64,000 nucleotides of DNA. It comes from Fervidobacterium sp. (lineage in GTDB: Bacteria; Thermotogota; Thermotogae; Thermotogales; Fervidobacteriaceae). Under the pieces are notes generated by a model. It had not been told where the DNA came from and made no database searches. It saw only the letters and a list, made by a program, of their open reading frames with translations. Numbering within the stretch: position 1 is the stretch's first letter; each line of letters starts with the position of its first letter. The DNA lies in NCBI GenBank assembly GCA_026419195.1, contig JANZZV010000001.1:186001-250000 (forward strand). The letters are read 5' to 3'. The position numbers and the translations under genes are program-made. Shown here one piece after another: positions 1 through 64,000 of the stretch.

Positions 1-588
1 CCTTTCGATGATTACGTAAATCCACCGAGTGATATCGAAATAGAATTCCCGTATCTTGATCTTTCCTCTCCAGACAAAGCTAAAGACTATGTTTCGGAGC
101 TTTATGCTGGATTCGGGGGTGATACTCCTGAAAATCCATACGATGCTATTATGTTTGCAGCTACTGCTCTTGAATGGAGAGTGGGTTCGCAAAAATCGAT
201 GATTATTATCACTGATGCGCCCGCTCATTACAAAGGTGATGGAACTTCGTTTGCACATTTTACTAAATCAGAGCTGTTACCTTATCTTGTTGGGTATTTT
301 ACGATTCACGGTGCTTTTGTACCGGGTTCCTTTTATTCAACATCTGCCTCAAGTTTTTCTGCCGAGAATGATCCAAGAGAGATTTGTCAAAAAACAGGAG
401 GGGTTATAACTTATACAGATTCTTATGGAAATGTTGATTTAACTGCTCTCGGAATTGTGGAATATGTTGAGTCTTCCTGGATAGTTGCATTTGAAAGCGA
501 TTCTTCAGCTCCATCCCATACTATAGAAGTATTTTTCGAGGCTGGAACCACAAAGAAATATACTAAATTAGAAAATGTTACTTACTAA
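1..588 (+). CDS. VWA-domain protein, C-terminal part (5' truncated by window edge)
   Basis: The reading frame is open from base 1 to a TAA at 586-588, so only the last 195 residues are visible and the start lies outside the window. The segment GGDTPENPYDA followed by a hydrophobic strand, IIITDAP, and a later strand beginning at ICQKTGGVITY fits the second half of a von Willebrand factor A fold of the integrin/VWA type. About 45 further residues follow the VWA core and look beta-rich. The MIDAS DxSxS motif would be upstream and cannot be checked. The family usually mediates protein binding outside the cytoplasm. A hairpin terminator follows directly, so this is the last gene of its transcript. 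The substrate is unknown. Confidence 0.6.
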   Translation, partial: PFDDYVNPPSDIEIEFPYLDLSSPDKAKDYVSELYAGFGGDTPENPYDAIMFAATALEWRVGSQKSMIIITDAPAHYKGDGTSFAHFTKSELLPYLVGYFTIHGAFVPGSFYSTSASSFSAENDPREICQKTGGVITYTDSYGNVDLTALGIVEYVESSWIVAFESDSSAPSHTIEVFFEAGTTKKYTKLENVTY

Positions 589-602
589 AAACTGAAAACC
601 AA

Positions 603-627
603 AAGGCCCCCATATTATTGGGGGCTT
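603..627. terminator. Bidirectional terminator between convergent genes
   Basis: The hairpin has GCCCCC at about 606-611 pairing with GGGGGC at 620-625 and an AT-rich loop. It is followed by T-rich sequence on both strands. It lies between the plus-strand VWA gene and the minus-strand pseudouridine synthase gene. A second short inverted repeat (ATTTTGTC at 631-638 with GACAAAAT at 645-652) adjoins it. Confidence 0.75.
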
Positions 628-651
628 TCCATTTTGTCTGCTATGACAAAA

Positions 652-1359
652 TCATCCAAATATCGCGTATTCTATATCCTTTTTTTCGATTTCTTTCCAT
701 TCTCCTTTTTCAAGACCGTGGAGAGTTAAATTTCCAATTCTGATTCTTGTAATCTTTTCCCACGAGCTCAAACCAAGTGCGGCACACATACGTTTTATTT
801 GGTGATACTTACCTTCAACGATGACAATTGAGACAGTTCTTTCGTCCACTTGCTCTATTTTCCCAGGTAACGTTTTTATTCCAGGTTGTATATACAGACC
901 TTCTTGTATCGTATTTTTCATATGTTCAGTCACTGTTATCTGATTTTGAAATTGTATTATATATTCTTTTTCCACATGGCTTTTCGGTGAAATTACTTTA
1001 TGTGTAAATTCCCCGTCATTTGTTAATATAAGTAATCCTTCAACGTCTTTATCGAGCCTACCGGCTATGTGTAGTTCTTTGATATAAGGATGAACTACTA
1101 GATTCATTACAGTTGGTTCTCTCTCTGATGTTGTTGAAACAAAACCAGCAGGTTTATACAGTATGATGTAAACATTGCGGTGTGGAGCTATTTTTTCTCC
1201 ATCGAACGTTACAACATCGGATGACATTATGTGATACGAAGGATCCGTTATCACTTTTCCATTAACTCTGACTCTTTCTTGCTTTATGTATTTTTTGACC
1301 TCGCTTCGTGTTCCAACATGTGCGTTAGACAAAAATTTGTCAAGTCTTGTCTTATCCAT
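652..1359 (-). CDS. RsuA/RluB-family pseudouridine synthase
   Basis: This 235-residue enzyme converts specific uridines in rRNA to pseudouridine. Residues 1-50 form an S4 RNA-binding domain (RLDKFLSNA, then VRVNGKVI). The catalytic domain follows with the family motif GRLDKDVEGLLILTNDG, where Asp103 is the expected nucleophile. The C-terminal motif KYHQIKRMCAALG is also typical of the RsuA branch. I chose ATG 1359 because AGAGG lies 8-9 bases upstream and S4 proteins of this family begin near here. An in-frame TTG at 1416 would overlap the folP stop but adds residues absent from the family. It is the last gene of the folP operon. Whether the target is 16S or 23S rRNA cannot be decided from sequence. 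Confidence 0.88.
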   Translation of the reverse strand: MDKTRLDKFLSNAHVGTRSEVKKYIKQERVRVNGKVITDPSYHIMSSDVVTFDGEKIAPHRNVYIILYKPAGFVSTTSEREPTVMNLVVHPYIKELHIAGRLDKDVEGLLILTNDGEFTHKVISPKSHVEKEYIIQFQNQITVTEHMKNTIQEGLYIQPGIKTLPGKIEQVDERTVSIVIVEGKYHQIKRMCAALGLSSWEKITRIRIGNLTLHGLEKGEWKEIEKKDIEYAIFG

Positions 1360-1412
1360 TTTCGTTTCCTCTCGGTGGCTCGCACAAATCATGTACGAGA
1401 ATTTTAGAAATT

Positions 1413-2228
1413 TCAATTGGCATTCTTAATTGCTTCAATGATTTTTATAACTTCAACGTTTTCTTTTACATCATGTACTCTTACGATATTCACGTTTTTC
1501 ATTGCGCAGTAAGCAGTTATCGCGAGCGTACCATTCAACCTTTCCTCAGTCGGTAAGTTAAGAATCGCACCTATCATTGATTTTCTGCTTGCACCTATAA
1601 GGATTGGTTTACCAAGTGTCTTGAATTTATCAATATTTTTTAAAATTTCCAGGTTGTGATCCAAGTTTTTTCCAAAACCGATTCCTGGGTCAATTATTAT
1701 GTCTTTTATACCATTTTTGTGGGCAAATTCTATCCGCTCTTTGAAAAACTCGATTATTTCTTTCACAACGTCATTATATTGCGGGTTTTGTTGCATTGTC
1801 TTTGGGGTACCTTTCATGTGCATCAAAATGACTGGACATTTGTAATGTGCAATTATATTTACCATGTTTTCATCCATTCTAAGAGCACTTACGTCATTGA
1901 TTATGTCTGCACCGTTTTCCAAAGATTGTCTTGCTACTTCTGATTTGTACGTGTCGACGGAGATTGGAATTTCAAAATGCTTTCTGATCGCTTTTACTGC
2001 AGGTATTACTCGTTTAAGTTCTTCTTCGAGAGGAACAGGTTCGGAACCTGGTCGCGTACTTTCACCACCGATATCTATTATTTGCACCCCATAATTTATC
2101 ATTTCTTCTACCTTTTTTAGTAAGTTAAATTCATCCACTCGACTGTTCGGGTAAAAGGAATCAGGTGTCATATTTATGATTCCCATTACAACCGTTCTTT
2201 GAGGTGATAGCAGTTTTGATAAGTCCAT
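1413..2228 (-). CDS. folP: Dihydropteroate synthase
   Basis: FolP condenses p-aminobenzoate with hydroxymethyl-dihydropterin diphosphate to give dihydropteroate in folate synthesis. The 271-residue protein carries the family signatures in order: MGIINMTPDSF near the N-terminus, IDIGGESTRPG, SVDTYK, DPGIGFGKN and GASRKSMIG. These contact the pterin pocket of the TIM barrel. ATG 2228 is preferred because AGAGG sits 7 bases upstream; the in-frame GTG at 2234 lies inside that ribosome-binding site. The gene follows the pilin-like gene by 12 bases and runs into the pseudouridine synthase gene, so it is co-transcribed. No other folate genes are in the window. Confidence 0.95.
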   Translation of the reverse strand: MDLSKLLSPQRTVVMGIINMTPDSFYPNSRVDEFNLLKKVEEMINYGVQIIDIGGESTRPGSEPVPLEEELKRVIPAVKAIRKHFEIPISVDTYKSEVARQSLENGADIINDVSALRMDENMVNIIAHYKCPVILMHMKGTPKTMQQNPQYNDVVKEIIEFFKERIEFAHKNGIKDIIIDPGIGFGKNLDHNLEILKNIDKFKTLGKPILIGASRKSMIGAILNLPTEERLNGTLAITAYCAMKNVNIVRVHDVKENVEVIKIIEAIKNAN

Positions 2229-2240
2229 TTTCACACCTCT

Positions 2241-2762
2241 TTACTTTTCTCTGATTTTTCTTATCTCTATACCTTTTATAAAAACAGAAGGCGGATTTTT
2301 TGGGATCATTACGTCACCATATAAAGCACTTGAAACTACTAAGAATTTTCTATCGGAAGATTCTTTAAATTCTAATTTACTGTTTATTTGGAACGTTCTT
2401 CTATTTGCAAACTCGTAGTAAAATCCGTTGTGTACATAGGTATCTCTGAAAACTTGATAGCTTTCTGGTGAAATTGCGATGGCTCTGTAAGTTACTCTTT
2501 TAACTTTTTCATCAATGTATTCGTCAAATGTAAACTTTGATTCCGAAGAACGTGGATTTGAAATTCTTATCTTAGGATTTTCAAGTGCGTGTTTTGTAAA
2601 GTCGTATCTGATATAGTTCAATATATGAAATGTTCTCAATTCTCTGCTGTTTCTCAATAACACATGATTTGCGTGGATGATAACATAGCTAAGTGTATCT
2701 AAAGCAGATATCAAAATCAACGTGGAAACAACAATAACAACAAGCAGTTCGATATAATTCAT
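2241..2762 (-). CDS. Pseudopilin-like membrane-anchored protein lacking a leader
   Basis: This protein of 173 residues is not assigned to a named family. It opens with MNYIELLVVIVVSTLI, and from its first residue this matches the mature N-terminus of type IV pilins/pseudopilins (xTLIELLVV, with Glu at position 5). It continues as one hydrophobic helix to about residue 30. The remaining 140 residues look like a soluble, strand-rich domain. No basic leader peptide with a glycine cleavage site precedes it: the frame upstream reads only GFIF before a TAG at 2775-2777. The gene lies between nusB and folP. It may be a minor pseudopilin of a DNA-uptake or secretion apparatus, or a protein that only resembles one. 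Confidence 0.55.
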   Translation of the reverse strand: MNYIELLVVIVVSTLILISALDTLSYVIIHANHVLLRNSRELRTFHILNYIRYDFTKHALENPKIRISNPRSSESKFTFDEYIDEKVKRVTYRAIAISPESYQVFRDTYVHNGFYYEFANRRTFQINSKLEFKESSDRKFLVVSSALYGDVMIPKNPPSVFIKGIEIRKIREK

Positions 2763-2848
2763 GAAAATGAACCCCTACCCCCTCGAGATACTTGAGAAAT
2801 AAACTAGAACAGTAAACAATATGGATAGTAAGATCACAATTAAAGTGT

Positions 2849-3274
2849 TCAGAGATTAAATTTTTCTTTTGGTGCATATGATTTTGCTATTTTGTCTAAA
2901 ATTCCATTAACAAATTTTCCGCTCTCTTCTGAAGCATACTTTTTGGATATTTCTATCATTTCATCAAGTGTTACTTCAATAGGTACATCCATTTCATACA
3001 TCAATTCGTAAGTTCCAAGTCTTAAAACGCTGCGCTCAAGATGAGAAACACGTTGAAAATCCCAATTTATGAGCTGCTGAGAAATGATAGAATCAAGTTC
3101 GTCCAATCTTTCATAAATTCCTCTTGCGTATCTCTCAACATCTGTTTTGAGTTTTGATTCTTTTATCTTACTACTAAGTTCGTTTAAAATATCTTCGAAT
3201 TCACTTGGCCTAAAATCAAGTTGAAATAAGATTTTGACTACTATTTCTCTGAGTACCCTTCTTTTAGATACCAA
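2849..3274 (-). CDS. nusB: Transcription antitermination factor NusB
   Basis: NusB binds boxA RNA with NusE (S10) and supports rRNA antitermination. The 141-residue all-helical protein begins SKRRVLREIVVKILFQLDF and ends with the typical VNGILDKIAK helix. Central features include an LERSVLRLGTYEL segment. The length is normal for the family. The start is TTG at 3274, preceded by AGGAGTG at a good distance. It sits downstream of efp and the Asp23-like gene. The same short neighbourhood (efp, Asp23/Gls24, nusB) is common in Firmicutes and Thermotogota, which supports all three calls. Confidence 0.93.
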   Translation of the reverse strand: MVSKRRVLREIVVKILFQLDFRPSEFEDILNELSSKIKESKLKTDVERYARGIYERLDELDSIISQQLINWDFQRVSHLERSVLRLGTYELMYEMDVPIEVTLDEMIEISKKYASEESGKFVNGILDKIAKSYAPKEKFNL

Positions 3275-3311
3275 TTTAGTTCCACTCCTGTCTAATTAAA
3301 CGATGTTCAAA

Positions 3312-3617
3312 TCATGTTTTGTTTTCAAATACGTTATTCACTGTAATGTTAACAGCTTCGACAATTTTATCTGTCATTTGGGAGACGTTTTCACTAACAT
3401 TTTTCATAACGTTTCTGGAAAATTCGACGATGTTTTCTCCGTAAGGTACGTCGAGTTTGATGTTGATTATTATGTTATCTTCGGGTGTTCGTTCAACATT
3501 TATGTTTTTCCGCTGTTTTTTGAAATCCCTATCATCTGGTTCAATACCGTAAACAGAACAGATAGCTCTGTAGGTTATTTCTATTATTACGTTATCTGAA
3601 ACAGTTATGTTTCCCAT
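3312..3617 (-). CDS. Asp23/Gls24-family protein
   Basis: This small protein of 101 residues belongs to the Asp23/Gls24 (DUF322) family, which in Firmicutes is linked to cell-envelope stress. The pattern is typical: GNITVSDNVIIEITYRAI, a central strand with NIKLDVPYGENI, and a helical C-terminus (VSQMTDKIVEAVNITVNNV). I start it at ATG 3617, which has GAGAGGTG just upstream. An in-frame start further upstream (3695) would overlap the end of efp and lacks family support. It lies 40 bases after efp and precedes nusB. The molecular function is not established for the family. Confidence 0.85.
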   Translation of the reverse strand: MGNITVSDNVIIEITYRAICSVYGIEPDDRDFKKQRKNINVERTPEDNIIINIKLDVPYGENIVEFSRNVMKNVSENVSQMTDKIVEAVNITVNNVFENKT

Positions 3618-3657
3618 TTTTTCACCTCTCTTCATTAATCTAGAACTTTTATGGTCG

Positions 3658-4215
3658 TTAAGCTCTTTCAATATATTCACCTGTTCTGGTGTCAACTTTT
3701 ATTTTATCACCGACATTTATGAAAAATGGTACTGTGATTTTTAAACCTGTTTGAAGAACAGCTGGTTTACCTCCACCTGAAACTGTATCGCCTTTAAAGT
3801 TAGGTTCTGTTTCTATCACCTGAAGCACAACAGTTGTTGGTAATTGGATACCAATTGGTTTTTCATCATGCATAACAAGATCTACTTGCGTGTTTTCAAT
3901 CAGGTAGTACTTTGCTTCATCAACTTCCACTTCTGGAATTGCATATTGTTCGTATGATTGTATATCCATAAAATAATAATTTTCTCCATCATTGTAAAGA
4001 TATTCGGCTTTTCTAAATGAAAGTTCCGCCTCTTCTACTTTTTCACCGCTGGAGAAGTTTGCATCTCGAATCAATCCTGTGGAAAGATTTTTTAGTTTTG
4101 TTCTTATCAAGCCAGAGCCACGCGCTCTGAAATGTTTGTTAACATCGATAACTCTGTATATGTCGCCTTCATACTTAATGTACATACCTTTTTCAAGATC
4201 TCCTACTTCTATCAT
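3658..4215 (-). CDS. efp: Translation elongation factor P
   Basis: EF-P relieves ribosome stalling on polyproline stretches. The 185-residue protein has the three beta-barrel domains, ending with the conserved [14 protein letters not shown]. The domain I tip loop reads HFRARGSGL. Arginine falls where E. coli EF-P has Lys34 and where EarP-modified proteins have Arg; counting the two residues upstream of the chosen ATG it would be residue 34, and from ATG 4215 it is residue 32. No EpmA, EpmB or EarP gene is in the window. ATG 4215 is chosen because GGAGG lies 7 bases upstream; the in-frame GTG at 4221 is part of the Shine-Dalgarno sequence. It heads the efp, Asp23-like, nusB run. Confidence 0.95.
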
Positions 4216-4260
4216 CCGCACACCTCCAAGTCGTTTTATATTATTGATAACAATTGATAA

Positions 4261-5646
4261 TTATTCATACCTCACAACCAAGACAGTGGTGTCATCATGT
4301 TGAGTGGTGCCGAGAGAAAACTCAAATACGGCATTTATTATCTTACCTACTATGTCTGCAGCCTTTGAGTATTTATTTTTCAATATTACCTCTTCAAACC
4401 TTTCAAAACCAAACTCCTCTCCATTTATATTTCTTGCTTCTACAACTCCGTCTGTGAACGCAACGAAAATATCTCCACTTTGTGCCTGAAAATGTTCAAT
4501 ATCGTATACTCCGTTACCAAGTATACCAAAAGGTGTCCCTGTTGATTCTATTTTTATTATTTTGTTGTTTCTCACAACATAAAGGGGATCGTGTCCTGCG
4601 TTCAAAATCTCAACCAAGCCGTTTTGATGTATTTTCATGATTATTGACGTTATGAATCTGCCGATTTCAAAATCATCGTGTATCATCTTGTCGAATTGTG
4701 AACCGAGAGCTCTAAGGTCATTTGATATGCTACCTGAAAGTCTGAACATACTTCTGAAGGAGGACATAATAAGCGCTGCAGGTAAACCTTTACCAGAAAC
4801 ATCGGCAACACAACAGACTATTGATCCATCTTTTGATTCTATAACATCGTAGTAATCTCCACCAACTTGTACTGCTGATATGCTATCTGCACTTATATCA
4901 AGCCAGTTGCTTTTTGGAAATTGCTTAGGAAGGAGCCCCTGTTGAATTCTCCTTGCTATTTGTAATTGCTCTTCAATTCTTTTCTTCTCTATCTCCCTTT
5001 GTATCATTATATATCTGTTAACAGCCGTCAAAATTTGCTGTGCAACAGCTTCTGCGATCTTTTTGTCACCGGCTGTAAAAAACCTACTCGAATGATAATT
5101 TGAAAGAGCAAGATAGCCATATTCTCCAAATTCTGAAGAAATAGGTATTAAAATGTAACCACCCTTTTGTGGTTCATAGTCTACGAATATCAGTTCGTTA
5201 TTCTCACTGAGCTGATTTTCGAAATAATCAGCTAATTCATTAACATCTTCTTCTGCACCACCGTGAAATTCAAGGAAAATTTGGTTGTTTATCACGAGTT
5301 TTATAATACCTATTGTATAATTTACTGCATTTTTTAAAAGTTTTAGAATACTTTTTAATATTAACCACGGTTCTTCAATGGATGATATGATCTTATTTAT
5401 CTCAAAGAGAGCAGATAAACCTTCATATGCAGCAGATAGTTCTTCCAACTGTGCATCTATTAATTGTTGAAGCGCTTCGTTATTCGACTTTTGATCTAAC
5501 ATCCATTTTTTTATGTGTTGAGCCAACTCATCGCATCTGTTTATCAAATCTTCTATAGAGGTAACTTCTTCAACGTCTTTTTCGAACAACTTTGCAATGC
5601 TTTTTATACAATCTACGATCTTTTTCTCACTGTCTTTATCCAACAA
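4261..5646 (-). CDS. PP2C (SpoIIE/RsbU-type) protein phosphatase with GAF-like domain
   Basis: The 461-residue protein probably dephosphorylates an anti-sigma-factor antagonist or similar phosphoprotein. Residues 1-75 are helical and include a predicted coiled coil. Residues about 75-210 fit a GAF sensor domain, and residues 215-240 form a linker helix. The C-terminal PP2C domain has all metal-binding motifs: VGGDYYDV (261-268), [14 protein letters not shown] (281-294), [19 protein letters not shown] and DDTTVLVV at the end. The start is TTG 5646 with GGAGG upstream, overlapping the receiver gene by 11 bases. That overlap suggests the receiver controls this phosphatase, as in RssB-like fused proteins. 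No partner kinase or anti-sigma factor is nearby. Confidence 0.88.
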
Positions 5647-5995
5647 TCAGTTTTACCTCCTCGACCAACTGAGTCGGACTGAAAGGTTTTGTCATAACTT
5701 TCTTTGCACCAAGCGAAAGTGCTATCTGTTCATCGTTATGACCACCTTTTGCAGTTAGAACGATCACGGGAATATCCTTAATAGATTCATCTTTTTTCAT
5801 CTCTTTAAGTACTGTAAAACCGTCCATTCGTGGCATCATGATATCTAATATCACAACATCTGGGTGCCAAGAACGCATCTTTTCGAGTCCCTCGATACCA
5901 TCTACCGCTTCTTCAACTTCCATTCCAAGTTTTCGCAGGTTATAGACTGTTATCTTTCTCAAGACGTCCGAATCATCTACAACTAAAACTTTCAT
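5636..5995 (-). CDS. CheY-like single-domain response regulator
   Basis: This is a stand-alone receiver domain of 119 residues with no output domain. The acidic pocket is Asp7/Asp8, the phosphoacceptor is Asp51 in [12 protein letters not shown], and the switch residues are Thr81 and Lys103 (KPF). ATG 5995 has GGAGGGA upstream, so the gene starts 23 bases inside the end of the DUF2344 gene. Its own stop overlaps the start of the PP2C phosphatase. The overlap on both sides indicates translational coupling and suggests the phosphatase is its output. No histidine kinase is nearby. Confidence 0.9.
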
Positions 5996-6587
5996 GTTCT
6001 TGTCCCTCCAGTATTTTAGAGACATCTTCCCCTTTAGAGAGTGCTTTTTTGCGTACTGCCAAAAAAGTGCCTTCTAATAAAAATGGGTTAAATAATTTTT
6101 CCCTATCGATAGTATATTTTATCACAAATATATTTCTTTTCAAAACAACTTCAAGATTTTTCATAACTTCTGCAGGGATAAAAGTTTTTCCTGAATGCTT
6201 TAAAACAGGTTCTGAAAGGAAAAGTTCTTTTTCGGAAAACAATAAATATTCATATGCGTCGACAATTTTGTTTAGATTAACCTCACTTTTAAATACCTTA
6301 GTGGGCTCTATTCCTTTTGGTGAAAGCATTTTGAGCTTTTCTAAAAATTTGAGGCTATCAAACTCGGTAATTTCATTCCTTAATTTAACAGATACATACA
6401 TAGCAAGGTCGATCATGCCTGTAGGTGTTGAATCCAAGAAAGAGACCTTAGGCGAAGGGTGAAATCCTTCTGAAAATTGCATTTCTAAACCGCTTCTGTT
6501 AAGAACCCTTATTACTGCATTAGCCGATTCTATAGCAGATAGATATCTCATGAGCCCCTTTTTTTTGAAGTGTATTATAATTTGCAT
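5973..6587 (-). CDS. DUF2344 (TIGR03936-type) protein
   Basis: This protein of 204 residues matches the DUF2344 family, which is usually fused to or encoded beside a radical SAM enzyme. Signatures are [13 protein letters not shown] near the start, [10 protein letters not shown] around residue 42, and the [14 protein letters not shown] strand region. ATG 6587 follows GGAGGAGAT. No radical SAM gene is present here, so the partner must lie elsewhere if it is needed. The function is not established; in the fused form the domain follows a radical SAM protein that resembles MiaB-type methylthiotransferases. It shares a transcript with the LptB-like gene upstream and the receiver downstream. Confidence 0.75.
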
Positions 6588-6610
6588 ATCTCCTCCGTAA
6601 TCTTTGACTG

Positions 6611-7324
6611 TTATTCACCGAGATAAACTTTTTTAACCAAGTCATTTTCAAGAACTTCTGAAGGATTTCCAGATGCTAATACTTCACCTTTATGAATAAC
6701 GTAAAGTCTGTCAACTATGGGTTTTAAAGCTTCCACGGAATGATCTGTTATTATAACACCAATACCACGTTCTTTTAAGTTTATCACTATTTTCTGGATT
6801 TCTTTTACTGTCTTTGGGTCAATACCTATGAAAGGTTCATCAAGTAGTACAAATTTCGGTTTTAGCACCATCATTCTTGCAAGTTCTAATCTGCGCTTTT
6901 CACCACCGGAAAGTGAATAGGCAAATTGCTTTCTTAAATCCTCTATACCAAACTCACTTAATGCCTCTGTGATTATCTCTTCTTTTTCTTTCCTTCTCAA
7001 TTTTTGAAATTCTAAAATTGTTCTCAAGTTTTCCTCAACTCTTAGCTCTCTGAAAACAGAAGTTTCTTGCTGCAAATAGGTTATACCCAATCTTGCCCTT
7101 TTGTGTATAGGCATGTTTGTAATCTTCTTTTCATTGAAATAAATCTCTCCTTTATTGCAAACAACCACACCTAAGATTATGTTGAATAAAGTAGTCTTAC
7201 CTGATCCATTTGGACCAAGCAATCCTACTACCTCACCTGTACTAACTTCTAAGGATACGTTGTTCAAAACCACTTTTTTACCAAATTTTTTGAATATACC
7301 TTCACACAAAATTCTGTCTTTCAT
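6611..7324 (-). CDS. lptB: LptB-like ABC transporter ATPase
   Basis: This 237-residue ABC ATPase is closest in pattern to LptB, the motor of lipopolysaccharide export. It has Walker A GPNGSGKTT at about residue 37, Q-loop LQQETSVF, signature LSGGEKRR, Walker B FVLLDEPF and H-loop TDHS. LptB-type features are the YLQQE segment and the C-terminal VYLG ending. It lies just after an OmpH/Skp-like gene (14 bases), an arrangement that fits outer-envelope biogenesis. Thermotogota have a toga rather than a classical LPS membrane, so the cargo is uncertain. No LptF/G-type permease is in the window. The ribosome-binding site is weak. Confidence 0.78.
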   Translation of the reverse strand: MKDRILCEGIFKKFGKKVVLNNVSLEVSTGEVVGLLGPNGSGKTTLFNIILGVVVCNKGEIYFNEKKITNMPIHKRARLGITYLQQETSVFRELRVEENLRTILEFQKLRRKEKEEIITEALSEFGIEDLRKQFAYSLSGGEKRRLELARMMVLKPKFVLLDEPFIGIDPKTVKEIQKIVINLKERGIGVIITDHSVEALKPIVDRLYVIHKGEVLASGNPSEVLENDLVKKVYLGE

Positions 7325-7338
7325 AGAATGTTTGGAAT

Positions 7339-7773
7339 TTATTTCTTCGACGTTTTTAGATATTTTATGAATGCATCAGTAATGTTGTAAGCTTGACTTC
7401 CATATGCCATTGTGGTGCTGTTGAAAATAAAGTCGTATCCCATTACTTCTGCGTACTCTTTAACCTTACCAAGTATTTCTGCTTCTATTTGCTGTTGAGT
7501 TTGCGCTATTTTTGTGTTTATTGCTTGCTGGTATTCGAGGTATTTTTGTTGTTTTTGAGTGTTATCTTTAATCTTGTCCAACTCTGCTTGATACTTTGCT
7601 ATCTCATCTTGCATTTGCTTTTGGAAATTAATCCACTTGTCGTAGTTTTGAAGTACTTTATTTGGATCGATGTAAGCAAGTTTGGGACCTGTTTTTGAGT
7701 CTGCAGCTGTGCTAACCACAACGGCTAAAATGGTTAAAACTAAAACTAAGATAGGAAACAAATACTTTTTCAT
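7339..7773 (-). CDS. OmpH/Skp-family periplasmic chaperone-like protein
   Basis: A signal peptide (MKKYLFPILVLVLTILAVVVSTAA) is followed by a mature part of about 120 residues. The mature part begins KLAYIDPNKVLQNY and continues as a long charged helical hairpin rich in Gln and Lys, then a short C-terminal strand. This is the Skp/OmpH layout, a trimeric chaperone that escorts outer-membrane proteins. ATG 7773 is taken as the start; a GTG at 7776 would fit the GGAGG spacing slightly better. It sits between the ROK kinase and LptB-like genes. The position near LptB fits a role in toga biogenesis. Confidence 0.78.
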   Translation of the reverse strand: MKKYLFPILVLVLTILAVVVSTAADSKTGPKLAYIDPNKVLQNYDKWINFQKQMQDEIAKYQAELDKIKDNTQKQQKYLEYQQAINTKIAQTQQQIEAEILGKVKEYAEVMGYDFIFNSTTMAYGSQAYNITDAFIKYLKTSKK

Positions 7774-7801
7774 CACCAAAACACCTCCAGTTTTTTATGT
7801 A

Positions 7802-8734
7802 CTATTTTAAGTTTTGCAATATTACAGAAGCTGCACCAAGTATTCCGGCTTCTTCGAATAGTGGACTTTGCACTATTTCATATGTACCTTTGAAAGAAGG
7901 CATAACCAAATGCTCAACTTTTTCCCTCAATGGTTTGAAAAGAATTTCGCCTGCTCTCGAAACACCACCACCAATAACCACAACTTCTGGGTTGAATATA
8001 TGTATAAAATTTGAGATTCCTATTGCAAGTGCGTTTATCACTATCTCAATTATCGATTTACCGAGCAAGTCTCCTTGCTTAGCTGCATCAAAAACGGCTT
8101 TTGCATCTATCTTTTCTGATTTAAAAATGATCGATTCTGGGAACTTTTTTTGCCCTTCAATTGCCATTCTACGGATTGCTGTAGCACTGGCTAAGGATTC
8201 TAAACAACCATAATTTCCGCAACCACATTGCGGTCCCTTAGGTTCTATGATAACATGTCCTAATTCGGTTCCAATACCATTATGTCCGGTTATGAGCATG
8301 CCATGTGATATAACTCCACCACCAACTCCAGTACCAAGTGTCAAGGCTACTATATGGCTATGTCCTTTAGCTGCACCAAACCACTTTTCGCCTAAAACAA
8401 AGGCGTTAGCATCATTTTCAACGTACACAGGTTTACCAAGTTTACTTGATAACATTTCACCAAGTTCAAAGTCAACCCAATCAGGGAAGTTTGGTGAAAA
8501 TCTTACAATACCCTTATCATGATCAATAGAACCCGGAGAACCGATTCCTACACCAAGATACTCACTACCCTTCGTTATATCTAACACTGCCTTTGCCATT
8601 CTTTCAATGACCTTTTCTCTTCCCTCTTGAACGTTAGTTTCTTGCTCAATTTTGTTTTTGATCTTCCCAGTTTCAACTTCGACGAGTCCTACTTTAAAGA
8701 AGGTCCCTCCCAGGTCTATACCTACTACATGCAT
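7802..8734 (-). CDS. ROK-family sugar kinase (probable glucokinase)
   Basis: This is an ATP-dependent hexose kinase of 310 residues. The phosphate-binding motif VVGIDLGGTFFKVG is at the N-terminus, VENDANAFVLGE is the ROK substrate region with catalytic Asp, and the zinc motif CGCGNYGCLES follows GHVIIEPKGPQ. The ExGH-type motif (ELGHVI) is that of glucokinases rather than transcriptional ROK repressors, and no helix-turn-helix domain is present. ATG 8734 has GGAGGAG upstream. It is the first gene of the long minus-strand run ending at 652, and faces disA across a shared promoter region. Glucose is the likely substrate, but other hexoses or N-acetylhexosamines cannot be excluded. Confidence 0.88.
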   Translation of the reverse strand: MHVVGIDLGGTFFKVGLVEVETGKIKNKIEQETNVQEGREKVIERMAKAVLDITKGSEYLGVGIGSPGSIDHDKGIVRFSPNFPDWVDFELGEMLSSKLGKPVYVENDANAFVLGEKWFGAAKGHSHIVALTLGTGVGGGVISHGMLITGHNGIGTELGHVIIEPKGPQCGCGNYGCLESLASATAIRRMAIEGQKKFPESIIFKSEKIDAKAVFDAAKQGDLLGKSIIEIVINALAIGISNFIHIFNPEVVVIGGGVSRAGEILFKPLREKVEHLVMPSFKGTYEIVQSPLFEEAGILGAASVILQNLK

Positions 8735-8782
8735 AAATTACTCCTCCTAAAAATGTTTTTTCTTATCACAATAACCTTACTC

Positions 8783-8820
8783 ATTATAACATATGTTCCG
8801 GAATTAGTGTATAATATAAT
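8783..8820. promoter_or_regulatory. Divergent promoter region between ROK kinase and disA
   Basis: Facing minus, TATAAT lies at 8788-8783, in front of the sugar kinase. Facing plus, two overlapping TATAAT hexamers lie at 8810-8820, in front of disA. The two -10 regions flank a short palindromic core (ACATATGT and TTCCGGAA at 8789-8802). The -35 elements are weak on both sides. Divergent transcription is clear from gene orientation; the exact promoters are inferred. Confidence 0.4.
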
Positions 8821-8882
8821 TTGTAAAGGTTGTAAATTCTACCCTAAGATTTCTTGAGAAAATTTCAGGAGAGTGGTCGAAG

Positions 8883-9944
8883 ATGGCTGAAATATTTGAC
8901 CAGGAGTTTTTAGATAAGATTAGAATGCTTTCGCCAGGTACGAGACTTAGAAAAGCTATTGATGATATAATGGATGCTCACGTAGGAGCTTTAATAGTGT
9001 TTATAAACGAAGATGAAATAAAAGCAAGACATAGTATCTTTCAATCCGGCTTTAAAATAGATTGTCCATTTACACCCGAAAAACTGTACGAGTTGTCAAA
9101 AATGGATGGTGCAATTGTTATTGACGAATCTGTGAATAGAATAATTGCTGCAAATGTTCATCTTGTGCCAGATTCTTCCATTCCAACGAATGAGACGGGC
9201 ACAAGGCATAGGACAGCAGAGCGTGTTGCAAAACAACTTGGAAAAATGGTGATTGCCATATCCAAGCGTAGGAATGTGTTCACACTTTATTATAAGGACA
9301 GAAAATATATTTTTGAAGACATAAATTTTGTATTAACAAAAGTTGGTCAAACAATTAATGCACTTGAGAGATTCAGAGAATCACTCGATAAAAATCTTGA
9401 TTATTTAGATAAAATGGAATTGAGAGGTGGGGTACCTCTCGATTTTGTTTGTGAGGTACTAATACGTGGTGTTGAAATCAAGGTTATTTCCAACAATATC
9501 CTTGTTCATATAGTGGAACTTGGAAATGAAGGTAGATTGGCCTCTTTAAGACTTAGGGAAGTTTTGAAAGATCTTAACGATATACTGGTACTTATTATCA
9601 TGGATTACTCAAAAAATGAGATAAGTGAAGAAAATGCGAAGATCTTGCTTGACGTACTTACAAAATCGGAACATAGAATTTTAAGCTTTTCCAAGGCTCT
9701 TGGATATGATTTGAGTAATCAACAACAAGTTTCAGAAACAATTGTAAGTCCAAGGGGTTATAGAATTTTGAAACGAGAAATACACATTCCAATGAACATA
9801 TCTCAAAATCTTGTTAGATCTTTTCAAAATATCTCAAACTTGATGAAAACTGATGCAAGTAATTTGCAAAAAGTAGAAGGTATAGGTAGAAAAAGGGCAA
9901 AGACGATAATAAGAACATTAAAGCAGATGAGAAAAGGAATTTAA
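8883..9944 (+). CDS. disA: DNA integrity scanning diadenylate cyclase DisA
   Basis: DisA makes cyclic di-AMP from two ATP and slides on DNA, pausing at branched structures. The 353-residue protein has the DAC domain at residues 1-140, with catalytic DGA at 75-77 and RHRTAER at 108-114, a helical spine, and a C-terminal helix-hairpin-helix domain (VEGIGRKRAKTIIRTL). All three parts are intact and the length is typical. It stands alone as a plus-strand transcript and ends at a strong hairpin. In other bacteria disA often sits beside radA or clpC, which is not the case here. No c-di-AMP phosphodiesterase is in the window. Confidence 0.96.
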   Translation: MAEIFDQEFLDKIRMLSPGTRLRKAIDDIMDAHVGALIVFINEDEIKARHSIFQSGFKIDCPFTPEKLYELSKMDGAIVIDESVNRIIAANVHLVPDSSIPTNETGTRHRTAERVAKQLGKMVIAISKRRNVFTLYYKDRKYIFEDINFVLTKVGQTINALERFRESLDKNLDYLDKMELRGGVPLDFVCEVLIRGVEIKVISNNILVHIVELGNEGRLASLRLREVLKDLNDILVLIIMDYSKNEISEENAKILLDVLTKSEHRILSFSKALGYDLSNQQQVSETIVSPRGYRILKREIHIPMNISQNLVRSFQNISNLMKTDASNLQKVEGIGRKRAKTIIRTLKQMRKGI

Positions 9945-9947
9945 TAA

Positions 9948-9973
9948 CCGGAGTCTGAAAATTCAGACTCCGG
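9948..9973. terminator. Strong bidirectional hairpin after disA
   Basis: A perfect 12-bp inverted repeat runs from CCGGAGTCTGAA at 9948-9959 to its complement at 9962-9973, with almost no loop. It lies four bases after the disA stop and seven bases before the end of the convergent DUF1015 gene, so it can end both transcripts. AT-rich sequence follows on the minus strand. Confidence 0.8.
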
Positions 9974-9980
9974 ATACTTA

Positions 9981-11216
9981 CTATATCAAATGTACCACTA
10001 TTCCACATTTCAGTTTGGGTTCAAACCATGTTGATTTTGGAGGCATTATCTTCCCTTCGTCAGAAACTTTTAGTAGATCATCAATGGATGTGGGAAACAT
10101 AGCAAATGCTACTTTGAAGGAACCGTTGTCAACTAATCTTACTAACTCCTCTATCCCAAGTATACCGCCAACAAAATCTATCCTTTTATCAGTTCTTGGA
10201 TTTTCTATACCAAGAATTGGTGCAAGCAGATTATTCTGAAGAATGGAAACATCAAGAGAATCTATCGCATCGTTCTCGTTATAAGTATCTGGTTTTGGAA
10301 CAAGTTTATACCACTTACCGTCGATGTACATGCCTATTGTATGCTTATGCTCGGGTTTGTAAGTTGCTTCCACTTGTATTACATCAAATTTTTCGCGAAC
10401 TTTGCTAATAAACTCTTTTTCAGAATACCCATTCAAATCTTTTACAACGCGGTTGTAATCCAGTATTCTTAACTGATTGTGTGGAAAAAGGGCTCCCAAA
10501 AAGTAGTTAAATTCTTCGTCTCCAGTGTAGTTGGGATTTTCATTTCTATAATCAATAGCTGCTCTAACTGCCGCGGCAGCCCTATGATGCCCATCAGCTA
10601 TGTAAAAAGCTTCGACAGATTTGAAAGCATCCGATATTCTTTTAATTTCTTCATCATCCTTGACTATCCACAAAATATGCCTTACACCAGCTTCGCTAAC
10701 AAAATCATACTCTGGTTGTCCTTTTGCATTTCTGAATATCAAGTTGTCTATTTCTGGGTTAGATTTGTACATCAGAAAGACCGGACCAGAGTGAGCTTTC
10801 ACAACTTTTACATGCAACGCCCTCTCGTCTTCTTTGTCTTTTCTTGTAAGCTCGTGTTTTTTGATCTTATTTTCTATATATTCATCAACAGAAAAAGTTG
10901 CAAAGATTCCTGTTTGGACATGGTCTTTCCAGTGCTGCTGATAAATATAAAAGGCTGGTTTATCGTCAAGGAACATAAATCCTTCATTCACAAGCCACTC
11001 AAGATGTTTTCTACCTGTTTCCAGGACTTTTGGATCATGTGTGTTTGCTGAATATTCAAAGTTAATTTCCGGTCTTGATACTTTGTAGAATGTGTAAGGG
11101 TTATTTCTTGCAACTTCCCTTGCCTGTTCTTCGGTAACAACATCGTAAGGTTTTGCTGCTATTTTGCTTACCATATCCTTTGTAGGTCTCAGCGCTCTGA
11201 ATGGTCTCACAACCAT
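9981..11216 (-). CDS. DUF1015 protein, possible free-serine kinase
   Basis: This 411-residue protein belongs to the DUF1015 family. It begins VVRPFRALRPTKDMVSKIAAKPYDVV, carries the family motif FYIADGHHRAAAAVRAA in the middle, and ends with a domain resembling the ParB/sulfiredoxin-like ATPase family. Families with the same fold (SerK, SbnI) phosphorylate free L-serine, and the ADGHHR motif occupies the corresponding active site. The gene is immediately downstream of glyA on the same strand (19 bases), which supports a role in serine/glycine metabolism. That function is an inference. ATG 11216 follows a good GGGAGGG site. Confidence 0.72.
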   Translation of the reverse strand: MVVRPFRALRPTKDMVSKIAAKPYDVVTEEQAREVARNNPYTFYKVSRPEINFEYSANTHDPKVLETGRKHLEWLVNEGFMFLDDKPAFYIYQQHWKDHVQTGIFATFSVDEYIENKIKKHELTRKDKEDERALHVKVVKAHSGPVFLMYKSNPEIDNLIFRNAKGQPEYDFVSEAGVRHILWIVKDDEEIKRISDAFKSVEAFYIADGHHRAAAAVRAAIDYRNENPNYTGDEEFNYFLGALFPHNQLRILDYNRVVKDLNGYSEKEFISKVREKFDVIQVEATYKPEHKHTIGMYIDGKWYKLVPKPDTYNENDAIDSLDVSILQNNLLAPILGIENPRTDKRIDFVGGILGIEELVRLVDNGSFKVAFAMFPTSIDDLLKVSDEGKIMPPKSTWFEPKLKCGIVVHLI

Positions 11217-11235
11217 GTTTTTTCCCTCCCTTAAA

Positions 11236-12510
11236 TTACAAAGTTATCTTACCTTTGTAAAGCGGAAATTTCTCACACAGTTTGAGTACTTTTTCTGTGA
11301 CTACCTTAGAGATTTCTTGGTCAACGTTGCCTTCTTCATCTTTCACGTTTTTCAAAACTGTTACTATAAGTTCCGCTATTTCTTCCATTTGCTCTTCTTT
11401 CATACCTCGTGTTGTAAGTGCTGGTGTACCAAGTCTTATTCCACTTGCAACAAACGGTGATCGCGTTTCGTTTGGTATAGTGTTTTTATTAACCGTTATG
11501 TGGCAATATCCTAAGGCTGTCTCAGCCGCTTTACCAGTAACGTTTAGTGGCGTGAGATCAACAAGCATAAGGTGTGTATCAGTTCCTCCTGATACTATTC
11601 GCAATCCTCTCTGTTCAAGTGCATTTGCAAGTGCTTTTGCATTCTTAACTATTTGTTTTTGGTATTCTTTGAATTCTTCTGTTAATGCTTCTTTAAAGCA
11701 TACTGCCTTAGCTGCAATTACGTGCATAAGTGGTCCACCTTGGATACCCGGGAAGATGGTTTTGTTTATAGCTTTGTAAATCTCCTCATCGTTAGTAAGA
11801 ATTAAACCGCCACGTGGTCCTCTAAGCGTTTTATGCGTTGTACTCGTAACAACATGGGCATATTCAACTGGATTTGGATAAATACCAGCCGCAACAAGAC
11901 CAGCAAAGTGTGCCATATCAACTACAAGGTATGCACCAACTTCATCGGCAATTTCTCTGAATTTCTTAAAGTCTATAATTCGCGAATAAGCGCTACCACC
12001 TGCAACTATAATCTTTGGACGATGTTCAAGTGCTAGTTTTCTAACTTCCTCATAGTCTATCATTTCCGTTTGTGGATTAACGCCATATTGGACCACTTTG
12101 TAGATCTGACCGGAAAAGTTAACGTTAGCTCCATGCGTTAGATGTCCCCCGTGACTTAATGACATTCCCATCAATACACTACCGGGTTCTGCCAATGCAA
12201 AATAAGCTCCCATGTTTGCCTGTGAACCTGAGTGTGGCTGAACATTTGCGTATTTTGCGTTGAAGAGCTTCTTCGCCCTTTCTCTTGCAAGTGTTTCTGC
12301 CACATCAACCCATTCGCAACCACCGTAGTACCTTTTTTTTGGATAACCTTCCGCATACTTGTTTGTTAATACACTCCCCATTGCCTCCATAACTGCTGGC
12401 GAGACGAAGTTTTCCGAAGCTATCAACTCAAGACCATACTCTTGTCTTTCAAATTCTTTAATTATTACTTCGTATATCTCTGGATCAGCTTGCTTTACAA
12501 ACTCCCACAC
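11236..12510 (-). CDS. glyA: Serine hydroxymethyltransferase
   Basis: GlyA interconverts serine and glycine using tetrahydrofolate and pyridoxal phosphate. The 424-residue protein shows [19 protein letters not shown] near the N-terminus and the PLP lysine in [12 protein letters not shown]. The family segment [14 protein letters not shown] is near the C-terminus. I start it at GTG 12510, which has GGAGG 8 bases upstream. In-frame codons further upstream (12540) would place the ribosome-binding site inside the gene. The product supplies one-carbon units, which connects to folP elsewhere in the window. DUF1015 follows in the same transcript. Confidence 0.96.
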
Positions 12511-12648
12511 AATCAACACCTCCAGATGTTTTTTTTTCATAATCTAAAATGAATAAGTTAGAATTCAGAGAAATTAAATAAATCAAGTTATGCGATCTTA
12601 GCATGTTTAACTGTAGTTCTCAAAATAATTATATCCTATATCAAAAAA

Positions 12649-12675
12649 ATCGTGGAGTTTTAAAAACCCCACGAT
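12649..12675 (-). terminator. Rho-independent terminator after the phospholipase-like gene
   Basis: ATCGTGG at 12649-12655 pairs with CCACGAT at 12669-12675, with an additional GTTTT/AAAAC inner stem. On the minus strand the hairpin is followed by seven T residues. It ends the ABC importer/phospholipase unit. Confidence 0.88.
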
Positions 12676-12728
12676 TAATTGAAAATAAGTATGTTTTTAA
12701 AGTTTTACACATCAAAATTTATTAATAC

Positions 12729-13715
12729 TTATTTTTGATATTTTTTAAGGTACTCTGTTAAAAATCCTTTGATTGTGCTGGTCATGGTGTTTACAATCTC
12801 TTTTGTTACTGTATATAAACCTTCAAGTTTACCAGCTTCTTCAAGATCTTTAAAATCCCCCATCTGTGGGATTCTATTATACAAAACCTCACCAAATGCT
12901 TTTTTCATTTCTGAGTGGACTTGAGGAAATTTAGAATATCCGTACATCATGATTTCATTTACAAGCTGTTCATAATTATTTGAAATAAACCTTTCAGGAG
13001 TTTGTTGGATAATTTTCCTTATTTCTTCCTTATGTTTTGAATAAAACATTAAATAAAGAAGATAATTGTCATAAGTATAGTGAGCATTGTTAAGCATCTT
13101 CATAGTCGTTTTATCAAACAATCCTGTCAAAACTTCCCAGAAAGTTCCTGGACATTCGTGGTATGGTTGAAAAAGATCTTGCATATAGTGAAGAGCATAA
13201 GAAAGAAACCGATATCCCCAATACTCATCGTTCTTAGCAAATGCTTGTTTTGACATTTCTACAAAGTACAAGAAAGATTTGTCGCCTTCGAAGGCTTCTA
13301 TAATACCGAGTTTGTATCGCATGTGTCTAACACCTTGGCTGTTACCTATTAAAGCCTGTAATAAAGAAAGGTTTAAACCTTCATCCATTCCAAAATCAGG
13401 AAATTGAGCATAAATTGTAAGTATTTGCCAAACTGGAAGCTTACCATTGGTAGGTATAGGATCTGGTGGAAATATCCCATCTCCGAGATCATCGAAAAAT
13501 TTTCTTTTACCTGCAAAATCTTCTTTGTAATAATACTCTGAATTGTAAACTCTTGTCTCCTTATAAGAATATGGAGTAACTGTGACCAATCTTTCTTTGT
13601 CTATGTTAGTCGAGCTGATAACCAAATAAGTGTAAGCTTCATGACCACTCCAAGAAAACACTATAGTCTGAAAAAGTAACAAGACCAAAGCAATTAAAAC
13701 TGTAAAATTTTTCAT
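12729..13715 (-). CDS. Secreted zinc-dependent phospholipase C / P1-nuclease-like hydrolase
   Basis: This 328-residue exported enzyme probably hydrolyses phosphodiesters. A signal peptide (1-21) ends just before Trp22, which would supply the N-terminal Trp ligand seen in zinc phospholipase C and P1 nuclease. Further candidate zinc ligands appear in family order: His25, Asp107 (AQFPDFG), His131, then HYMQDLFQPYH giving His176, Asp180 and His186, and finally His212/Asp216 (AHYTYD). The spacing H-x3-D-x5-H is exactly that of the superfamily. Other stretches are not recognisable. It is the last gene of the Ugp-like importer unit, which suggests it releases glycerophosphate-type products. Nuclease activity is the alternative. 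Confidence 0.65.
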   Translation of the reverse strand: MKNFTVLIALVLLLFQTIVFSWSGHEAYTYLVISSTNIDKERLVTVTPYSYKETRVYNSEYYYKEDFAGKRKFFDDLGDGIFPPDPIPTNGKLPVWQILTIYAQFPDFGMDEGLNLSLLQALIGNSQGVRHMRYKLGIIEAFEGDKSFLYFVEMSKQAFAKNDEYWGYRFLSYALHYMQDLFQPYHECPGTFWEVLTGLFDKTTMKMLNNAHYTYDNYLLYLMFYSKHKEEIRKIIQQTPERFISNNYEQLVNEIMMYGYSKFPQVHSEMKKAFGEVLYNRIPQMGDFKDLEEAGKLEGLYTVTKEIVNTMTSTIKGFLTEYLKKYQK

Positions 13716-13751
13716 AGTCTTTTCCTCCCTATTTAATTTACTTTACTCAAA

Positions 13752-14894
13752 TCACTGCTCGAAAAAATACAGCAGCAATTCCGGAAACCTTTTAGCCCAT
13801 GCACTTTCTGAATGTATAGCGCCTTGATCTTCCATATAAACGAGTTGTACATTTGTCTTCTTCTGAAGTAACTTGTACATGTTGCGAGCGTCGATCACAT
13901 AAATCTCTGGATTTGAACTTTCTCGAGTTCCAACATCCATATAAATCTTAGTAGGATATGGCACTTCAGTAAAAGTGACGAAATCAAATATTTTTTTATC
14001 TGCAAACCAAAATGCAGGACTCATAACACCCACTTTTGAAAATACGTTGTTGTATTTAAATCCTATGTAAAGTGAAATAAGTCCGCCAAGTGAGGAACCT
14101 GCTATAGCTGTGTTGTCTCTATCTGGTAGTGTTCTGAAGTTTTTGTCTATGTATGGTTTTAGCGTTTTAACGATGAATTCTGCGTAAAGATCACCCTTTC
14201 CACCGCCATAGTTCTTGTCAACCCATGGCGAATATTCATTTCTTCTATCATTTCCTGTGTTATATATTCCAACAATAATTATAGGCTTTATTAATCCTTC
14301 CTTAATAAAACTTTCGGTTGTTTCGTCAGCACTCCATTCTATACCACTGAATGATGTTGAAGCATCGAATATGTTTTGCCCATCATGCATATACAAAACT
14401 GGGTAACGTTCGTTAGAAGAATCGTAATTTGGAGGAAGATAGATAATTATATTCCGAGAATTATTAAGTTCAGGGGAGTAGAAATCTTTGATTAATTTTA
14501 TGTTTCCAGTATACGTTGATTTTAAACCAGCCATTTGCTTTTCCACAAAATCCCTCCAATGATAGATTTTTATGTTCAGCGTAACATCACTATTCACTTC
14601 GAGTATCCGGTTGGGGATTTCTTCACCTTTCGCTCCTTTTTCAACACTTTCCCAAGATCCTCTCGTGAACTTGAATTCTATTTTGCCACTAAAATCGAAT
14701 GTTCCAACAAATCTGTTTTCTTCTTTCCTCAATTGGTAATCTACATCCCCTGGGTTCCAACTGTTGAAATTTCCAGCTATGTACAACTTACTATCTTTTG
14801 GAGTATAGTCCGGTACCTCGACTACAAATGTTACTTTGTAACCAAAAAACATGGTTGCAAATATCAAAACCACAAAAAGCAAAATCTTTTTCAT
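13752..14894 (-). CDS. Secreted esterase with N-terminal starch-binding-like domain
   Basis: This 380-residue protein has a signal peptide (1-18) and a domain at about 19-110 that resembles CBM20/CBM48 (YIAGNFNSWNPGD). The rest is an alpha/beta-hydrolase of the esterase D/feruloyl esterase type. Signatures are YLPPNYD, YPVLYMHDGQNIFD, a GSSLGG nucleophile elbow, and a C-terminal His in GAIHSESAW. It probably cleaves ester groups outside the cytoplasm. The fusion suggests a polysaccharide- or glycoconjugate-linked substrate, yet the neighbouring importer looks glycerophosphate-like, so the substrate is uncertain. It follows the permease gene by 100 bases and precedes the phospholipase-like gene. 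Start ATG 14894 has a GGGGGG-rich ribosome-binding site. Confidence 0.75.
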   Translation of the reverse strand: MKKILLFVVLIFATMFFGYKVTFVVEVPDYTPKDSKLYIAGNFNSWNPGDVDYQLRKEENRFVGTFDFSGKIEFKFTRGSWESVEKGAKGEEIPNRILEVNSDVTLNIKIYHWRDFVEKQMAGLKSTYTGNIKLIKDFYSPELNNSRNIIIYLPPNYDSSNERYPVLYMHDGQNIFDASTSFSGIEWSADETTESFIKEGLIKPIIIVGIYNTGNDRRNEYSPWVDKNYGGGKGDLYAEFIVKTLKPYIDKNFRTLPDRDNTAIAGSSLGGLISLYIGFKYNNVFSKVGVMSPAFWFADKKIFDFVTFTEVPYPTKIYMDVGTRESSNPEIYVIDARNMYKLLQKKTNVQLVYMEDQGAIHSESAWAKRFPELLLYFFEQ

Positions 14895-14994
14895 CAGATT
14901 CTACCCCCCATAAAGTTGCCCTTTTTAAAATGCATTTATATTATATCAATAAACTAACCAAAAACCAAATATCTTAGACATTATTTCGCTTAAA

Positions 14995-15834
14995 CTAACC
15001 TTTCAAGCCACTTCCAACTAGTGATTTAACAAACAAATCCTGCAATAAGAAAAATAGTAAAAGCGTTGGGAATAGTGCGATCATTGTCGCAGCCATGATT
15101 ATACCCCAATTGTTTGAAGATTCCGCGTTTATTATCATATTTATAGCAACTTGAACGGTTTTCATATCATCTTTCATTCCAACTATCATGGGCCATAAGT
15201 ACATATTCCATGCGTACGTAAAATTGATAATAGCAGCTCCACCAATAACTGGTCTTGAAAGCGGTAACACTACTTTAATAAGGTATTGTATAGGTGTTGC
15301 ACCGTCTATCAAAGCGGCATCTTCATAATCTTTGGGAATAGTTTTAAAATGTTGCTGAAATAAGAACACATTCGTGGCACTTGCTGTAAATGGAATTATC
15401 ATTGCCTGATAAGTATTTACCCATCCTAATTTACTGATTATTTGAAAAAGTGGTACTATCAACAAAATTTCTGCAGGTATGTACAATGTAGCGAATATTA
15501 TTCCAAAAGAAACCCTCTCTCCTTTGAATCTGAAATTTGCATAAGAATAACCGGCAAGTATTCCGGTGAATAGTTTACCTAAGGTTATCGAAATAGATAT
15601 AACAAAACTATTAAATATCATCTTCCCAAATGGGACTATCTTAAACGCATCTGTATAGTTTTTGAGATTGAATCCCCTTGGGAGTATTTTTGGTGGGTAA
15701 GAAAATACAAACTCTGACGGCTGCAAACTCATCGTAAGTGCTAAGAATATCGGAGCAAACATGAATACTGAAAACATAAACAATGTTATTTCAATTAAAG
15801 TTGTGTTTATTATCTTTTTTGCTCTTTTAGTCAT
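14995..15834 (-). CDS. Carbohydrate-type ABC permease (MalG/UgpE-like)
   Basis: This 279-residue inner-membrane permease has about six transmembrane helices. The ATPase-coupling EAA loop reads DYEDAALIDGATPIQYLIKVVLPLSRP, of which the EAA-G core (EDAALIDGA) is intact. The C-terminal part (TYAWNMYLWPMIV) resembles UgpE/MalG. It follows the partner permease by 24 bases. No ATPase subunit is encoded in this cluster, so a shared MalK/UgpC-type ATPase must act in trans. ATG 15834 has GGGGTGAG upstream. Confidence 0.9.
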   Translation of the reverse strand: MTKRAKKIINTTLIEITLFMFSVFMFAPIFLALTMSLQPSEFVFSYPPKILPRGFNLKNYTDAFKIVPFGKMIFNSFVISISITLGKLFTGILAGYSYANFRFKGERVSFGIIFATLYIPAEILLIVPLFQIISKLGWVNTYQAMIIPFTASATNVFLFQQHFKTIPKDYEDAALIDGATPIQYLIKVVLPLSRPVIGGAAIINFTYAWNMYLWPMIVGMKDDMKTVQVAINMIINAESSNNWGIIMAATMIALFPTLLLFFLLQDLFVKSLVGSGLKG

Positions 15835-15858
15835 TTTAACTCACCCCTAAGTCATCAT

Positions 15859-16725
15859 TCATTGGTAATGTACACTTTTTCTGCCCAATTTGAAGTACAC
15901 AAAGGTTACTATAACCATTATTAGAAATAAAATTATGCTTTGCGCTGATGCAGGACCCGTTTTGGAAAATCTAAATCCGTCAAGATATATTCTATATATT
16001 ACGTTCGTCGTGTAATCACCAGGTCCACCTTTTGTCATTACATCTATTATTGCAAATGATTGAAACATTGCATTTATAATACTCATTATGATTAAATAAT
16101 AAGTAATTGGTGATAATAAAGGAAATATTATTTTCCAAATCCTGTTCCACACATTAGCGCCGTCAAGTTTTCCTGCTTCTATGAGCTCATCAGGTATGCT
16201 TTGTAAACCTGCAAGGTAAAAAATAATATTAAAAGGTAATGTTTTCCATATAGCAGCTATTATTACGGCGTAAGCAGCGTAAGGAGCAGTAGTTAACCAG
16301 TTAACCTGAACTCCAAATAAACGTGCCATTAGATAGTTGACATGGCCAACTACCGGGTTAAGAAGAAATCCCCAAAGCGCACCCGCGACAGCAGTTGAGA
16401 CAGCATATGGTGCAAAAACAAGTGTTCTAAAGATTCTTATACCTGGGACCTTTTGATTGAGTAGTAAGGCGATGAAAAACGACAAAAATACCGAGATAAG
16501 AACTGTCACAACAGTAAATGTTAATGTGAAATTAAGCGAATTTAAGAATTTAGGATCTGAAAATATCTCAACATAGTTGTCAATCCACACAAATATTTTT
16601 CTGTTACCAAAAACGGAGACCTTGAAAAAGCTAAGGTAAAAGGAATTGAAAGCGGGAAGATATATAAAAATTGTTATTATAAGAAAGGTTGGTAGTAAGA
16701 ATACATAAGGAATCCATCTTCTCAT
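15859..16725 (-). CDS. Carbohydrate-type ABC permease (MalF/UgpA-like)
   Basis: This 288-residue inner-membrane permease of the UgpA/MalF type has six predicted helices, beginning WIPYVFLLPTFLIITIFIYLP. The EAA loop reads IPDELIEAGKLDGANVWNRIW, with the conserved EAxxxDGA core. It forms a heterodimer with the next gene product and receives substrate from the binding protein encoded upstream. A hairpin lies between it and the binding-protein gene. ATG 16725 has GCGAGGTG upstream. Confidence 0.9.
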   Translation of the reverse strand: MRRWIPYVFLLPTFLIITIFIYLPAFNSFYLSFFKVSVFGNRKIFVWIDNYVEIFSDPKFLNSLNFTLTFTVVTVLISVFLSFFIALLLNQKVPGIRIFRTLVFAPYAVSTAVAGALWGFLLNPVVGHVNYLMARLFGVQVNWLTTAPYAAYAVIIAAIWKTLPFNIIFYLAGLQSIPDELIEAGKLDGANVWNRIWKIIFPLLSPITYYLIIMSIINAMFQSFAIIDVMTKGGPGDYTTNVIYRIYLDGFRFSKTGPASAQSIILFLIMVIVTFVYFKLGRKSVHYQ

Positions 16726-16756
16726 TCAATTTCACCTCGCATGTCAGAATTACATC

Positions 16757-16788
16757 AAAAGAGGCTGGCTGAAAAGCCAGCCTCTTTT
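16757..16788 (-). terminator. Intra-operon hairpin between binding protein and permease genes
   Basis: A perfect 14-bp stem (AAAAGAGGCTGGCT at 16757-16770 and its complement at 16775-16788) has a 4-base loop. On the minus strand it follows the binding-protein stop by 17 bases and ends in a T tract. Such hairpins between binding-protein and permease genes normally raise the amount of binding protein relative to the permease by partial termination. Confidence 0.85.
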
Positions 16789-16805
16789 TCTTATTACGTT
16801 AGTTC

Positions 16806-18104
16806 TTAGAAATATTGCCTTATAGCCTTGTTTGCTTCCCTTTCAGCTTCTTCGAGAGCTTGTTTTGGTGTTAACTGACCATTTATCATTTTTTCTACAG
16901 CATTCTCGATTGCAGTCCTTATTTCTGGAAAAGCTCCAACAACAGCTCCCATGGTTGCATAGGATGGAATTGTTTCAAGTAACTGCTTTATAGCCACATA
17001 GTGCAGTGGGTTTGTATTGTAATAACCTTCCTTTTCTAGTTTCTCTTTTGCTTCAAGTCTCACTGGGAAATAGCCTGTACCTTTATGCCATACTATTTGA
17101 GGTTCAACATCTGCCAGATATTTTACCAACTTCCATGCTGCATCAATTTCTTCCTGGTTCTTTTGCTTTATTATCCAAAGGCTTCCACCACCGACTATAA
17201 CACCAGCTCTTTGGACACCATCTGGAATAGGTATATAAGCAGCTCCTATTTCGAATCCTTGTTTTTGAGCTTCCGATGTTAATAAAGCAACGTCCGAAGT
17301 AGAAGTAATAATCATACCCACAGTTTGTGAAATGAAGAGTTGACGTGCGGCAGTCCAATCACCTTTCTTTGTATTAATCATTAGTCCTTCTTTTGTAAGC
17401 GTGTTCCAAAATTCCATAATCTTCAGTCCAGCATCATTGTTAAAGAGAACCTTTGTTGGGTTTCCTGTTCTTCCGTTATTGTTATCAACTAAGAGCTTGT
17501 TTTGCTCAGCCATCCACTGTTCAAAAAACCACGCATAAAGTGGCCATGTAATGCCTGTTCTTATTATGTTGCCTTTTTCATCTTTCTTAACGAGTTTTCT
17601 GCAGTAATTTATTACCTCACTGAAAGTTTTTGGTGGTTTGTTTGGGTCCAAACCTACTTGTTTGAAAAGGGTTTTGTTGTAAAAAAGAAGTGGTGTTGAA
17701 CTGTTCCAAGGCATTGAGTACAGTTTACCACCGATACTGTAATAATTTCTTACTTGTGGTAATAATTTGTTCTTATCGAAAGATGGATCTTTTTTTATAA
17801 GATCTTCAACTGGTACAATAACTCCACTATCAATCATCTTCTTGGTACTTATTTCATTTAGTTGTACAACATGTGGTGGTGTACCAGCTTGCAATGAAGC
17901 CACAGTCTTTGCTAAGATCTCCTCGTAACTGCCAACGTATTGAACTTCAACGGCTATATCCGGGTTAGCCTTCATAAACTCATTGACCATGTTTTGGATT
18001 AGCTCGATTCTCCAGCCTCCCATTGCATGCCAAAATTGAATCTTGACTTTTGCAAGGGAAATAACCGTAACAAAAATTAGCAAGAAGATAAAAAGCTTTC
18101 TCAT
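16806..18104 (-). CDS. ABC importer substrate-binding protein, UgpB-like
   Basis: This 432-residue exported binding protein begins with a signal peptide (1-19) and the mature start KVKIQFWHAMGGWRIELIQ. Its pattern is close to UgpB, the glycerol-3-phosphate/glycerophosphodiester binding protein. Matching segments are YVGSYEEILAKTVASLQAG, VVQLNEISTKKMIDSG, PWNSSTPLLFYNK and LDPNKPPKTF. Generic sugar-binding proteins share parts of this, so the ligand is inferred. It leads the unit with two permeases, an esterase and a phospholipase-like enzyme. A hairpin right after it should boost its expression. ATG 18104 follows GGGGAGG. Confidence 0.85.
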   Translation of the reverse strand: MRKLFIFLLIFVTVISLAKVKIQFWHAMGGWRIELIQNMVNEFMKANPDIAVEVQYVGSYEEILAKTVASLQAGTPPHVVQLNEISTKKMIDSGVIVPVEDLIKKDPSFDKNKLLPQVRNYYSIGGKLYSMPWNSSTPLLFYNKTLFKQVGLDPNKPPKTFSEVINYCRKLVKKDEKGNIIRTGITWPLYAWFFEQWMAEQNKLLVDNNNGRTGNPTKVLFNNDAGLKIMEFWNTLTKEGLMINTKKGDWTAARQLFISQTVGMIITSTSDVALLTSEAQKQGFEIGAAYIPIPDGVQRAGVIVGGGSLWIIKQKNQEEIDAAWKLVKYLADVEPQIVWHKGTGYFPVRLEAKEKLEKEGYYNTNPLHYVAIKQLLETIPSYATMGAVVGAFPEIRTAIENAVEKMINGQLTPKQALEEAEREANKAIRQYF

Positions 18105-18219
18105 AACAACACCTCCCCAGAAAGTTGTGGTCGTTGAGAGCCTTTATTTAATGTTACAACATCATTGTTAAGCTTGTCTTAATTATATAACCAAAGTTCA
18201 AAATTAACCCAAGTAAAAA

Positions 18220-18265
18220 AATCAGAGCTTTTAAAAGGTTTCCTTACCTTTTAAAAGCTCTGATT
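18220..18265 (-). terminator. Terminator after the FtsA-like gene
   Basis: A 20-bp perfect inverted repeat runs 18220-18239 and 18246-18265 with a 6-base loop. On the minus strand it is followed by seven T residues. It ends the transcript coming from the FtsA-like gene and separates it from the ABC importer unit. Confidence 0.9.
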
Positions 18266-18291
18266 GGTAATCGGATGCTTTCTAATATATT

Positions 18292-20385
18292 TTAAGCTTC
18301 TTCCTCCATTAATTCATATTCAAATACTATTTCATCTCCGTTTTCAAGTGAGTCTGTAAATCCGGTTTTTCTGCCGTTTTTGTAAAGTGTGTAATTTTTA
18401 ATTTTTCTTGGGTCAAAGTTAATTACTTTGAGTATATCAGCTACGATGAACCCTTGGTCATCAGTAAGTTGAGTTCTTATCTTGTCTCCGTTTCTTATTT
18501 CGTATTCGGGAGAAACAAGTTGATCATTGACCCAGACGAGTGTGCCGTCTTTTGTAATTAAAGTCGGTTGACCATTTATATTAACGATAATACTGATTTT
18601 CTCCATTTCAGGTAATTCCCTTACTTTAGGATATTTGAAAACTAAGGCGTATGTGATCTCGTCACCTGGTTCTACGATGTTTTCGTCTGATAACTCCAAC
18701 TCACCTTTAAAAATTTTAACCTCTCCAGCAATTGTTTCTTTGTAAACATTGTTTATGGAATACTCAATCTTTATTAGATCAGTACTGAGAAATTCTCGAA
18801 TTTCCTTGATTTTTATCTTCTCAAATTTTATTTTATCTCCGTCGTTCAGTTCAACGTTTCCCTTGACTTCTATGTCGTTTAGTAAGACCTTTGGATAGTA
18901 TTCAATTATCTGCTCGCTTTCCATAGATTTCAACCTCACAGGTTTTATCACATCGTACAAAGTCGCTTTAGCGTCTTCTCCATCAATTGCTTGCCCGACT
19001 TCAATGGTATCACCATGCCTAACGGCATCCCGTAAAGTGCCTTCTTTACCATTTATCTTCACCAAAGCAGGAACGGGCATTTTACCTTTAATGACAACCG
19101 GTTCACCGTTTAAATCTACAACTATAGACTTTCCTGGTTTCCCAATTAATTTTCTCATCTCTATTCCAGATTGGACAAGTACTTCCCATGCTGTGTACGT
19201 ACCTTTAAATCCTATTAGCTGTATAGTTTCACCATTCACAGTTACCGATTCAAAAACAGCGCCTGTTTTGTGTAAGGCAGTGTATCCTATTCCAAGTGGA
19301 GTTATGAATTCACTTCCGTGTATTGTATTTGTGTTATCAATAAAATCCAAATTTTTTGCCATCTTAAGTGATACTACCTCTTCATCCATTCCGAGGTTTT
19401 TCGCAAGGTATGTTGCAAATATAGGGACTTTGGCACCACCGCCAACAATAAGCACAGCTTGAGGTTTATCTCCATTTAGCTGTATTATTTCTTCGGCTAC
19501 TTTTTTGGTTATCTTGTCCACAGGATCGGAAATTGTGTTTATTAGTTCTTCACGAGTGATTTCTTTCTCTTTATCTAAAATGTTTCTTACCTTGATTACC
19601 TCGAAATTTTCTATGTTTCTTTTCACATATTCTGCTGTCGAAAAGTCGAGTAAGAACTTTTTTGTTATTGCTTCTGTTATTTCATCACCCGCAAGTGGTA
19701 CCATTCCATAAGCAATTATTGTACCATCTTTTGATATAGCTATGTCACTCGTGCCTGCTCCAACATCAACTAATGCCAAGTTCAATATTCTTAAATCTTC
19801 AGGGACTGTTACATTAACGGCAGCGATAGGTTCGAGCGTAAGATGTGTTATCGTAAGGTTGACTTTTTTGAGTACCGATAACATAGCCTCAACTACATGG
19901 CTTGGCAAATATGTTGCTACAACCTTTATATATGCACTTTTTCCTTTCAAGCCTTCAAGTTTTTTAAACCACATACCATCCAGCTCGTACCTGATAACAG
20001 AATATCCGACACAGTACATATTTGGTTCAATATTCTCTGTTGCCTTTGCTACCGCATCTAATTCCATGCGCACTACCATATCTTTTGTTATTTCAACAGG
20101 TTCATCAAATTCAACGGTGTTTTCGCCCACATAAGTTTTCAAAAATCGACCTGCAAGTGCTACAGCCACCTTATCCAACTTTATGTTGTTTCTCTCCTCT
20201 AGTTGCCTCTTAACGATCGAAACTGCCTTTGCAACCTTTTCAACATCATGTATCTGACCATCAAGCATTGCACGATGTTCGTGTTCCCTTATTACAACAT
20301 CGTGAACAACCATTTTATCGTCTTCGTCTAAATCTACAAGTAGTCCAGCTATTTTTCTTGTTCCAATATCAAGCGCAAATACCAT
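18292..20385 (-). CDS. FtsA-like actin-fold ATPase with C-terminal beta-grasp-like repeats
   Basis: The 697-residue protein is much longer than classical FtsA (about 420). The first 370 residues hold the actin-family ATPase: phosphate-1 FALDIGTRKIAG, an SHS2-like region, phosphate-2 LVDVGAGTSDIAI (about 206-218) and adenosine motif VLIVGGGAKVP (about 311-321). The remaining 320 residues contain a repeated motif, an NG/ND turn followed about 12 residues later by GDxI: GDTI 458, GDKI 516, GDEI 574, GDKI 633 and GDEI 683. The ThiS/MoaD-like pattern suggests tandem beta-grasp domains. No membrane helix or FtsA-type C-terminal amphipathic helix is seen. ATG 20385 has GGAGG 7 bases upstream. The role in division or envelope assembly is unproven. 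MutS2 and HD-GYP genes lie upstream. Confidence 0.75.
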   Translation of the reverse strand: MVFALDIGTRKIAGLLVDLDEDDKMVVHDVVIREHEHRAMLDGQIHDVEKVAKAVSIVKRQLEERNNIKLDKVAVALAGRFLKTYVGENTVEFDEPVEITKDMVVRMELDAVAKATENIEPNMYCVGYSVIRYELDGMWFKKLEGLKGKSAYIKVVATYLPSHVVEAMLSVLKKVNLTITHLTLEPIAAVNVTVPEDLRILNLALVDVGAGTSDIAISKDGTIIAYGMVPLAGDEITEAITKKFLLDFSTAEYVKRNIENFEVIKVRNILDKEKEITREELINTISDPVDKITKKVAEEIIQLNGDKPQAVLIVGGGAKVPIFATYLAKNLGMDEEVVSLKMAKNLDFIDNTNTIHGSEFITPLGIGYTALHKTGAVFESVTVNGETIQLIGFKGTYTAWEVLVQSGIEMRKLIGKPGKSIVVDLNGEPVVIKGKMPVPALVKINGKEGTLRDAVRHGDTIEVGQAIDGEDAKATLYDVIKPVRLKSMESEQIIEYYPKVLLNDIEVKGNVELNDGDKIKFEKIKIKEIREFLSTDLIKIEYSINNVYKETIAGEVKIFKGELELSDENIVEPGDEITYALVFKYPKVRELPEMEKISIIVNINGQPTLITKDGTLVWVNDQLVSPEYEIRNGDKIRTQLTDDQGFIVADILKVINFDPRKIKNYTLYKNGRKTGFTDSLENGDEIVFEYELMEEEA

Positions 20386-20438
20386 ACTCACACCTCCGCA
20401 TATGAATTGGCTACATCTTTTTCAATTCTATTGGCTGC

Positions 20439-22142
20439 TCATAGATAATCGATAATTTCTTTAAAAGCTTGGAGTACTTTTGGGTCGAAATGTTCAGGAT
20501 TAACTCTTCCATCTCCTTCGAATATTATTCTCAGTGCTTCCGCTTTGTTATAAGGATGTTTATAAGGTCTGTTTGATACTAAAGCATCGTACACATCCGC
20601 TATCTTTACTATTCTTTCCTCAAGTGGTATATCTTCACCTTTTAAACCAAACGGATAACCCGTGCCATCGTAATTTTCGTGATGATACTTTGCTATGTTC
20701 AAAGCTACTTTGAACCTCGGATGACTAAGTATACGTTCTGCATAAATGGTGTGTTTTTTTATTTCTTCCCATTCTTCTGGAGTTAAAGGACCAGGTTTGT
20801 TAAGTATTTCTTGTGGAATAAAGACTTTGCCTATATCGTGCAAGGATGAAAAATAAATTATATCTTCTTTCAGATAAGCATCTCCAACAAGTTTGTCACA
20901 CAGCTTTTCAACGATAAATTTGACTCGATGAAGATGCTTTCCTGTTCCTTCTTCGAAACCTTCGACGATATAAGATAATCTCAATGAAAAATCATGGAAA
21001 GCTTCTTTTATTTCCAATGAAAGTTTTTGAATTTCTTTGTAAGAGGCTTCCAGTTCTTGGTTCGAAGCGTTGATTTCTTGAACATTTGCGGTTATGATTT
21101 CCGATAGGTTTGAAAAGGCAATTAAGGTGTCGTTAACTTCTTCAATGAAAGATTCCCTATGAGTATTGTAAAAACCTGTATTTCCATATTCGTTTATAGC
21201 CTCCTCTATTTTGTCAATTTCCTTAGCTAACGTTTTTGAAAGTTTTGCGTTAAAAAACAATATTGACACAACAATTAACGTACCGACGACAGTTATTAAT
21301 TCTATAACCAAGAAAATTCCACGAAAATTCGTACGAACGTAAATCTCAAAGTTTTGTGAAATTAATCCATCTATAATAGAGTACGTCATCAAATGTTCTT
21401 TTTTGTACAACCTTGAGTAAGAAAATCCGGATGCTTTCTTGTTTGAAGCTGTTTCAAATATAGGAGAAATCGGTATTCCGTTAAACAATATGCTTACTTG
21501 CTCAACAAAAGTTGAAATACTTTTAACTATTCTGAAATCATTTTCAAATAGATCAGGATTAATTGCAAATCCCAGTTCAAGAATTTGACCATTCGTCATT
21601 TTTTTGTAAACAAATATCCTCCTACTTCCTGTCTTCAGTTCACTTCCGACACTTTGTACGTAATATTTCGATTGATCAAGCTCTTTGTTAAGCAGTTTCC
21701 AAAAAGTCTCGTAAATAGATAAATTCAAACCTGTGTCTGTTTCATAATCTGTCTCTATAATAGTTCCATCCCGGGAAATTATGTAATAATTTATCCTTGT
21801 AAAATCTTGTTCGTAATTCATTTTCAGTTCTTGACTGAGGAAATCGGATACGGCGTTTTTGTCTCCCTTTTCTATCAGCTTTTCCACAAGATCGATGGTC
21901 TGTATGAATTTTTCGTTGTATCTATATGCAATCAGTTTTGTTTTTTCGTTAATGTTTGAGAATATTGAAGATACGGTTCTCAAGATAGAACCTGTTATCG
22001 AGTTTGAAAGAACTTGAAAGACAAGGTAACTTGAAATTGCAAGAATGCTTAGCGAGATTCCAACAACGATAAAGACCGTTTTCAGATAATACCTTGATAC
22101 ATAATTACCTAATTTAATTATCTTAGTTTTTCCTTTTTCCAC
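20439..22142 (-). CDS. Membrane HD-GYP cyclic-nucleotide phosphodiesterase
   Basis: This 567-residue protein probably degrades cyclic di-GMP (or a related dinucleotide) in response to an external signal. A membrane helix lies at about 20-42, followed by an extracytoplasmic sensor region of roughly 230 residues and a second helix near 285-305. A helical coupling stretch then leads to the C-terminal HD-GYP domain. The HD motif is SLHDIGKV. The GYP segment HHENYDGTGYPFGLKGEDIP is intact, as is the following metal site RIVKIADVYDAL. The start is GTG 22142, with GAGG about 10 bases upstream. It follows mutS2 by 21 bases. The ligand is unknown. Confidence 0.9.
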   Translation of the reverse strand: MEKGKTKIIKLGNYVSRYYLKTVFIVVGISLSILAISSYLVFQVLSNSITGSILRTVSSIFSNINEKTKLIAYRYNEKFIQTIDLVEKLIEKGDKNAVSDFLSQELKMNYEQDFTRINYYIISRDGTIIETDYETDTGLNLSIYETFWKLLNKELDQSKYYVQSVGSELKTGSRRIFVYKKMTNGQILELGFAINPDLFENDFRIVKSISTFVEQVSILFNGIPISPIFETASNKKASGFSYSRLYKKEHLMTYSIIDGLISQNFEIYVRTNFRGIFLVIELITVVGTLIVVSILFFNAKLSKTLAKEIDKIEEAINEYGNTGFYNTHRESFIEEVNDTLIAFSNLSEIITANVQEINASNQELEASYKEIQKLSLEIKEAFHDFSLRLSYIVEGFEEGTGKHLHRVKFIVEKLCDKLVGDAYLKEDIIYFSSLHDIGKVFIPQEILNKPGPLTPEEWEEIKKHTIYAERILSHPRFKVALNIAKYHHENYDGTGYPFGLKGEDIPLEERIVKIADVYDALVSNRPYKHPYNKAEALRIIFEGDGRVNPEHFDPKVLQAFKEIIDYL

Positions 22143-22163
22143 ACGTTTTTCACCTCAACTGCT

Positions 22164-24542
22164 TCAAATCTCCACAACAGTCACACCTACACCGCCTTCA
22201 TCAGGTCGACCAAAGCGGTAGTTCTTTATTCTCTTATCATGTCTAAGGTAGTTCCAGATTCCTGTTGCCAATTTTCCTGTGCCTTTACCGTGGATAATGT
22301 AACCTGTTGAAAAATCAGAATAAATCAGTTGATCAATAAACTCATCAATCTTTTCAACTGCTTCCTCAACTGTTAACCCTCTTACGTCGATTTCATTTTT
22401 TGATATACTACTGGTTATAACTTTTGTCGAGATGTTTGTGTTGTTTTCTGAGTTTTTTAAATCTTCACGCTTATCAGTAGGTGATATTTTAACAAGCTTT
22501 TCTGGTTTTACTTCTATCTTTATACCGTTAAAGTCGACTAAATAACCTTTTGTTTTTATTTCAATAACCTTTCCAACTGCATTTCCTTCGATCAACTTAA
22601 CATGATCACCTAAGGAAATTGAACGACTTTCTCGGGGCACTTTAGCTTCGTAAATTACCTTTTCGACTTTCTCCTGGATCTTTTCAAGTTGTTTAACTTC
22701 ACTTTCCATTTCTTTCAAGCGCTTCCTTATCAACTCCTCGCTTTCAGATTTTTTACTTAAAAGTGATATCTGTAAATCTCTCTTTGCTTTTTGAATATCT
22801 TTGTAAACTTCTCTAAGTTCCTTATCAAACTGTTCTATCCTTTTAAGTTTTAATAATTTATACTTTTCTTCAAAATCACGTTTTTGCTTTTGATATTCCC
22901 TCAGCGTGTTTTCAAGTTCTCTTTTTCTTATCTCAAGTTCACTAACATGTTTATTTAAATCTTTTATAAGCTGTTCTATTTTTATGTGTTCTTCATCAAG
23001 ATGCTTTTGTGCTTCTTGTAGTATATTCTCCGAGAGCCCGTATTTCCTTGCAATTTCAAATGCATGGGATGCACCAGGGATGTTCATAAGTATTCTGTAT
23101 GTAGGTGAAAGAGTTTCTGGATTGAATTCCATAGATGCACTGATTAGCTTATCGTGAGACATTGAGTAAAGTTTTACAGGTGTTAAGTGTGTTGTAACTA
23201 TGAATTTTATGTTTCTGGAGATCAACTCACCTATTATTCCGAGTGCTATAGCACTACCCTCGTAAGGGTCTGTACCTGAACCTAACTCGTCTATAAGCAC
23301 CAAAGAATTTTCGTCGGCAAGCTCCAAAGCCTTGACGATATTAACTATATGTCCAGAAAATGTACTCAAGTTTTCTAATATATTTTGACTGTCTCCAATG
23401 TCTACATAAACATCGAAGTTCGGAATTCGTGAGCTTTCACCAACTAGTAATGGGAAACCACTCCTTGCTAACAATATCGAAAGTGCTATAGTTTTTAAAG
23501 AGACAGTTTTACCACCTGTGTTGGGTCCTGTAATAACGATCCCTACTTTGTCTGATGGTAGCTCAACGTCTATAGGTACAACCTTATCCTCCGGTATCAG
23601 CGGATGCATTGCTTTTGAAAGTTTAAGGTAATTAGACTCGGGGAATATTATAGAAGCACCTTTTTCCAAGATATACTTGACTCTTGCAAACAATCCATCC
23701 AATCGCTTAAGAACTTCTATATCATTCTTTATCGTTGGTAATTTATCAAAAACTTTGCTTGTTAACTCCCTGAGGATCCTTGAAATTTCTTTTGCTTCCT
23801 CTTCAGTTAAAATCTTTATCTTGTCGTTCAACTGAATAAATTCCTCGGGTTCGAGGTAAACTGTAGAACCTGAAGAGGACGTACCATGTACAATTCCTTT
23901 TATTTTACTGCGCTCAGTTGATTTAACAGGGAACACATATCTGTCGTTTCTTATAGTATAGCTTAATTCTTGTAAGAGATTCTGATTGTGCAAAATAAAA
24001 CGCTCTGCTTTGTGTCTTAATTCCTTTGTTAGCTGCGTATGTTCGGTTCTGATCTTTCTGAGTAAAATAGAAGCACTATCTTTAACATTTCCATTTTCAT
24101 CTATGACTTTTTTTATATTTTCTATAATTTCTTCGTAGGTGTTTAATTTGTACACAAGATTGGAAATGCCAGATTGAAAAATAGAATTTCTCTGCTCTTT
24201 GAACATGAGCTTAATTCGTTTTATACCTTCAAGAAATTTGAGTATCTGCAAGAACTCAGTGCCTTCCAATAAAAGTCCATTTTCAACTTTTTGTAATAAA
24301 GGTCGCACATCAGCAAATCCATCAGGATCTGGAAATCCGTTGTTTTTAACAAAATCTGTAAGTTCGGAGAGATAAGTCAGTTCTTGCTGCACATTTAAGT
24401 TGTAAGGATTCAAAGATTCAAGGTATTCTTTTCCTAAGGAAGAGTAACAATAGCGTTTGTAAGTTTCTAATACTTCATTGTAGTCGATTTTTTTTCTTAA
24501 GTTTTGCAAGTAATTAAGCTTTTTGTCTGTTGTATTTTCCAT
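22164..24542 (-). CDS. mutS2: Endonuclease MutS2
   Basis: This 792-residue MutS2 homologue suppresses homologous recombination or rescues collided ribosomes in other bacteria. The order is an N-terminal core and clamp, then the ATPase with Walker A TGPNTGGKTVSLKT and Walker B LVLIDELGSGTDP. A long coiled coil (about 510-640) and a KOW-like segment follow, ending in the Smr nuclease domain (IDVRGLTVEEAVEKI, then IIHGKGTGKLATGIWNYLR). The length is normal for the family, and there is no mismatch-recognition domain as in MutS. ATG 24542 has GGAGGAA upstream. Confidence 0.95.
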   Translation of the reverse strand: MENTTDKKLNYLQNLRKKIDYNEVLETYKRYCYSSLGKEYLESLNPYNLNVQQELTYLSELTDFVKNNGFPDPDGFADVRPLLQKVENGLLLEGTEFLQILKFLEGIKRIKLMFKEQRNSIFQSGISNLVYKLNTYEEIIENIKKVIDENGNVKDSASILLRKIRTEHTQLTKELRHKAERFILHNQNLLQELSYTIRNDRYVFPVKSTERSKIKGIVHGTSSSGSTVYLEPEEFIQLNDKIKILTEEEAKEISRILRELTSKVFDKLPTIKNDIEVLKRLDGLFARVKYILEKGASIIFPESNYLKLSKAMHPLIPEDKVVPIDVELPSDKVGIVITGPNTGGKTVSLKTIALSILLARSGFPLLVGESSRIPNFDVYVDIGDSQNILENLSTFSGHIVNIVKALELADENSLVLIDELGSGTDPYEGSAIALGIIGELISRNIKFIVTTHLTPVKLYSMSHDKLISASMEFNPETLSPTYRILMNIPGASHAFEIARKYGLSENILQEAQKHLDEEHIKIEQLIKDLNKHVSELEIRKRELENTLREYQKQKRDFEEKYKLLKLKRIEQFDKELREVYKDIQKAKRDLQISLLSKKSESEELIRKRLKEMESEVKQLEKIQEKVEKVIYEAKVPRESRSISLGDHVKLIEGNAVGKVIEIKTKGYLVDFNGIKIEVKPEKLVKISPTDKREDLKNSENNTNISTKVITSSISKNEIDVRGLTVEEAVEKIDEFIDQLIYSDFSTGYIIHGKGTGKLATGIWNYLRHDKRIKNYRFGRPDEGGVGVTVVEI

Positions 24543-24570
24543 TCGTATTCCTCCGTTAGTTATAAATTAT

Positions 24571-25740
24571 TTACCTTAACACAAATACGTTACCATAGAT
24601 TTTCTTGGCATCTAAATAAAATTCTGGGTTATGTTTTTTGCTTAGTACAAACAAAACCCTTCGTTGTATTTTTGGTACATCAACGTAGCCATCTGTGAAA
24701 ATTACCATACCCTCACATCTGAATTTTGTTTGAGCTATATCAACTGCAGGTTGTAAATCTGTTTCTCCTCCTCCGAAAATCTCTAAGTTTCTCCAACCTC
24801 CAAATCGGTATTCCCCTACAAAAGTCACTGATTTGTCAACTTGAATCAACGTGAAATTTATTCCATTCTTAGCAATTGAGTCTATTTCGCTTATAAAACA
24901 GTTTAATTCCTCTTCAATTATGCTTCCACTTGTATCCAAAATAACTACAAGTTTAGGTTCGTATACGAATTTCCAACCAGGCTGATCTTCATATCTCCTG
25001 TTTGGCTTTAAAGGTGTGGAATATTTATCACCACGTTGAGATAAACCAACAAATTTTTTCAACGCTGTTTCCCAGTTTATAATAGGATTCGATATGCTCA
25101 GACTCACATTTTGTCTGAGTCCAGAGGGTAACTCACTGCCAAATAGGTTGAACGCCTTTTCAAGCCTTTTTTGGGTAATCTCAACAATCATTTCAATGGG
25201 TACATCACTTTCAAAAGTATGATTATTTGGCAACCTTTCTGCAACCGCTTCAACATCAAAGTTCCCCTTTTTGATGAATTCGTTTAAAATGTATTCATAA
25301 TATTCTTCAACACTTTTATTTAACATATTTGCGGGAGGACCTACGAATATAAGATCATTATCTGTTCCATGTCCTTCTTCTATCAGTACATTCAAAGGTA
25401 CGCTTAAAGCATCAATTTCTGGAATAAATTGGTTTATGGCCGCGTCTTTTGCAAGATTCCAGATCATCATATCCTTTTTGTCTTTTGGTCTTATAAGGTG
25501 ATGTCTATTGATAACGTGCATTATTTCATGCAAAAGGAGTCCTTCAATAATTGATGGATTTTTAAGGTACAAACTAACTGGGTTGTAAAGGAAAAGAAGG
25601 TCTCCATTTCTTGTTATTGTCAGTGCAATATTTTTAACATTAGCTTCTTTGAATTTGCATCCCATTAGCAAATAAGCGTAAAAGGCGTTCTTTTTGATCA
25701 GATTTCCCAAAGCACTGTCTATTTTATCGTCGATCTTCAA
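24571..25740 (-). CDS. DUF2201 protein: metallopeptidase-like plus VWA domain
   Basis: This 389-residue protein fits the DUF2201 family. The N-terminal half carries a zinc-peptidase motif LLHEIMHVINRH near residue 70. The C-terminal half is a VWA-like domain with MIDAS-type residues in LVVILDTSGSI, GGGETDLQPAV and IFTDGYVD. The family normally works with a MoxR AAA ATPase as a chaperone-like pair, but no MoxR gene is near this copy. Neighbours are mutS2 downstream and a possible barrel protein upstream. The start is TTG 25740 with AAAGGTGGAG upstream. The target is unknown. Confidence 0.78.
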   Translation of the reverse strand: MKIDDKIDSALGNLIKKNAFYAYLLMGCKFKEANVKNIALTITRNGDLLFLYNPVSLYLKNPSIIEGLLLHEIMHVINRHHLIRPKDKKDMMIWNLAKDAAINQFIPEIDALSVPLNVLIEEGHGTDNDLIFVGPPANMLNKSVEEYYEYILNEFIKKGNFDVEAVAERLPNNHTFESDVPIEMIVEITQKRLEKAFNLFGSELPSGLRQNVSLSISNPIINWETALKKFVGLSQRGDKYSTPLKPNRRYEDQPGWKFVYEPKLVVILDTSGSIIEEELNCFISEIDSIAKNGINFTLIQVDKSVTFVGEYRFGGWRNLEIFGGGETDLQPAVDIAQTKFRCEGMVIFTDGYVDVPKIQRRVLFVLSKKHNPEFYLDAKKIYGNVFVLR

Positions 25741-25769
25741 ACGTACTCCACCTTTCGATCAAATCAACT

Positions 25770-26420
25770 TTAGAACGAAATTTTAAATCGACCCTCAAAA
25801 TACACTGTGTTGTCGCCAGTTATAAAAGTACTCCTATAAGATAACCACCTAATTAATGCACTGTAACCAATTGAGAGTGATAGAAATTCGTTAAAATAAG
25901 TTAGTTTAAAATCAATTTTAGTCCTTAGTAACTGATCGGTTTTCACGGTGGGGATACTAACTCCAAAAGCTGGATCGTACCAAAGATACAATGCTGAGTA
26001 ATGCATAGCAAACTGTACCTTAAACTTATTCTGGAGCGTCCATGAAGGCACAATGGATATATACGTTCTTCCAACTTCTGTTGCTTCGTTCGTTATTGTA
26101 TTTCGTACGATCATCGTTAGTGGAAAGCTCAGTTCAAATGTGGTTATATCAACCGTTGGTTTTACTGATAGCTGGTAAGAATTACTTAAAAAGTCAACTC
26201 CACTGTAAATTCCTATTCTCAAATATCCATCTTTATCCATATCGGTTGCGAATCCTATTTCAGAATACGGATATCCAACAATATACTCGATTGCGTCTAT
26301 TTTTCCATATATTCCCATTCCTTCCTTTGTGTTGAAGAAAAACTGCACTGGAAAATTGAGATGGGGAATGATTACTATGAGTAAAAACACTAATGTAGCC
26401 GTTATCTGTAAATTTCTCAA
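25770..26420 (-). CDS. Hypothetical exported protein, possible outer-membrane (toga) beta-barrel
   Basis: I do not recognise a family. The 216-residue protein starts with a hydrophobic signal-like segment (RNLQITATLVFLLIVIIPHL). The rest is a series of short amphipathic strands rich in Tyr, Phe, Ser and Thr, and the last residues are YFEGRFKISF. A terminal Phe after alternating hydrophobics is the usual signal for insertion by a BAM-type machine. That fits a small barrel of the toga, but this is inference. I use TTG 26420, which has AGGGG 8 bases upstream; GTG/ATG at 26429/26426 overlap or touch that site. It lies upstream of the DUF2201 gene on the same strand. Confidence 0.5.
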   Translation of the reverse strand: MRNLQITATLVFLLIVIIPHLNFPVQFFFNTKEGMGIYGKIDAIEYIVGYPYSEIGFATDMDKDGYLRIGIYSGVDFLSNSYQLSVKPTVDITTFELSFPLTMIVRNTITNEATEVGRTYISIVPSWTLQNKFKVQFAMHYSALYLWYDPAFGVSIPTVKTDQLLRTKIDFKLTYFNEFLSLSIGYSALIRWLSYRSTFITGDNTVYFEGRFKISF

Positions 26421-26505
26421 ACACATCACCCCTTAAAAAAATGATGCACTTCTAAATTATAATTATACCACAATATCATAAGATAAGTTTCGGAGAAAGA
26501 ACAAA

Positions 26506-26524
26506 TCCCGGGAAAATCCCGGGA
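26506..26524 (-). terminator. Hairpin downstream of uppP
   Basis: TCCCGGGA at 26506-26513 repeats as TCCCGGGA at 26517-26524 with a 3-base loop. Each half is itself palindromic. On the minus strand it is followed by a short T-rich tract (ATTTGTTCTTTC). It lies 40 bases after the uppP stop and before the next gene start. It is moderately convincing as a terminator. Confidence 0.6.
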
Positions 26525-26564
26525 AAGCAAGGTTAAATATAATTTGTTACTAAATTGAATCTAC

Positions 26565-27308
26565 TTATAGGAAAAAACTTAAAAGAATAGGTATTATGAG
26601 GTAAATAGAAAAATATTTCAAGTGAGCAGAAATTGTTAACATTTTTACTATAACAAGCGCAATTAGACCTGAGAAAAACGCACCTGCAAATCCAGAGAAG
26701 ATCAATGGAGTGAACGTAATATGTCGCATCTCAAAAAGTCCTGCAGCCAAGGTTATTGGTATGCTCATTAAAAAAGAATACTTAAACGCGTCGGTTCTTG
26801 CCATACCTACAATTAACGCTCCCACAAGTGTAAGTCCACTTCTTGATACACCTGGTAAAATTGCTACTGCTTGGAAAAGTCCTATTGTTAGTGCATCTAT
26901 ATAACTCAATGTCTCCATTGTCTTTTTTCCAGAGAATTTATCGGAATACCAAAGTGCGACGGCAGTTATGATGAAGAACAGACCAATTAACTTTTGAGAC
27001 GACAATGCCTCATTGATTTTTTTTTCAAAAAGCAATCCAATCACACCTGCTGGAACAGAAGAAACGATAATTTTAAATGCCAATTGCCAAGAATCTTTTT
27101 GTAATCTAATTAACCCTAAGATTATAGTCCAGACATCATTCCACAGAAAGATCAAGACGACCAAAAAAGTAGCAAGATGTAAAAACGCAAAGAGTGCCAA
27201 ATCAGATGGTAAGCTCATAAGTTTTGAGAAAAGTCCAAGATGACCAGAACTTGAAACAGGTAGAAATTCTGTTAACCCTTGTACAACACCTAAGAGAAAT
27301 TCTTTCAA
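26565..27308 (-). CDS. uppP: Undecaprenyl-diphosphatase UppP (BacA)
   Basis: UppP dephosphorylates undecaprenyl diphosphate at the membrane to recycle the lipid carrier for peptidoglycan. The 247-residue polytopic protein has the two signature motifs: [17 protein letters not shown] at the N-terminus and [16 protein letters not shown] about residue 155. Seven or eight hydrophobic helices follow this pattern. I prefer TTG 27308 ([10 protein letters not shown]), with AAGGAG 8 bases upstream; the in-frame GTG 27317 touches the Shine-Dalgarno site. It follows yaaR by about 26 bases. The window also holds a polyprenyl synthase that may supply the carrier. Confidence 0.95.
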
Positions 27309-27334
27309 AAAGCTCACTCCTTTTTATTGCTCGA

Positions 27335-27796
27335 TTATCTATAAAGATCAAACAAAAGTCCGTTTATTTCCCCAACTTTTTGTGCGAGCTTTATCGTATC
27401 TTTTTCAGCTTCCATAAGTAAAGAGGAAATTTGAAGTAATTTTTCATCTATTTGTTCTGCAACAATATGTAATCTAGGTTGAGAAAGAGAGAAATCATAT
27501 TTACCAGATATCTTATATAAGTTTTTCTCTATGTATTTCAGTACGTTTTTAATACGTTCTTTGTATTTTTTAAGATTGTCTGGTGTAGGGGAACGTACAA
27601 AGTCATTTCCAGCCTCGATTACATCAGAAACCATCTCTTCAATGGTTTTTCTAATAGCTTCTTCTTCGGCTTCTTCAAAAATACCAAAAAATGCCGCTTC
27701 TTTTTTATGCGACACTTCTTCCTTTTTATGTGTTTTTTTTCCTTTGATAGCACCGCTCTTTAACTTAGGATCGTTGGAAGGTGGTTCAATACGCAC
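27335..27796 (-). CDS. YaaR (DUF327) family protein
   Basis: This is a 153-residue soluble protein. Residues 1-35 are basic and probably disordered (KKTHKKEEVSHKKEA). The rest is a helical DUF327 domain with the family segment NLKKYKERIKNVLKYIEKNLYKI and a C-terminal GEINGLLFDLYR. The function is unknown; in Bacillus, yaaR lies in a DNA metabolism operon. The start is GTG 27796, with AAGGA upstream. It sits between the Mrp ATPase and uppP. Confidence 0.8.
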   Translation of the reverse strand: MRIEPPSNDPKLKSGAIKGKKTHKKEEVSHKKEAAFFGIFEEAEEEAIRKTIEEMVSDVIEAGNDFVRSPTPDNLKKYKERIKNVLKYIEKNLYKISGKYDFSLSQPRLHIVAEQIDEKLLQISSLLMEAEKDTIKLAQKVGEINGLLFDLYR

Positions 27797-27814
27797 ACTT
27801 TCACATCCTTAAAG

Positions 27815-28624
27815 TTACTTTTGTACTTTTTCAACACTTTTTGCTACATTTTCTGCTAACTGTTTAAATGCGTGTTCTATCTCGCTTTCTCTGTAATAAA
27901 TAGTTATAGGTTTTCCCTCATCAAGAAGTTCAAGTGCTCTTGGATCCATTGGTATTCTACCAAGCACAGGTACATTGTATTCTTCTGATAGCTTATCAGC
28001 TCCACCTTTTCCAAACGGGTAGATGATTTCTTCTTTACACCTCATATAAGACATGTTTTCAACGATACCAAGTATTGGTTGATTCATTGTTTGGACAAAA
28101 GTAATAGCTCTTCTGACGTCGTCTAATGCTACTTTTTGAGGTGTTGTAACGATGAGCACACCATTTATTTTTCCAATCGTTTGAAAGAGACTTAACGCTT
28201 CATCACCTGTTCCTGGGGGCAAATCAAAAATCATGAAATCAAGTTTTCCCCATTCTGCATCACCTAAGAATTGCTTTATAGCTGAGTGTTTTAATGGTCC
28301 TCTCCAAATTATTGGTTTACCTTCCTCAACGAGCATGGATATCGAAAGTGCTTTCAAATTTGGGAATATATGGGCTGGAATCAGACGTTCATTCTCATCA
28401 ACAGAAGGGCTAGCATTAACACCCAGCATCCTAACAATATCTGGTCCGTGAATATCTATGTCAAGTATTCCAACGTTGTACCCACTCTCTGCAAGTGCTG
28501 TAGCTAAGTTTACACAAATCGTGGTTTTCCCAACTCCTCCCTTACCACTTAACACGGCTACAAAATATTTAACATCTTCTTTTAGTCTTTTAATCTTCTG
28601 ATCTTCTGGAAGCCTCAAATTCAT
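27815..28624 (-). CDS. Mrp/NBP35-family Fe-S scaffold ATPase
   Basis: This 269-residue P-loop protein of the Mrp/ApbC family carries and transfers Fe-S clusters. The deviant Walker A is LSGKGGVGKTTICVN near residue 26, and other motifs are DIDIHGPDIVRML, FDLPPGTGDEALS and ENMSYM. The canonical Mrp CxxC near the C-terminus is not obvious: after ENMSYMRC the expected CPxC is missing and the sequence reads CKEEIIYPFG. It may bind clusters with fewer cysteines. ATG 28624 has AAAGGAG upstream. It follows galT by 22 bases. Confidence 0.85.
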   Translation of the reverse strand: MNLRLPEDQKIKRLKEDVKYFVAVLSGKGGVGKTTICVNLATALAESGYNVGILDIDIHGPDIVRMLGVNASPSVDENERLIPAHIFPNLKALSISMLVEEGKPIIWRGPLKHSAIKQFLGDAEWGKLDFMIFDLPPGTGDEALSLFQTIGKINGVLIVTTPQKVALDDVRRAITFVQTMNQPILGIVENMSYMRCKEEIIYPFGKGGADKLSEEYNVPVLGRIPMDPRALELLDEGKPITIYYRESEIEHAFKQLAENVAKSVEKVQK

Positions 28625-28646
28625 TTTAAATCTCCTTTCTAAGTCT

Positions 28647-29666
28647 TTATCGTTGATTTTCGAGAATCTCTTTGTAATTTTCCGTTAAATACTTAGCAGC
28701 ATCTTCTGGTGGTACAGGATTGATATAAAATCCGGATCCCCATTCAAACCCTGCAACTCTTGTGAGTCTTGGTATTATCTCAACATGCCAGTGATAGTGA
28801 AATTTTCCTTCTTCGCCAACCGGCGCTGTGTGAATCAAGAAATTGTATGGCGGGTTATTTAATACTACATGAATCTTATGAAGTGTATCTTTCATAATTT
28901 GAGCAAAAGATCTGACTTCTGGTTCTGTGATACTTCCAAAATCGTGTGCATGCCTTTTTGGAAGTACCCATGTTTCAAACGGAAACCTTGCAGCATACGG
29001 TTCAAATGCAATGAAGTGCTCATTTTCTTCAACTATTCTTCTTGATTCAATCCTTTCTTGGTTTATCATATCACAAAAAACACATCTTTCTTTATAAGAA
29101 TAATAGTCTTTTGAACCATCAAGTTCTTCTTGAACTGTCTTGGGTATGACAGGTGTTGCAATTATCTGACTATGAGGATGAGCAAGCGAGGCACCACCTT
29201 CTTTTCCATGGTTTCGGAATATGAGTATATACCTCACTTTTTCATCTTGCGCCATAGCTCTGTATCTCGTCAAATATGCCCAAATAACTTCCTCTGTTTG
29301 CCTATAGTCGTAAAGTGCAAATGTTGAATTATGATCGGGTGTTTCTACTATTACTTCGTGATAACCAAATCCAGTCATCGCATCGTACATTCCGTGTCCG
29401 TACCTGTCAACTGGTAATTCTGGATCGACTGCAGGAAATTTATTCGAAACAACCCTAACCCACCATCCAGGCGTATTCGGCTGCGTATCAGCAGGTCTAA
29501 ATGCCAAAATTTCAGGAGGGGTCGTATGTTCGTTGCCATAATCAAACGGACAGAATGCCACTTTTACTTCTTCAGGTTGAACTTGAAAATCGTGTGGTCT
29601 TTTTGCACGCTCGGTGGAGATAATAACCCACCTTTTTACAACAGGATCCTTTCTATACTCGGGCAT
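28647..29666 (-). CDS. galT: Galactose-1-phosphate uridylyltransferase
   Basis: GalT swaps UMP between UDP-glucose and galactose-1-phosphate in the Leloir pathway. The 339-residue HIT-superfamily enzyme has the catalytic SLAHPHSQIIA motif and the second His cluster FHYHWHVEIIPRL. CVFCDMI supplies cysteines for the metal site. The length is typical. ATG 29666 has AAGGAGGAA upstream. No galK or galE gene is beside it; glgA is upstream on the same strand, suggesting sugar-nucleotide metabolism around glycogen. Confidence 0.95.
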   Translation of the reverse strand: MPEYRKDPVVKRWVIISTERAKRPHDFQVQPEEVKVAFCPFDYGNEHTTPPEILAFRPADTQPNTPGWWVRVVSNKFPAVDPELPVDRYGHGMYDAMTGFGYHEVIVETPDHNSTFALYDYRQTEEVIWAYLTRYRAMAQDEKVRYILIFRNHGKEGGASLAHPHSQIIATPVIPKTVQEELDGSKDYYSYKERCVFCDMINQERIESRRIVEENEHFIAFEPYAARFPFETWVLPKRHAHDFGSITEPEVRSFAQIMKDTLHKIHVVLNNPPYNFLIHTAPVGEEGKFHYHWHVEIIPRLTRVAGFEWGSGFYINPVPPEDAAKYLTENYKEILENQR

Positions 29667-29708
29667 ATCAGTTCCTCCTTGTGCGATTTATCTCAACATC
29701 AAAACATT

Positions 29709-31166
29709 TCACTTATGAACTTTTGATTTTGCTCTCTGGTAAAGTTTTACATATTCTTTTGCTGATTTTTCCCAACTCAGATCAGTCTTCATTGCATTGT
29801 TTACAACCTGATTCCAATCCTCGGGACTGTTGTAAAAATACAGTGCCTTTGCGACAGCCTTTAGTAGGTGAGCAGGATCAAATCCTTCAAATCCAAATCC
29901 ATTTCCTTCTTTTGTTTCTGGGTTATACTCTTTTACAGTATCAACCAAACCTCCCGTGTATCTTACAATTGGAATCGTCCCGTATCTTAAACTGTACATT
30001 TGACCAAGCCCACAAGGTTCGTATCGTGACGGCATAAGGAACATATCCGCACCAGCGTATATTTTTTGTGCAAGCACGATGTCGAATTTTAGATTTACAG
30101 AATATTTTTCTGGATATTTGCTTCCCAACTTTCTGAACATCTGCTCGTATTTTTCATCACCTGTACCGAGCAATACAAACTGTAAGTCAAACAAAGAAAC
30201 ATAATCCATAATCTCTGCCATGATATCGAGTCCCTTTTGGTCAACAAGTCTATTGATCATACCTATCAGTGGAACATCTTTCTCGGGTAGCCCGAGCTCT
30301 TTTTGAAGCATCCTTTTATTTTCTTTTTTCTTATTTATATTCTCCAAATCGTACTTAACGTAAATTCGTTCATCAGTTGCTGGATTATATTCTTCATAAT
30401 CTATCCCATTCAGTATACCATATAGATCCGAAGATCTAACCCTCAAAACCCCATCGAGTTTTTCACCGTATTCTTTTGTCTGGATCTCATGCGCGTAAGT
30501 CGGACTCACGGTGCTAATAATATCGGCAAATATTATACCACCTTTTAGAAAATTGATCTTTCCATAAAATTCGAGCCCATCAATGTTGTAAAGATAATCT
30601 GGCAATCCTGCAAATTTGAGATACTCAGGCTCATACAACCCTTGATAGCCAAGATTGTGTATAGTTAAAATGCTTGCCATCTTTAAAAAAGCAGGATCGT
30701 CGCGGAACACGGTCTTCAAGTAGACCGGTATTAGAGCAGTCTGCCAATCATTTACATGAATTACGTCATAATCAAAATCCAATTTCCTTATTGCTTCAAG
30801 TACGGAACAAGAAAAATATATCGCTTGCTCGGCAAGATTCGGACCTTGGTAAACATCATCAGCGCTGAAATAATATTCATTTGCTATTAGGAAAACATTT
30901 ACCGATTTAGAACCGGGTAGATTTGTTTTATAGATATCAAATTTTTCATCTGTTCTCAAAACAGGCGTATCAACACTACAAGCTATCTTTTCAATAATCC
31001 ATCCATTCTTTTCCGCATTTTGTCTGACTTTCTTGTGAAATGGCATATAAATGTCGACATTTATTCCAAGCTTTTCAAGATACTTTGGAAGTGCCCCAAC
31101 AACATCTGCTAGCCCACCCACTTTGGCGAATGGATAGACTTCGTAAGAAACCATGGCAATCTTCAT
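29709..31166 (-). CDS. glgA: Glycogen synthase (ADP-glucose type)
   Basis: GlgA adds glucose from ADP-glucose to an alpha-1,4-glucan. The 485-residue GT5 enzyme has the KVGGLADVVGALP motif binding ADP-glucose at the N-terminus, HVNDWQTALIPVYL, and GIDYEEYNP. The C-terminal active-site segment is MPSRYEPCGLGQMYSLRYGT. The fold is a complete GT-B. ATG 31166 is favoured because AGGGGGTG lies 8 bases upstream; the in-frame GTG 31175 is in the ribosome-binding site. It overlaps no neighbour and follows the metallo-beta-lactamase-fold gene by 5 bases. glgX lies further along the window. Confidence 0.96.
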   Translation of the reverse strand: MKIAMVSYEVYPFAKVGGLADVVGALPKYLEKLGINVDIYMPFHKKVRQNAEKNGWIIEKIACSVDTPVLRTDEKFDIYKTNLPGSKSVNVFLIANEYYFSADDVYQGPNLAEQAIYFSCSVLEAIRKLDFDYDVIHVNDWQTALIPVYLKTVFRDDPAFLKMASILTIHNLGYQGLYEPEYLKFAGLPDYLYNIDGLEFYGKINFLKGGIIFADIISTVSPTYAHEIQTKEYGEKLDGVLRVRSSDLYGILNGIDYEEYNPATDERIYVKYDLENINKKKENKRMLQKELGLPEKDVPLIGMINRLVDQKGLDIMAEIMDYVSLFDLQFVLLGTGDEKYEQMFRKLGSKYPEKYSVNLKFDIVLAQKIYAGADMFLMPSRYEPCGLGQMYSLRYGTIPIVRYTGGLVDTVKEYNPETKEGNGFGFEGFDPAHLLKAVAKALYFYNSPEDWNQVVNNAMKTDLSWEKSAKEYVKLYQRAKSKVHK

Positions 31167-31171
31167 AATTT

Positions 31172-31807
31172 TCACCCCCTAAGATAATCAGCTGCCTTCA
31201 CGTACTCATCGTGTGTAAAGATTATATAATCACATTCACGCCCAACTTTATTTATAAACCGTGCACAGTCATCTTTTCTTAACCATCTTATTATATCATA
31301 AAATTCTACTTTATTCATAACTATATCACCAGTGTAAAGCACCTTCCCCATGTTTTCGGTCTCTATCAAAAATGAACAGTGTTCCTTAGCGTGCCAGGGT
31401 GTATGAAAAACTTTTACACATTCAAATAAAAAATCCCCAGCTTTTATTTCAGAAACAGCCTTCCACGACTGGAGGATCTCCGTATACAACCTGCCTTTAA
31501 TTATCCCAAATTTACTATACGGCTTGTTTTTGTAAGCAGGATGAATATATACAGTGGCGTTTGAAAAAATCTTGGTTGCATAGGCATGGTCAAGGTGAAG
31601 ATGTGTTAAGAGGATGTCTGTAATGTCTTCAGGAACGATACCCCTCTTTTCAAGTTCAGTTTCAAGTGCGTGAAAAGATACATAGTCTCCAGGGTCTATA
31701 AGAACGAGCCGATCTTTAGTAGTGAGTAGACAAGCGGTTGAATAGGCTACTTCGACATTCTTCGGTACTCTGATACTGCCACCAATGACGAGTATCTCCA
31801 TTTGCAT
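31172..31807 (-). CDS. Metallo-beta-lactamase-fold hydrolase
   Basis: This 211-residue MBL-fold protein has the metal-binding motif LLTHLHLDHAYATKI (HxHxDH), His in FHTPWHAKEHCSFL, Asp in LYTGDIV and a C-terminal His in FTHDEY. The spacing fits the glyoxalase II/lactonase-like branch, but the substrate is not evident. ATG 31807 has GGAGGG 7 bases upstream. It lies between an MFS permease and glgA. The context does not reveal a function. Confidence 0.8.
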   Translation of the reverse strand: MQMEILVIGGSIRVPKNVEVAYSTACLLTTKDRLVLIDPGDYVSFHALETELEKRGIVPEDITDILLTHLHLDHAYATKIFSNATVYIHPAYKNKPYSKFGIIKGRLYTEILQSWKAVSEIKAGDFLFECVKVFHTPWHAKEHCSFLIETENMGKVLYTGDIVMNKVEFYDIIRWLRKDDCARFINKVGRECDYIIFTHDEYVKAADYLRG

Positions 31808-31864
31808 AAACTTACCCTCCAAGAGAACTTTTTACCAATTATACCATAAATATCTCCTCTCATA

Positions 31865-33028
31865 TCAGCCAGTATATCCTAAATGTTTATACATTTTTAT
31901 CATCACATACGCATTCAAAAAGTAAAAAACGGAACTTATAACAAATATAAGTGTATAACCGTTTTGAAACACTGTCAGAAACGCAAATAACTCAGCTGAC
32001 AGAGCTCTGGCAACGTTATTAACAAAATTGCTTACGCCGTTAACCGTAGCCAGCCTACTTTTTCGTACGTTTGAAAAAATGAGTGCGCTGAGTAAAGGGC
32101 TAACCATATTCATAACGGCGAATCTCAACACGTACACAAAAGTAAATGTAATTGGTTCCCTGATGAAACTAAGCAAAACAATCAATATCGGTACAAACAC
32201 GTAGGAGAAAACAAGAATGTTCATATCTCCAAACTTCTTGCCAAGTTTATGCGAAAAAACAGCGCCTAAGCTTGTAGCCAGCTGTGCAAGTGACAGTATA
32301 GTCCCTATAATCGTTGAACTGAACTTGAAAAGATCGTAAAATATCACATTTCCAAATGTTACAAACAAACCTGCACCAAATCCAACACTTATTACAGACA
32401 TAAGATAATAAAACACCACCTTAGATTTACCTGGCAAGAAAGTACTGAAAAATTCGCGAATATTGATCCTATTCGAATCTGTGGCTGCAGTTTCCACATC
32501 TACCTTTATCAATGGAATTAGAGCAAACAATCGTGTCAAATTTGAAAAAATCAACACCAACCTTATGTTAAATACATCACCTAACATACCGCCAACTATG
32601 TTCCCAAGGACGCCAGTAAACATACCAACCCCAAAATTCAACCCAAAGAATTTGGATCTATTTTCTTTATTTGTTTTCAAAACGAGTAATGTGGAGAGTA
32701 CTATGGCAACAGCAGAAGAAAAGCCTCCAAAGAAAAAAGAAGTAATATTCAATTGAAAACTCGATTTAACAATAACCCTGTAACTACCAAAGAAAATACT
32801 TAGCAATTGAGACAAAATTATAAGTTTCTTTTTATCAAATCTGTCAGCTATCAATCCAAATAACAAGCCAAAGATAGCCGCTCCCCAAAGATTAGAAGAT
32901 GTAATTCTACCAACAACATTGGTCGGTATACCACCTTTTCGGAGTGCTAAATTAAACAAAGTTCCATAAACACTCTGTGCTATACCGTCCATAAACGTAA
33001 ATAAGGTTATAAGCAAAGGCTGCGACAC
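31865..33028 (-). CDS. Major facilitator superfamily transporter
   Basis: This 387-residue membrane protein has about twelve hydrophobic helices and a basic loop after helix 2/3 (GLLFGLIADRFDKKKL), which matches the MFS motif GxxxDRxxRR in a degenerate form. I start it at GTG 33028, where AGGTGGTAAG lies just upstream. A TTG at 33067 has no ribosome-binding site. The substrate is unknown. The genes downstream (MBL fold, glgA) do not define it. The long hydrophobic core leaves little doubt about the family. Confidence 0.82.
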   Translation of the reverse strand: MSQPLLITLFTFMDGIAQSVYGTLFNLALRKGGIPTNVVGRITSSNLWGAAIFGLLFGLIADRFDKKKLIILSQLLSIFFGSYRVIVKSSFQLNITSFFFGGFSSAVAIVLSTLLVLKTNKENRSKFFGLNFGVGMFTGVLGNIVGGMLGDVFNIRLVLIFSNLTRLFALIPLIKVDVETAATDSNRINIREFFSTFLPGKSKVVFYYLMSVISVGFGAGLFVTFGNVIFYDLFKFSSTIIGTILSLAQLATSLGAVFSHKLGKKFGDMNILVFSYVFVPILIVLLSFIREPITFTFVYVLRFAVMNMVSPLLSALIFSNVRKSRLATVNGVSNFVNNVARALSAELFAFLTVFQNGYTLIFVISSVFYFLNAYVMIKMYKHLGYTG

Positions 33029-33179
33029 GTTCTTACCACCTGCCAAAAATAAATTTTCTTCGAACAAGAATTATTCGCATTACTAACTTTCAGTTTCATT
33101 TTACCACGATAAGAATGTTTGACAATGCTTTCGTATTTGACTTTTTTCTTACTCTTTGTCAATCTTTTGTACAATCAAC

Positions 33180-33206
33180 TTAGCACTCTTGACAAACGAG
33201 TGCTAA
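33180..33206 (+). promoter_or_regulatory. CIRCE operator (HrcA site)
   Basis: A perfect CIRCE element reads TTAGCACTC, nine bases, then GAGTGCTAA. CIRCE is bound by the heat-shock repressor HrcA. The -35 hexamer TTGACA (33189-33194) occupies the spacer, so repressor binding would block polymerase directly. It lies 43 bases upstream of the clp start codon. Confidence 0.96.
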
Positions 33207-33217
33207 TATGATATGAT
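33189..33217 (+). promoter_or_regulatory. Vegetative promoter inside the CIRCE element
   Basis: A consensus -35 TTGACA (33189-33194), a 17-base spacer and -10 TATGAT (33212-33217) form a strong housekeeping-type promoter. Transcription would begin near 33224, leaving a short leader with the AGGAGGTGATT ribosome-binding site. Confidence 0.85.
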
Positions 33218-33248
33218 ACACTTAGACAAAATTGAGGAGGTGATTCTC

Positions 33249-35474
33249 ATGAATTTCAATATGGAAGAATTCACTGAAAATGCTCAAGAAATATTGCAAT
33301 CCGTTAGTGATGTACTCAGTAGATACAGGCAAAACCAACTTGCACCTGAACATATTTTATTAGCCATGCTCGAAAATCCGAAAAACGCTGCGATAGATAT
33401 TCTGAAGTATCTTAACACGGACACTGATTCGCTCAGAAAAGATCTGGAGAGAATTATATCATCTAAGGGAGGATATTATTATTATGCTGGAACTTCCAGC
33501 ACAGGCCAGATCTATACTACACCTGAGACAATAAAAGTTGTAAACGAAGCAAAGCGTGAGGCAAAGCGCATGGGAGATGAAAAAGTAGGGACAGATCATC
33601 TACTCTTAGCCATGACCCTTATCCCGGAAACTACAACGTACAGATTGTTAGCCAAGTATGGTGTTACTCAAGACAAACTTTACAGTGCAATAAAACAACT
33701 TCGAATGCAGCGAACTTATTCCGAGGAAGAGAATATTGATATCCTCGCAAAATTTACGGAAAATTTAACTGAAATGGCAAAGAATAATCAGTTAATGCCC
33801 GTTGTTGGGCGTGAGAACGAAATCGATAGAATGGTAGAGATCTTAGGTAGAAAACTCAAGAACAATCCAGTACTAATAGGTGATCCTGGAGTTGGTAAAA
33901 CAGCCATAGTTGAAGGCTTAGCACAAAAGATAGTGCAAGGTCAAGTGCCAGAATTTTTGAAAGGAAAAACTATTCTAAAGCTTGACCTTGCAAGACTTGT
34001 GGCTGGTACCAAGTTTAGAGGAGAGTTCGAGGAAAGACTTAAGAAACTTATCGACGTATTAAAGAAGAGAACTGATGTAATTCTCTTTATCGATGAGTTG
34101 CATACTGTAGTTGGTGCTGGAGCGGCAGAAGGTGCACTCGATGCCGGAAATATACTTAAGCCGGAACTGGCACGAGGTACTTTAAGGGTAATAGGTGCCA
34201 CAACCGTGGAAGAGTACAGAAAACACATAGAGAAAGATAAAGCTCTGGCCCGTAGATTCCAGGTCATATTCGTTTCAGAACCTACAGTTGAGGAAACTAT
34301 AGAAATTCTCAAGGGTTTAAAAACAAAATTTGAAGAGTTTCACAAAGTCAATATAACTGATAAAGCATTAGAGTTTGCCGCTAAGATGTCGGCTCGATAC
34401 ATATCTGACAGATTTTTACCTGACAAGGCTGTTGATTTGGTAGACGAAGCCTCCGCAAGAGCTAAAATAGATGGAAAGAGTATAATAACCGAAGAAGACA
34501 TTGGGAAAGTTATCGAACGATGGACTGGTATTCCCGTTGGGAAGATTATGGGTGATGAAAAAGAAAAGATCAAAAATTTAGAGAAGATAATTCATGAAAA
34601 ATTTGTTGATCAAGAAGAAGCTGTAAAGATAGTTGCGAATGCTATTAAGATGTCAAGGGCTGGCATAAGGAATCCAAAAAGACCGCTGGGTGTTTTCCTA
34701 TTCCTTGGACCTACCGGTGTTGGTAAGACCGAACTTGCAAAGCGTCTTGCCGACGTGCTTTTTGGTAGTGAAAAGGCTCTAATTAGAATAGACATGAGTG
34801 AGTATATGGAAAAGCATTCCGTCTCCAGACTTATAGGTGCACCTCCAGGATACGTTGGTTATGAAGAAGGAGGACTACTTACGGAACAAGTTAGACGGAG
34901 ACCATATAGTGTTGTGTTACTTGACGAAATAGAAAAGGCACATCCTGAGGTTTTCAATGTACTTTTACAACTTTTTGACGACGGTAGGTTAACAGACGGG
35001 AAAGGAACAACGGTTGATTTTAGAAATACAATCATAATAATGACAAGCAATATAGGTTCTGATGTTATTATGCAGGATATCGAAGAAGGAATTGAGGAGG
35101 CTATACCAAGACATATTGAAGAAGAGATGCGAAGGTACTTCAAGCCCGAACTTATAAACAGAATAGACGCAGCCGTTATTTTCAAACCTTTGAAAAAAGA
35201 TCATATAAAGCAAATCTTATCTATATATCTTAAAGAGCTAAACGAAAGATTATCGGATCAAAATATTGTTGTTAGCCTTGATGAATCAGTTATGGAATAC
35301 TTAGCAACGGAAGGTTATGTACCTTCGATGGGAGCTCGTCCTCTTAGAAGGTTTTTTGAAAATACAATAGAGTTTAGACTTGCAGAGCTCATAATAGACG
35401 AACAGATCACACAAGGAAAAAAGGTGAGATTTTACTGGGACAACGAAGGGTTACGTTGGGAATTAAACACTTGA
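33249..35474 (+). CDS. Hsp100 (Clp) AAA+ ATPase without middle domain
   Basis: This 741-residue protein unfoldase has an N domain (residues 1-150), AAA-1 with Walker A GDPGVGKT (about 212-219) and Walker B LFIDELH, and AAA-2 with Walker A GPTGVGKT (about 487-494) and Walker [12 protein letters not shown]. Only 28 residues separate LVDEASA from WTGIP, so the ClpB coiled-coil middle domain and the ClpC M-domain are absent. In AAA-2 the ClpP-binding loop is not present: [12 protein letters not shown] runs straight to the next helix, as in ClpB. The naming ClpB/ClpC is therefore uncertain. ATG 33249 has AGGAGGTGATT upstream. Expression is under CIRCE, so heat induction is likely. No ClpP gene is in the window. 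Confidence 0.9.
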
Positions 35475-35500
35475 CGTGATAGTTTTTGAAGAGTTATAAT
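35471..35500 (+). promoter_or_regulatory. Promoter for the thiamine riboswitch transcript
   Basis: TTGACG (35471-35476) and TATAAT (35495-35500) are separated by 18 bases. The -35 element overlaps the clp stop codon. The riboswitch starts about 24 bases downstream of the -10. Confidence 0.65.
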
Positions 35501-35523
35501 TAAATTTAGAAAACAGAATTCAT

Positions 35524-35620
35524 ACCTGGAGGGGAGCTCCATGTCGCGGAGCTGAGAGGAAGGAGTCAATCCTTCGACCCTTCGAACCTGATCCGGATAA
35601 TGCCGGCGGAGGGACCAGGT
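35524..35620 (+). ncRNA. TPP riboswitch (THI element)
   Basis: The closing stem P1 is ACCTGG (35524-35529) with CCAGGT (35615-35620). Inside are the conserved core segments GGGGAGC, GCTGAGAGGA, ACCCTTCGAACCTGATC and GGATAATGCCGGCGGAGGGA, all diagnostic of the thiamine-pyrophosphate aptamer. A terminator hairpin follows within 60 bases, so ligand binding probably promotes transcription termination. It controls the thiamine-binding protein gene. Confidence 0.96.
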
Positions 35621-35671
35621 TACTCGAAATGAGTACTGGATGATGGAAAACGTAAGACTTACAATAAGAAT

Positions 35672-35703
35672 GCGTCCCTCCAAAAGGGACGCTTTATATT
35701 TTT
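35672..35703 (+). terminator. Expression-platform terminator of the TPP riboswitch
   Basis: GCGTCCCT (35672-35679) pairs with AGGGACGC (35685-35692) and is followed by TTTATATTTTTT. It lies between the aptamer and the ribosome-binding site of the next gene. An anti-terminator would need to pair the CGTCCC strand with upstream sequence; I did not trace it. Confidence 0.88.
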
Positions 35704-35716
35704 TGGAGGTGGGAGT

Positions 35717-36694
35717 ATGAAAAGAGTTTTCCTTATAGTATTCTTGATTTCTCTTTTTACTTTTTCGTTTGCTGCTGAGCTTGTGATTTACACATCGGAT
35801 AGTTTTGCAGGTGGAATTGCGAAGGTGGTCATACCAAAATTCGAGAAGATGTACAAGTGTAAAGTGAAGGTTGTAAGTTTTGGTTCCATGGGGGATGTCT
35901 TAGCAAGGGCAATTGCAGAGAAAAATGCACCTAAGGCAGATGTTATAATTGGGCTGAATCCTCAGCAACTTCAAAAGGCTATAAAGGAAGGTATACTGGA
36001 AAAATACAGACCTGTAAATTCAAAAAACATAACCTACAGGGCACTTGTAACAGATTATGGGACTGTATACGATTATGGTGCACTTGCTATGATTTACAAT
36101 GTTGAGAAGATCAAGAATCCTCCTGTATCATTTAAAGATTTACTTAAACCTGAATACAAAGGTAAAATAGTTTTGATAGATCCACGTACTTCAAGTACAG
36201 GTTTGACATTTCTCATGTGGACAATTGCCGCTATGGGAGAAGACGGGGCTATGGAATACTGGAAAGAGTTGAAAAAGAACGTTCTCACGTTTACAAGTGG
36301 TTGGAGTGCAGCGTTTAAAATGTTAGAAAGTGGAGAAGCTGAAATGATCATTAGCTACGCAACCGACGGTGCATACAGTATGTACAGATATGGTACCATA
36401 AAATACATGCCTGTTATATTTGAAGAGGGTGCCTACGTACTTGAAGAATATGCTTCGATAATCAAAGGTTCAAAAAATTCAGCACTTGCAAGAGCCTTTC
36501 TTGAATTTATGCTTACACCTGACTTCCAAAAAGAAGTACCTCTCAACCAATGGATGCTACCTGTAATAAATGTGGATCTGCCAGAAGTTTTCAAATATGT
36601 TCCAACGTTCAAAAAAATCTTAAAGGTTAATCCTGCTGTGAACGATCGACTCGACGAAATATTGAAAAAATGGGAAAAAGCAGTTATAGGTTGA
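35717..36694 (+). CDS. Thiamine/thiamine-phosphate ABC substrate-binding protein
   Basis: This 325-residue exported binding protein has a signal peptide (1-19) and the ThiB/TbpA type pattern: LVIYTSDSFAGG, DYGALAMIYNVEKI, IDPRTSSTGLTFLMW and a C-terminal EVPLNQWMLPV. It collects thiamine-type ligands for an ABC importer. The TPP riboswitch upstream confirms the pathway. No permease or ATPase gene follows, and a terminator lies right after, so the partner must be elsewhere. ATG 35717 has GGAGGTGGGAG upstream. Confidence 0.93.
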   Translation: MKRVFLIVFLISLFTFSFAAELVIYTSDSFAGGIAKVVIPKFEKMYKCKVKVVSFGSMGDVLARAIAEKNAPKADVIIGLNPQQLQKAIKEGILEKYRPVNSKNITYRALVTDYGTVYDYGALAMIYNVEKIKNPPVSFKDLLKPEYKGKIVLIDPRTSSTGLTFLMWTIAAMGEDGAMEYWKELKKNVLTFTSGWSAAFKMLESGEAEMIISYATDGAYSMYRYGTIKYMPVIFEEGAYVLEEYASIIKGSKNSALARAFLEFMLTPDFQKEVPLNQWMLPVINVDLPEVFKYVPTFKKILKVNPAVNDRLDEILKKWEKAVIG

Positions 36695-36720
36695 TAGACA
36701 CATAGCAAAATATTAACCAA

Positions 36721-36760
36721 ACAATGAAAACCCCAGGTTTTGTGCTGGGGTTTTCGTTGT
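36721..36760 (+). terminator. Terminator after the thiamine-binding protein gene
   Basis: GAAAACCCCAG (36726-36736) pairs with CTGGGGTTTTC (36745-36755). The flanking ACAA/TTGT pairs extend the stem, and T-rich sequence follows. The thiamine gene is therefore monocistronic. Confidence 0.88.
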
Positions 36761-36863
36761 TTATTTTTAGGAAGAAATCTCTAGCATTTGTTTAAAACAA
36801 TTTCTAAGAAGCAATGGTCTAAAATATTGTGATAACTACGATCTTGCGGAAAGGGCTGAAAAT

Positions 36864-37574
36864 ATGAGGAAGCTAATGATTTTAATAATTGTAGTAGTGT
36901 TGATGAGTCAGTTTTTTTCACAATTTCTCAAAGTTGGTTTTCTTTTGGGCTTGCCTTATGCATTTTGGAAGGCGCAATCTTTCGGAGGAATAGATTACGA
37001 CATCTTAAAAAAGGTGGCACAAGTTATGGGGTATCAATTGGAAGTATATGTGTTACCCTTTTCAGCGCTTGCACCCGATATTTTGAACAAACTGGGATTA
37101 GACATAGTAGCTGGAGGTATTCACATGACAGATGAGCGGCAAAAGTTATACACATTCTCTGTACCATACGCCGAATCTGGACTTGCTATAGTTCTTAAAA
37201 AGGGACTGCAATGGAACGGTAATGTTGAAAAGATTGTTTTTGGTGTAAAACAAGGTGCCACCGGTGAAAGGATAGTTAAAGATTGGATAAATAGTGGTAA
37301 GAATGTCAAATATACATCTTTTGTCTCAAACGAAGAGATAATCGCAAATCTGATGACCAAAAAGATAGACGCCGCATTTTTCGATTATATAAACGCATTA
37401 TATCTATCGAGAAATTATGGTTTTACAGTTTACAAAGAGCTTGTTTACAAAATAAACGTTGGTTATATAATTTTGAACAAGGATTTGAGTACAAAAATCA
37501 ACGAAACGATAAGAAATCTTAAAAATAATTATATAAATCAAGTTATTGTGAGTTACGTGGGAAACATAAGATAA
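36864..37574 (+). CDS. Small amino-acid-type periplasmic binding protein
   Basis: This 236-residue exported protein matches the SBP_bac_3 family (type 2 periplasmic binding fold). A signal peptide covers residues 1-19. Family features are FGGIDYDILKKVAQVMG, the GGIHMTDERQKLYTFSVPY segment and VKQGATGERIV. In these proteins the ARG/Asp pair around SITDERR binds the ligand; here TDERQ is found. Permease and ATPase genes are absent. ATG 36864 has AAAGGG upstream. The ligand is unknown. Confidence 0.82.
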   Translation: MRKLMILIIVVVLMSQFFSQFLKVGFLLGLPYAFWKAQSFGGIDYDILKKVAQVMGYQLEVYVLPFSALAPDILNKLGLDIVAGGIHMTDERQKLYTFSVPYAESGLAIVLKKGLQWNGNVEKIVFGVKQGATGERIVKDWINSGKNVKYTSFVSNEEIIANLMTKKIDAAFFDYINALYLSRNYGFTVYKELVYKINVGYIILNKDLSTKINETIRNLKNNYINQVIVSYVGNIR

Positions 37575-37603
37575 AGAAACTCCCCGATTACGGGGAGTTT
37601 CTT
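37574..37603. terminator. Bidirectional terminator between convergent genes
   Basis: AAGAAACTCCCCG (37574-37586) and its complement (37591-37603) form a 13-bp stem with an ATTA loop. A T tract follows on the plus strand. It separates the binding-protein gene from fabG, whose stop lies at 37618. Confidence 0.88.
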
Positions 37604-37617
37604 CGATTTTTTGAATA

Positions 37618-38337
37618 TTATAGCACCAGTCCTCCATCTACCCCTATCACTTGCCCTGTGATGTAAGATGATTCATCAGATGCAAGAAATAGGTAAACGT
37701 ATGCAACCTCGATAGGTTCTCCCATTCTTTTCAACGCAGCCTTTTCGGCCACAGCGGTTAATATCTTTTCTGGTACTTTTTCCGTCATAGGTGTCTTTAT
37801 AAAACCAGGAGCCACTGCGTTAACTCTTATTTGTGCTCCTTTCCTTGCAAATTCCTTAGCCCACGTTTTTGTCATACCTATCACACCTGCTTTTGTCGCA
37901 GAATAATTCGTCTGACCTATGTTCCCGTAAACTCCTACAACAGAAGATGTATTGATTATACTACCCTTTCCGGCTTCGAGCATGTGTGGTACAACCGCTT
38001 GTGTCATGTTGAATACACCTTTTAAATTTACGTTTATAACCTTATCCCAATCCTCTTCCGTCATATTTTGAATTAACGCATCTTTTGTTATACCAGCATT
38101 ATTCACAAGTACATCTATTTTTCCAAACTTATCAACCACATCTTTTACCACTTCACTTACTCTTACCCTGTCTGTTACATCAAGTTTATAAAAGTGAATG
38201 TTTGGATTGTCATAAATTGTCTCATTAAGGTCACAAGCAATTACAGTAGCACCTTCTTTGGCAAATAACTCGGCTGCTGCCTTTCCGATACCACTTCCTG
38301 CGCCTGTTATAATACATACTTTACCTTCGAGCCTCAT
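37618..38337 (-). CDS. fabG: 3-oxoacyl-ACP/acetoacetyl-CoA reductase, FabG family
   Basis: This 239-residue short-chain dehydrogenase reduces beta-keto thioesters with NADPH. The Rossmann motif is TGAGSGIGKA, followed by NNAGIT, catalytic Ser in TSSVVGVYG and YxxxK in YSATKAG. The C-terminal TGQVIGVDGG is typical. It follows the thiolase gene by 39 bases in the same transcript, so the acetoacetyl-CoA formed by the thiolase may be its substrate. ATG 38337 has GGGGGAG upstream. Confidence 0.92.
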   Translation of the reverse strand: MRLEGKVCIITGAGSGIGKAAAELFAKEGATVIACDLNETIYDNPNIHFYKLDVTDRVRVSEVVKDVVDKFGKIDVLVNNAGITKDALIQNMTEEDWDKVINVNLKGVFNMTQAVVPHMLEAGKGSIINTSSVVGVYGNIGQTNYSATKAGVIGMTKTWAKEFARKGAQIRVNAVAPGFIKTPMTEKVPEKILTAVAEKAALKRMGEPIEVAYVYLFLASDESSYITGQVIGVDGGLVL

Positions 38338-38376
38338 ACAAACTCCCCCTTCATCAGTTGTATATGGAAAGCATAA

Positions 38377-39579
38377 CTATTCTATGTTTTCAACAATAAC
38401 TGCTGTGCCCATACCACCACCGATACATAGCGTTGCAAGACCATATTTTGCATGTCTTTTTTTCATCTCATAAAGCAAGGTTACTATTATCCTGTTTCCG
38501 CTTGCTCCAATGGGATGACCAAGTGCTATACCTCCACCGTTAACGTTTGTTCTTTGTAATATCCAATCTCTTGTAACACCAAACAATTTTTCCCAACCTT
38601 TAATTACGGCGAGACTTTGAGCGGCAAATGCTTCGTTGAGTTCTATAAGCTCTATATCTTGAAACGACAAGTTTGCTTTTTTTAGTACCTTCTCGGTAGC
38701 TGGCACAGGTCCAATTCCCATTTTCATCGGATCAACGCCTGCTTGAGACCAAGCTACAATCCTTCCGATGGGTTTTAAACCTCTTTTTTCTACGTATCTT
38801 TCGCTTGCGATCACAATCGCACTCGCACCATCGTTGATACCACTTGCATTACCGGCAGTTATTGTACCATTTGGTTTGAAAGCCGGTTTCAGCTTTGCAA
38901 GTGATTCGAGTGTTGTATCAAATCTGGGATGTTCATCGGTATCAAATATTTTAACTCCCTTCTTATCAGGAATTTCAACAGGAGTAATCTCATCTTTAAA
39001 CTTACCTGCTTCAATGGCAGCTTTTGCTTTCATCTGGCTGTTGTAAGCAAATTCATCTTGTTCTTCTCTGGTTATACCAAATTCCTCTGCCAAAGCCTCG
39101 GCAGTTAACCCCATGTGCACTTTATTGAACACATCTGTAAGACCATCATGTATCATATGATCTTGTAACTCTTGAGAACCAAACTTTAACCCGAATCTTG
39201 CCCTATAACTTAACATGAAAGGAGCTTGCGACATACTTTCTATTCCACCTGCTAACACAACATCAGCTTCGTTTAATTCAATGTCGGTAGCTCCAATCAT
39301 GACAGCTTTCATACCACTACCACATAACATATTTACCGTATATCCCGGCTTTTCTGCAGGAACACCAGCATAAATTGAAACTTGCCTACCTGGTCCCATT
39401 CCTTGACCTGCTGTGAGTATACAACCTATAATTGTTTCATCCACATCCTCTGCTGATACACCGGCTTGAGACATCGCAGCTTTGGATGCTATCGCTCCAA
39501 GTTGAGTCGCTGGGATATCTTTCAACGAACCACCATATGTACCTATGGCTGTTCTTTTCGCACCAAGAATATAGACCAT
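38377..39579 (-). CDS. Acetyl-CoA acetyltransferase (thiolase)
   Basis: This 400-residue thiolase joins two acetyl-CoA units or cleaves 3-ketoacyl-CoA. The nucleophile Cys lies in NMLCGSGMKAVMIG (about residue 88), the catalytic His in NGGGIALGHPIGASG and the second Cys in TLCIGGGMG. The sequence is complete. ATG 39579 has GGGAGGTG upstream; the in-frame start at 39621 adds a tail without homology. The pairing with FabG suggests acetoacetyl-CoA metabolism. Confidence 0.93.
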   Translation of the reverse strand: MVYILGAKRTAIGTYGGSLKDIPATQLGAIASKAAMSQAGVSAEDVDETIIGCILTAGQGMGPGRQVSIYAGVPAEKPGYTVNMLCGSGMKAVMIGATDIELNEADVVLAGGIESMSQAPFMLSYRARFGLKFGSQELQDHMIHDGLTDVFNKVHMGLTAEALAEEFGITREEQDEFAYNSQMKAKAAIEAGKFKDEITPVEIPDKKGVKIFDTDEHPRFDTTLESLAKLKPAFKPNGTITAGNASGINDGASAIVIASERYVEKRGLKPIGRIVAWSQAGVDPMKMGIGPVPATEKVLKKANLSFQDIELIELNEAFAAQSLAVIKGWEKLFGVTRDWILQRTNVNGGGIALGHPIGASGNRIIVTLLYEMKKRHAKYGLATLCIGGGMGTAVIVENIE

Positions 39580-39667
39580 AACCGCACCTCCCGTTTCGCA
39601 ATGTTTTGTCCAAACACACAATTACTAAAATAATACATGAATCACCTTTCACATTATTGCTATACAT

Positions 39668-39697
39668 ATTAAATCATTTCGTATGTATCCATGTCAA
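39668..39697 (-). promoter_or_regulatory. Promoter for the thiolase-fabG unit
   Basis: On the minus strand TTGACA (39697-39692) and TTTAAT (39673-39668) are 18 bases apart. They lie about 90 bases upstream of the thiolase start. The 360-base gap 39580-39940 contains no plausible gene and holds this and the chemoreceptor promoter. Confidence 0.5.
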
Positions 39698-39821
39698 AGT
39701 AATAAAACATAAGGTAAAATAAATATAACTTAAATTACAAAAGAATCCACTTTGTAAATAAGGCTTTCGAACAAATTTTCTAAAAAATCCTACTTTATGA
39801 CTTTCGCCAAAATAACTACAT

Positions 39822-39852
39822 TTGCTTAATTTTCGTGAATTTGTGATATAAT
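39822..39852 (+). promoter_or_regulatory. Possible promoter for the chemoreceptor
   Basis: A TATAAT hexamer at 39847-39852 is preceded by TTGCTT at 39822-39827, a spacing of 19 bases. It lies about 90 bases upstream of the methyl-accepting protein start. The -10 is good and the -35 weak. Confidence 0.4.
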
Positions 39853-39940
39853 ACTCACGTAACTCAACTTAAGAAAATTGTGCGGTTTGCAAACTATTTA
39901 AAAGGTAAAACCACTAAAAATTAAGAAAGGAGGTTTTTGT

Positions 39941-41926
39941 ATGAAAAACGTTCCCATTTTTTGGAAGATAACACTTATTAGTATTGTGCTAATTATCTTT
40001 ATGGTAGGTATAGGTGTGTTGGCTGTGGTTCAGCTTAGAAACAAGACTATCAGCAAAACAGAACAGAACCTGAAATCTCTTGCAGAAGGCAGTGCGGATG
40101 AGTTTTGGAATTTCATACAAGCTCACACTCAGTTAGTTGATTTACTATCAAAAGATGCAAACGTGACAGGTGTCTTTAAAAATGAGTTCAACGAAGAAGA
40201 GTGGATGAAAAAGCTGTTTGATAAAGTAATCAAGAGTTACCCAAACGTACTCTTCGTTTACGCTGGATTAAAAGATGGTCGCATGTACCTTGTACCAGAA
40301 ACTAAGTTGCCGGAAGGTTATGATCCGCGAACAAGGCCGTGGTACAAAGATGCCGTTTCAAATCCAGGTCAAATAATCATTACGGAACCTTATGAAGACG
40401 CTTCAACTGGTCAGCTTGTAATAACTATTGCGAAAACAATACAAACTGACGAGGGAATAACGGGTGTAGTTGGACTTGATTTTGAGTGTTCAAAATTAGC
40501 AAGTAAGCTCTTACAAAAGGGTAAAGAACTGGGATATCTCAACGCGGTTGTGAGTAACAATGGTACAATCATATTACACAGTGTAAAGGAGTACGTTGGT
40601 AAAAACGTAAAGGATACGGACTTTTTTAAAAAATGGCAATCCGGTGCAGAAAGTGGTGTTTTTAAGTATATATTTGATGGAAAGGCAAGGCATACAGGCT
40701 ACAAACGTTTACCAAATGGCTGGATTTATGCAAGCTTAGTACTTGAAAAGGACTTAATGAAAGAAGTGAACAGAATGACCTTAACGTTTTCTGTTGTGAT
40801 AGCAGTTGCTGTTTTATTGGCAGCGGTGATAGCTTTCGTTATATCAAGAAATTACGTTGTTAAACCTATCAACAGTCTAATCGAAGTTGCAAAACAAATA
40901 TCAGCTGGAGATCTGACAGTTCGTTTTAAAGTAGATAGCAACGATGAGATAGGTATACTTGGCAAAACACTTGAAACTATGGTAACAGCTTTAAGAGGAA
41001 TGGCTCAGCAGATTCAAGGTGATTCAAGTACTGTCAAACAAGAAGCGGGTCAAGTTGCTGCGGTGTCTGAAGAAGTTAGTGCTACCATAGAAGAACTCAC
41101 AGCTCAGGTTGAAAATGTTGGCACAAATATCAACAATGCATCTGCAGCTATAGAAGAACTCACAAGTGGAATAGAAGAAGTTGCAGCTAGTGCTCAGAAT
41201 GTTGCCAACGCATCTCAAAAGTTGAGTGAGGAAGCACAAAAGGTATCGAATCTTGCCAACGAAGGGCAAAAGGCTATTGATAATATCACAAATGTTATCG
41301 TTCAAACGAAGGCAAAGGCAAATGCTACTTACGAAACAGTTGAAAAACTGTCAAATAGTGCAAAGAATATAGGTGAGATAGTGGATACCATAAATTCAAT
41401 AGCAGAGCAGACGAACTTGCTAGCGCTAAATGCAGCTATTGAGGCAGCGAGGGCAGGAGAAGCAGGTAGAGGATTTGCTGTGGTTGCAGATGAGATAAGG
41501 AAACTTGCGGAAGAAAGTAAACAAGCAACTCAAAATATAGCCAATATTTTAAAAGGTATATTAGATGAAAGTGTCAAGGCAAGTGAAGCGACAAAGGAGA
41601 CGGTAGAGATAGTAAATCAAGCAGCTGGTCAGTCAAGTCTTGTGAAGAATCAGTTTGAACAGATCATGAACAGTATTCACAAAATGTCACAGATGGTAGA
41701 GAACTTAGCAGCGAGTGCGCAACAACAAAGTGCGGCAGCACAAGAGATGAGCAGTGCAATGGACAGTGCAAGTAGATCGATGGTAAGTGTGGTAGAGCAA
41801 ATGAGTGAGGTTACAGCAGCAGTTAAGCAGCAAGTTGATGCAATTAGTACAGTTGCAAAGACAGCAGAAACTCTTGATCAAGTTGCTGAAAGACTCGTTG
41901 AATCGGTAAGGAAATTCAAGGTTTGA
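39941..41926 (+). CDS. Methyl-accepting chemotaxis protein with dCACHE sensor
   Basis: This 661-residue transmembrane chemoreceptor has a helix at about 10-30 and a large extracytoplasmic sensor (about 35-275). The sensor holds the dCACHE segment [16 protein letters not shown] and later [15 protein letters not shown] second helix follows at about 282-305, then a HAMP domain ([21 protein letters not shown]) and the signalling hairpin with [20 protein letters not shown] methylation helix region rich in Glu/Gln flanks it. dCACHE sensors of this pattern often bind amino acids or organic acids; the ligand is unknown. ATG 39941 has AAAGGAGG upstream. No cheW or cheA gene is nearby. Confidence 0.93.
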
Positions 41927-41946
41927 GAATTAATGTAAAGTACCTA

Positions 41947-41971
41947 AAAGCCCGAGGAGTTCTCGGGCTTT
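41947..41971. terminator. Terminator after the chemoreceptor
   Basis: AAAGCCCGAG (41947-41956) pairs with CTCGGGCTTT (41962-41971) and a T-rich tail follows. It lies directly against the stop codon of the convergent yitT gene and may serve both. Confidence 0.88.
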
Positions 41972-42835
41972 TTATATTAATTTATCTATTTTTTTGAATC
42001 CTTCACCGAGTACGTACCTTGCCTCAGTTACTATGACGAACGCATCCGAGTCTATGTGCTTTATAGCAGCTAAAACTTCTCCTAATTCTCTTCGTTTTAG
42101 TGCGACGTAAAGTACATCCAAGTCTTTTCCAGAATAGGCTCCTTTTGCTTTCAGTATTGTTGCACCACGTTCCATAGACTCAAGGATGTATTTTTTTATC
42201 TCTTCAACTTTGCTTGATATTATAAGCAATGTTGCTGAAAGTTCAAGACCTTTCAACACAAAATCGATAGTAATTCCATTAACTATTATGGCAAGCAATG
42301 CGTACATACCTATGTGTGCATCGAATGTAAAACCTGCAATTATACCCACAGTAAAATCTACCATCAGTAATGTTGTACCAATGGGGGTATGAAAATATTT
42401 GGATATTATTTTGGCAATGATGTCCGTTCCTCCAGTTGACGAGTTGTTTGCAAAGGCTATAGCCATTCCGATAGACGCGAGGATGTTACCAAAAAACACC
42501 GCCAACATAAGGTCTTGACCACCGTATTTTGGTATTTTTAGTACCCTGTCAAATAAATCCACAAAAAAGTTTAGTGCAAAAGTCGAGTAAATTGTTTTAA
42601 AACTAAAATCTCTTCCAACAAGTATGAATCCTAAGACGAATAATAATATGTTAATAATATACATCCATACACCAACAGGTACAGTTGTGATAAATTTGTG
42701 TAATATCATAGCTATACCACTTGCTCCGCCTGCTGCTATGTTGTTTGGAATGAAGAATATGACAAGTCCAAGAGCTGTCAAAAATACCCCTACAGTTGAT
42801 AGGATATACTCCTTAATCTGTTCTTTGATATTCAT
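41972..42835 (-). CDS. YitT family membrane protein
   Basis: This 287-residue protein has about six hydrophobic helices in residues 1-205 (YitT/DUF161 domain, with GGASGIAMILHKF and GGTDIIAKIISKYF), then a soluble C-terminal DUF2179 domain ending GEGFKKIDKLI. The family has no settled transport substrate. It converges with the chemoreceptor and diverges from the ECF-type ATPase. ATG 42835 has GGAGGGAAG upstream. Confidence 0.88.
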   Translation of the reverse strand: MNIKEQIKEYILSTVGVFLTALGLVIFFIPNNIAAGGASGIAMILHKFITTVPVGVWMYIINILLFVLGFILVGRDFSFKTIYSTFALNFFVDLFDRVLKIPKYGGQDLMLAVFFGNILASIGMAIAFANNSSTGGTDIIAKIISKYFHTPIGTTLLMVDFTVGIIAGFTFDAHIGMYALLAIIVNGITIDFVLKGLELSATLLIISSKVEEIKKYILESMERGATILKAKGAYSGKDLDVLYVALKRRELGEVLAAIKHIDSDAFVIVTEARYVLGEGFKKIDKLI

Positions 42836-42927
42836 TTTTTACTTCCCTCCTTCTTCTGATTAGTTTTTGTTTGAAGTTGCTTTGTATTCCCATGTATGAT
42901 ATTATAACATCTGGAGAGTGATGAAGC

Positions 42928-43668
42928 TTGGAAATTATATTAAGAAATGTTACAGTGAGTTTTTACAATCGTATTATTTTAAACTCTATTTCAACTTATT
43001 TTAAGAGTGAGGAAGTAGTTTTAATAGTCGGTCCCAACGGTTCAGGTAAGTCCACGTTGCTTAAAGTTCTTGCAGGTATACTCGAGTATTCTGGAAGTAT
43101 TTTGGTATCTGCAGGTAGTAATGACCTATCAGCTTTAACCGGGTATGTATTTCAAAATCCTGAAACACAGATAATAGGTAGCACAGTGTGGGAAGATGTT
43201 ATATTTGGACTTGAGAACATAGGACTTTCTAAGGATGAAATGGAAAAACGTGCAAACTATGTACTTGAATTGCTTGAACTGGATCATTTACGACAGTATG
43301 ATCCTTATTATCTTTCAGGAGGGCAAAAGCAAAGATTAGCAATAGCTTCTGTACTTGCTTTAGAACCGGAGTTTTTGTTACTTGACGAAGTTACTGCGAT
43401 GCTTGATAAAAACGGTAAGCGCGAGGTACTTATGGCTATAGAAAAGTTGAAGAGTATAGGTAAAGGTATAGTCGTAGCGACACATGAGCTTAACTTATAT
43501 GCTCCTATCTGTGATAGATGTATTTTCATGGAAGATGGTAAGATATTGTTTGAAGGTGATGTAAAAGACGGAATCAGGTTGTACAAAGAAAGTGCCAAAA
43601 ATCGTTATATTTTGGAAAAATCTCAAATTGAAAGGAGGAGTGTTAATGGAAGTTTTGAGGTTCAATAA
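42928..43668 (+). CDS. ECF-type ABC transporter ATPase (EcfA/CbiO-like)
   Basis: This 246-residue ATPase has Walker A GPNGSGKST (about 36), Q-loop VFQNPETQIIGST, signature YLSGGQKQRL, Walker B LLLDEVTAMLD and H-loop THELN. The VFQNPE-Q pattern is typical of energy-coupling-factor and cobalt transporters. No T-component or S-component lies nearby, so it must work with proteins encoded elsewhere. The start appears to be TTG 42928, with GGAGAG about 11 bases upstream. Its 3' end overlaps ridA by 23 bases. Confidence 0.85.
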   Translation: MEIILRNVTVSFYNRIILNSISTYFKSEEVVLIVGPNGSGKSTLLKVLAGILEYSGSILVSAGSNDLSALTGYVFQNPETQIIGSTVWEDVIFGLENIGLSKDEMEKRANYVLELLELDHLRQYDPYYLSGGQKQRLAIASVLALEPEFLLLDEVTAMLDKNGKREVLMAIEKLKSIGKGIVVATHELNLYAPICDRCIFMEDGKILFEGDVKDGIRLYKESAKNRYILEKSQIERRSVNGSFEVQ

Positions 43669-44029
43669 GGGACCGAAGGCTATTGGACCGTATTCATCGG
43701 CTGTTAAAAGTGGTAATCTGATATTTTTCTCCGGCATACTTCCAATAATACCAGAAACAGGTGAAGTGGTTACAAACGATATTGCGAAAGCAACAAAGCA
43801 AATTTTAGAGAATCTTTTGGTTATGTTAGAACAGATCGGACTTTCTCCAAGACATGTTGTAAAAACAACAGTATTTACAACAAAACTTGATGAATTCTCG
43901 AAGATAAATGAAGCGTATGAAGAATTCTTTAAGTCTTATACAGAGAATTATCCAGCAAGAAGTACTGTTGGTGTTCAAAGTTTACCAAAAAATGCTACCG
44001 TTGAAATGGAATTTATCGTAGAGTGTTGA
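43646..44029 (+). CDS. ridA: RidA family enamine/imine deaminase
   Basis: RidA hydrolyses reactive 2-aminoacrylate and related imines released by PLP enzymes. The 127-residue protein begins VLRFNKGPKAIGPYSSAV and has the catalytic Arg in ENYPARSTVGVQSLP. The C-terminal EMEFIVEC completes the fold. Trimeric assembly is expected from the family. ATG 43646 has AAAGGAGGAG upstream and lies inside the end of the ABC ATPase gene; the two are probably translated together. Confidence 0.93.
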   Translation: MEVLRFNKGPKAIGPYSSAVKSGNLIFFSGILPIIPETGEVVTNDIAKATKQILENLLVMLEQIGLSPRHVVKTTVFTTKLDEFSKINEAYEEFFKSYTENYPARSTVGVQSLPKNATVEMEFIVEC

Positions 44030-44041
44030 ATTTAATAACAT

Positions 44042-44608
44042 CTAATTTTTGCTTGCCTGTTTTTGATTGTAGTTTTTCCAAACTTCTAACCTGTTTTTGA
44101 TTAACTCTTCTGTGTTTATTTGTTTAAAAGGTGACATCAATTCAAATGCTTCTTTTAAAGCTTCTAAGTGGTCGGACGTTTTTTGGAATTTTCTTATTTT
44201 TTCTTCAAAGCTCTTCTTATTCGAATATTCGACTAAGTATATCAGTAGCGTTGTGAGCACAATGAAGATGCTTATAGTCACTGGGTAGTTTTTCACGGCA
44301 GGTAACGACAAACCAAGAAAGATTCCTCCTGTGAAGACAAGCATTAGGTATGTTTGGTTTCTGACCATTAATTTATTGAAAAGGTAGGATTGAAGATCTT
44401 TTATCACATCTTTTTTTATAGGTGAGTGTAATGTTTTAGAAAATAATAGTAAGATAGTTAAAAATATTGACAGTATCGGATTTCGTACTAAAAAGCCGGT
44501 TATTATAAGAAAACCTGCAACAGTTAAACGTGAAATCAAAAGGTTATCAAGTCTTGTTGATAAGTAAGATCCAGTTATTATAGTCAAAATTGCAATCAGT
44601 GTACTCAT
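44042..44608 (-). CDS. Hypothetical membrane protein
   Basis: I do not recognise this 188-residue protein. The first 127 residues hold five or six hydrophobic helices (for example LTIITGSYLST and LMLVFTGGIFLGLSLP). The last 60 residues are a charged helical tail. It lies just upstream of the end of ridA (convergent) and follows glgX by 21 bases. An energy-coupling-factor T-component was considered because of the ECF ATPase next door, but T-component signature motifs are not visible and the gene lies on the opposite strand. ATG 44608 has GAGGTGGTAAG upstream. Confidence 0.5.
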   Translation of the reverse strand: MSTLIAILTIITGSYLSTRLDNLLISRLTVAGFLIITGFLVRNPILSIFLTILLLFSKTLHSPIKKDVIKDLQSYLFNKLMVRNQTYLMLVFTGGIFLGLSLPAVKNYPVTISIFIVLTTLLIYLVEYSNKKSFEEKIRKFQKTSDHLEALKEAFELMSPFKQINTEELIKNRLEVWKNYNQKQASKN

Positions 44609-44629
44609 CTTACCACCTCATGTGACTTG

Positions 44630-46786
44630 TTATTTAGATATAAGTATAACACTACTGTACGGTCTTGCTATGTAATAACCACCAACAGGTTCTGGATCTT
44701 GCAAGAAATCGTTTGGATAGTCCACAGAAGTATCAACTACTCTGTACCAACTTTTTGCGTATAGTGGGGGTAGTATAAACCTTAAAGGCTCTTTCCATTG
44801 ATTTAGTATAACATAAATATCATTGTCGAATTGTACCCCGCTTATTGGATGGAATCCTGATATCATGAACGCGATTGAGTGCGAGAAGTACCCTGTGTCT
44901 GGTTCAAATGGATTTATGCCATGCCAAGTTATATCCGTTATTTTATTACCGAATTTATCTTGCTTTTCAAAAAAATGCTCTCGTTTTAAAGCAGGATGTT
45001 CTTTTCTGAAATTTATTATTTTCTTTACAAATTCAAATAGATCCCTGTGTTCCTCTTTCAACTTCCAATCAACCCAGGTTGTTTCATCGTCTATACAGTA
45101 CGCGTTGTTATTGCCTTTCTGAGTTCTAAACATTTCATCACCCATGAGTATCATTGGTGTGCCGTGAGATACCATCAGAATTGTAAAGAAATTTTTTATC
45201 TGCTGCTTTCTGATTTTCAAAATATTTGGATCATCTGTATCTCCTTCAACTCCGTAGTTGTAGCTAAAATTTTCATCGCTACCATCTTTGTTGTTTTCAC
45301 CGTTTGCTTCGTTGTGTTTCTGGTTGTAAGACACGAGATCTCTCATTGTGAAACCATCGTGACAAGTTATAAAATTTATACTTGCGTGTGGTTTTCTATT
45401 TGCATACAAATCTGGACTTCCAGATATTCTAAACATCAGTTCTTGTATTATTCCATTATCACCTCTAACGAATCTTCTAATGCAGTCTCTGTATTTTCCA
45501 TTCCACTCTGCCCAGCCTTCAGGGAATAATCCAAGATGATATCCACCTGCAGCATCCCAACCTTCAGCTATTAATTTTAATTTCCCAACTATTGGATCTT
45601 CAGCGATGTCTTTTAGTAATGATAGGTCACCAATCCAACGTCCATCAGGAGTACGTCCAAGTATGGATGCAAGGTCAAATCTGAATCCATCAACATGCAT
45701 TTCTGTTGCCCAATATCTCAAACTATCAATGATCATTTCTTTAACAACTGGGTGATTACAGTTAAGTGTATTTCCACAACCAGAGTAATTTAAATAGTAG
45801 CGCTTGTTTTTTGGATCGAGCATGTAATATATTTCATTGTCAATACCTTTGAAACATAGAGTGGGACCTTTTTCCCCTCCTTCACCTGTGTGATTGTAAA
45901 CAACATCTAATATTACTTCAAATCCATTTTTGTGTAGTTCTTTCACAAAATCTTTAAAAAGAAACACTTGTTCACCTAGTTTAAGACCTACCGAGTAATT
46001 ACCTGTGACGGAAAAAAAGTTGAGAGGATTGTACCCCCATACGTCTTTGAGACGCTCACCTGTTATCGGGTTAACATTTGGGTTAGAATTGAGGTTAAAC
46101 TCAAAAATTGGCATTAATTCTATTGTTGTAACACCCAGTTCTTTTAGATGATCAAGTTTTTCTATTATACCTAAGAATGTACCTGGAAATTTTACATTTG
46201 ATGTTGGACTTATGGTAAATAATCTGACATGCATCTCGTAGATAATTGTTTCATTCCATGGAATATGCAGCTGCTTGTCATCTTCCCAATCGTATTTTGA
46301 ATCATCGATCACTATTGAACGCACCATACTGACTGCAGAATCAAGTGTAGAAAATGAAAGATCTTGTAATGGTGATCTCCTGTCATATCCATACACTGCA
46401 TCATCATTCCAGTCAAAGAACGTCGTGATTGCTTTTGCATAAGGGTCTATCAAAAGTTTATTTTTATTAAACCGCTTACCATTTATCGGATCATAAGGAC
46501 CATCTACCCTCCATCCATAATATTGACCATGTCCTACACCATAAACGTATATATGCCATATATCACCTGTTCTATTCTTCACAGGGTCAAGTTCAAAAAT
46601 GTGCGAAGGTGTTAGATCGTAGTAATTTTGAAATAGCTCGAGTGTAACACTTGTGGCATTTCTTGAAAAGATTGCAAAGTTAACACCTGTTTCATCAGGT
46701 GTGGCTCCCAACCTCGGATAACCCCTCTTAGTTTTTAACTTTACAGATGCGGATGGGTTCTTGTATTGCAGCGGAAAATCTGCCAT
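44630..46786 (-). CDS. glgX: Glycogen debranching enzyme (GlgX/isoamylase type)
   Basis: This 718-residue GH13 enzyme hydrolyses alpha-1,6 branches of glycogen or limit dextrins. An N-terminal CBM48-like region (RLGATPDETGVNFAIFS) precedes the barrel. Catalytic motifs are DVVYNHTGEG, VDGFRFDLASILGR (nucleophile Asp), LIAEGWDAAG (acid Glu) and FITCHDGFTMRDLV (transition-state Asp). The NEANGENNKDGSDEN segment is typical for GlgX/TreX. Together with glgA it points to an active glycogen cycle. ATG 46786 has AGAGGTG upstream. Confidence 0.93.
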   Translation of the reverse strand: MADFPLQYKNPSASVKLKTKRGYPRLGATPDETGVNFAIFSRNATSVTLELFQNYYDLTPSHIFELDPVKNRTGDIWHIYVYGVGHGQYYGWRVDGPYDPINGKRFNKNKLLIDPYAKAITTFFDWNDDAVYGYDRRSPLQDLSFSTLDSAVSMVRSIVIDDSKYDWEDDKQLHIPWNETIIYEMHVRLFTISPTSNVKFPGTFLGIIEKLDHLKELGVTTIELMPIFEFNLNSNPNVNPITGERLKDVWGYNPLNFFSVTGNYSVGLKLGEQVFLFKDFVKELHKNGFEVILDVVYNHTGEGGEKGPTLCFKGIDNEIYYMLDPKNKRYYLNYSGCGNTLNCNHPVVKEMIIDSLRYWATEMHVDGFRFDLASILGRTPDGRWIGDLSLLKDIAEDPIVGKLKLIAEGWDAAGGYHLGLFPEGWAEWNGKYRDCIRRFVRGDNGIIQELMFRISGSPDLYANRKPHASINFITCHDGFTMRDLVSYNQKHNEANGENNKDGSDENFSYNYGVEGDTDDPNILKIRKQQIKNFFTILMVSHGTPMILMGDEMFRTQKGNNNAYCIDDETTWVDWKLKEEHRDLFEFVKKIINFRKEHPALKREHFFEKQDKFGNKITDITWHGINPFEPDTGYFSHSIAFMISGFHPISGVQFDNDIYVILNQWKEPLRFILPPLYAKSWYRVVDTSVDYPNDFLQDPEPVGGYYIARPYSSVILISK

Positions 46787-46850
46787 ATTTTCACCTCTTG
46801 GGATTCTAACTTATGTGGTATTTAGGTCCCATACTTTTTATCTAACGATT

Positions 46851-47882
46851 TTAGAACTCAATTTTTGGAATTTCAAGAGCCTTTGAAAACAATTCTTTCA
46901 AATATCCCTTTTCAGGTTGTTTTATACTCAGTAGGTCCAAAGTTTTTATGCTTTCTTCCTTTAGTTGATTTATACATTCTTTGACACTCTCAACAGCTTT
47001 AGATGTCACGATTAGATTTTTCAAAAACTCTAAATCTTCCAAGGACTTGTTTGGTTTTGATATTTTTTCTTTGAAGATTTCTTTTTTGTCATCACTGAGT
47101 AATTCATATGTTCTCTTAACCAAAAGTGTAAATTTTCCTTCAGATAAGTCGTTTAGAGTCTTTGCATCTCCACCAAATACACCTATTATATCGTCTTTGT
47201 ATTGAAACGCTATACCAGCGAGTTTTCCGGTTGTAATTATTTTTTCTAACTCGCTGTTGTCTTCCTTTTCTGTCAGAAGGTAACCAAATAACATGGGATA
47301 CACAAAAGTGTAATACGCAGTTTTTAATTCACTTATTTTTTCGGGAATGTTTGTCGATAATCCATATACACTTATTCTATTTGCGCTCAAAACATCGAGT
47401 AATTGTCCAAAACCAGTGTTAATGTAACATTTTGAAAAATCGCTTATTAGTCTTTTCAGCGTCGCTTCTTTAAGACCGAGTTTTGAAATCATTCCGAACA
47501 CAAAAAAAGCTACTATATCTCCTATAACGATTGCTACGTCAGTACCAAGTTTTGGTGAGTCGTAAAGCTTCTCGTAAACTTTGTGTAGTGTGGGTTCACC
47601 TCTTCTTAAGTCAGATTTGTCTATTATATCATCGTGAATTAACAAAAACGAATGCATTAATTCGACCAGGCATGCAAGTAAAAAAGCGTCATCTATACGT
47701 TCGCCATTATAACCAGTATAAGATAAAAGTAAAAGCAGTGGGCGAATTCTTTTGCCTGGTCTTAATACAAATTTTTGAAATTCAACAACTGCAGGTTTTA
47801 TTTCGTTTGGAGTAAGACTTATGAGTTCTGCACAGAGTCTACTCATTTCTTCATCTATTTTTTGGATGTATTCTCCAAACAT
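46851..47882 (-). CDS. Polyprenyl diphosphate synthase
   Basis: This 343-residue trans-isoprenyl diphosphate synthase has the first Asp-rich motif LLIHDDIIDKSDLRRG (DDIID) near residue 80 and a second motif YKDDIIGVFGG near residue 215. The bulky residues upstream of the first motif do not settle the chain length. It may make the C15/C20 precursor or a longer chain. It follows the terminator of the hydrogenase-sensor cluster and probably has its own promoter (TATAAT near 47927-47922). UppP in the same window recycles the end product. ATG 47882 has GGGAG upstream. Confidence 0.9.
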   Translation of the reverse strand: MFGEYIQKIDEEMSRLCAELISLTPNEIKPAVVEFQKFVLRPGKRIRPLLLLLSYTGYNGERIDDAFLLACLVELMHSFLLIHDDIIDKSDLRRGEPTLHKVYEKLYDSPKLGTDVAIVIGDIVAFFVFGMISKLGLKEATLKRLISDFSKCYINTGFGQLLDVLSANRISVYGLSTNIPEKISELKTAYYTFVYPMLFGYLLTEKEDNSELEKIITTGKLAGIAFQYKDDIIGVFGGDAKTLNDLSEGKFTLLVKRTYELLSDDKKEIFKEKISKPNKSLEDLEFLKNLIVTSKAVESVKECINQLKEESIKTLDLLSIKQPEKGYLKELFSKALEIPKIEF

Positions 47883-47970
47883 CGAATAGTCACTCCCTCT
47901 TGTATGGATCTATCAAATCATTATACCATGGTTATTGAACATTGCTATAGGAAGAATTTGACAATAAAAA

Positions 47971-47993
47971 ACGAAGTGCTAAGAGCACTCCGT
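47971..47993 (-). terminator. Terminator after the hydrogenase-sensor cluster
   Basis: AGTGCT (47975-47980) and AGCACT (47984-47989) pair with a 3-base loop, extended by ACG/CGT outer pairs. On the minus strand TTTTTTATT follows. It separates the phosphatase gene from the polyprenyl synthase gene. Confidence 0.82.
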
Positions 47994-48048
47994 TACGTTG
48001 ACTATATTGCAAAATGTTTGTACCTAAATAAGAATATTGGTCAATACC

Positions 48049-49188
48049 TTAATAATACTCAATGTTAACTATCTTTCCTTTCTTTTGCAATATCGAGCCT
48101 ATATCGTGAATGAGTCTGAATTTAAGCGATATATCGTGAGAAAACAGAGGATTTTGATGGGCTGGGTTGATAGCTCTACCCACAAGAAATGTGATTATAT
48201 CAGATTCTTCAAACATGTCAACAAGTTTTTGTGCACCTATGCCTACCTCTGTTGTCTGGGACTCATAATATCTGAAGACTTGTGTGAGTGTGATTATACC
48301 TTCTGTGATTAAATCTACACCTTCCATATACCCAATCGGAGGGGAAATCTGGGAGATGCTTGAGAAATCTATTTCCACCTTTCGACCGAGTACTTTTTCA
48401 GCTATCTGACTGGTAGTACCGCCACATATGACTTTCTTTCCTTCGGATTCTATAAGTTTTCTAACTACTATTTCATCATGTTCCTTTCTTTCCGGAGGTC
48501 CTACCATTATCGTTAGATTTCGTCTTTCCCTTACCTTAATTGCACAGGCAGTTGCATCATCCCCTTTTGTTCCTTTGTCAAGGGCTTCAGCCAACCTGAC
48601 TAAGTGTTCTACTACACTTGAAAGATCCACTTTGTGCTTTATCAAGTTTTTCAACTCAATTCTTACGTTTTCAATACCAAATCCAAATGGGTAACGTTTT
48701 GTACCCATGCCGGCTTGCGTTATTCCATCAGTCATCAGGAATATCACATCACCAGGTTGGACTACAAAAGAAGATTTATAAACCTTTCTTCCTTCTATCT
48801 CAGACAATTCTTTGTCAGTTTCCAGTGCATCGTCGTTTCTATAAACTAATACCACCGGAAAATCGTACTCGTATATATTGCAAATTCCAGAACTGTGATC
48901 AATTTCACATGTAGCCAAGGTTGCATAGCTAATCCCACGTACTTTGCAAATTGGTAGCGTCGAAAGTATAGATCTAAAAACTTCGTCTATCGGTACGTTA
49001 TTGAAAACCATAGTTGTTGACATTGAGGCAGTTAGTGTTGAAAGAATGCTTGCCTTTATCCCGCTTCCAAGTCCATCGGAAACACTTATAACCGTTTTAA
49101 GCTCACTCTTTTTGAATTTCACTGTGTCACCGCACACTTCTTCACCAGTTTTATTTTTCTGTGCATAATGTATATCACACGTCAGCAT
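48049..49188 (-). CDS. SpoIIE-type PP2C phosphatase, output of the hydrogenase-like sensor
   Basis: The 379-residue protein has an N-terminal PP2C domain (about 1-215) with metal motifs ISVSDGLGSG (about 33), FLMTDGITQAG and KGDDATACAI. After this, about 160 residues form a separate C-terminal domain with GGTTSQIAEKVLGRKV and GVDLITEGIITLTQV. I do not recognise that domain. The gene overlaps the end of the hydrogenase-like gene by 14 bases, implying coupled translation and a shared signal path. It probably dephosphorylates a protein in response to the sensor; the target is not encoded here. ATG 49188 has GGGGGAAG upstream. Confidence 0.88.
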   Translation of the reverse strand: MLTCDIHYAQKNKTGEEVCGDTVKFKKSELKTVISVSDGLGSGIKASILSTLTASMSTTMVFNNVPIDEVFRSILSTLPICKVRGISYATLATCEIDHSSGICNIYEYDFPVVLVYRNDDALETDKELSEIEGRKVYKSSFVVQPGDVIFLMTDGITQAGMGTKRYPFGFGIENVRIELKNLIKHKVDLSSVVEHLVRLAEALDKGTKGDDATACAIKVRERRNLTIMVGPPERKEHDEIVVRKLIESEGKKVICGGTTSQIAEKVLGRKVEIDFSSISQISPPIGYMEGVDLITEGIITLTQVFRYYESQTTEVGIGAQKLVDMFEESDIITFLVGRAINPAHQNPLFSHDISLKFRLIHDIGSILQKKGKIVNIEYY

Positions 49189-50824
49189 TATCTTCCCCCA
49201 TATGTTTTTTAAATTCTAAGAAATGTGACTTTGTCTGTGCTATTGACTCACCAAGCAAACTAGCAATATCTTGAGCGAGTTTCATCTGGTTGTTCAATAC
49301 TTCTTCTATTTTCTCTATTGTTCTTCTTTTCAGATTATCCATTCTTTCTCTTTGTATCACCATCTCAGTAATATCGACAAACAAAACAACATTTCCACTT
49401 TCATCTGGTAATTGAAATGTCTTTGGATAGAAATACATCTTCTTACCGTTTATGTACAACTCTTGTACGCGTTCCGGTTCGTTGTAAATTCGTTCAGATA
49501 TTTGAAGTATCGTATCATTTGAGTAATATCTGAACAATTCCTTTGCAGAAGCGTTTATGTACAATATTTTGTCATCTTTAAATATAACTATAGCATTTGG
49601 TGATTCATCAACTACCTTGTTTGAGACTGATGATACTTTTTCTATCAAGTACGCGAAGCACATTTCCTTTTCTGCTTTACCGAGGTAAACTGCCTTTGCC
49701 TTGTCACGGCAAGTTTCATAGCCACATCCTGTACAGTTAAGTTCTTTATCCACAGAAGTTTTCCCCATAGATATCAGTATTTTTTCTACTTCATCAGCTG
49801 GAACTTGAGGTTCGTTATACTTTTGTGTGAAATGCTTTTTCAAAACCAAATTGTAGATTGCTGCGTTCAGATTTCTTTTCGGTTCTAGATTGTGCATTAT
49901 TTGTGTTGCTCGCTCAAGCCTTCTGCGCTTTTCTAATAAACTCACACTGTTATCAGAAGTGGGACCATTCAAACACCCGCCTATACATGCTGAGGCTTCC
50001 ACTATTATCTTTTCATGATCTACAGGTTCAAACTTCTCAAGAAATTCCATAATGTTTCTTGTTCCCTCCAGGACCACATGTCTGAAAACATCTTCACTTG
50101 CCGAAAATAAGATACCGCCTGATATAGGATATCTCCTTGTTCGTTGTGGATACGGTGGATCAGGTACTTTTTCTTGACAGTTGGTAATATCCATGGGCAA
50201 GGTTTTTATAAGATAATTCAGTTCTTCAAATGTTAGGACTGCATCGTAAAAATCATCAAGTTCCTCTTTTTTAGCTATGCAAGGACCTATAAAAATTTTT
50301 GGAATATCTCCAAAAAGGTAATTTAAAAACTTTGCGTGGGCAATTGCAGGTGATACAACGGGAAATAAATTTTGAACAAATTTTGGAAAATAAACTTCCA
50401 CAAGCTTTGTAACAACTGGACAAGAAGTTGTTATGAAAACTTTATTAGAATTATCATAAATTTTCTTGTATTCCTGAGTAACAAACTCAGCACCAACAGC
50501 TGTTTCAGATATGTGCACAGCTCCCAAAGTTTTAATGGCACCTAAGATTTTGAAGGGATTTGAAAAATTGCCGAAAAATGAAGGTGCCACAGATACAACA
50601 AATGGCTTATTCAAAAGTATTTTGAACCTTTCAAGATCTTTTCTATAGTTCTTTGCCTTTTGAGGACAAATATTCACACACGTCCCACAGATAACACATT
50701 CTTCTTCTATTACGTAAGAGTAGTTATCTTTGAAACTGATAGCCTTAACAGGACAATTTCTCAGACATTTATAACAGTACTTACAATTTGCTTCGTTTGA
50801 CAATATATATCTACTTGATGTCAT
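49175..50824 (-). CDS. Sensory [FeFe]-hydrogenase-like protein with PAS domain (HydS type)
   Basis: The 549-residue protein has two [4Fe-4S] motifs (Cys14/17/20/24 and 43/46/49/53) and a hydrogenase catalytic-type domain. Another Fe-S motif follows (Cys364/367/372, Cys389), then a PAS domain (about 400-485) and a coiled coil. The H-cluster ligands are all present: Cys135 in TTSCP, Cys182 in GPCIAKKEE, Cys280 and Cys284 in ACIGGC. The proton-shuttle Cys of TSCCP is Ser134 here. Such replacements mark the putative sensory group C/D hydrogenases, so turnover should be slow or absent. ATG 50824 has AAAGGTG upstream. It overlaps the ferredoxin-like gene by 14 bases and the phosphatase gene by 14 bases. 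Confidence 0.88.
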   Translation of the reverse strand: MTSSRYILSNEANCKYCYKCLRNCPVKAISFKDNYSYVIEEECVICGTCVNICPQKAKNYRKDLERFKILLNKPFVVSVAPSFFGNFSNPFKILGAIKTLGAVHISETAVGAEFVTQEYKKIYDNSNKVFITTSCPVVTKLVEVYFPKFVQNLFPVVSPAIAHAKFLNYLFGDIPKIFIGPCIAKKEELDDFYDAVLTFEELNYLIKTLPMDITNCQEKVPDPPYPQRTRRYPISGGILFSASEDVFRHVVLEGTRNIMEFLEKFEPVDHEKIIVEASACIGGCLNGPTSDNSVSLLEKRRRLERATQIMHNLEPKRNLNAAIYNLVLKKHFTQKYNEPQVPADEVEKILISMGKTSVDKELNCTGCGYETCRDKAKAVYLGKAEKEMCFAYLIEKVSSVSNKVVDESPNAIVIFKDDKILYINASAKELFRYYSNDTILQISERIYNEPERVQELYINGKKMYFYPKTFQLPDESGNVVLFVDITEMVIQRERMDNLKRRTIEKIEEVLNNQMKLAQDIASLLGESIAQTKSHFLEFKKHMGEDNADV

Positions 50825-51107
50825 AATTATCACCTTTGTTCAAAATTAGTTTAGTAAGTACAAAATCAAGTTCCTCCAACTTGTCGGTGCTTAAATTAGA
50901 AACAGTTTCACCACTTATTGTAATATTCACACTATTTGTGCACTGTCCCATGCACAGAGCACCTCTTAGCTCAAATTTATTTTCTAAGTTATGTTCTTTT
51001 AGAAATTTTTTGATTCTCTCAGCAATCGCGAAAGCACCTTTTAGATGACATGAACTTCCAAAACATACGCTAATAACATACTTACTGTTGACTTCTTCTT
51101 TGTCCAT
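50811..51107 (-). CDS. Thioredoxin-like [2Fe-2S] ferredoxin (NuoE-type)
   Basis: This 98-residue protein matches the thioredoxin-like [2Fe-2S] ferredoxin/NuoE C-terminal domain. The cluster ligands are Cys15 and Cys20 (CFGSSC), then Cys52 and Cys56 (CMGQC). It would pass electrons to or from the hydrogenase-like sensor, with which it shares a 14-base overlap. A similar small ferredoxin gene beside a hydrogenase-like gene is known from Thermotoga (recalled, not checked). ATG 51107 has GAGAGG upstream. It is the first gene of the three-gene unit. Confidence 0.88.
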   Translation of the reverse strand: MDKEEVNSKYVISVCFGSSCHLKGAFAIAERIKKFLKEHNLENKFELRGALCMGQCTNSVNITISGETVSNLSTDKLEELDFVLTKLILNKGDNYDIK

Positions 51108-51202
51108 GTTCTTAACCTCTCTTGAACTACATATCCAAATCGAAGATTATGTTATAATTTTCACGATTACCAATTTAATGATATATCCTTACAAAAAAAA
51201 AG

Positions 51203-51228
51203 TCAAGTGCCCCCATTGGGGCACTTGA
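51203..51228 (-). terminator. Terminator after the hibernation factor gene
   Basis: TCAAGTGCCCC (51203-51213) pairs with GGGGCACTTGA (51218-51228), loop CATT. Nine T residues follow on the minus strand. It ends the DegV to raiA run and isolates the hydrogenase-sensor unit. Confidence 0.92.
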
Positions 51229-51259
51229 ACTATGTAAGTGAAGTATTTTGAGTATTTTT

Positions 51260-51814
51260 TTAATCTTGAAACTCAATAAGTCCGTACTTGCCATTTTTCC
51301 TATAAAGCATGTTAATTTCGCCAGTATCCACGTTTCTGAAAACAAAGAAGGCGTGGTTCATTACTTCCATTTGTGCTAAGGCTTCTTCTAAAGAAACATT
51401 CGCCAAGAATATTCTTTTTACACTATCAATTTTGTCCTCTTCTTCCTCTAACTCATATCTTGGCTTTAATTCTTCTGCCAACACTTCTACTGCGCTTTTT
51501 ACATTTGATTTGTGGTAAGATTTGTAAAATTCTCTTTCTTTTTTGATCGACTTTTCAAAACTATCCACTGCACTATCCATTACACCGTAAACATCGTTAG
51601 CTTTTTCTTGAACAACAATGTCCTTACCATTTATGTGAGTTTTGAGAAGTAACGCGTAGTATGGACCATCCTTATCAAACCGTGCCTCGATGTTTATATC
51701 CGTCCGATTTGAAAACGTTCCAAGCGCTCTCTTGACTTTCTCAAGTTTTTCTTCCAAATAACTTACCATGGCATCTGTTAGTTCAAAACCTTTAGAAAAT
51801 GTTCTGACTTCCAT
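51260..51814 (-). CDS. hpf: Long-form ribosome hibernation promoting factor
   Basis: This 184-residue protein stabilises inactive 100S ribosome dimers. The N-terminal domain (about 1-100) has the RaiA/HPF fold (EVRTFSKGFELTDAMVSYLEEKLEKV), and the C-terminal domain (about 125-184) has the dimerising motif PVSTFLKT-like region read as HAFFVFRNVDTGEINMLYR. The length is that of the long form (180-200). ATG 51814 has GGAGGTGATTTT upstream. It follows the small membrane protein gene by 4 bases. Confidence 0.94.
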   Translation of the reverse strand: MEVRTFSKGFELTDAMVSYLEEKLEKVKRALGTFSNRTDINIEARFDKDGPYYALLLKTHINGKDIVVQEKANDVYGVMDSAVDSFEKSIKKEREFYKSYHKSNVKSAVEVLAEELKPRYELEEEEDKIDSVKRIFLANVSLEEALAQMEVMNHAFFVFRNVDTGEINMLYRKNGKYGLIEFQD

Positions 51815-51818
51815 AAAA

Positions 51819-52301
51819 TCACCTCCGAGTGATTTCTTCGTTAAGCTCAGTCACAAGCTCCATAGTATAGAAAGACAAAGTGATGAGAAAGTAGGTTACC
51901 AATTTTCCAATCATCAATTTTTCTTCTGAAAGAATAAATCTTTTTGTAGTTAGGAATAAAGAAACCAAAAGAGCAGTTGTCACTAAGAACAAAAATGGCA
52001 CAAAGTATCCTGTGAATGCAAATATTATCATAAAAGTTATGTAAAGGTTTGACAGTGCGTAAAGTTTATCATCTACTCCTTTGAACCATTTGCTTATTAC
52101 TATTGATAAGCCTATCACTCCTATGAAAAAAGCAGTGTTTGCAATACCTATAAAAACCTTCACAGCAACATGATCAATAAAGAAGAAAGCGTTCGATATA
52201 ATGGAAAGCACAAAACCAATGGAGAATAACAAAGATTCAAAAATAATAAAATCTTTTGAAGATGCTTCATCAACTATGGTGTTTAAATAATCTTTTATCA
52301 T
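51819..52301 (-). CDS. Hypothetical small membrane protein
   Basis: I do not recognise this 160-residue protein. It holds four hydrophobic segments (about residues 20-40, 47-66, 85-117 and 130-146), separated by short loops, and a charged C-terminal tail. It lies between a DegV gene (3-base gap) and the hibernation factor gene (4-base gap), so it is co-transcribed. I chose ATG 52301 with GGGGG about 9 bases upstream; an in-frame TTG at 52304 is also possible. Confidence 0.55.
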   Translation of the reverse strand: MIKDYLNTIVDEASSKDFIIFESLLFSIGFVLSIISNAFFFIDHVAVKVFIGIANTAFFIGVIGLSIVISKWFKGVDDKLYALSNLYITFMIIFAFTGYFVPFLFLVTTALLVSLFLTTKRFILSEEKLMIGKLVTYFLITLSFYTMELVTELNEEITRR

Positions 52302-52304
52302 CAA

Positions 52305-53132
52305 CTAAAACCCCCTTCCTATCACTAAACCAAACACCTCTGGTCCCACATGAGCGGCTATTGCCGGTCCTATGCGTGCGATAGAATGCACTTTGAATCC
52401 ATTGAGCAGCTTATCTAAGTGAGGTTTCATTGAAACTGTGCCGTAACCGCCTATAGTTATGGGATTATCTATACTCTTCGAGAAATTTAAAGCCAAATCT
52501 CGCATTTTTTCAATGCATCCTTCTATTGTCCTCGAAGTTTCAAGGGAAACTGTGTAACCTTCCTCATCGGTGGACAATATAGGTTTTATTCGCAGTAGCT
52601 TTCCTAAGAGTGCTTTAGCCTTTCCTATACGCCCACCCTTTTCAAGATATTCTAAAGATGTTACGGTAAAAATCAAAAGGCTCTCTTTCACAAATTTATC
52701 TACCAATTCTTGCGTTACTTTGAGTCCATTCTCGGCAGCTTGGATAACTCTGTAAAGAATATAAGTAGTTTTTACACTACCACTTTTGGAATCGAGCACG
52801 GTGACATTTTTCAACTTGTTGTTTTGAACTATAGTTTTTATTGACTCATGCGTACCGCTTAATTTTTCTGATATTGTAACCACATAGACATTTTCGTAAT
52901 TTCTTGAGTGTTTAATTAATTTCTCTGTTATCAATTCAACATTGGGTTGCGAAGTGGATACTTTTGAACCATTCAAACATTTTGTGTAAAATTCCTCATT
53001 TGTGATAGTTAATTTATCAATGTATTCCTTTTCGTCTACATATACCCTCAGCGGAATTATATCCGTTGGAACACCAAAATCAAAACCTTCCTGAAAGTCA
53101 GCCGAACTGTCAAAGACGTAAATATTTTTCAT
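52305..53132 (-). CDS. DegV family fatty-acid-binding protein (first copy)
   Basis: This 275-residue protein begins NIYVFDSSADFQEGF and has the DegV motif FVKESLLIFTVTSLEYLEKGGRIGKAKALLGKLLRIKPIL, of which YLEKGGRIGKAKAL is the key part. The C-terminus is IGPAIAAHVGPEVFGLVIGRGF. In the family, DegV/FakB proteins bind a fatty acid and present it to the kinase FakA. No fakA gene is in the window. It follows the second DegV gene by 34 bases. Confidence 0.92.
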   Translation of the reverse strand: MKNIYVFDSSADFQEGFDFGVPTDIIPLRVYVDEKEYIDKLTITNEEFYTKCLNGSKVSTSQPNVELITEKLIKHSRNYENVYVVTISEKLSGTHESIKTIVQNNKLKNVTVLDSKSGSVKTTYILYRVIQAAENGLKVTQELVDKFVKESLLIFTVTSLEYLEKGGRIGKAKALLGKLLRIKPILSTDEEGYTVSLETSRTIEGCIEKMRDLALNFSKSIDNPITIGGYGTVSMKPHLDKLLNGFKVHSIARIGPAIAAHVGPEVFGLVIGRGF

Positions 53133-53166
53133 ATATTTACTCTCACCTCTGCTGTATTAAAAAGAA

Positions 53167-54012
53167 TTACAACTTTCCAACGACTACTCCAAAAGCATCT
53201 AATCCCACATGAGCTGTAATTGCCGGCCCAACATCCAAAAATTTAGGTTTCAAATTATAATTTTTGGAAACTTCGTACACATAATCTTTGTATTCCTCAA
53301 GTCCTACAGCTGCATAGAGAATATACTTTGTGTTGTTATCATTTTTAGATTTTTCAATAAAATCACCAATTCTTTTGTTAAGTACGTCCAGGATTTTTTT
53401 CTTGCTTAGAGTCTTATCTACAAGTTCAACTTCACCTGTTCGTGCAATTGTTAAGATAGGTTTAATATGTATCATTTGACCTATGAGTGATACTACCTTA
53501 CCAATTCGTCCACTTTTGTGTAACTGTTCTAAATTGAAGACCGATATTAAGAATAATGAGTCATCTCTATATGATATTATATCATCCTCTTCTAGATTCT
53601 TGCCATCTAAAATATCTAAAACCATTCTTTCAAATATATAAGTATTCTGAATGCTTACAGTTTTTGAGTCGAATACCAATATATTCTCGTATTTGCTTGC
53701 TATTGTGCTAAAAAGACTGTATGTCCCACTTAGTAGCGAAGAAACGGACAAAACGTATACACGGTCATATTTCTTCGAAAGTTCTTCAAATACACTTTCA
53801 ACAGTACTTATATTTGGTAGGGAAGTCTCAACTTTTTCCTTGTTCTTTATCGCTTCAACTATACGTTCAGATAACTCATCGGAATCTTCAAACTCCTCGT
53901 TGTTTATATAGACACGTACGGGAACAATTCTGACATCAACCTTATCGGAGATTTCATTCAAAAAATCATTTCTAAGTTTTGTGGTGCTATCGATAACTAT
54001 AGCGTTCTTCAA
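53167..54012 (-). CDS. DegV family fatty-acid-binding protein (second copy)
   Basis: This 281-residue protein begins AIVIDSTTKLRNDFL, has the motif QLHKSGRIGKVVSLIGQMIHIKPIL and ends VGPAITAHVGLDAFGVVVGKL. It is homologous to the downstream gene, and the two form a tandem pair, so a duplication is likely, though the sequences have diverged. The start is TTG 54012, preceded by a GGTGAAGG site. In other bacteria different DegV/FakB copies prefer different fatty acids. Confidence 0.92.
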   Translation of the reverse strand: MKNAIVIDSTTKLRNDFLNEISDKVDVRIVPVRVYINNEEFEDSDELSERIVEAIKNKEKVETSLPNISTVESVFEELSKKYDRVYVLSVSSLLSGTYSLFSTIASKYENILVFDSKTVSIQNTYIFERMVLDILDGKNLEEDDIISYRDDSLFLISVFNLEQLHKSGRIGKVVSLIGQMIHIKPILTIARTGEVELVDKTLSKKKILDVLNKRIGDFIEKSKNDNNTKYILYAAVGLEEYKDYVYEVSKNYNLKPKFLDVGPAITAHVGLDAFGVVVGKL

Positions 54013-54046
54013 TATCCTTCACCCCTAATGTGAGTGCTAACTAAAC

Positions 54047-54349
54047 TCATTGGTGTAATTTTTCAACATCACCAAGATACTTATGTGGGTCAAATTCTTC
54101 GGGTTTTCCAACTTCTTCTGTTAAGATAACAACGTTGCTATTGCCATCACAATGTATAAAGCCGTCTACAACTTTGTACTTTTCTTCGCCCTCATCTGTC
54201 TTTATCCTTACATCAGTTACAGAGAGCTTGGCTATAATTGGTGCCCTTTTATCAAGTATTCCCATTTCACCTTCAACTGTTTTAAAAACAAGTAACCTTG
54301 CGTTACTAAATTGTATTATTTTATAAGGTGTTACTATTTTTATTTTCAT
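54047..54349 (-). CDS. atpC: ATP synthase epsilon subunit (short form)
   Basis: AtpC links the F1 central stalk to the c-ring. The 100-residue protein contains the N-terminal beta-sandwich (VTPYKIIQFSNARLLVFKT, EGEMGILDKRAPIIAKL) but ends at LGDVEKLHQ, so the C-terminal two-helix inhibitory domain of the usual 130-140-residue subunit is missing. ATG 54349 has GGGAG 10 bases upstream; in-frame GTG 54358 lies next to that site. It is separated from atpD by 110 bases containing a hairpin. Confidence 0.9.
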   Translation of the reverse strand: MKIKIVTPYKIIQFSNARLLVFKTVEGEMGILDKRAPIIAKLSVTDVRIKTDEGEEKYKVVDGFIHCDGNSNVVILTEEVGKPEEFDPHKYLGDVEKLHQ

Positions 54350-54419
54350 CTTAAACACACTCCCGATGGTGTTTTTTTATACTATATCTTCTTGGAAGTT
54401 TTACTTTATGTAAACTAAC

Positions 54420-54444
54420 GGGTAGTGAGAACTTCCCACTACCC
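54420..54444 (-). promoter_or_regulatory. Hairpin in the atpD-atpC gap
   Basis: GGGTAGTG (54420-54427) pairs with CACTACCC (54437-54444), continued inward by GAA/TTC past one mismatch. No T tract follows on the minus strand. It sits between the atpD stop and atpC start and may slow decay or reduce read-through rather than terminate. Confidence 0.55.
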
Positions 54445-54459
54445 AATATACATATTATA

Positions 54460-55878
<1,419 letters not shown>

Positions 55879-55925
55879 TTATCTCACTCCCTTTAACCGT
55901 GGTATTAAAAATCCACGTATAAGTA

Positions 55926-56753
55926 TTATTCTTCTTTAAGCGCATCTGCACCAGTAACTATTTCAATAAGCTCTTGTGTTATAGAAGCTTGTCTTGCCTT
56001 GTTGTATTCAATTGTAAGTAGCCTAACAACCTCTTCAGCATTTTCTGTTGCATTGCGCATGGCGTTTTGTCGAGCGTAAAGTTCGCTGATTTTTGTTTCA
56101 AACGCAAGAGAGAACAAAACACTTGCTGCATAAAATTCTATAAGCCTTATTTGAAATTCGTCTTCGAGTGGCTCAAACTCATATCTATCTCCTTGAAGAT
56201 TTGACTCACTTCTTACAAATGGTACAAGTTGAAAAACATCAGGTACCTGAGCAAGTTTATTTTTGAATCTCCCGTACACTACCTTTACTGAAGATATATT
56301 GTTTGAAACGAGATCATTTACAACCGTTTGAGTAAATTCGAAAGTTGGTGTATCGTAGGAATGTTCATATATCCTTGCAACCTTTTCGTTCTTTCTGAAA
56401 ACTGGAACAATTTTTGCACCAATTAGATAAATATAATCGAAGCTTTCCTTCTTTATCAAACTTGAAGCTTTTTTTGATAATTCGGAAGGAAAAGAACCGC
56501 ACAAACCCATGTCAGTCCCAATTACAACTATCGCGCTTTTACCCTCTCCAGTGATAAACGGATGCTTTACGTCAAAATGAACTTTTTCAACAATATTCCT
56601 GGTTTCGTTTAAAAATTCGCGTGCCATCTGAAGCCTTTTTTCGACTTTTTTGATTTGAGCAGTTGAAACCATTTCCATAGCTTTTGTGATTTTTTTTAAG
56701 GACTGTGTTGCATTTATCCTTCTTTTGATCTGCAGTAACTTGCCACGACTCAT
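55926..56753 (-). CDS. atpG: ATP synthase gamma subunit
   Basis: AtpG is the rotating central stalk of F1. The 275-residue protein opens SRGKLLQIKRRINATQSLKKITKAMEMVS, has the conserved TDMGLCGSFP and ends with YNKARQASITQELIEIVTGADAL, the coiled-coil C-terminus with the ITQEL motif. ATG 56753 follows atpA by 6 bases, with GGGAAGTG upstream. Confidence 0.96.
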   Translation of the reverse strand: MSRGKLLQIKRRINATQSLKKITKAMEMVSTAQIKKVEKRLQMAREFLNETRNIVEKVHFDVKHPFITGEGKSAIVVIGTDMGLCGSFPSELSKKASSLIKKESFDYIYLIGAKIVPVFRKNEKVARIYEHSYDTPTFEFTQTVVNDLVSNNISSVKVVYGRFKNKLAQVPDVFQLVPFVRSESNLQGDRYEFEPLEDEFQIRLIEFYAASVLFSLAFETKISELYARQNAMRNATENAEEVVRLLTIEYNKARQASITQELIEIVTGADALKEE

Positions 56754-56759
56754 GCACTA

Positions 56760-58283
56760 TCACTTCCCGTATGTTTTAAGAAACTCTTCTTTAAACTCCT
56801 TTATCACTCCGTGCAGCTTTGCCTCCAATTCTTTTGTCAACTGTTTACCAACTCTTATTTCTTCAAGAATGTCAGAATATTTGTCTTTGAAAAACTTGAG
56901 TAATCCTTCTTCAAACGGTTTCACCAAATTTAACGATAAATCATCAAGATAACCATTAACACCCGCAAATAGAACCACTATTTGTTCTTCAACTTCCATA
57001 GGACTATATTGAGGTTGTTTCATAAGCTCCATCAGCCTTTGACCTCGGGTTATTTGAGCTTGTGTTGTTGGATCAAGTTCTGTGGCAAATTGAGCAAATG
57101 TTTCAAGTTCTTGATACTGGGCAAGATCAAGTTTCAAAGACCCCGCTACTTGTTTCATGGCTTTTATTTGAGCAGCACCTCCAACACGCGATACTGAAAG
57201 TCCTATATTAACAGCGGGTCTTTGACCGGCGTAAAATAATCCAGGTTCAAGATAAATTTGTCCATCAGTAATAGAAATAACATTCGTTGGAATGTATGCG
57301 GAAATGTCATTTGCCTGCGTTTCTATTATTGGTAGTGCGGTTAACGAGCCACCACCGTAATTTTCATTCAATCGTGCTGCCCTTTCAAGAAGTCTTGAAT
57401 GAAGATAAAATACATCACCAGGGTATGCTTCTCTTCCTGGTGGTCTTCTCAGAAGCAATGAAATCTGCCTATAGGCAACAGCGTGCTTTGATAGATCGTC
57501 GTATACAACAAGTGCATCTTTTCCATTAAACATGAAATATTCACCCATAGCACAACCTGCGTATGGAGCCAAATATTGCAAAGTTGCTGGATCCGAAGAC
57601 GATGCAACAACCACGGTAGTGTACTCCATTGCACCGGTTTGGCGCAATTTCTCAACGATTCTTGCAATTGCCGAAGCTTTTTGTCCTATTGCAACGTAAA
57701 TACAAAAAACACCTTTTCCTTTTTGATTTATAATTGTATCTATAGCAATTGCACTCTTTCCGGTTTGTCTATCACCTATTATTAATTCTCTTTGCCCACG
57801 TCCAATGGGAATAAGAGAGTCTATAACCTTTAGACCCGTTTGTAAAGGTGTGTCAACCGGCTTTCGATAAATTACTCCAGGTGCTTTGAATTCTACAGGC
57901 CTTGTTTGCTTAGAATCAATGGGACCAAATCCATCGATAGGCTCACCAAGTGGGTTAACCACGCGTCCCAAAAGTGCTTCACCAACGGGAACTTCCATAA
58001 TCTTATTCAATCTTCTAACCGTATGTCCTTCTTTTATATCTTTGTACTCACCAAGTATTATTATGCCTACATTATCTTCTTCCAAATTAAATGCAAGACC
58101 TTTTGTGTTTGTCTCAACAAACTCCACCATTTCATTTGCCATGACGTTGTTTAAGCCATATACTCTTGCTATACCATCCCCAACTTGAATTACCTTTCCG
58201 GTATCTTCAAGTCTTATTTCTTCCTTATAATCCGAAATTTTGCTCTCAAGTACTCTTACTATTTCTCCAGGGTTTAATCTCAA
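56760..58283 (-). CDS. atpA: ATP synthase alpha subunit
   Basis: AtpA is the non-catalytic nucleotide-binding subunit of F1. The 507-residue protein has Walker [31 protein letters not shown], and the ATP-synthase signature [14 protein letters not shown]. The start is TTG 58283, with AAAGGGGTG upstream. It follows atpH by 4 bases. The length and motifs are normal. Confidence 0.97.
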
Positions 58284-58287
58284 GGTA

Positions 58288-58836
58288 TCACCCCTTTCTT
58301 TTAATAAGCACGTTTCTAGCTATGTTGTTTAACCTTCCTTTTAAACTCACATCAAAAGTCTTGCCTGCAAATTCTATGATTACACCAGCTAAAAGTTCTT
58401 CATCTATGTTTACCTTAAACACAGGCTTTCTCCCAGTATATTTATTTACGAACTCTGACAATAATGCTTCTTCTTCTGCAGATAAAGAGGTGGCAGATGT
58501 AAGATTCACAGGTATTAATCCGCTCTCATCAAGGATTGTGTATTCAAAAAATGAAACTATTTGCTTAATGTACTTAATTCTTTTGTTGGCAATAAGAATA
58601 TACATAAATTTTTGAAATACTTCATCAACTTCAATACCTAACGTACCCATTACTTCCAAAATTACTTGGACACGCCTCTCAGGCTTCAATGCTTGGTTGT
58701 TCAAATAAGTAGACAGTGGTTCGTAGATATCTGCAAGGTTTTGTAATAGGTTTTTGTATTTTTCCGTCTTACCGTTTCTCTTTGAAACATTGTAAAGTGC
58801 TACCGCATATTTACTTGCCAGCGAAGAGTAAATCAT
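58288..58836 (-). CDS. atpH: ATP synthase delta subunit
   Basis: AtpH ties the top of F1 to the peripheral stalk. The 182-residue protein begins [20 protein letters not shown] and ends with [22 protein letters not shown], the conserved OSCP/delta C-terminus. ATG 58836 overlaps the atpF stop (ATGA), so the two are translationally coupled. Confidence 0.94.
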
Positions 58837-59318
58837 TTTTCATACTCCTTTATGACTTTTGTAAGGTATTCACGTTTCGCCTTTTCATCAAGAGTACCTT
58901 TGAGCACCTTCATTGCCAAATTTATGGCAAGTTCTGTGGCAATAGTTTGAATTTGTGATAATACTTCCTGTTTTTGCCTTTCTATTTCAAGCTGAGCATT
59001 TTCCAGTATTTTTTCTGCTTCTTTTTGCGCTTTTAGTTTTGCCTGCTGGATTATTTTATCAGCTTCTGAATTGGCTGAAGAGATAATTTGATCAGCCTTT
59101 GTTCTTGCACTTTTTAGTTCCTCTTCCGCTTGTTTCCTCATTTCATCTGCTTGTTTTCTAATTTTTTCTGCTTCGGATAGTTCATTTTCTATTTTCTCAC
59201 GCCTCTTTTCCATCATAGAAAAAAAGGGTTTATACAAAAGTTTATTCAGCATCCAAAGAAGGAAACCAAAACTCATTAACTGCATTACAGCAGTTAAATT
59301 AATTTCGAAAAAATCCAT
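58833..59318 (-). CDS. atpF: ATP synthase b subunit
   Basis: AtpF forms the peripheral stalk. The 161-residue protein has one N-terminal membrane helix (LTAVMQLMSFGFLLWMLNKL) and a long charged helix, with RREKIENELSEAEK at its start, which dimerises as a right-handed coiled coil. A single b gene is present, so the stalk is a homodimer. ATG 59318 has TGAGGCG upstream. It overlaps atpH by 4 bases. Confidence 0.94.
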   Translation of the reverse strand: MDFFEINLTAVMQLMSFGFLLWMLNKLLYKPFFSMMEKRREKIENELSEAEKIRKQADEMRKQAEEELKSARTKADQIISSANSEADKIIQQAKLKAQKEAEKILENAQLEIERQKQEVLSQIQTIATELAINLAMKVLKGTLDEKAKREYLTKVIKEYEK

Positions 59319-59328
59319 GAAAATCGCC

Positions 59329-59592
59329 TCACAGAGCGAAAAGTATAAGGAACGTTATTAGAAGCGAGTATATACCTGTTGTTTCGGCTATTGCGTCTGC
59401 CAACAACATCCTTGTAACTATAACGTTTGTAAGTTCTGGTTGTCTTGCAATTGCATCCATCGCGTGCCCACCAACATGACCTTCACCAACACCGGGACCA
59501 ATGGCACCAAGTCCCATGCAAAGTCCTGCTCCAATGGCTTTACCTGCTGTTACAATAGCATCCGCAAGAATTTTTACGCTTTCTTGATCCAT
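59329..59592 (-). CDS. atpE: ATP synthase c subunit, Na+-type
   Basis: AtpE forms the membrane rotor ring. The 87-residue hairpin has the loop ARQPE, ion-site Glu70 in the outer helix (AIAETTGIYS), and Glu37 in the inner helix (GPGVGEGH). Na+-specific rings have Gln or Glu at 37, Glu at 70, Ser/Thr at 71, Thr at 72 and Tyr at 75. All of these are present (Glu37, Glu70, Thr71, Thr72, Tyr75), so the enzyme is predicted to use Na+. ATG 59592 has GGGGAGG upstream. Confidence 0.96.
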   Translation of the reverse strand: MDQESVKILADAIVTAGKAIGAGLCMGLGAIGPGVGEGHVGGHAMDAIARQPELTNVIVTRMLLADAIAETTGIYSLLITFLILFAL

Positions 59593-59626
59593 AGTTTATA
59601 CCTCCCCTTAAGTGATAATGTTTTAT

Positions 59627-60511
59627 TCATGCTACCTGAGAAGAAATGTACGCAATTGTAAGTGTAGAAAAGACAAATGCCTGAATTAAACCAGAGAATA
59701 TACCAAAGTATCCCCACAAAAATGGTGGTAAGAACATGTATTTAACAAAGTAGCTTAATGTTAAGACAAGTATCCCACCACCTGTTATATTTCCAAACAA
59801 ACGTAACGAATGCGAAACTGGTTTTGCAAGCTCGCCGATAATATTCATAGGTAACAAAATAGGAACTGGTTCAAGAAACCCTTTCAACCACGCTTTAATC
59901 CCCTTCACTTTAATTCCAAAGTACTGGCTTATTATAAATACCATAACTGCGTATGTTAAATTAGTGTTAAGATCGGCAGTTGGTGGAAACCATGTGTCAC
60001 TGAACAAAATAAACTTAACGTTTCTTACTACTTCTCCGTTTTCCAAAATTGTCTTTGAAACATCTACAGAGATTCCAGGTATGAAACCACCGATCAAATT
60101 TGAGACAGCGATATAGATGAAGAGAGTCATTGCTAGCTTAAAAGTTATTCGTGCATATCGTTCGTCTGGGATACTACTTTGAACAATGTCGTAAACAAAT
60201 TCCATTAATGATTCAGCGAATGATTGCTTTTTGGAGGGAACAATAGAGTAGTCTTTGTTTACTGATCTTGCAAACCAAATTATTAACCCTATGACAACCC
60301 ATGACATAATAATTGTCATTGGATTAATGCGAGTATACCACGGACCAGAGGAAGGTCCTACTATCCATCTATTTGCAACATTTTTTAATGCTTCAGCAGG
60401 AGTTGGTGGTAGCCCTCCTAATTTCACATTTAATATTCCAACAACAAAGTATGCAAGCAAGAATATAATCAACTGAATTTTAGCTTTGTTGCTCATTCTT
60501 TTTCTTTCCAA
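59627..60511 (-). CDS. atpB: ATP synthase a subunit
   Basis: AtpB holds the ion half-channels. The 294-residue protein has about six hydrophobic helices, with the essential Arg in VSHSLRLFGNITGGGIL. The N-terminal part (up to about 60) includes a helix and an exposed loop. The start is TTG 60511 with GGAGG nine bases upstream. It follows the AtpI-like gene by 3 bases. Confidence 0.95.
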   Translation of the reverse strand: MERKRMSNKAKIQLIIFLLAYFVVGILNVKLGGLPPTPAEALKNVANRWIVGPSSGPWYTRINPMTIIMSWVVIGLIIWFARSVNKDYSIVPSKKQSFAESLMEFVYDIVQSSIPDERYARITFKLAMTLFIYIAVSNLIGGFIPGISVDVSKTILENGEVVRNVKFILFSDTWFPPTADLNTNLTYAVMVFIISQYFGIKVKGIKAWLKGFLEPVPILLPMNIIGELAKPVSHSLRLFGNITGGGILVLTLSYFVKYMFLPPFLWGYFGIFSGLIQAFVFSTLTIAYISSQVA

Positions 60512-60514
60512 AGT

Positions 60515-61054
60515 CTACCACCTCCACGAAAAAAGAAAGATCACTATCTTGAGATTTATCATTCCTATGAAGGTACCAATTATACCCCACACGGGATCTG
60601 TAGAAAGAATAGCAACCAAAAGAAAAATAGAAGCATAAAGTAAATATCTTAATCCATATGCCTTTGGAACCTTAAATGTGCCTAAGGTTATTATACCATA
60701 ACTTTTGTAACTTTTGACAAGTAGTACTAACCCTAAGAACGCTGCTATTGAGCCCATAAAAAGTCCAAGTAATGCGCTCCATAACTTTAACACTAAGAAT
60801 ATTAAAAACTCCACACCTAAAATTGGCAGAAAATATCTCAACATCTTGAAGAACAGTTTTACAATTTCTTCTTTAAGCTCTTTGTTAAAAACGAGCTTGG
60901 ATGGGAGAAAGAACTCTATCTTATCTAAGTGTGGGGCTGTTTGTGAATTATTCTCTTGGAAGCTGTCATCCTTTGCCATTTTCTTGAGTTCTTGGAATGC
61001 TTTTGAATTTCGATAACTAAAAAAATACTTACTTTTTCTTCTCTTCTCTCTCAT
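60515..61054 (-). CDS. Probable AtpI-like ATP synthase accessory membrane protein
   Basis: This 179-residue protein starts with a charged soluble part (1-75) and has four hydrophobic segments (about 78-95, 97-112, 130-150 and 152-172). It lies between the small AtpZ-like gene and atpB, the usual place of AtpI. No clear family motif is visible; the position and topology support the call. AtpI helps assemble the c-ring in other bacteria. ATG 61054 overlaps the previous gene by 26 bases. Confidence 0.55.
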   Translation of the reverse strand: MREKRRKSKYFFSYRNSKAFQELKKMAKDDSFQENNSQTAPHLDKIEFFLPSKLVFNKELKEEIVKLFFKMLRYFLPILGVEFLIFLVLKLWSALLGLFMGSIAAFLGLVLLVKSYKSYGIITLGTFKVPKAYGLRYLLYASIFLLVAILSTDPVWGIIGTFIGMINLKIVIFLFSWRW

Positions 61055-61283
61055 ATTTTTCGACTTCTTTCAGTATGTATTTTATGCCGTTGTAAATACC
61101 TGCCGCCGTTCCGAGAAATGTAAAGATTATCAAAAATATTTTTTTTGTTCCAAAGATATTGTCGAAAAATAAACCTAAAATGATGCCTACTATTATGTTA
61201 CTTATTATTGTAAAGCCAAAATTAGATACTACATTGATCTTTGATAACTCACGTCCTAAATTGTCTTTCTTTTGTTTAGCCAT
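61029..61283 (-). CDS. AtpZ/AtpI-family small membrane protein
   Basis: This 84-residue protein has two membrane helices (about 20-42 and 48-66) separated by a short loop, with GIILGLFFDNIFGTKK and FLGTAAGIYNGIKYIL. This matches the AtpZ/AtpI (F0F1-ATPase subunit) group. The charged ends fit. It is the first gene of the ATP synthase operon. In other bacteria AtpZ is proposed to affect Mg2+ or Ca2+ supply or rotor assembly. ATG 61283 has an AAGGTGA site. Confidence 0.7.
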   Translation of the reverse strand: MAKQKKDNLGRELSKINVVSNFGFTIISNIIVGIILGLFFDNIFGTKKIFLIIFTFLGTAAGIYNGIKYILKEVEKYEREEKKK

Positions 61284-61328
61284 CCTTTAAATTCACCTTA
61301 TTCTCTATTTGCTTATCTAAACTGAATA

Positions 61329-62411
61329 TCAAACGATTATAAGTTCTCTTGTAAGAGTGGTTAAAATTTGACAACCGTTTTCTCTCACAACGACATCCTC
61401 TTCGATCCTTATACCAAACTCACCTTCAAGATATATACCAGGTTCGACCGTCACAACGTGCCCGGATTCGAGTGGTTTGTCGTATCGATAACTTAGGCTT
61501 GGATTTTCGTGAACCTCTAAACCAATTCCGTGTCCTAAACCATGACCAAAGAATTCTCCGTAGCCAAGTTCGTTTATGTGGTTTCTAGCAACTGAATCAA
61601 CTTCTTTTCCAGTGATTCCAGCCTTTATTATCTCAAGTGCTTTTTGTTGAGCGTCGTAAACTATCTTATAAACTTCTTTGACCTTTTCTGGGGCTTCACC
61701 AATGCAAAATACCCTTGTTAAATCACTATTGTATCCTTGATATCTTGCGCCCCAATCTACAACAACAGGTTCTCCTTTTTCGATGACCTTGTCCGTTGCT
61801 TTTCCATGTGGCAAAGCACCGCGATATCCTGAAGCCACAATACTTTCGAAAGCGACATCTTCCGCACCAAGTAGTCTCATCTGATATTCTAAGAAAGCGG
61901 ATAATTCATATTCTTTCATACCAGGTTTAACTATTTCAAGCATTCTTTTAAAAGCATTTTCAGCAATCTCAACGGCAATTTTTATTTTTTCTATCTCTTC
62001 TTCACTCTTTTTTGCTCTAACATCAAGAATCAAATTTGAAACATCTTCGAATTGTGCATTGACTTTTGAACTCAAAGTTTCGAAGTAGCCTGCTGATATT
62101 CGGTCTTTCTCAATTGCTATCTTTCTTAGCTCAAGTGTGTTGATTAACTCTGCAACAGTCTCTAAAAATGTTCTTGGTGGTGTGTATTTCACAAGCTCGA
62201 AATTACTCTCGTGCTTTACTTGAGTCCAATATCGTGAATCAGTTATTATGATATGCCTTTTTGGGGTAATTAAAAGGGCGGAAAAACTTCCAGTGAAACC
62301 TGAAAGATAACGCGTTGTTACCCTGTTCGAATTCTCGATATTTAGCACAATCAAAGCGTCGATCTCCTTTTCGAAAATTTTACTTTTTACTTCTTCTAAA
62401 TGTTTGTCCAT
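61329..62411 (-). CDS. M24B metallopeptidase (Xaa-Pro aminopeptidase-like)
   Basis: This 360-residue enzyme is predicted to cleave Xaa-Pro bonds. An N-terminal creatinase-like domain (1-130) is followed by the pita-bread peptidase domain with metal ligands in VVDWGARYQGYNSDLTR (Asp, Asp), GHGLGHGIGLEVHENP (His), TVEPGIYLEG (Glu) and RIEEDVVV (Glu). The dinuclear metal site is complete. ATG 62411 has GGGGG upstream. It precedes the ATP synthase operon on the same strand, 46 bases before its first gene. Confidence 0.93.
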   Translation of the reverse strand: MDKHLEEVKSKIFEKEIDALIVLNIENSNRVTTRYLSGFTGSFSALLITPKRHIIITDSRYWTQVKHESNFELVKYTPPRTFLETVAELINTLELRKIAIEKDRISAGYFETLSSKVNAQFEDVSNLILDVRAKKSEEEIEKIKIAVEIAENAFKRMLEIVKPGMKEYELSAFLEYQMRLLGAEDVAFESIVASGYRGALPHGKATDKVIEKGEPVVVDWGARYQGYNSDLTRVFCIGEAPEKVKEVYKIVYDAQQKALEIIKAGITGKEVDSVARNHINELGYGEFFGHGLGHGIGLEVHENPSLSYRYDKPLESGHVVTVEPGIYLEGEFGIRIEEDVVVRENGCQILTTLTRELIIV

Positions 62412-62560
62412 TCAAAAGACCCCCTTTAGATCTTAGTTTGAAAGTTTTTGATTGGAAACCAAAAATTGTGAGGCTTTGGAAAGTTTATCAACTTCAAAAT
62501 TTAACAACTTGCTAACTTGAATTGCTAGATTTTCCAATGTTTGATGTTTGGTAACATACT

Positions 62561-62637
62561 TGGCGTGCTCGGCGGGACTTGAACCCGCAATCTTCGGATC
62601 CGGAGTCCGACGCTCTATCCAGTTGAGCTACGAGCAC
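62561..62637 (-). tRNA. tRNA-Arg (anticodon CCG)
   Basis: The 77-nt cloverleaf reads in order: acceptor GTGCTCG/CGAGCAC, TA, D-stem GCTC/GAGC, anticodon stem TCGGA/TCCGA with loop CTCCGGA, variable AGATT and T-stem GCGGG/CCCGC with TTCAAGT. It ends with discriminator G and an encoded CCA (62561-62563). The anticodon CCG reads CGG. The encoded CCA and intact stems support a functional gene. Confidence 0.97.
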
Positions 62638-62653
62638 GCAGTTTGAGTTTCAT

Positions 62654-63340
62654 TTAACTAACTTTGACAACGTTGAATTCCGCAATTTTAGTGTTTTTAC
62701 GGCACGAATCCAATAAGCCTAAAGAGAGTAATTCTTTGCTTTCTTTGTTTATGATGATACATTCCGGGATTTTTTCAGTAGATTTAATCGAATCAACAAA
62801 GTCGGAAAAAACCCGATATACGAATATGTTGTTCACGAACATTGTATAAGCTATGTACGGATCTTCTGTATAAGCTATGCCAAACTTTACTTTGAAAAAA
62901 TCGGAAAAGGGTACATTTATGATAAGTGCAAAATCAGCGTTAATACTATTTCTTTCATCTTCTTCGTTGACTATTTTTGAACGTTTCAGTTGCTTTGCAA
63001 CATGTGGATTTTGTATGTATTCTAACAGTAGTTGTTCAGCACTGAATCTGTCATCATCCTTTTTTGAGTAAGTTTTTGCCATCTTCGTTGTTAATCTTTC
63101 GTCGATAAAGTGAACTTCCTTTCCCTTATCCAGAATTCTTAAAGCGAAACGGATGGTTTCGAATGACTGCGTTGAATAATTGCCACTCATAGAAATTGGA
63201 AGACCAACAACAACAAGGTCGAAATCTGAAATTTTGTTTAAGATCTCCGTCTTCTTAACTGTTCCACTTTCAGAAACAAATAACTCCCCGATTGCATATC
63301 CACATTTACTCTTTCCATAATCCACAGCTATAATACGCAT
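62654..63340 (-). CDS. RuvX/YqgF-fold protein with unusual C-terminal extension
   Basis: The first 120 residues match the YqgF/RuvX RNase-H-fold family, which includes pre-16S rRNA nuclease and a Holliday junction resolvase-like protein. Motifs are IIAVDYGKSKCGYAIG, LVVVGLPISMSGNYS, HFIDERLTT and AEQLLLEYI, with the expected catalytic Asp, Glu and Asp in place. About 105 further residues follow (for example FALIINVPFSDFFKVKFG) that do not match the family, whose members are usually 130-150 residues. I start at ATG 63340 (IIAVDYG); ATG 63358 directly follows the RecJ-like stop and is an alternative. The extension has no identified fold. Confidence 0.75.
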   Translation of the reverse strand: MRIIAVDYGKSKCGYAIGELFVSESGTVKKTEILNKISDFDLVVVGLPISMSGNYSTQSFETIRFALRILDKGKEVHFIDERLTTKMAKTYSKKDDDRFSAEQLLLEYIQNPHVAKQLKRSKIVNEEDERNSINADFALIINVPFSDFFKVKFGIAYTEDPYIAYTMFVNNIFVYRVFSDFVDSIKSTEKIPECIIINKESKELLSLGLLDSCRKNTKIAEFNVVKVS

Positions 63341-63358
63341 AGTATGGTTATCCTCCAT

Positions 63359-64000
63359 TTAAACGATTAGTTCTGTGTCATGCATGTATCTTTCTTCAAT
63401 AAGTCTGTATATCTCTTTCATAGATAGTGATTCTAATTGCAATGTGTACTTCTCAAAATAGTTCAGTTCTATTTCCCTTTCCTTTAGTCTTGTAATTAGT
63501 TTTGGTTGAAATTCCACAGGGTAAACAATGTTTTCTGAAATCCCTCCCAAGTCTTTGTAGACACTTTTCACCACTCCCTTTGGTATACAATAGTTTGAAA
63601 GTACCGATTCGAATTCTTCTTTTTTCATCGGAAGGTATATGTTAAGCTCTTCAATGTATCTTTCAAGCTCTTCCGAAGTTGGAAAGAGCTTTTTTAAATT
63701 TTCGTACCTTTTAGCGACATCTTGTGTAGAATAATTCAACTGTAGCAGGACACTTCCATCTCCTGTTACAGCATCTATTATTTCACTGAACGTGTAAGGA
63801 AAATCAAAAAGTCGTACCTCAACTTTTCCGAACAACGACGGCAGTCCATCGTTGTTTGTCGATGAAACTAACCGTCGTATTTTTCTTTTTCTGACAAGGT
63901 TGGATATGATTAACCTTTGAAATGGTGCAAGCTGGGATGAATAAAATATTGTATCTCTTGCCGACATCTTTTTGATGTAATTGTTGAAAAATACCTCAAC
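63359..64000 (-). CDS. RecJ-like exonuclease, C-terminal part (cut by window edge)
   Basis: The frame is open from the window end and stops at 63359, so the visible 213 residues are the C-terminal part of a larger protein. The segment VLLQLNYSTQDVAKRYENLKK followed by LFPTSEELERYIEELN resembles the C-terminal domain of RecJ-type single-strand exonucleases and RecJ-helicase fusions. The upstream sequence ARDTIFYSSQLAPFQRLI does not help. The identification is tentative. Its stop is directly adjacent to an alternative start of the RuvX-like gene, so they share a transcript. Confidence 0.4.
   Translation of the reverse strand, partial: VEVFFNNYIKKMSARDTIFYSSQLAPFQRLIISNLVRKRKIRRLVSSTNNDGLPSLFGKVEVRLFDFPYTFSEIIDAVTGDGSVLLQLNYSTQDVAKRYENLKKLFPTSEELERYIEELNIYLPMKKEEFESVLSNYCIPKGVVKSVYKDLGGISENIVYPVEFQPKLITRLKEREIELNYFEKYTLQLESLSMKEIYRLIEERYMHDTELIV

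Follow-up and report, generated by a model that had tools for sequence, protein, structure and literature searches.

A probable Group C3-type sensory [FeFe]-hydrogenase/phosphatase unit in Fervidobacterium, with a conserved sensor helix and a putative Rex-type operator

Three overlapping genes on the minus strand of the window (the whole analysed stretch of 64,000 nucleotides of the heat-loving Fervidobacterium sp., positions 186,001 to 250,000 of contig JANZZV010000001.1) are best read as a Group C3-type sensory [FeFe]-hydrogenase/phosphatase unit, in which the signal would pass from the H-cluster through a PAS domain and a helix acting in trans to a PPM phosphatase with a STAS-type target, the unit being controlled by Rex; we assign this reading a probability of roughly 55%. 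It is built on the domain content, the conserved cluster ligands and metal-binding residues, the gene overlaps, the conservation in relatives and the operator sequence observed in this work. The original prediction of a slow sensory hydrogenase with output through a phosphatase remains the best account of these genes, but it is not new, as the literature on HydDB, TM1420-1422, HfsC and R. albus demonstrates that this cascade is an already published hypothesis. HydDB names the [FeFe] Group C3 phosphatase-linked and proposes H2 sensing via Ser/Thr phosphatases (PMC5037454), while a published list counts TM1420-1422 of T. maritima as a sensory hydrogenase encoded ahead of the bifurcating enzyme (PMC3561251). 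In Thermoanaerobacterium the serine phosphatase HfsC is encoded beside the PAS hydrogenase HfsB (PMC11837493), a pair with a regulatory phenotype of hfsB, likened to ours by description. The eight-gene cluster of R. albus, containing a sensory hydrogenase, was 111-fold down in low-H2 co-culture, with the phosphatase mentioned (PMC6776011). Group C3 of HydDB, in which a Ser/Thr phosphatase gene adjoins that of a HydS-type hydrogenase, has no defined difference from the unit described here; its entry mentions neither a mechanism nor a linker helix or C-terminal domain, and signal transfer by group C [FeFe] hydrogenases is an acknowledged open question (PMC11376134). To this literature the present analysis adds a defined C-terminal domain of the phosphatase, a helix proposed to act in trans, a retained operator and a short list of kinases and substrates. 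The original prediction had overlooked three things: the helix proposed to connect the sensor with the phosphatase, the operator that the unit has in common with hydCBA-rex, and the ancestral neighbourhood of hydABC.

According to the ORF listing, the unit runs in the order Fdx, HydS, phosphatase (51107-48049, minus strand). Fdx (51107-50811), occupying a TM1420-like position, encodes a [2Fe-2S] thioredoxin-like protein of 98 aa; HydS begins at a GTG (50833) or an ATG (50824) and ends at 49175, giving 552 or 549 aa, respectively; and the SpoIIE/PPM phosphatase gene occupies 49188-48049 (379 aa). The 14-base overlap claimed for both gene pairs holds for HydS and the phosphatase, while for Fdx and HydS it holds only with the ATG start, amounting to 23 bases with the GTG. 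A terminator had been predicted downstream of the phosphatase gene, and an intrinsic one with an 11-pair stem and a T run indeed lies at 47994-47970 (minus strand); the terminator of the upstream hpf gene (51228-51203, minus strand; 11-pair stem and T run) is stronger and insulates the unit upstream. Fdx is preceded by a promoter-like TTGACT-N17-TATCAT (51178..51206, minus strand; consensus match only), and the sequence upstream of hydC carries hexamers and spacing identical to it. By consensus matching, nothing promoter-like was seen at the start of the phosphatase gene, and independent transcription of this gene was rejected on this ground. A perfect TTGACA-N16-TATAAT inside the phosphatase coding sequence (48221-48194, minus strand) is too far 3' to express the phosphatase and is probably a chance occurrence. 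On the other side of hpf, two DegV-like genes stand in tandem (52305-54012 of the window) with ATP synthase genes at their other flank, and this neighbourhood is kept in several relatives.

Fdx matched the 2Fe-2S_thioredx family (Pfam PF01257, 5.6e-11) with Cys15/20/52/56, its relatives in the PDB being HydA and HydC of bifurcating hydrogenases. The Pfam matches of HydS are Fe_hyd_lg_C (4e-39) and FeS (PF04060, 2e-7), and its architecture comprises two N-terminal [4Fe-4S] clusters, the H-domain, a Cx2Cx4Cx16C cluster, a putative PAS domain and a C-terminal helix. The PAS_8 match (E = 6e-4) scored 20.1 bits, just under the gathering cut-off of 21.8, and a stand-alone homologue clears the Pfam cut-off (PAS_9). 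The C-terminal cluster motif Cx2Cx4Cx16C, taken from PMC8163306, is exact at Cys367/370/375/392. The H-cluster ligands named earlier (Cys135, Cys182, Cys280 and Cys284) and Ser134 are right when numbered from the ATG; from the GTG they become Cys138, Cys185, Cys283, Cys287 and Ser137, the serine standing at the position of the proton-shuttle Cys299. Group C proteins have Cys at this position in about 17% of cases, Ala in 43% and Ser in 10% (PMC10055695); the serine is an ordinary group C substitution. The positions of M353 and M497 are taken by Gly and Ser, as in TmHydS, from which the window protein differs by Ser for Ala131. One locus of this family, whose neighbouring HydA is almost the same as the T. 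maritima HydA of solved structure, displays Ala131, Gly177 and Ser267 in the published register, and Phe for Tyr223. In the phylogenetic tree, the H-domain fell into one group with HydS of R. albus and Thermotoga, apart from groups A and B (support 85/86). Thus, the retained H-cluster cysteines, the Cx2Cx4Cx16C motif, the phosphatase gene overlapping by 14 bases and the placement in the tree with known HydS are the Group C3 features found in the window protein. Outside the window, at G000:C3:225903-227840, a second sensory [FeFe] hydrogenase, similar to HydDB Group C2, carries an MCP chemotaxis signalling domain in the same chain; its reading frame contains a single in-frame TGA, indicating either a pseudogene or a sequencing error.

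The third protein had been described as a SpoIIE-type phosphatase with an unrecognised C-terminal domain, and both parts of this description are confirmed. The SpoIIE family matches residues 31-219 (Pfam, 1e-18), and the AlphaFold2 model (pLDDT 90.6) retrieved SpoIIE (1e-14) and other PPM phosphatases with Foldseek. The acidic motifs GD21, SDG37-39, DG154-155 and GDD209-211 are invariant, with D21, D38, D154 and D210/D211 preserved across 42 aligned phosphatase relatives. Residues 222-379 (48525-48052, minus strand) belong to no Pfam or PDB family: Pfam gave no match to residues 220-379 and nothing convincing or consistent for the domain, a sequence profile gave no match in the PDB, and Foldseek found no PDB fold below E 1e-3. 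A STAS-like DUF4325 assignment was discarded as noise (best E 0.04, 5/30 members). Folded alone, this part is predicted to be an alpha/beta domain (pLDDT 92.4). It was found 48 times in 103 Thermotogota genomes, each time in an ORF of this phosphatase family, so that within Thermotogota the idea of a widespread stand-alone module was rejected (48/48 on this phosphatase). Its invariant residues (GPP, GGTT, EG, G-N, then NP) are situated mostly just past predicted strands, some of them within a low-confidence loop at about 340-350 of the model, and they may form a pocket at one edge of the alpha/beta sheet.

According to the model, the PPM fold begins at residue 1-2, with no N-terminal linker of the kind present in RsbU and RsbP. 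We compared, across loci, the genes directly preceding the phosphatase for a common feature. In 50 of 53 loci the preceding gene terminates with the helix QMxxAQEIAxLLGExxAETK (43 by the strict pattern plus 7 clear variants, one genome being counted twice, as L006 and L069); of the three exceptions, one lies at a contig end, one has an unresolved frame, and the third is Acetoanaerobium, whose sole phosphatase of this family is encoded far from HydS. In the window the helix, KIEEVLNNQMKLAQDIASLLGESIAQTKSHFL, spans 49312-49217 (minus strand), about residues 508-539 of HydS. No other part of the sensors' C-terminal half is conserved as well: the mean majority frequency is 0.72-0.80 in the helix vs 0.24-0.41 in the PAS core. 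The helix is borne by HydS with PAS at type I loci, by PAS-only proteins about 168 aa long at type II loci and, at locus L076, by HydS without PAS. Since the helix is kept even where the upstream gene encodes a PAS-only protein, it likely represents a relay acting in trans. The helix also resembles the linker QLxIAxxIQxxLLP preceding the PPM domain of single-chain phosphatases of the same phylum (hhalign score 18.7, probability 12%; heptad-preserving shuffles averaged 10.9, and 2 of the 300 reached the observed score), in a comparison chosen after inspection and with heptad-rich helices matching easily, so this similarity is weak and suggestive only.

The PPM phosphatases RsbU and RsbP are switched by linker helices (PMC12143880), and their order of PAS or other sensor, linker helix and PPM phosphatase is the same as in the unit. 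RsbP, however, is one chain, whereas here the linker-like helix belongs to the sensor and the phosphatase begins at its PPM domain, with no sensor and linker fused to its N-terminus. In view of this mode of switching, the unit is most simply pictured as a sensor-linker-phosphatase chain divided where the linker meets the PPM domain.

Full-length phosphatase is kept in about 47 of the 103 Thermotogota genomes, usually beside HydS, which argues that the unit is not a chance association. The usual order in this phylum is [2Fe-2S]-HydS-phosphatase-HydC-HydB-HydA-Rex, with the [2Fe-2S] gene nearly always first. As in T. maritima, the unit is thus commonly located upstream of hydCBA; in the window genome it no longer adjoins hydCBA-rex, hydC-hydB-hydA-rex being found apart at C4:146205-141175. 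A genome of the same genus (L043) has both the upstream neighbours of the window unit and downstream hydCBA-rex, from which it follows that the linkage was lost in the window genome. Adjacency of sensor and phosphatase was observed in Thermotogota, Dictyoglomota and Clostridia, the latter sampled through plasmid records only; a single-protein scan of genome contigs gave two relatives only, and viral contigs contained no relative. A Dictyoglomaceae MAG (L005, Dictyoglomota) displays the order HydS-phosphatase-HydC-HydB, its phosphatase being 57% identical, which suggests lateral transfer. T. maritima HydS was purified and turns over H2 (PMC10055695), which would suit an auxiliary low-rate hydrogenase followed by an unrelated passenger phosphatase gene; we consider this highly improbable, as the two genes stay adjacent, with the helix conserved, in all three groups, and the active-site residues of HydS depart from the productive type.

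R. albus 7 provides a further comparison. Its phosphatase, encoded on plasmid pRUMAL01, is 37% identical to that of the window over the full length including the C-terminal domain, and HydS, the [2Fe-2S] proteins and a Rex gene are also in common; the differences are the linkage to HydA2 and adhE, a proton-shuttle residue that is Cys, and an additional gene for an APH-like kinase. On the plasmid, exactly eight genes follow one another, with rex first and hydA2 last (rex-adhE-HydS-phosphatase-HydA2); we take them to be the published 111-fold-regulated cluster. The APH/RIO-like kinase gene (L077:6049-6798) lies just upstream of [2Fe-2S]-HydS-phosphatase in this H2-regulated cluster, and is a candidate for the opposing kinase there.

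The nature of the input deserves separate consideration. At type II loci (L070-L076 and L050) the place of HydS next to the family phosphatase is taken by a PAS-only protein and a monomeric hydrogenase of group B, so that the helix partner is kept and the H-domain absent; H2 is consequently not the only possible input. HydS might rather respond to the general redox or ferredoxin state, with the N-terminal clusters and the [2Fe-2S] protein as the entry route for electrons and with the H-cluster as their sink or gauge. Such a role would agree with the exchange of the H-domain protein for a PAS-only one while the phosphatase is kept, with the translational coupling and nearly constant first place of the [2Fe-2S] gene, and with the conservation of the HydS clusters. 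We regard it as rather doubtful, given that the four H-cluster ligand positions are retained in HydS across phyla and that regulation in R. albus follows the H2 level.

A putative Rex-type site, TCGTGAAAATTATAACA, is located at the putative Fdx promoter (51150..51166, minus strand), 43-59 nt upstream of the Fdx start. A search of the window for the TTGTTAA-type Rex motif gave nothing above shuffles, and the TYGTGAA form was therefore searched next; the operator resembles the Rex consensus TTGTGAANNNNTTCACAA. The pattern TYGTGAAANNNATMACR occurs at two sites only in the 2.06 Mb genome, namely at the sensor unit and at the hydCBA-rex promoter, where it forms an overlapping inverted pair before hydC; since these sites, with related ones, had served to define the pattern, what is informative is its absence elsewhere in the genome. 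Within the phylum, almost all type I units have the operator at their front end (73 matches, as opposed to 3 in that region with the pattern reversed, near-palindromic sites being scored on both strands); it was not found at the Dictyoglomaceae locus. The genome encodes two Rex paralogues, one of them after hydA. The published Rex regulon of T. maritima already covers hydrogen-production genes, so Rex regulation of such genes is probably not new; the added observation is that the operator persists at both units after their separation.

As for the target, the unit has no linked gene for a kinase, a STAS protein or a sigma factor, and in this respect departs from the RsbW/STAS partner-switch with its cognate kinase and STAS gene next to the phosphatase. 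The genome encodes one clear RsbW-like HATPase (C5) and one CBS-HATPase, five STAS proteins (C1, C4, C6, C9) and four SpoIIE phosphatases, the RsbW-like and STAS genes all lying away from the unit. The CBS-domain protein with the RsbW-like HATPase (G000:C11:44745-45674) is a possible second STAS kinase. The SpoIIE-type PPM phosphatases of known target act mostly on STAS substrates, and by elimination and family precedent a STAS protein is most likely the substrate here. Direct action on the hydrogenase system (HydABC subunits or Rex) instead of a STAS/anti-sigma switch would accord with the lack of such linked genes, with the hydCBA-rex linkage in most relatives and with the common operator in the window genome; apart from family precedent, the linked hydrogenase of R. 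albus is a different enzyme, HydA2, making a conserved hydrogenase target less likely, and we hold this alternative to be unlikely.

In the preferred scheme with a STAS-type target, the H-cluster would be altered either by H2 itself or by the electron state that H2 and reduced ferredoxin establish, and the signal would then pass via the C-terminal [4Fe-4S] cluster to the PAS domain. The C-terminal helix of HydS might substitute in trans for the linker helix that RsbU/RsbP-type chains carry N-terminally, orienting or dimerising the PPM domain and so turning the phosphatase on or off. The phosphatase would act on a phosphoprotein, for which the likeliest candidate is a STAS-type antagonist that an RsbW-like kinase has phosphorylated; the alpha/beta C-terminal domain of the phosphatase may bind a ligand or the substrate. 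The unit is presumably transcribed under the Rex repressor together with hydCBA-rex, and by this joint control the NADH/NAD+ and H2 signals would meet on the same hydrogenase system. More tentatively, and at well under even odds, we propose that the chain of RsbP-like proteins was severed between linker and PPM domain to give two overlapping genes, leaving one phosphatase with a ligand-binding alpha/beta domain to be switched in trans by exchangeable sensors (HydS, HydS without PAS, or a PAS-only protein), so that a single hydrogenase system would integrate three signals: H2, NADH via Rex and whatever ligand the domain binds. The Pfam search of the window genome gave no Pkinase match, i.e., no Hanks-type kinase; in this organism the helix, the defined C-terminal domain and the candidate list make the question of group C signalling directly approachable.
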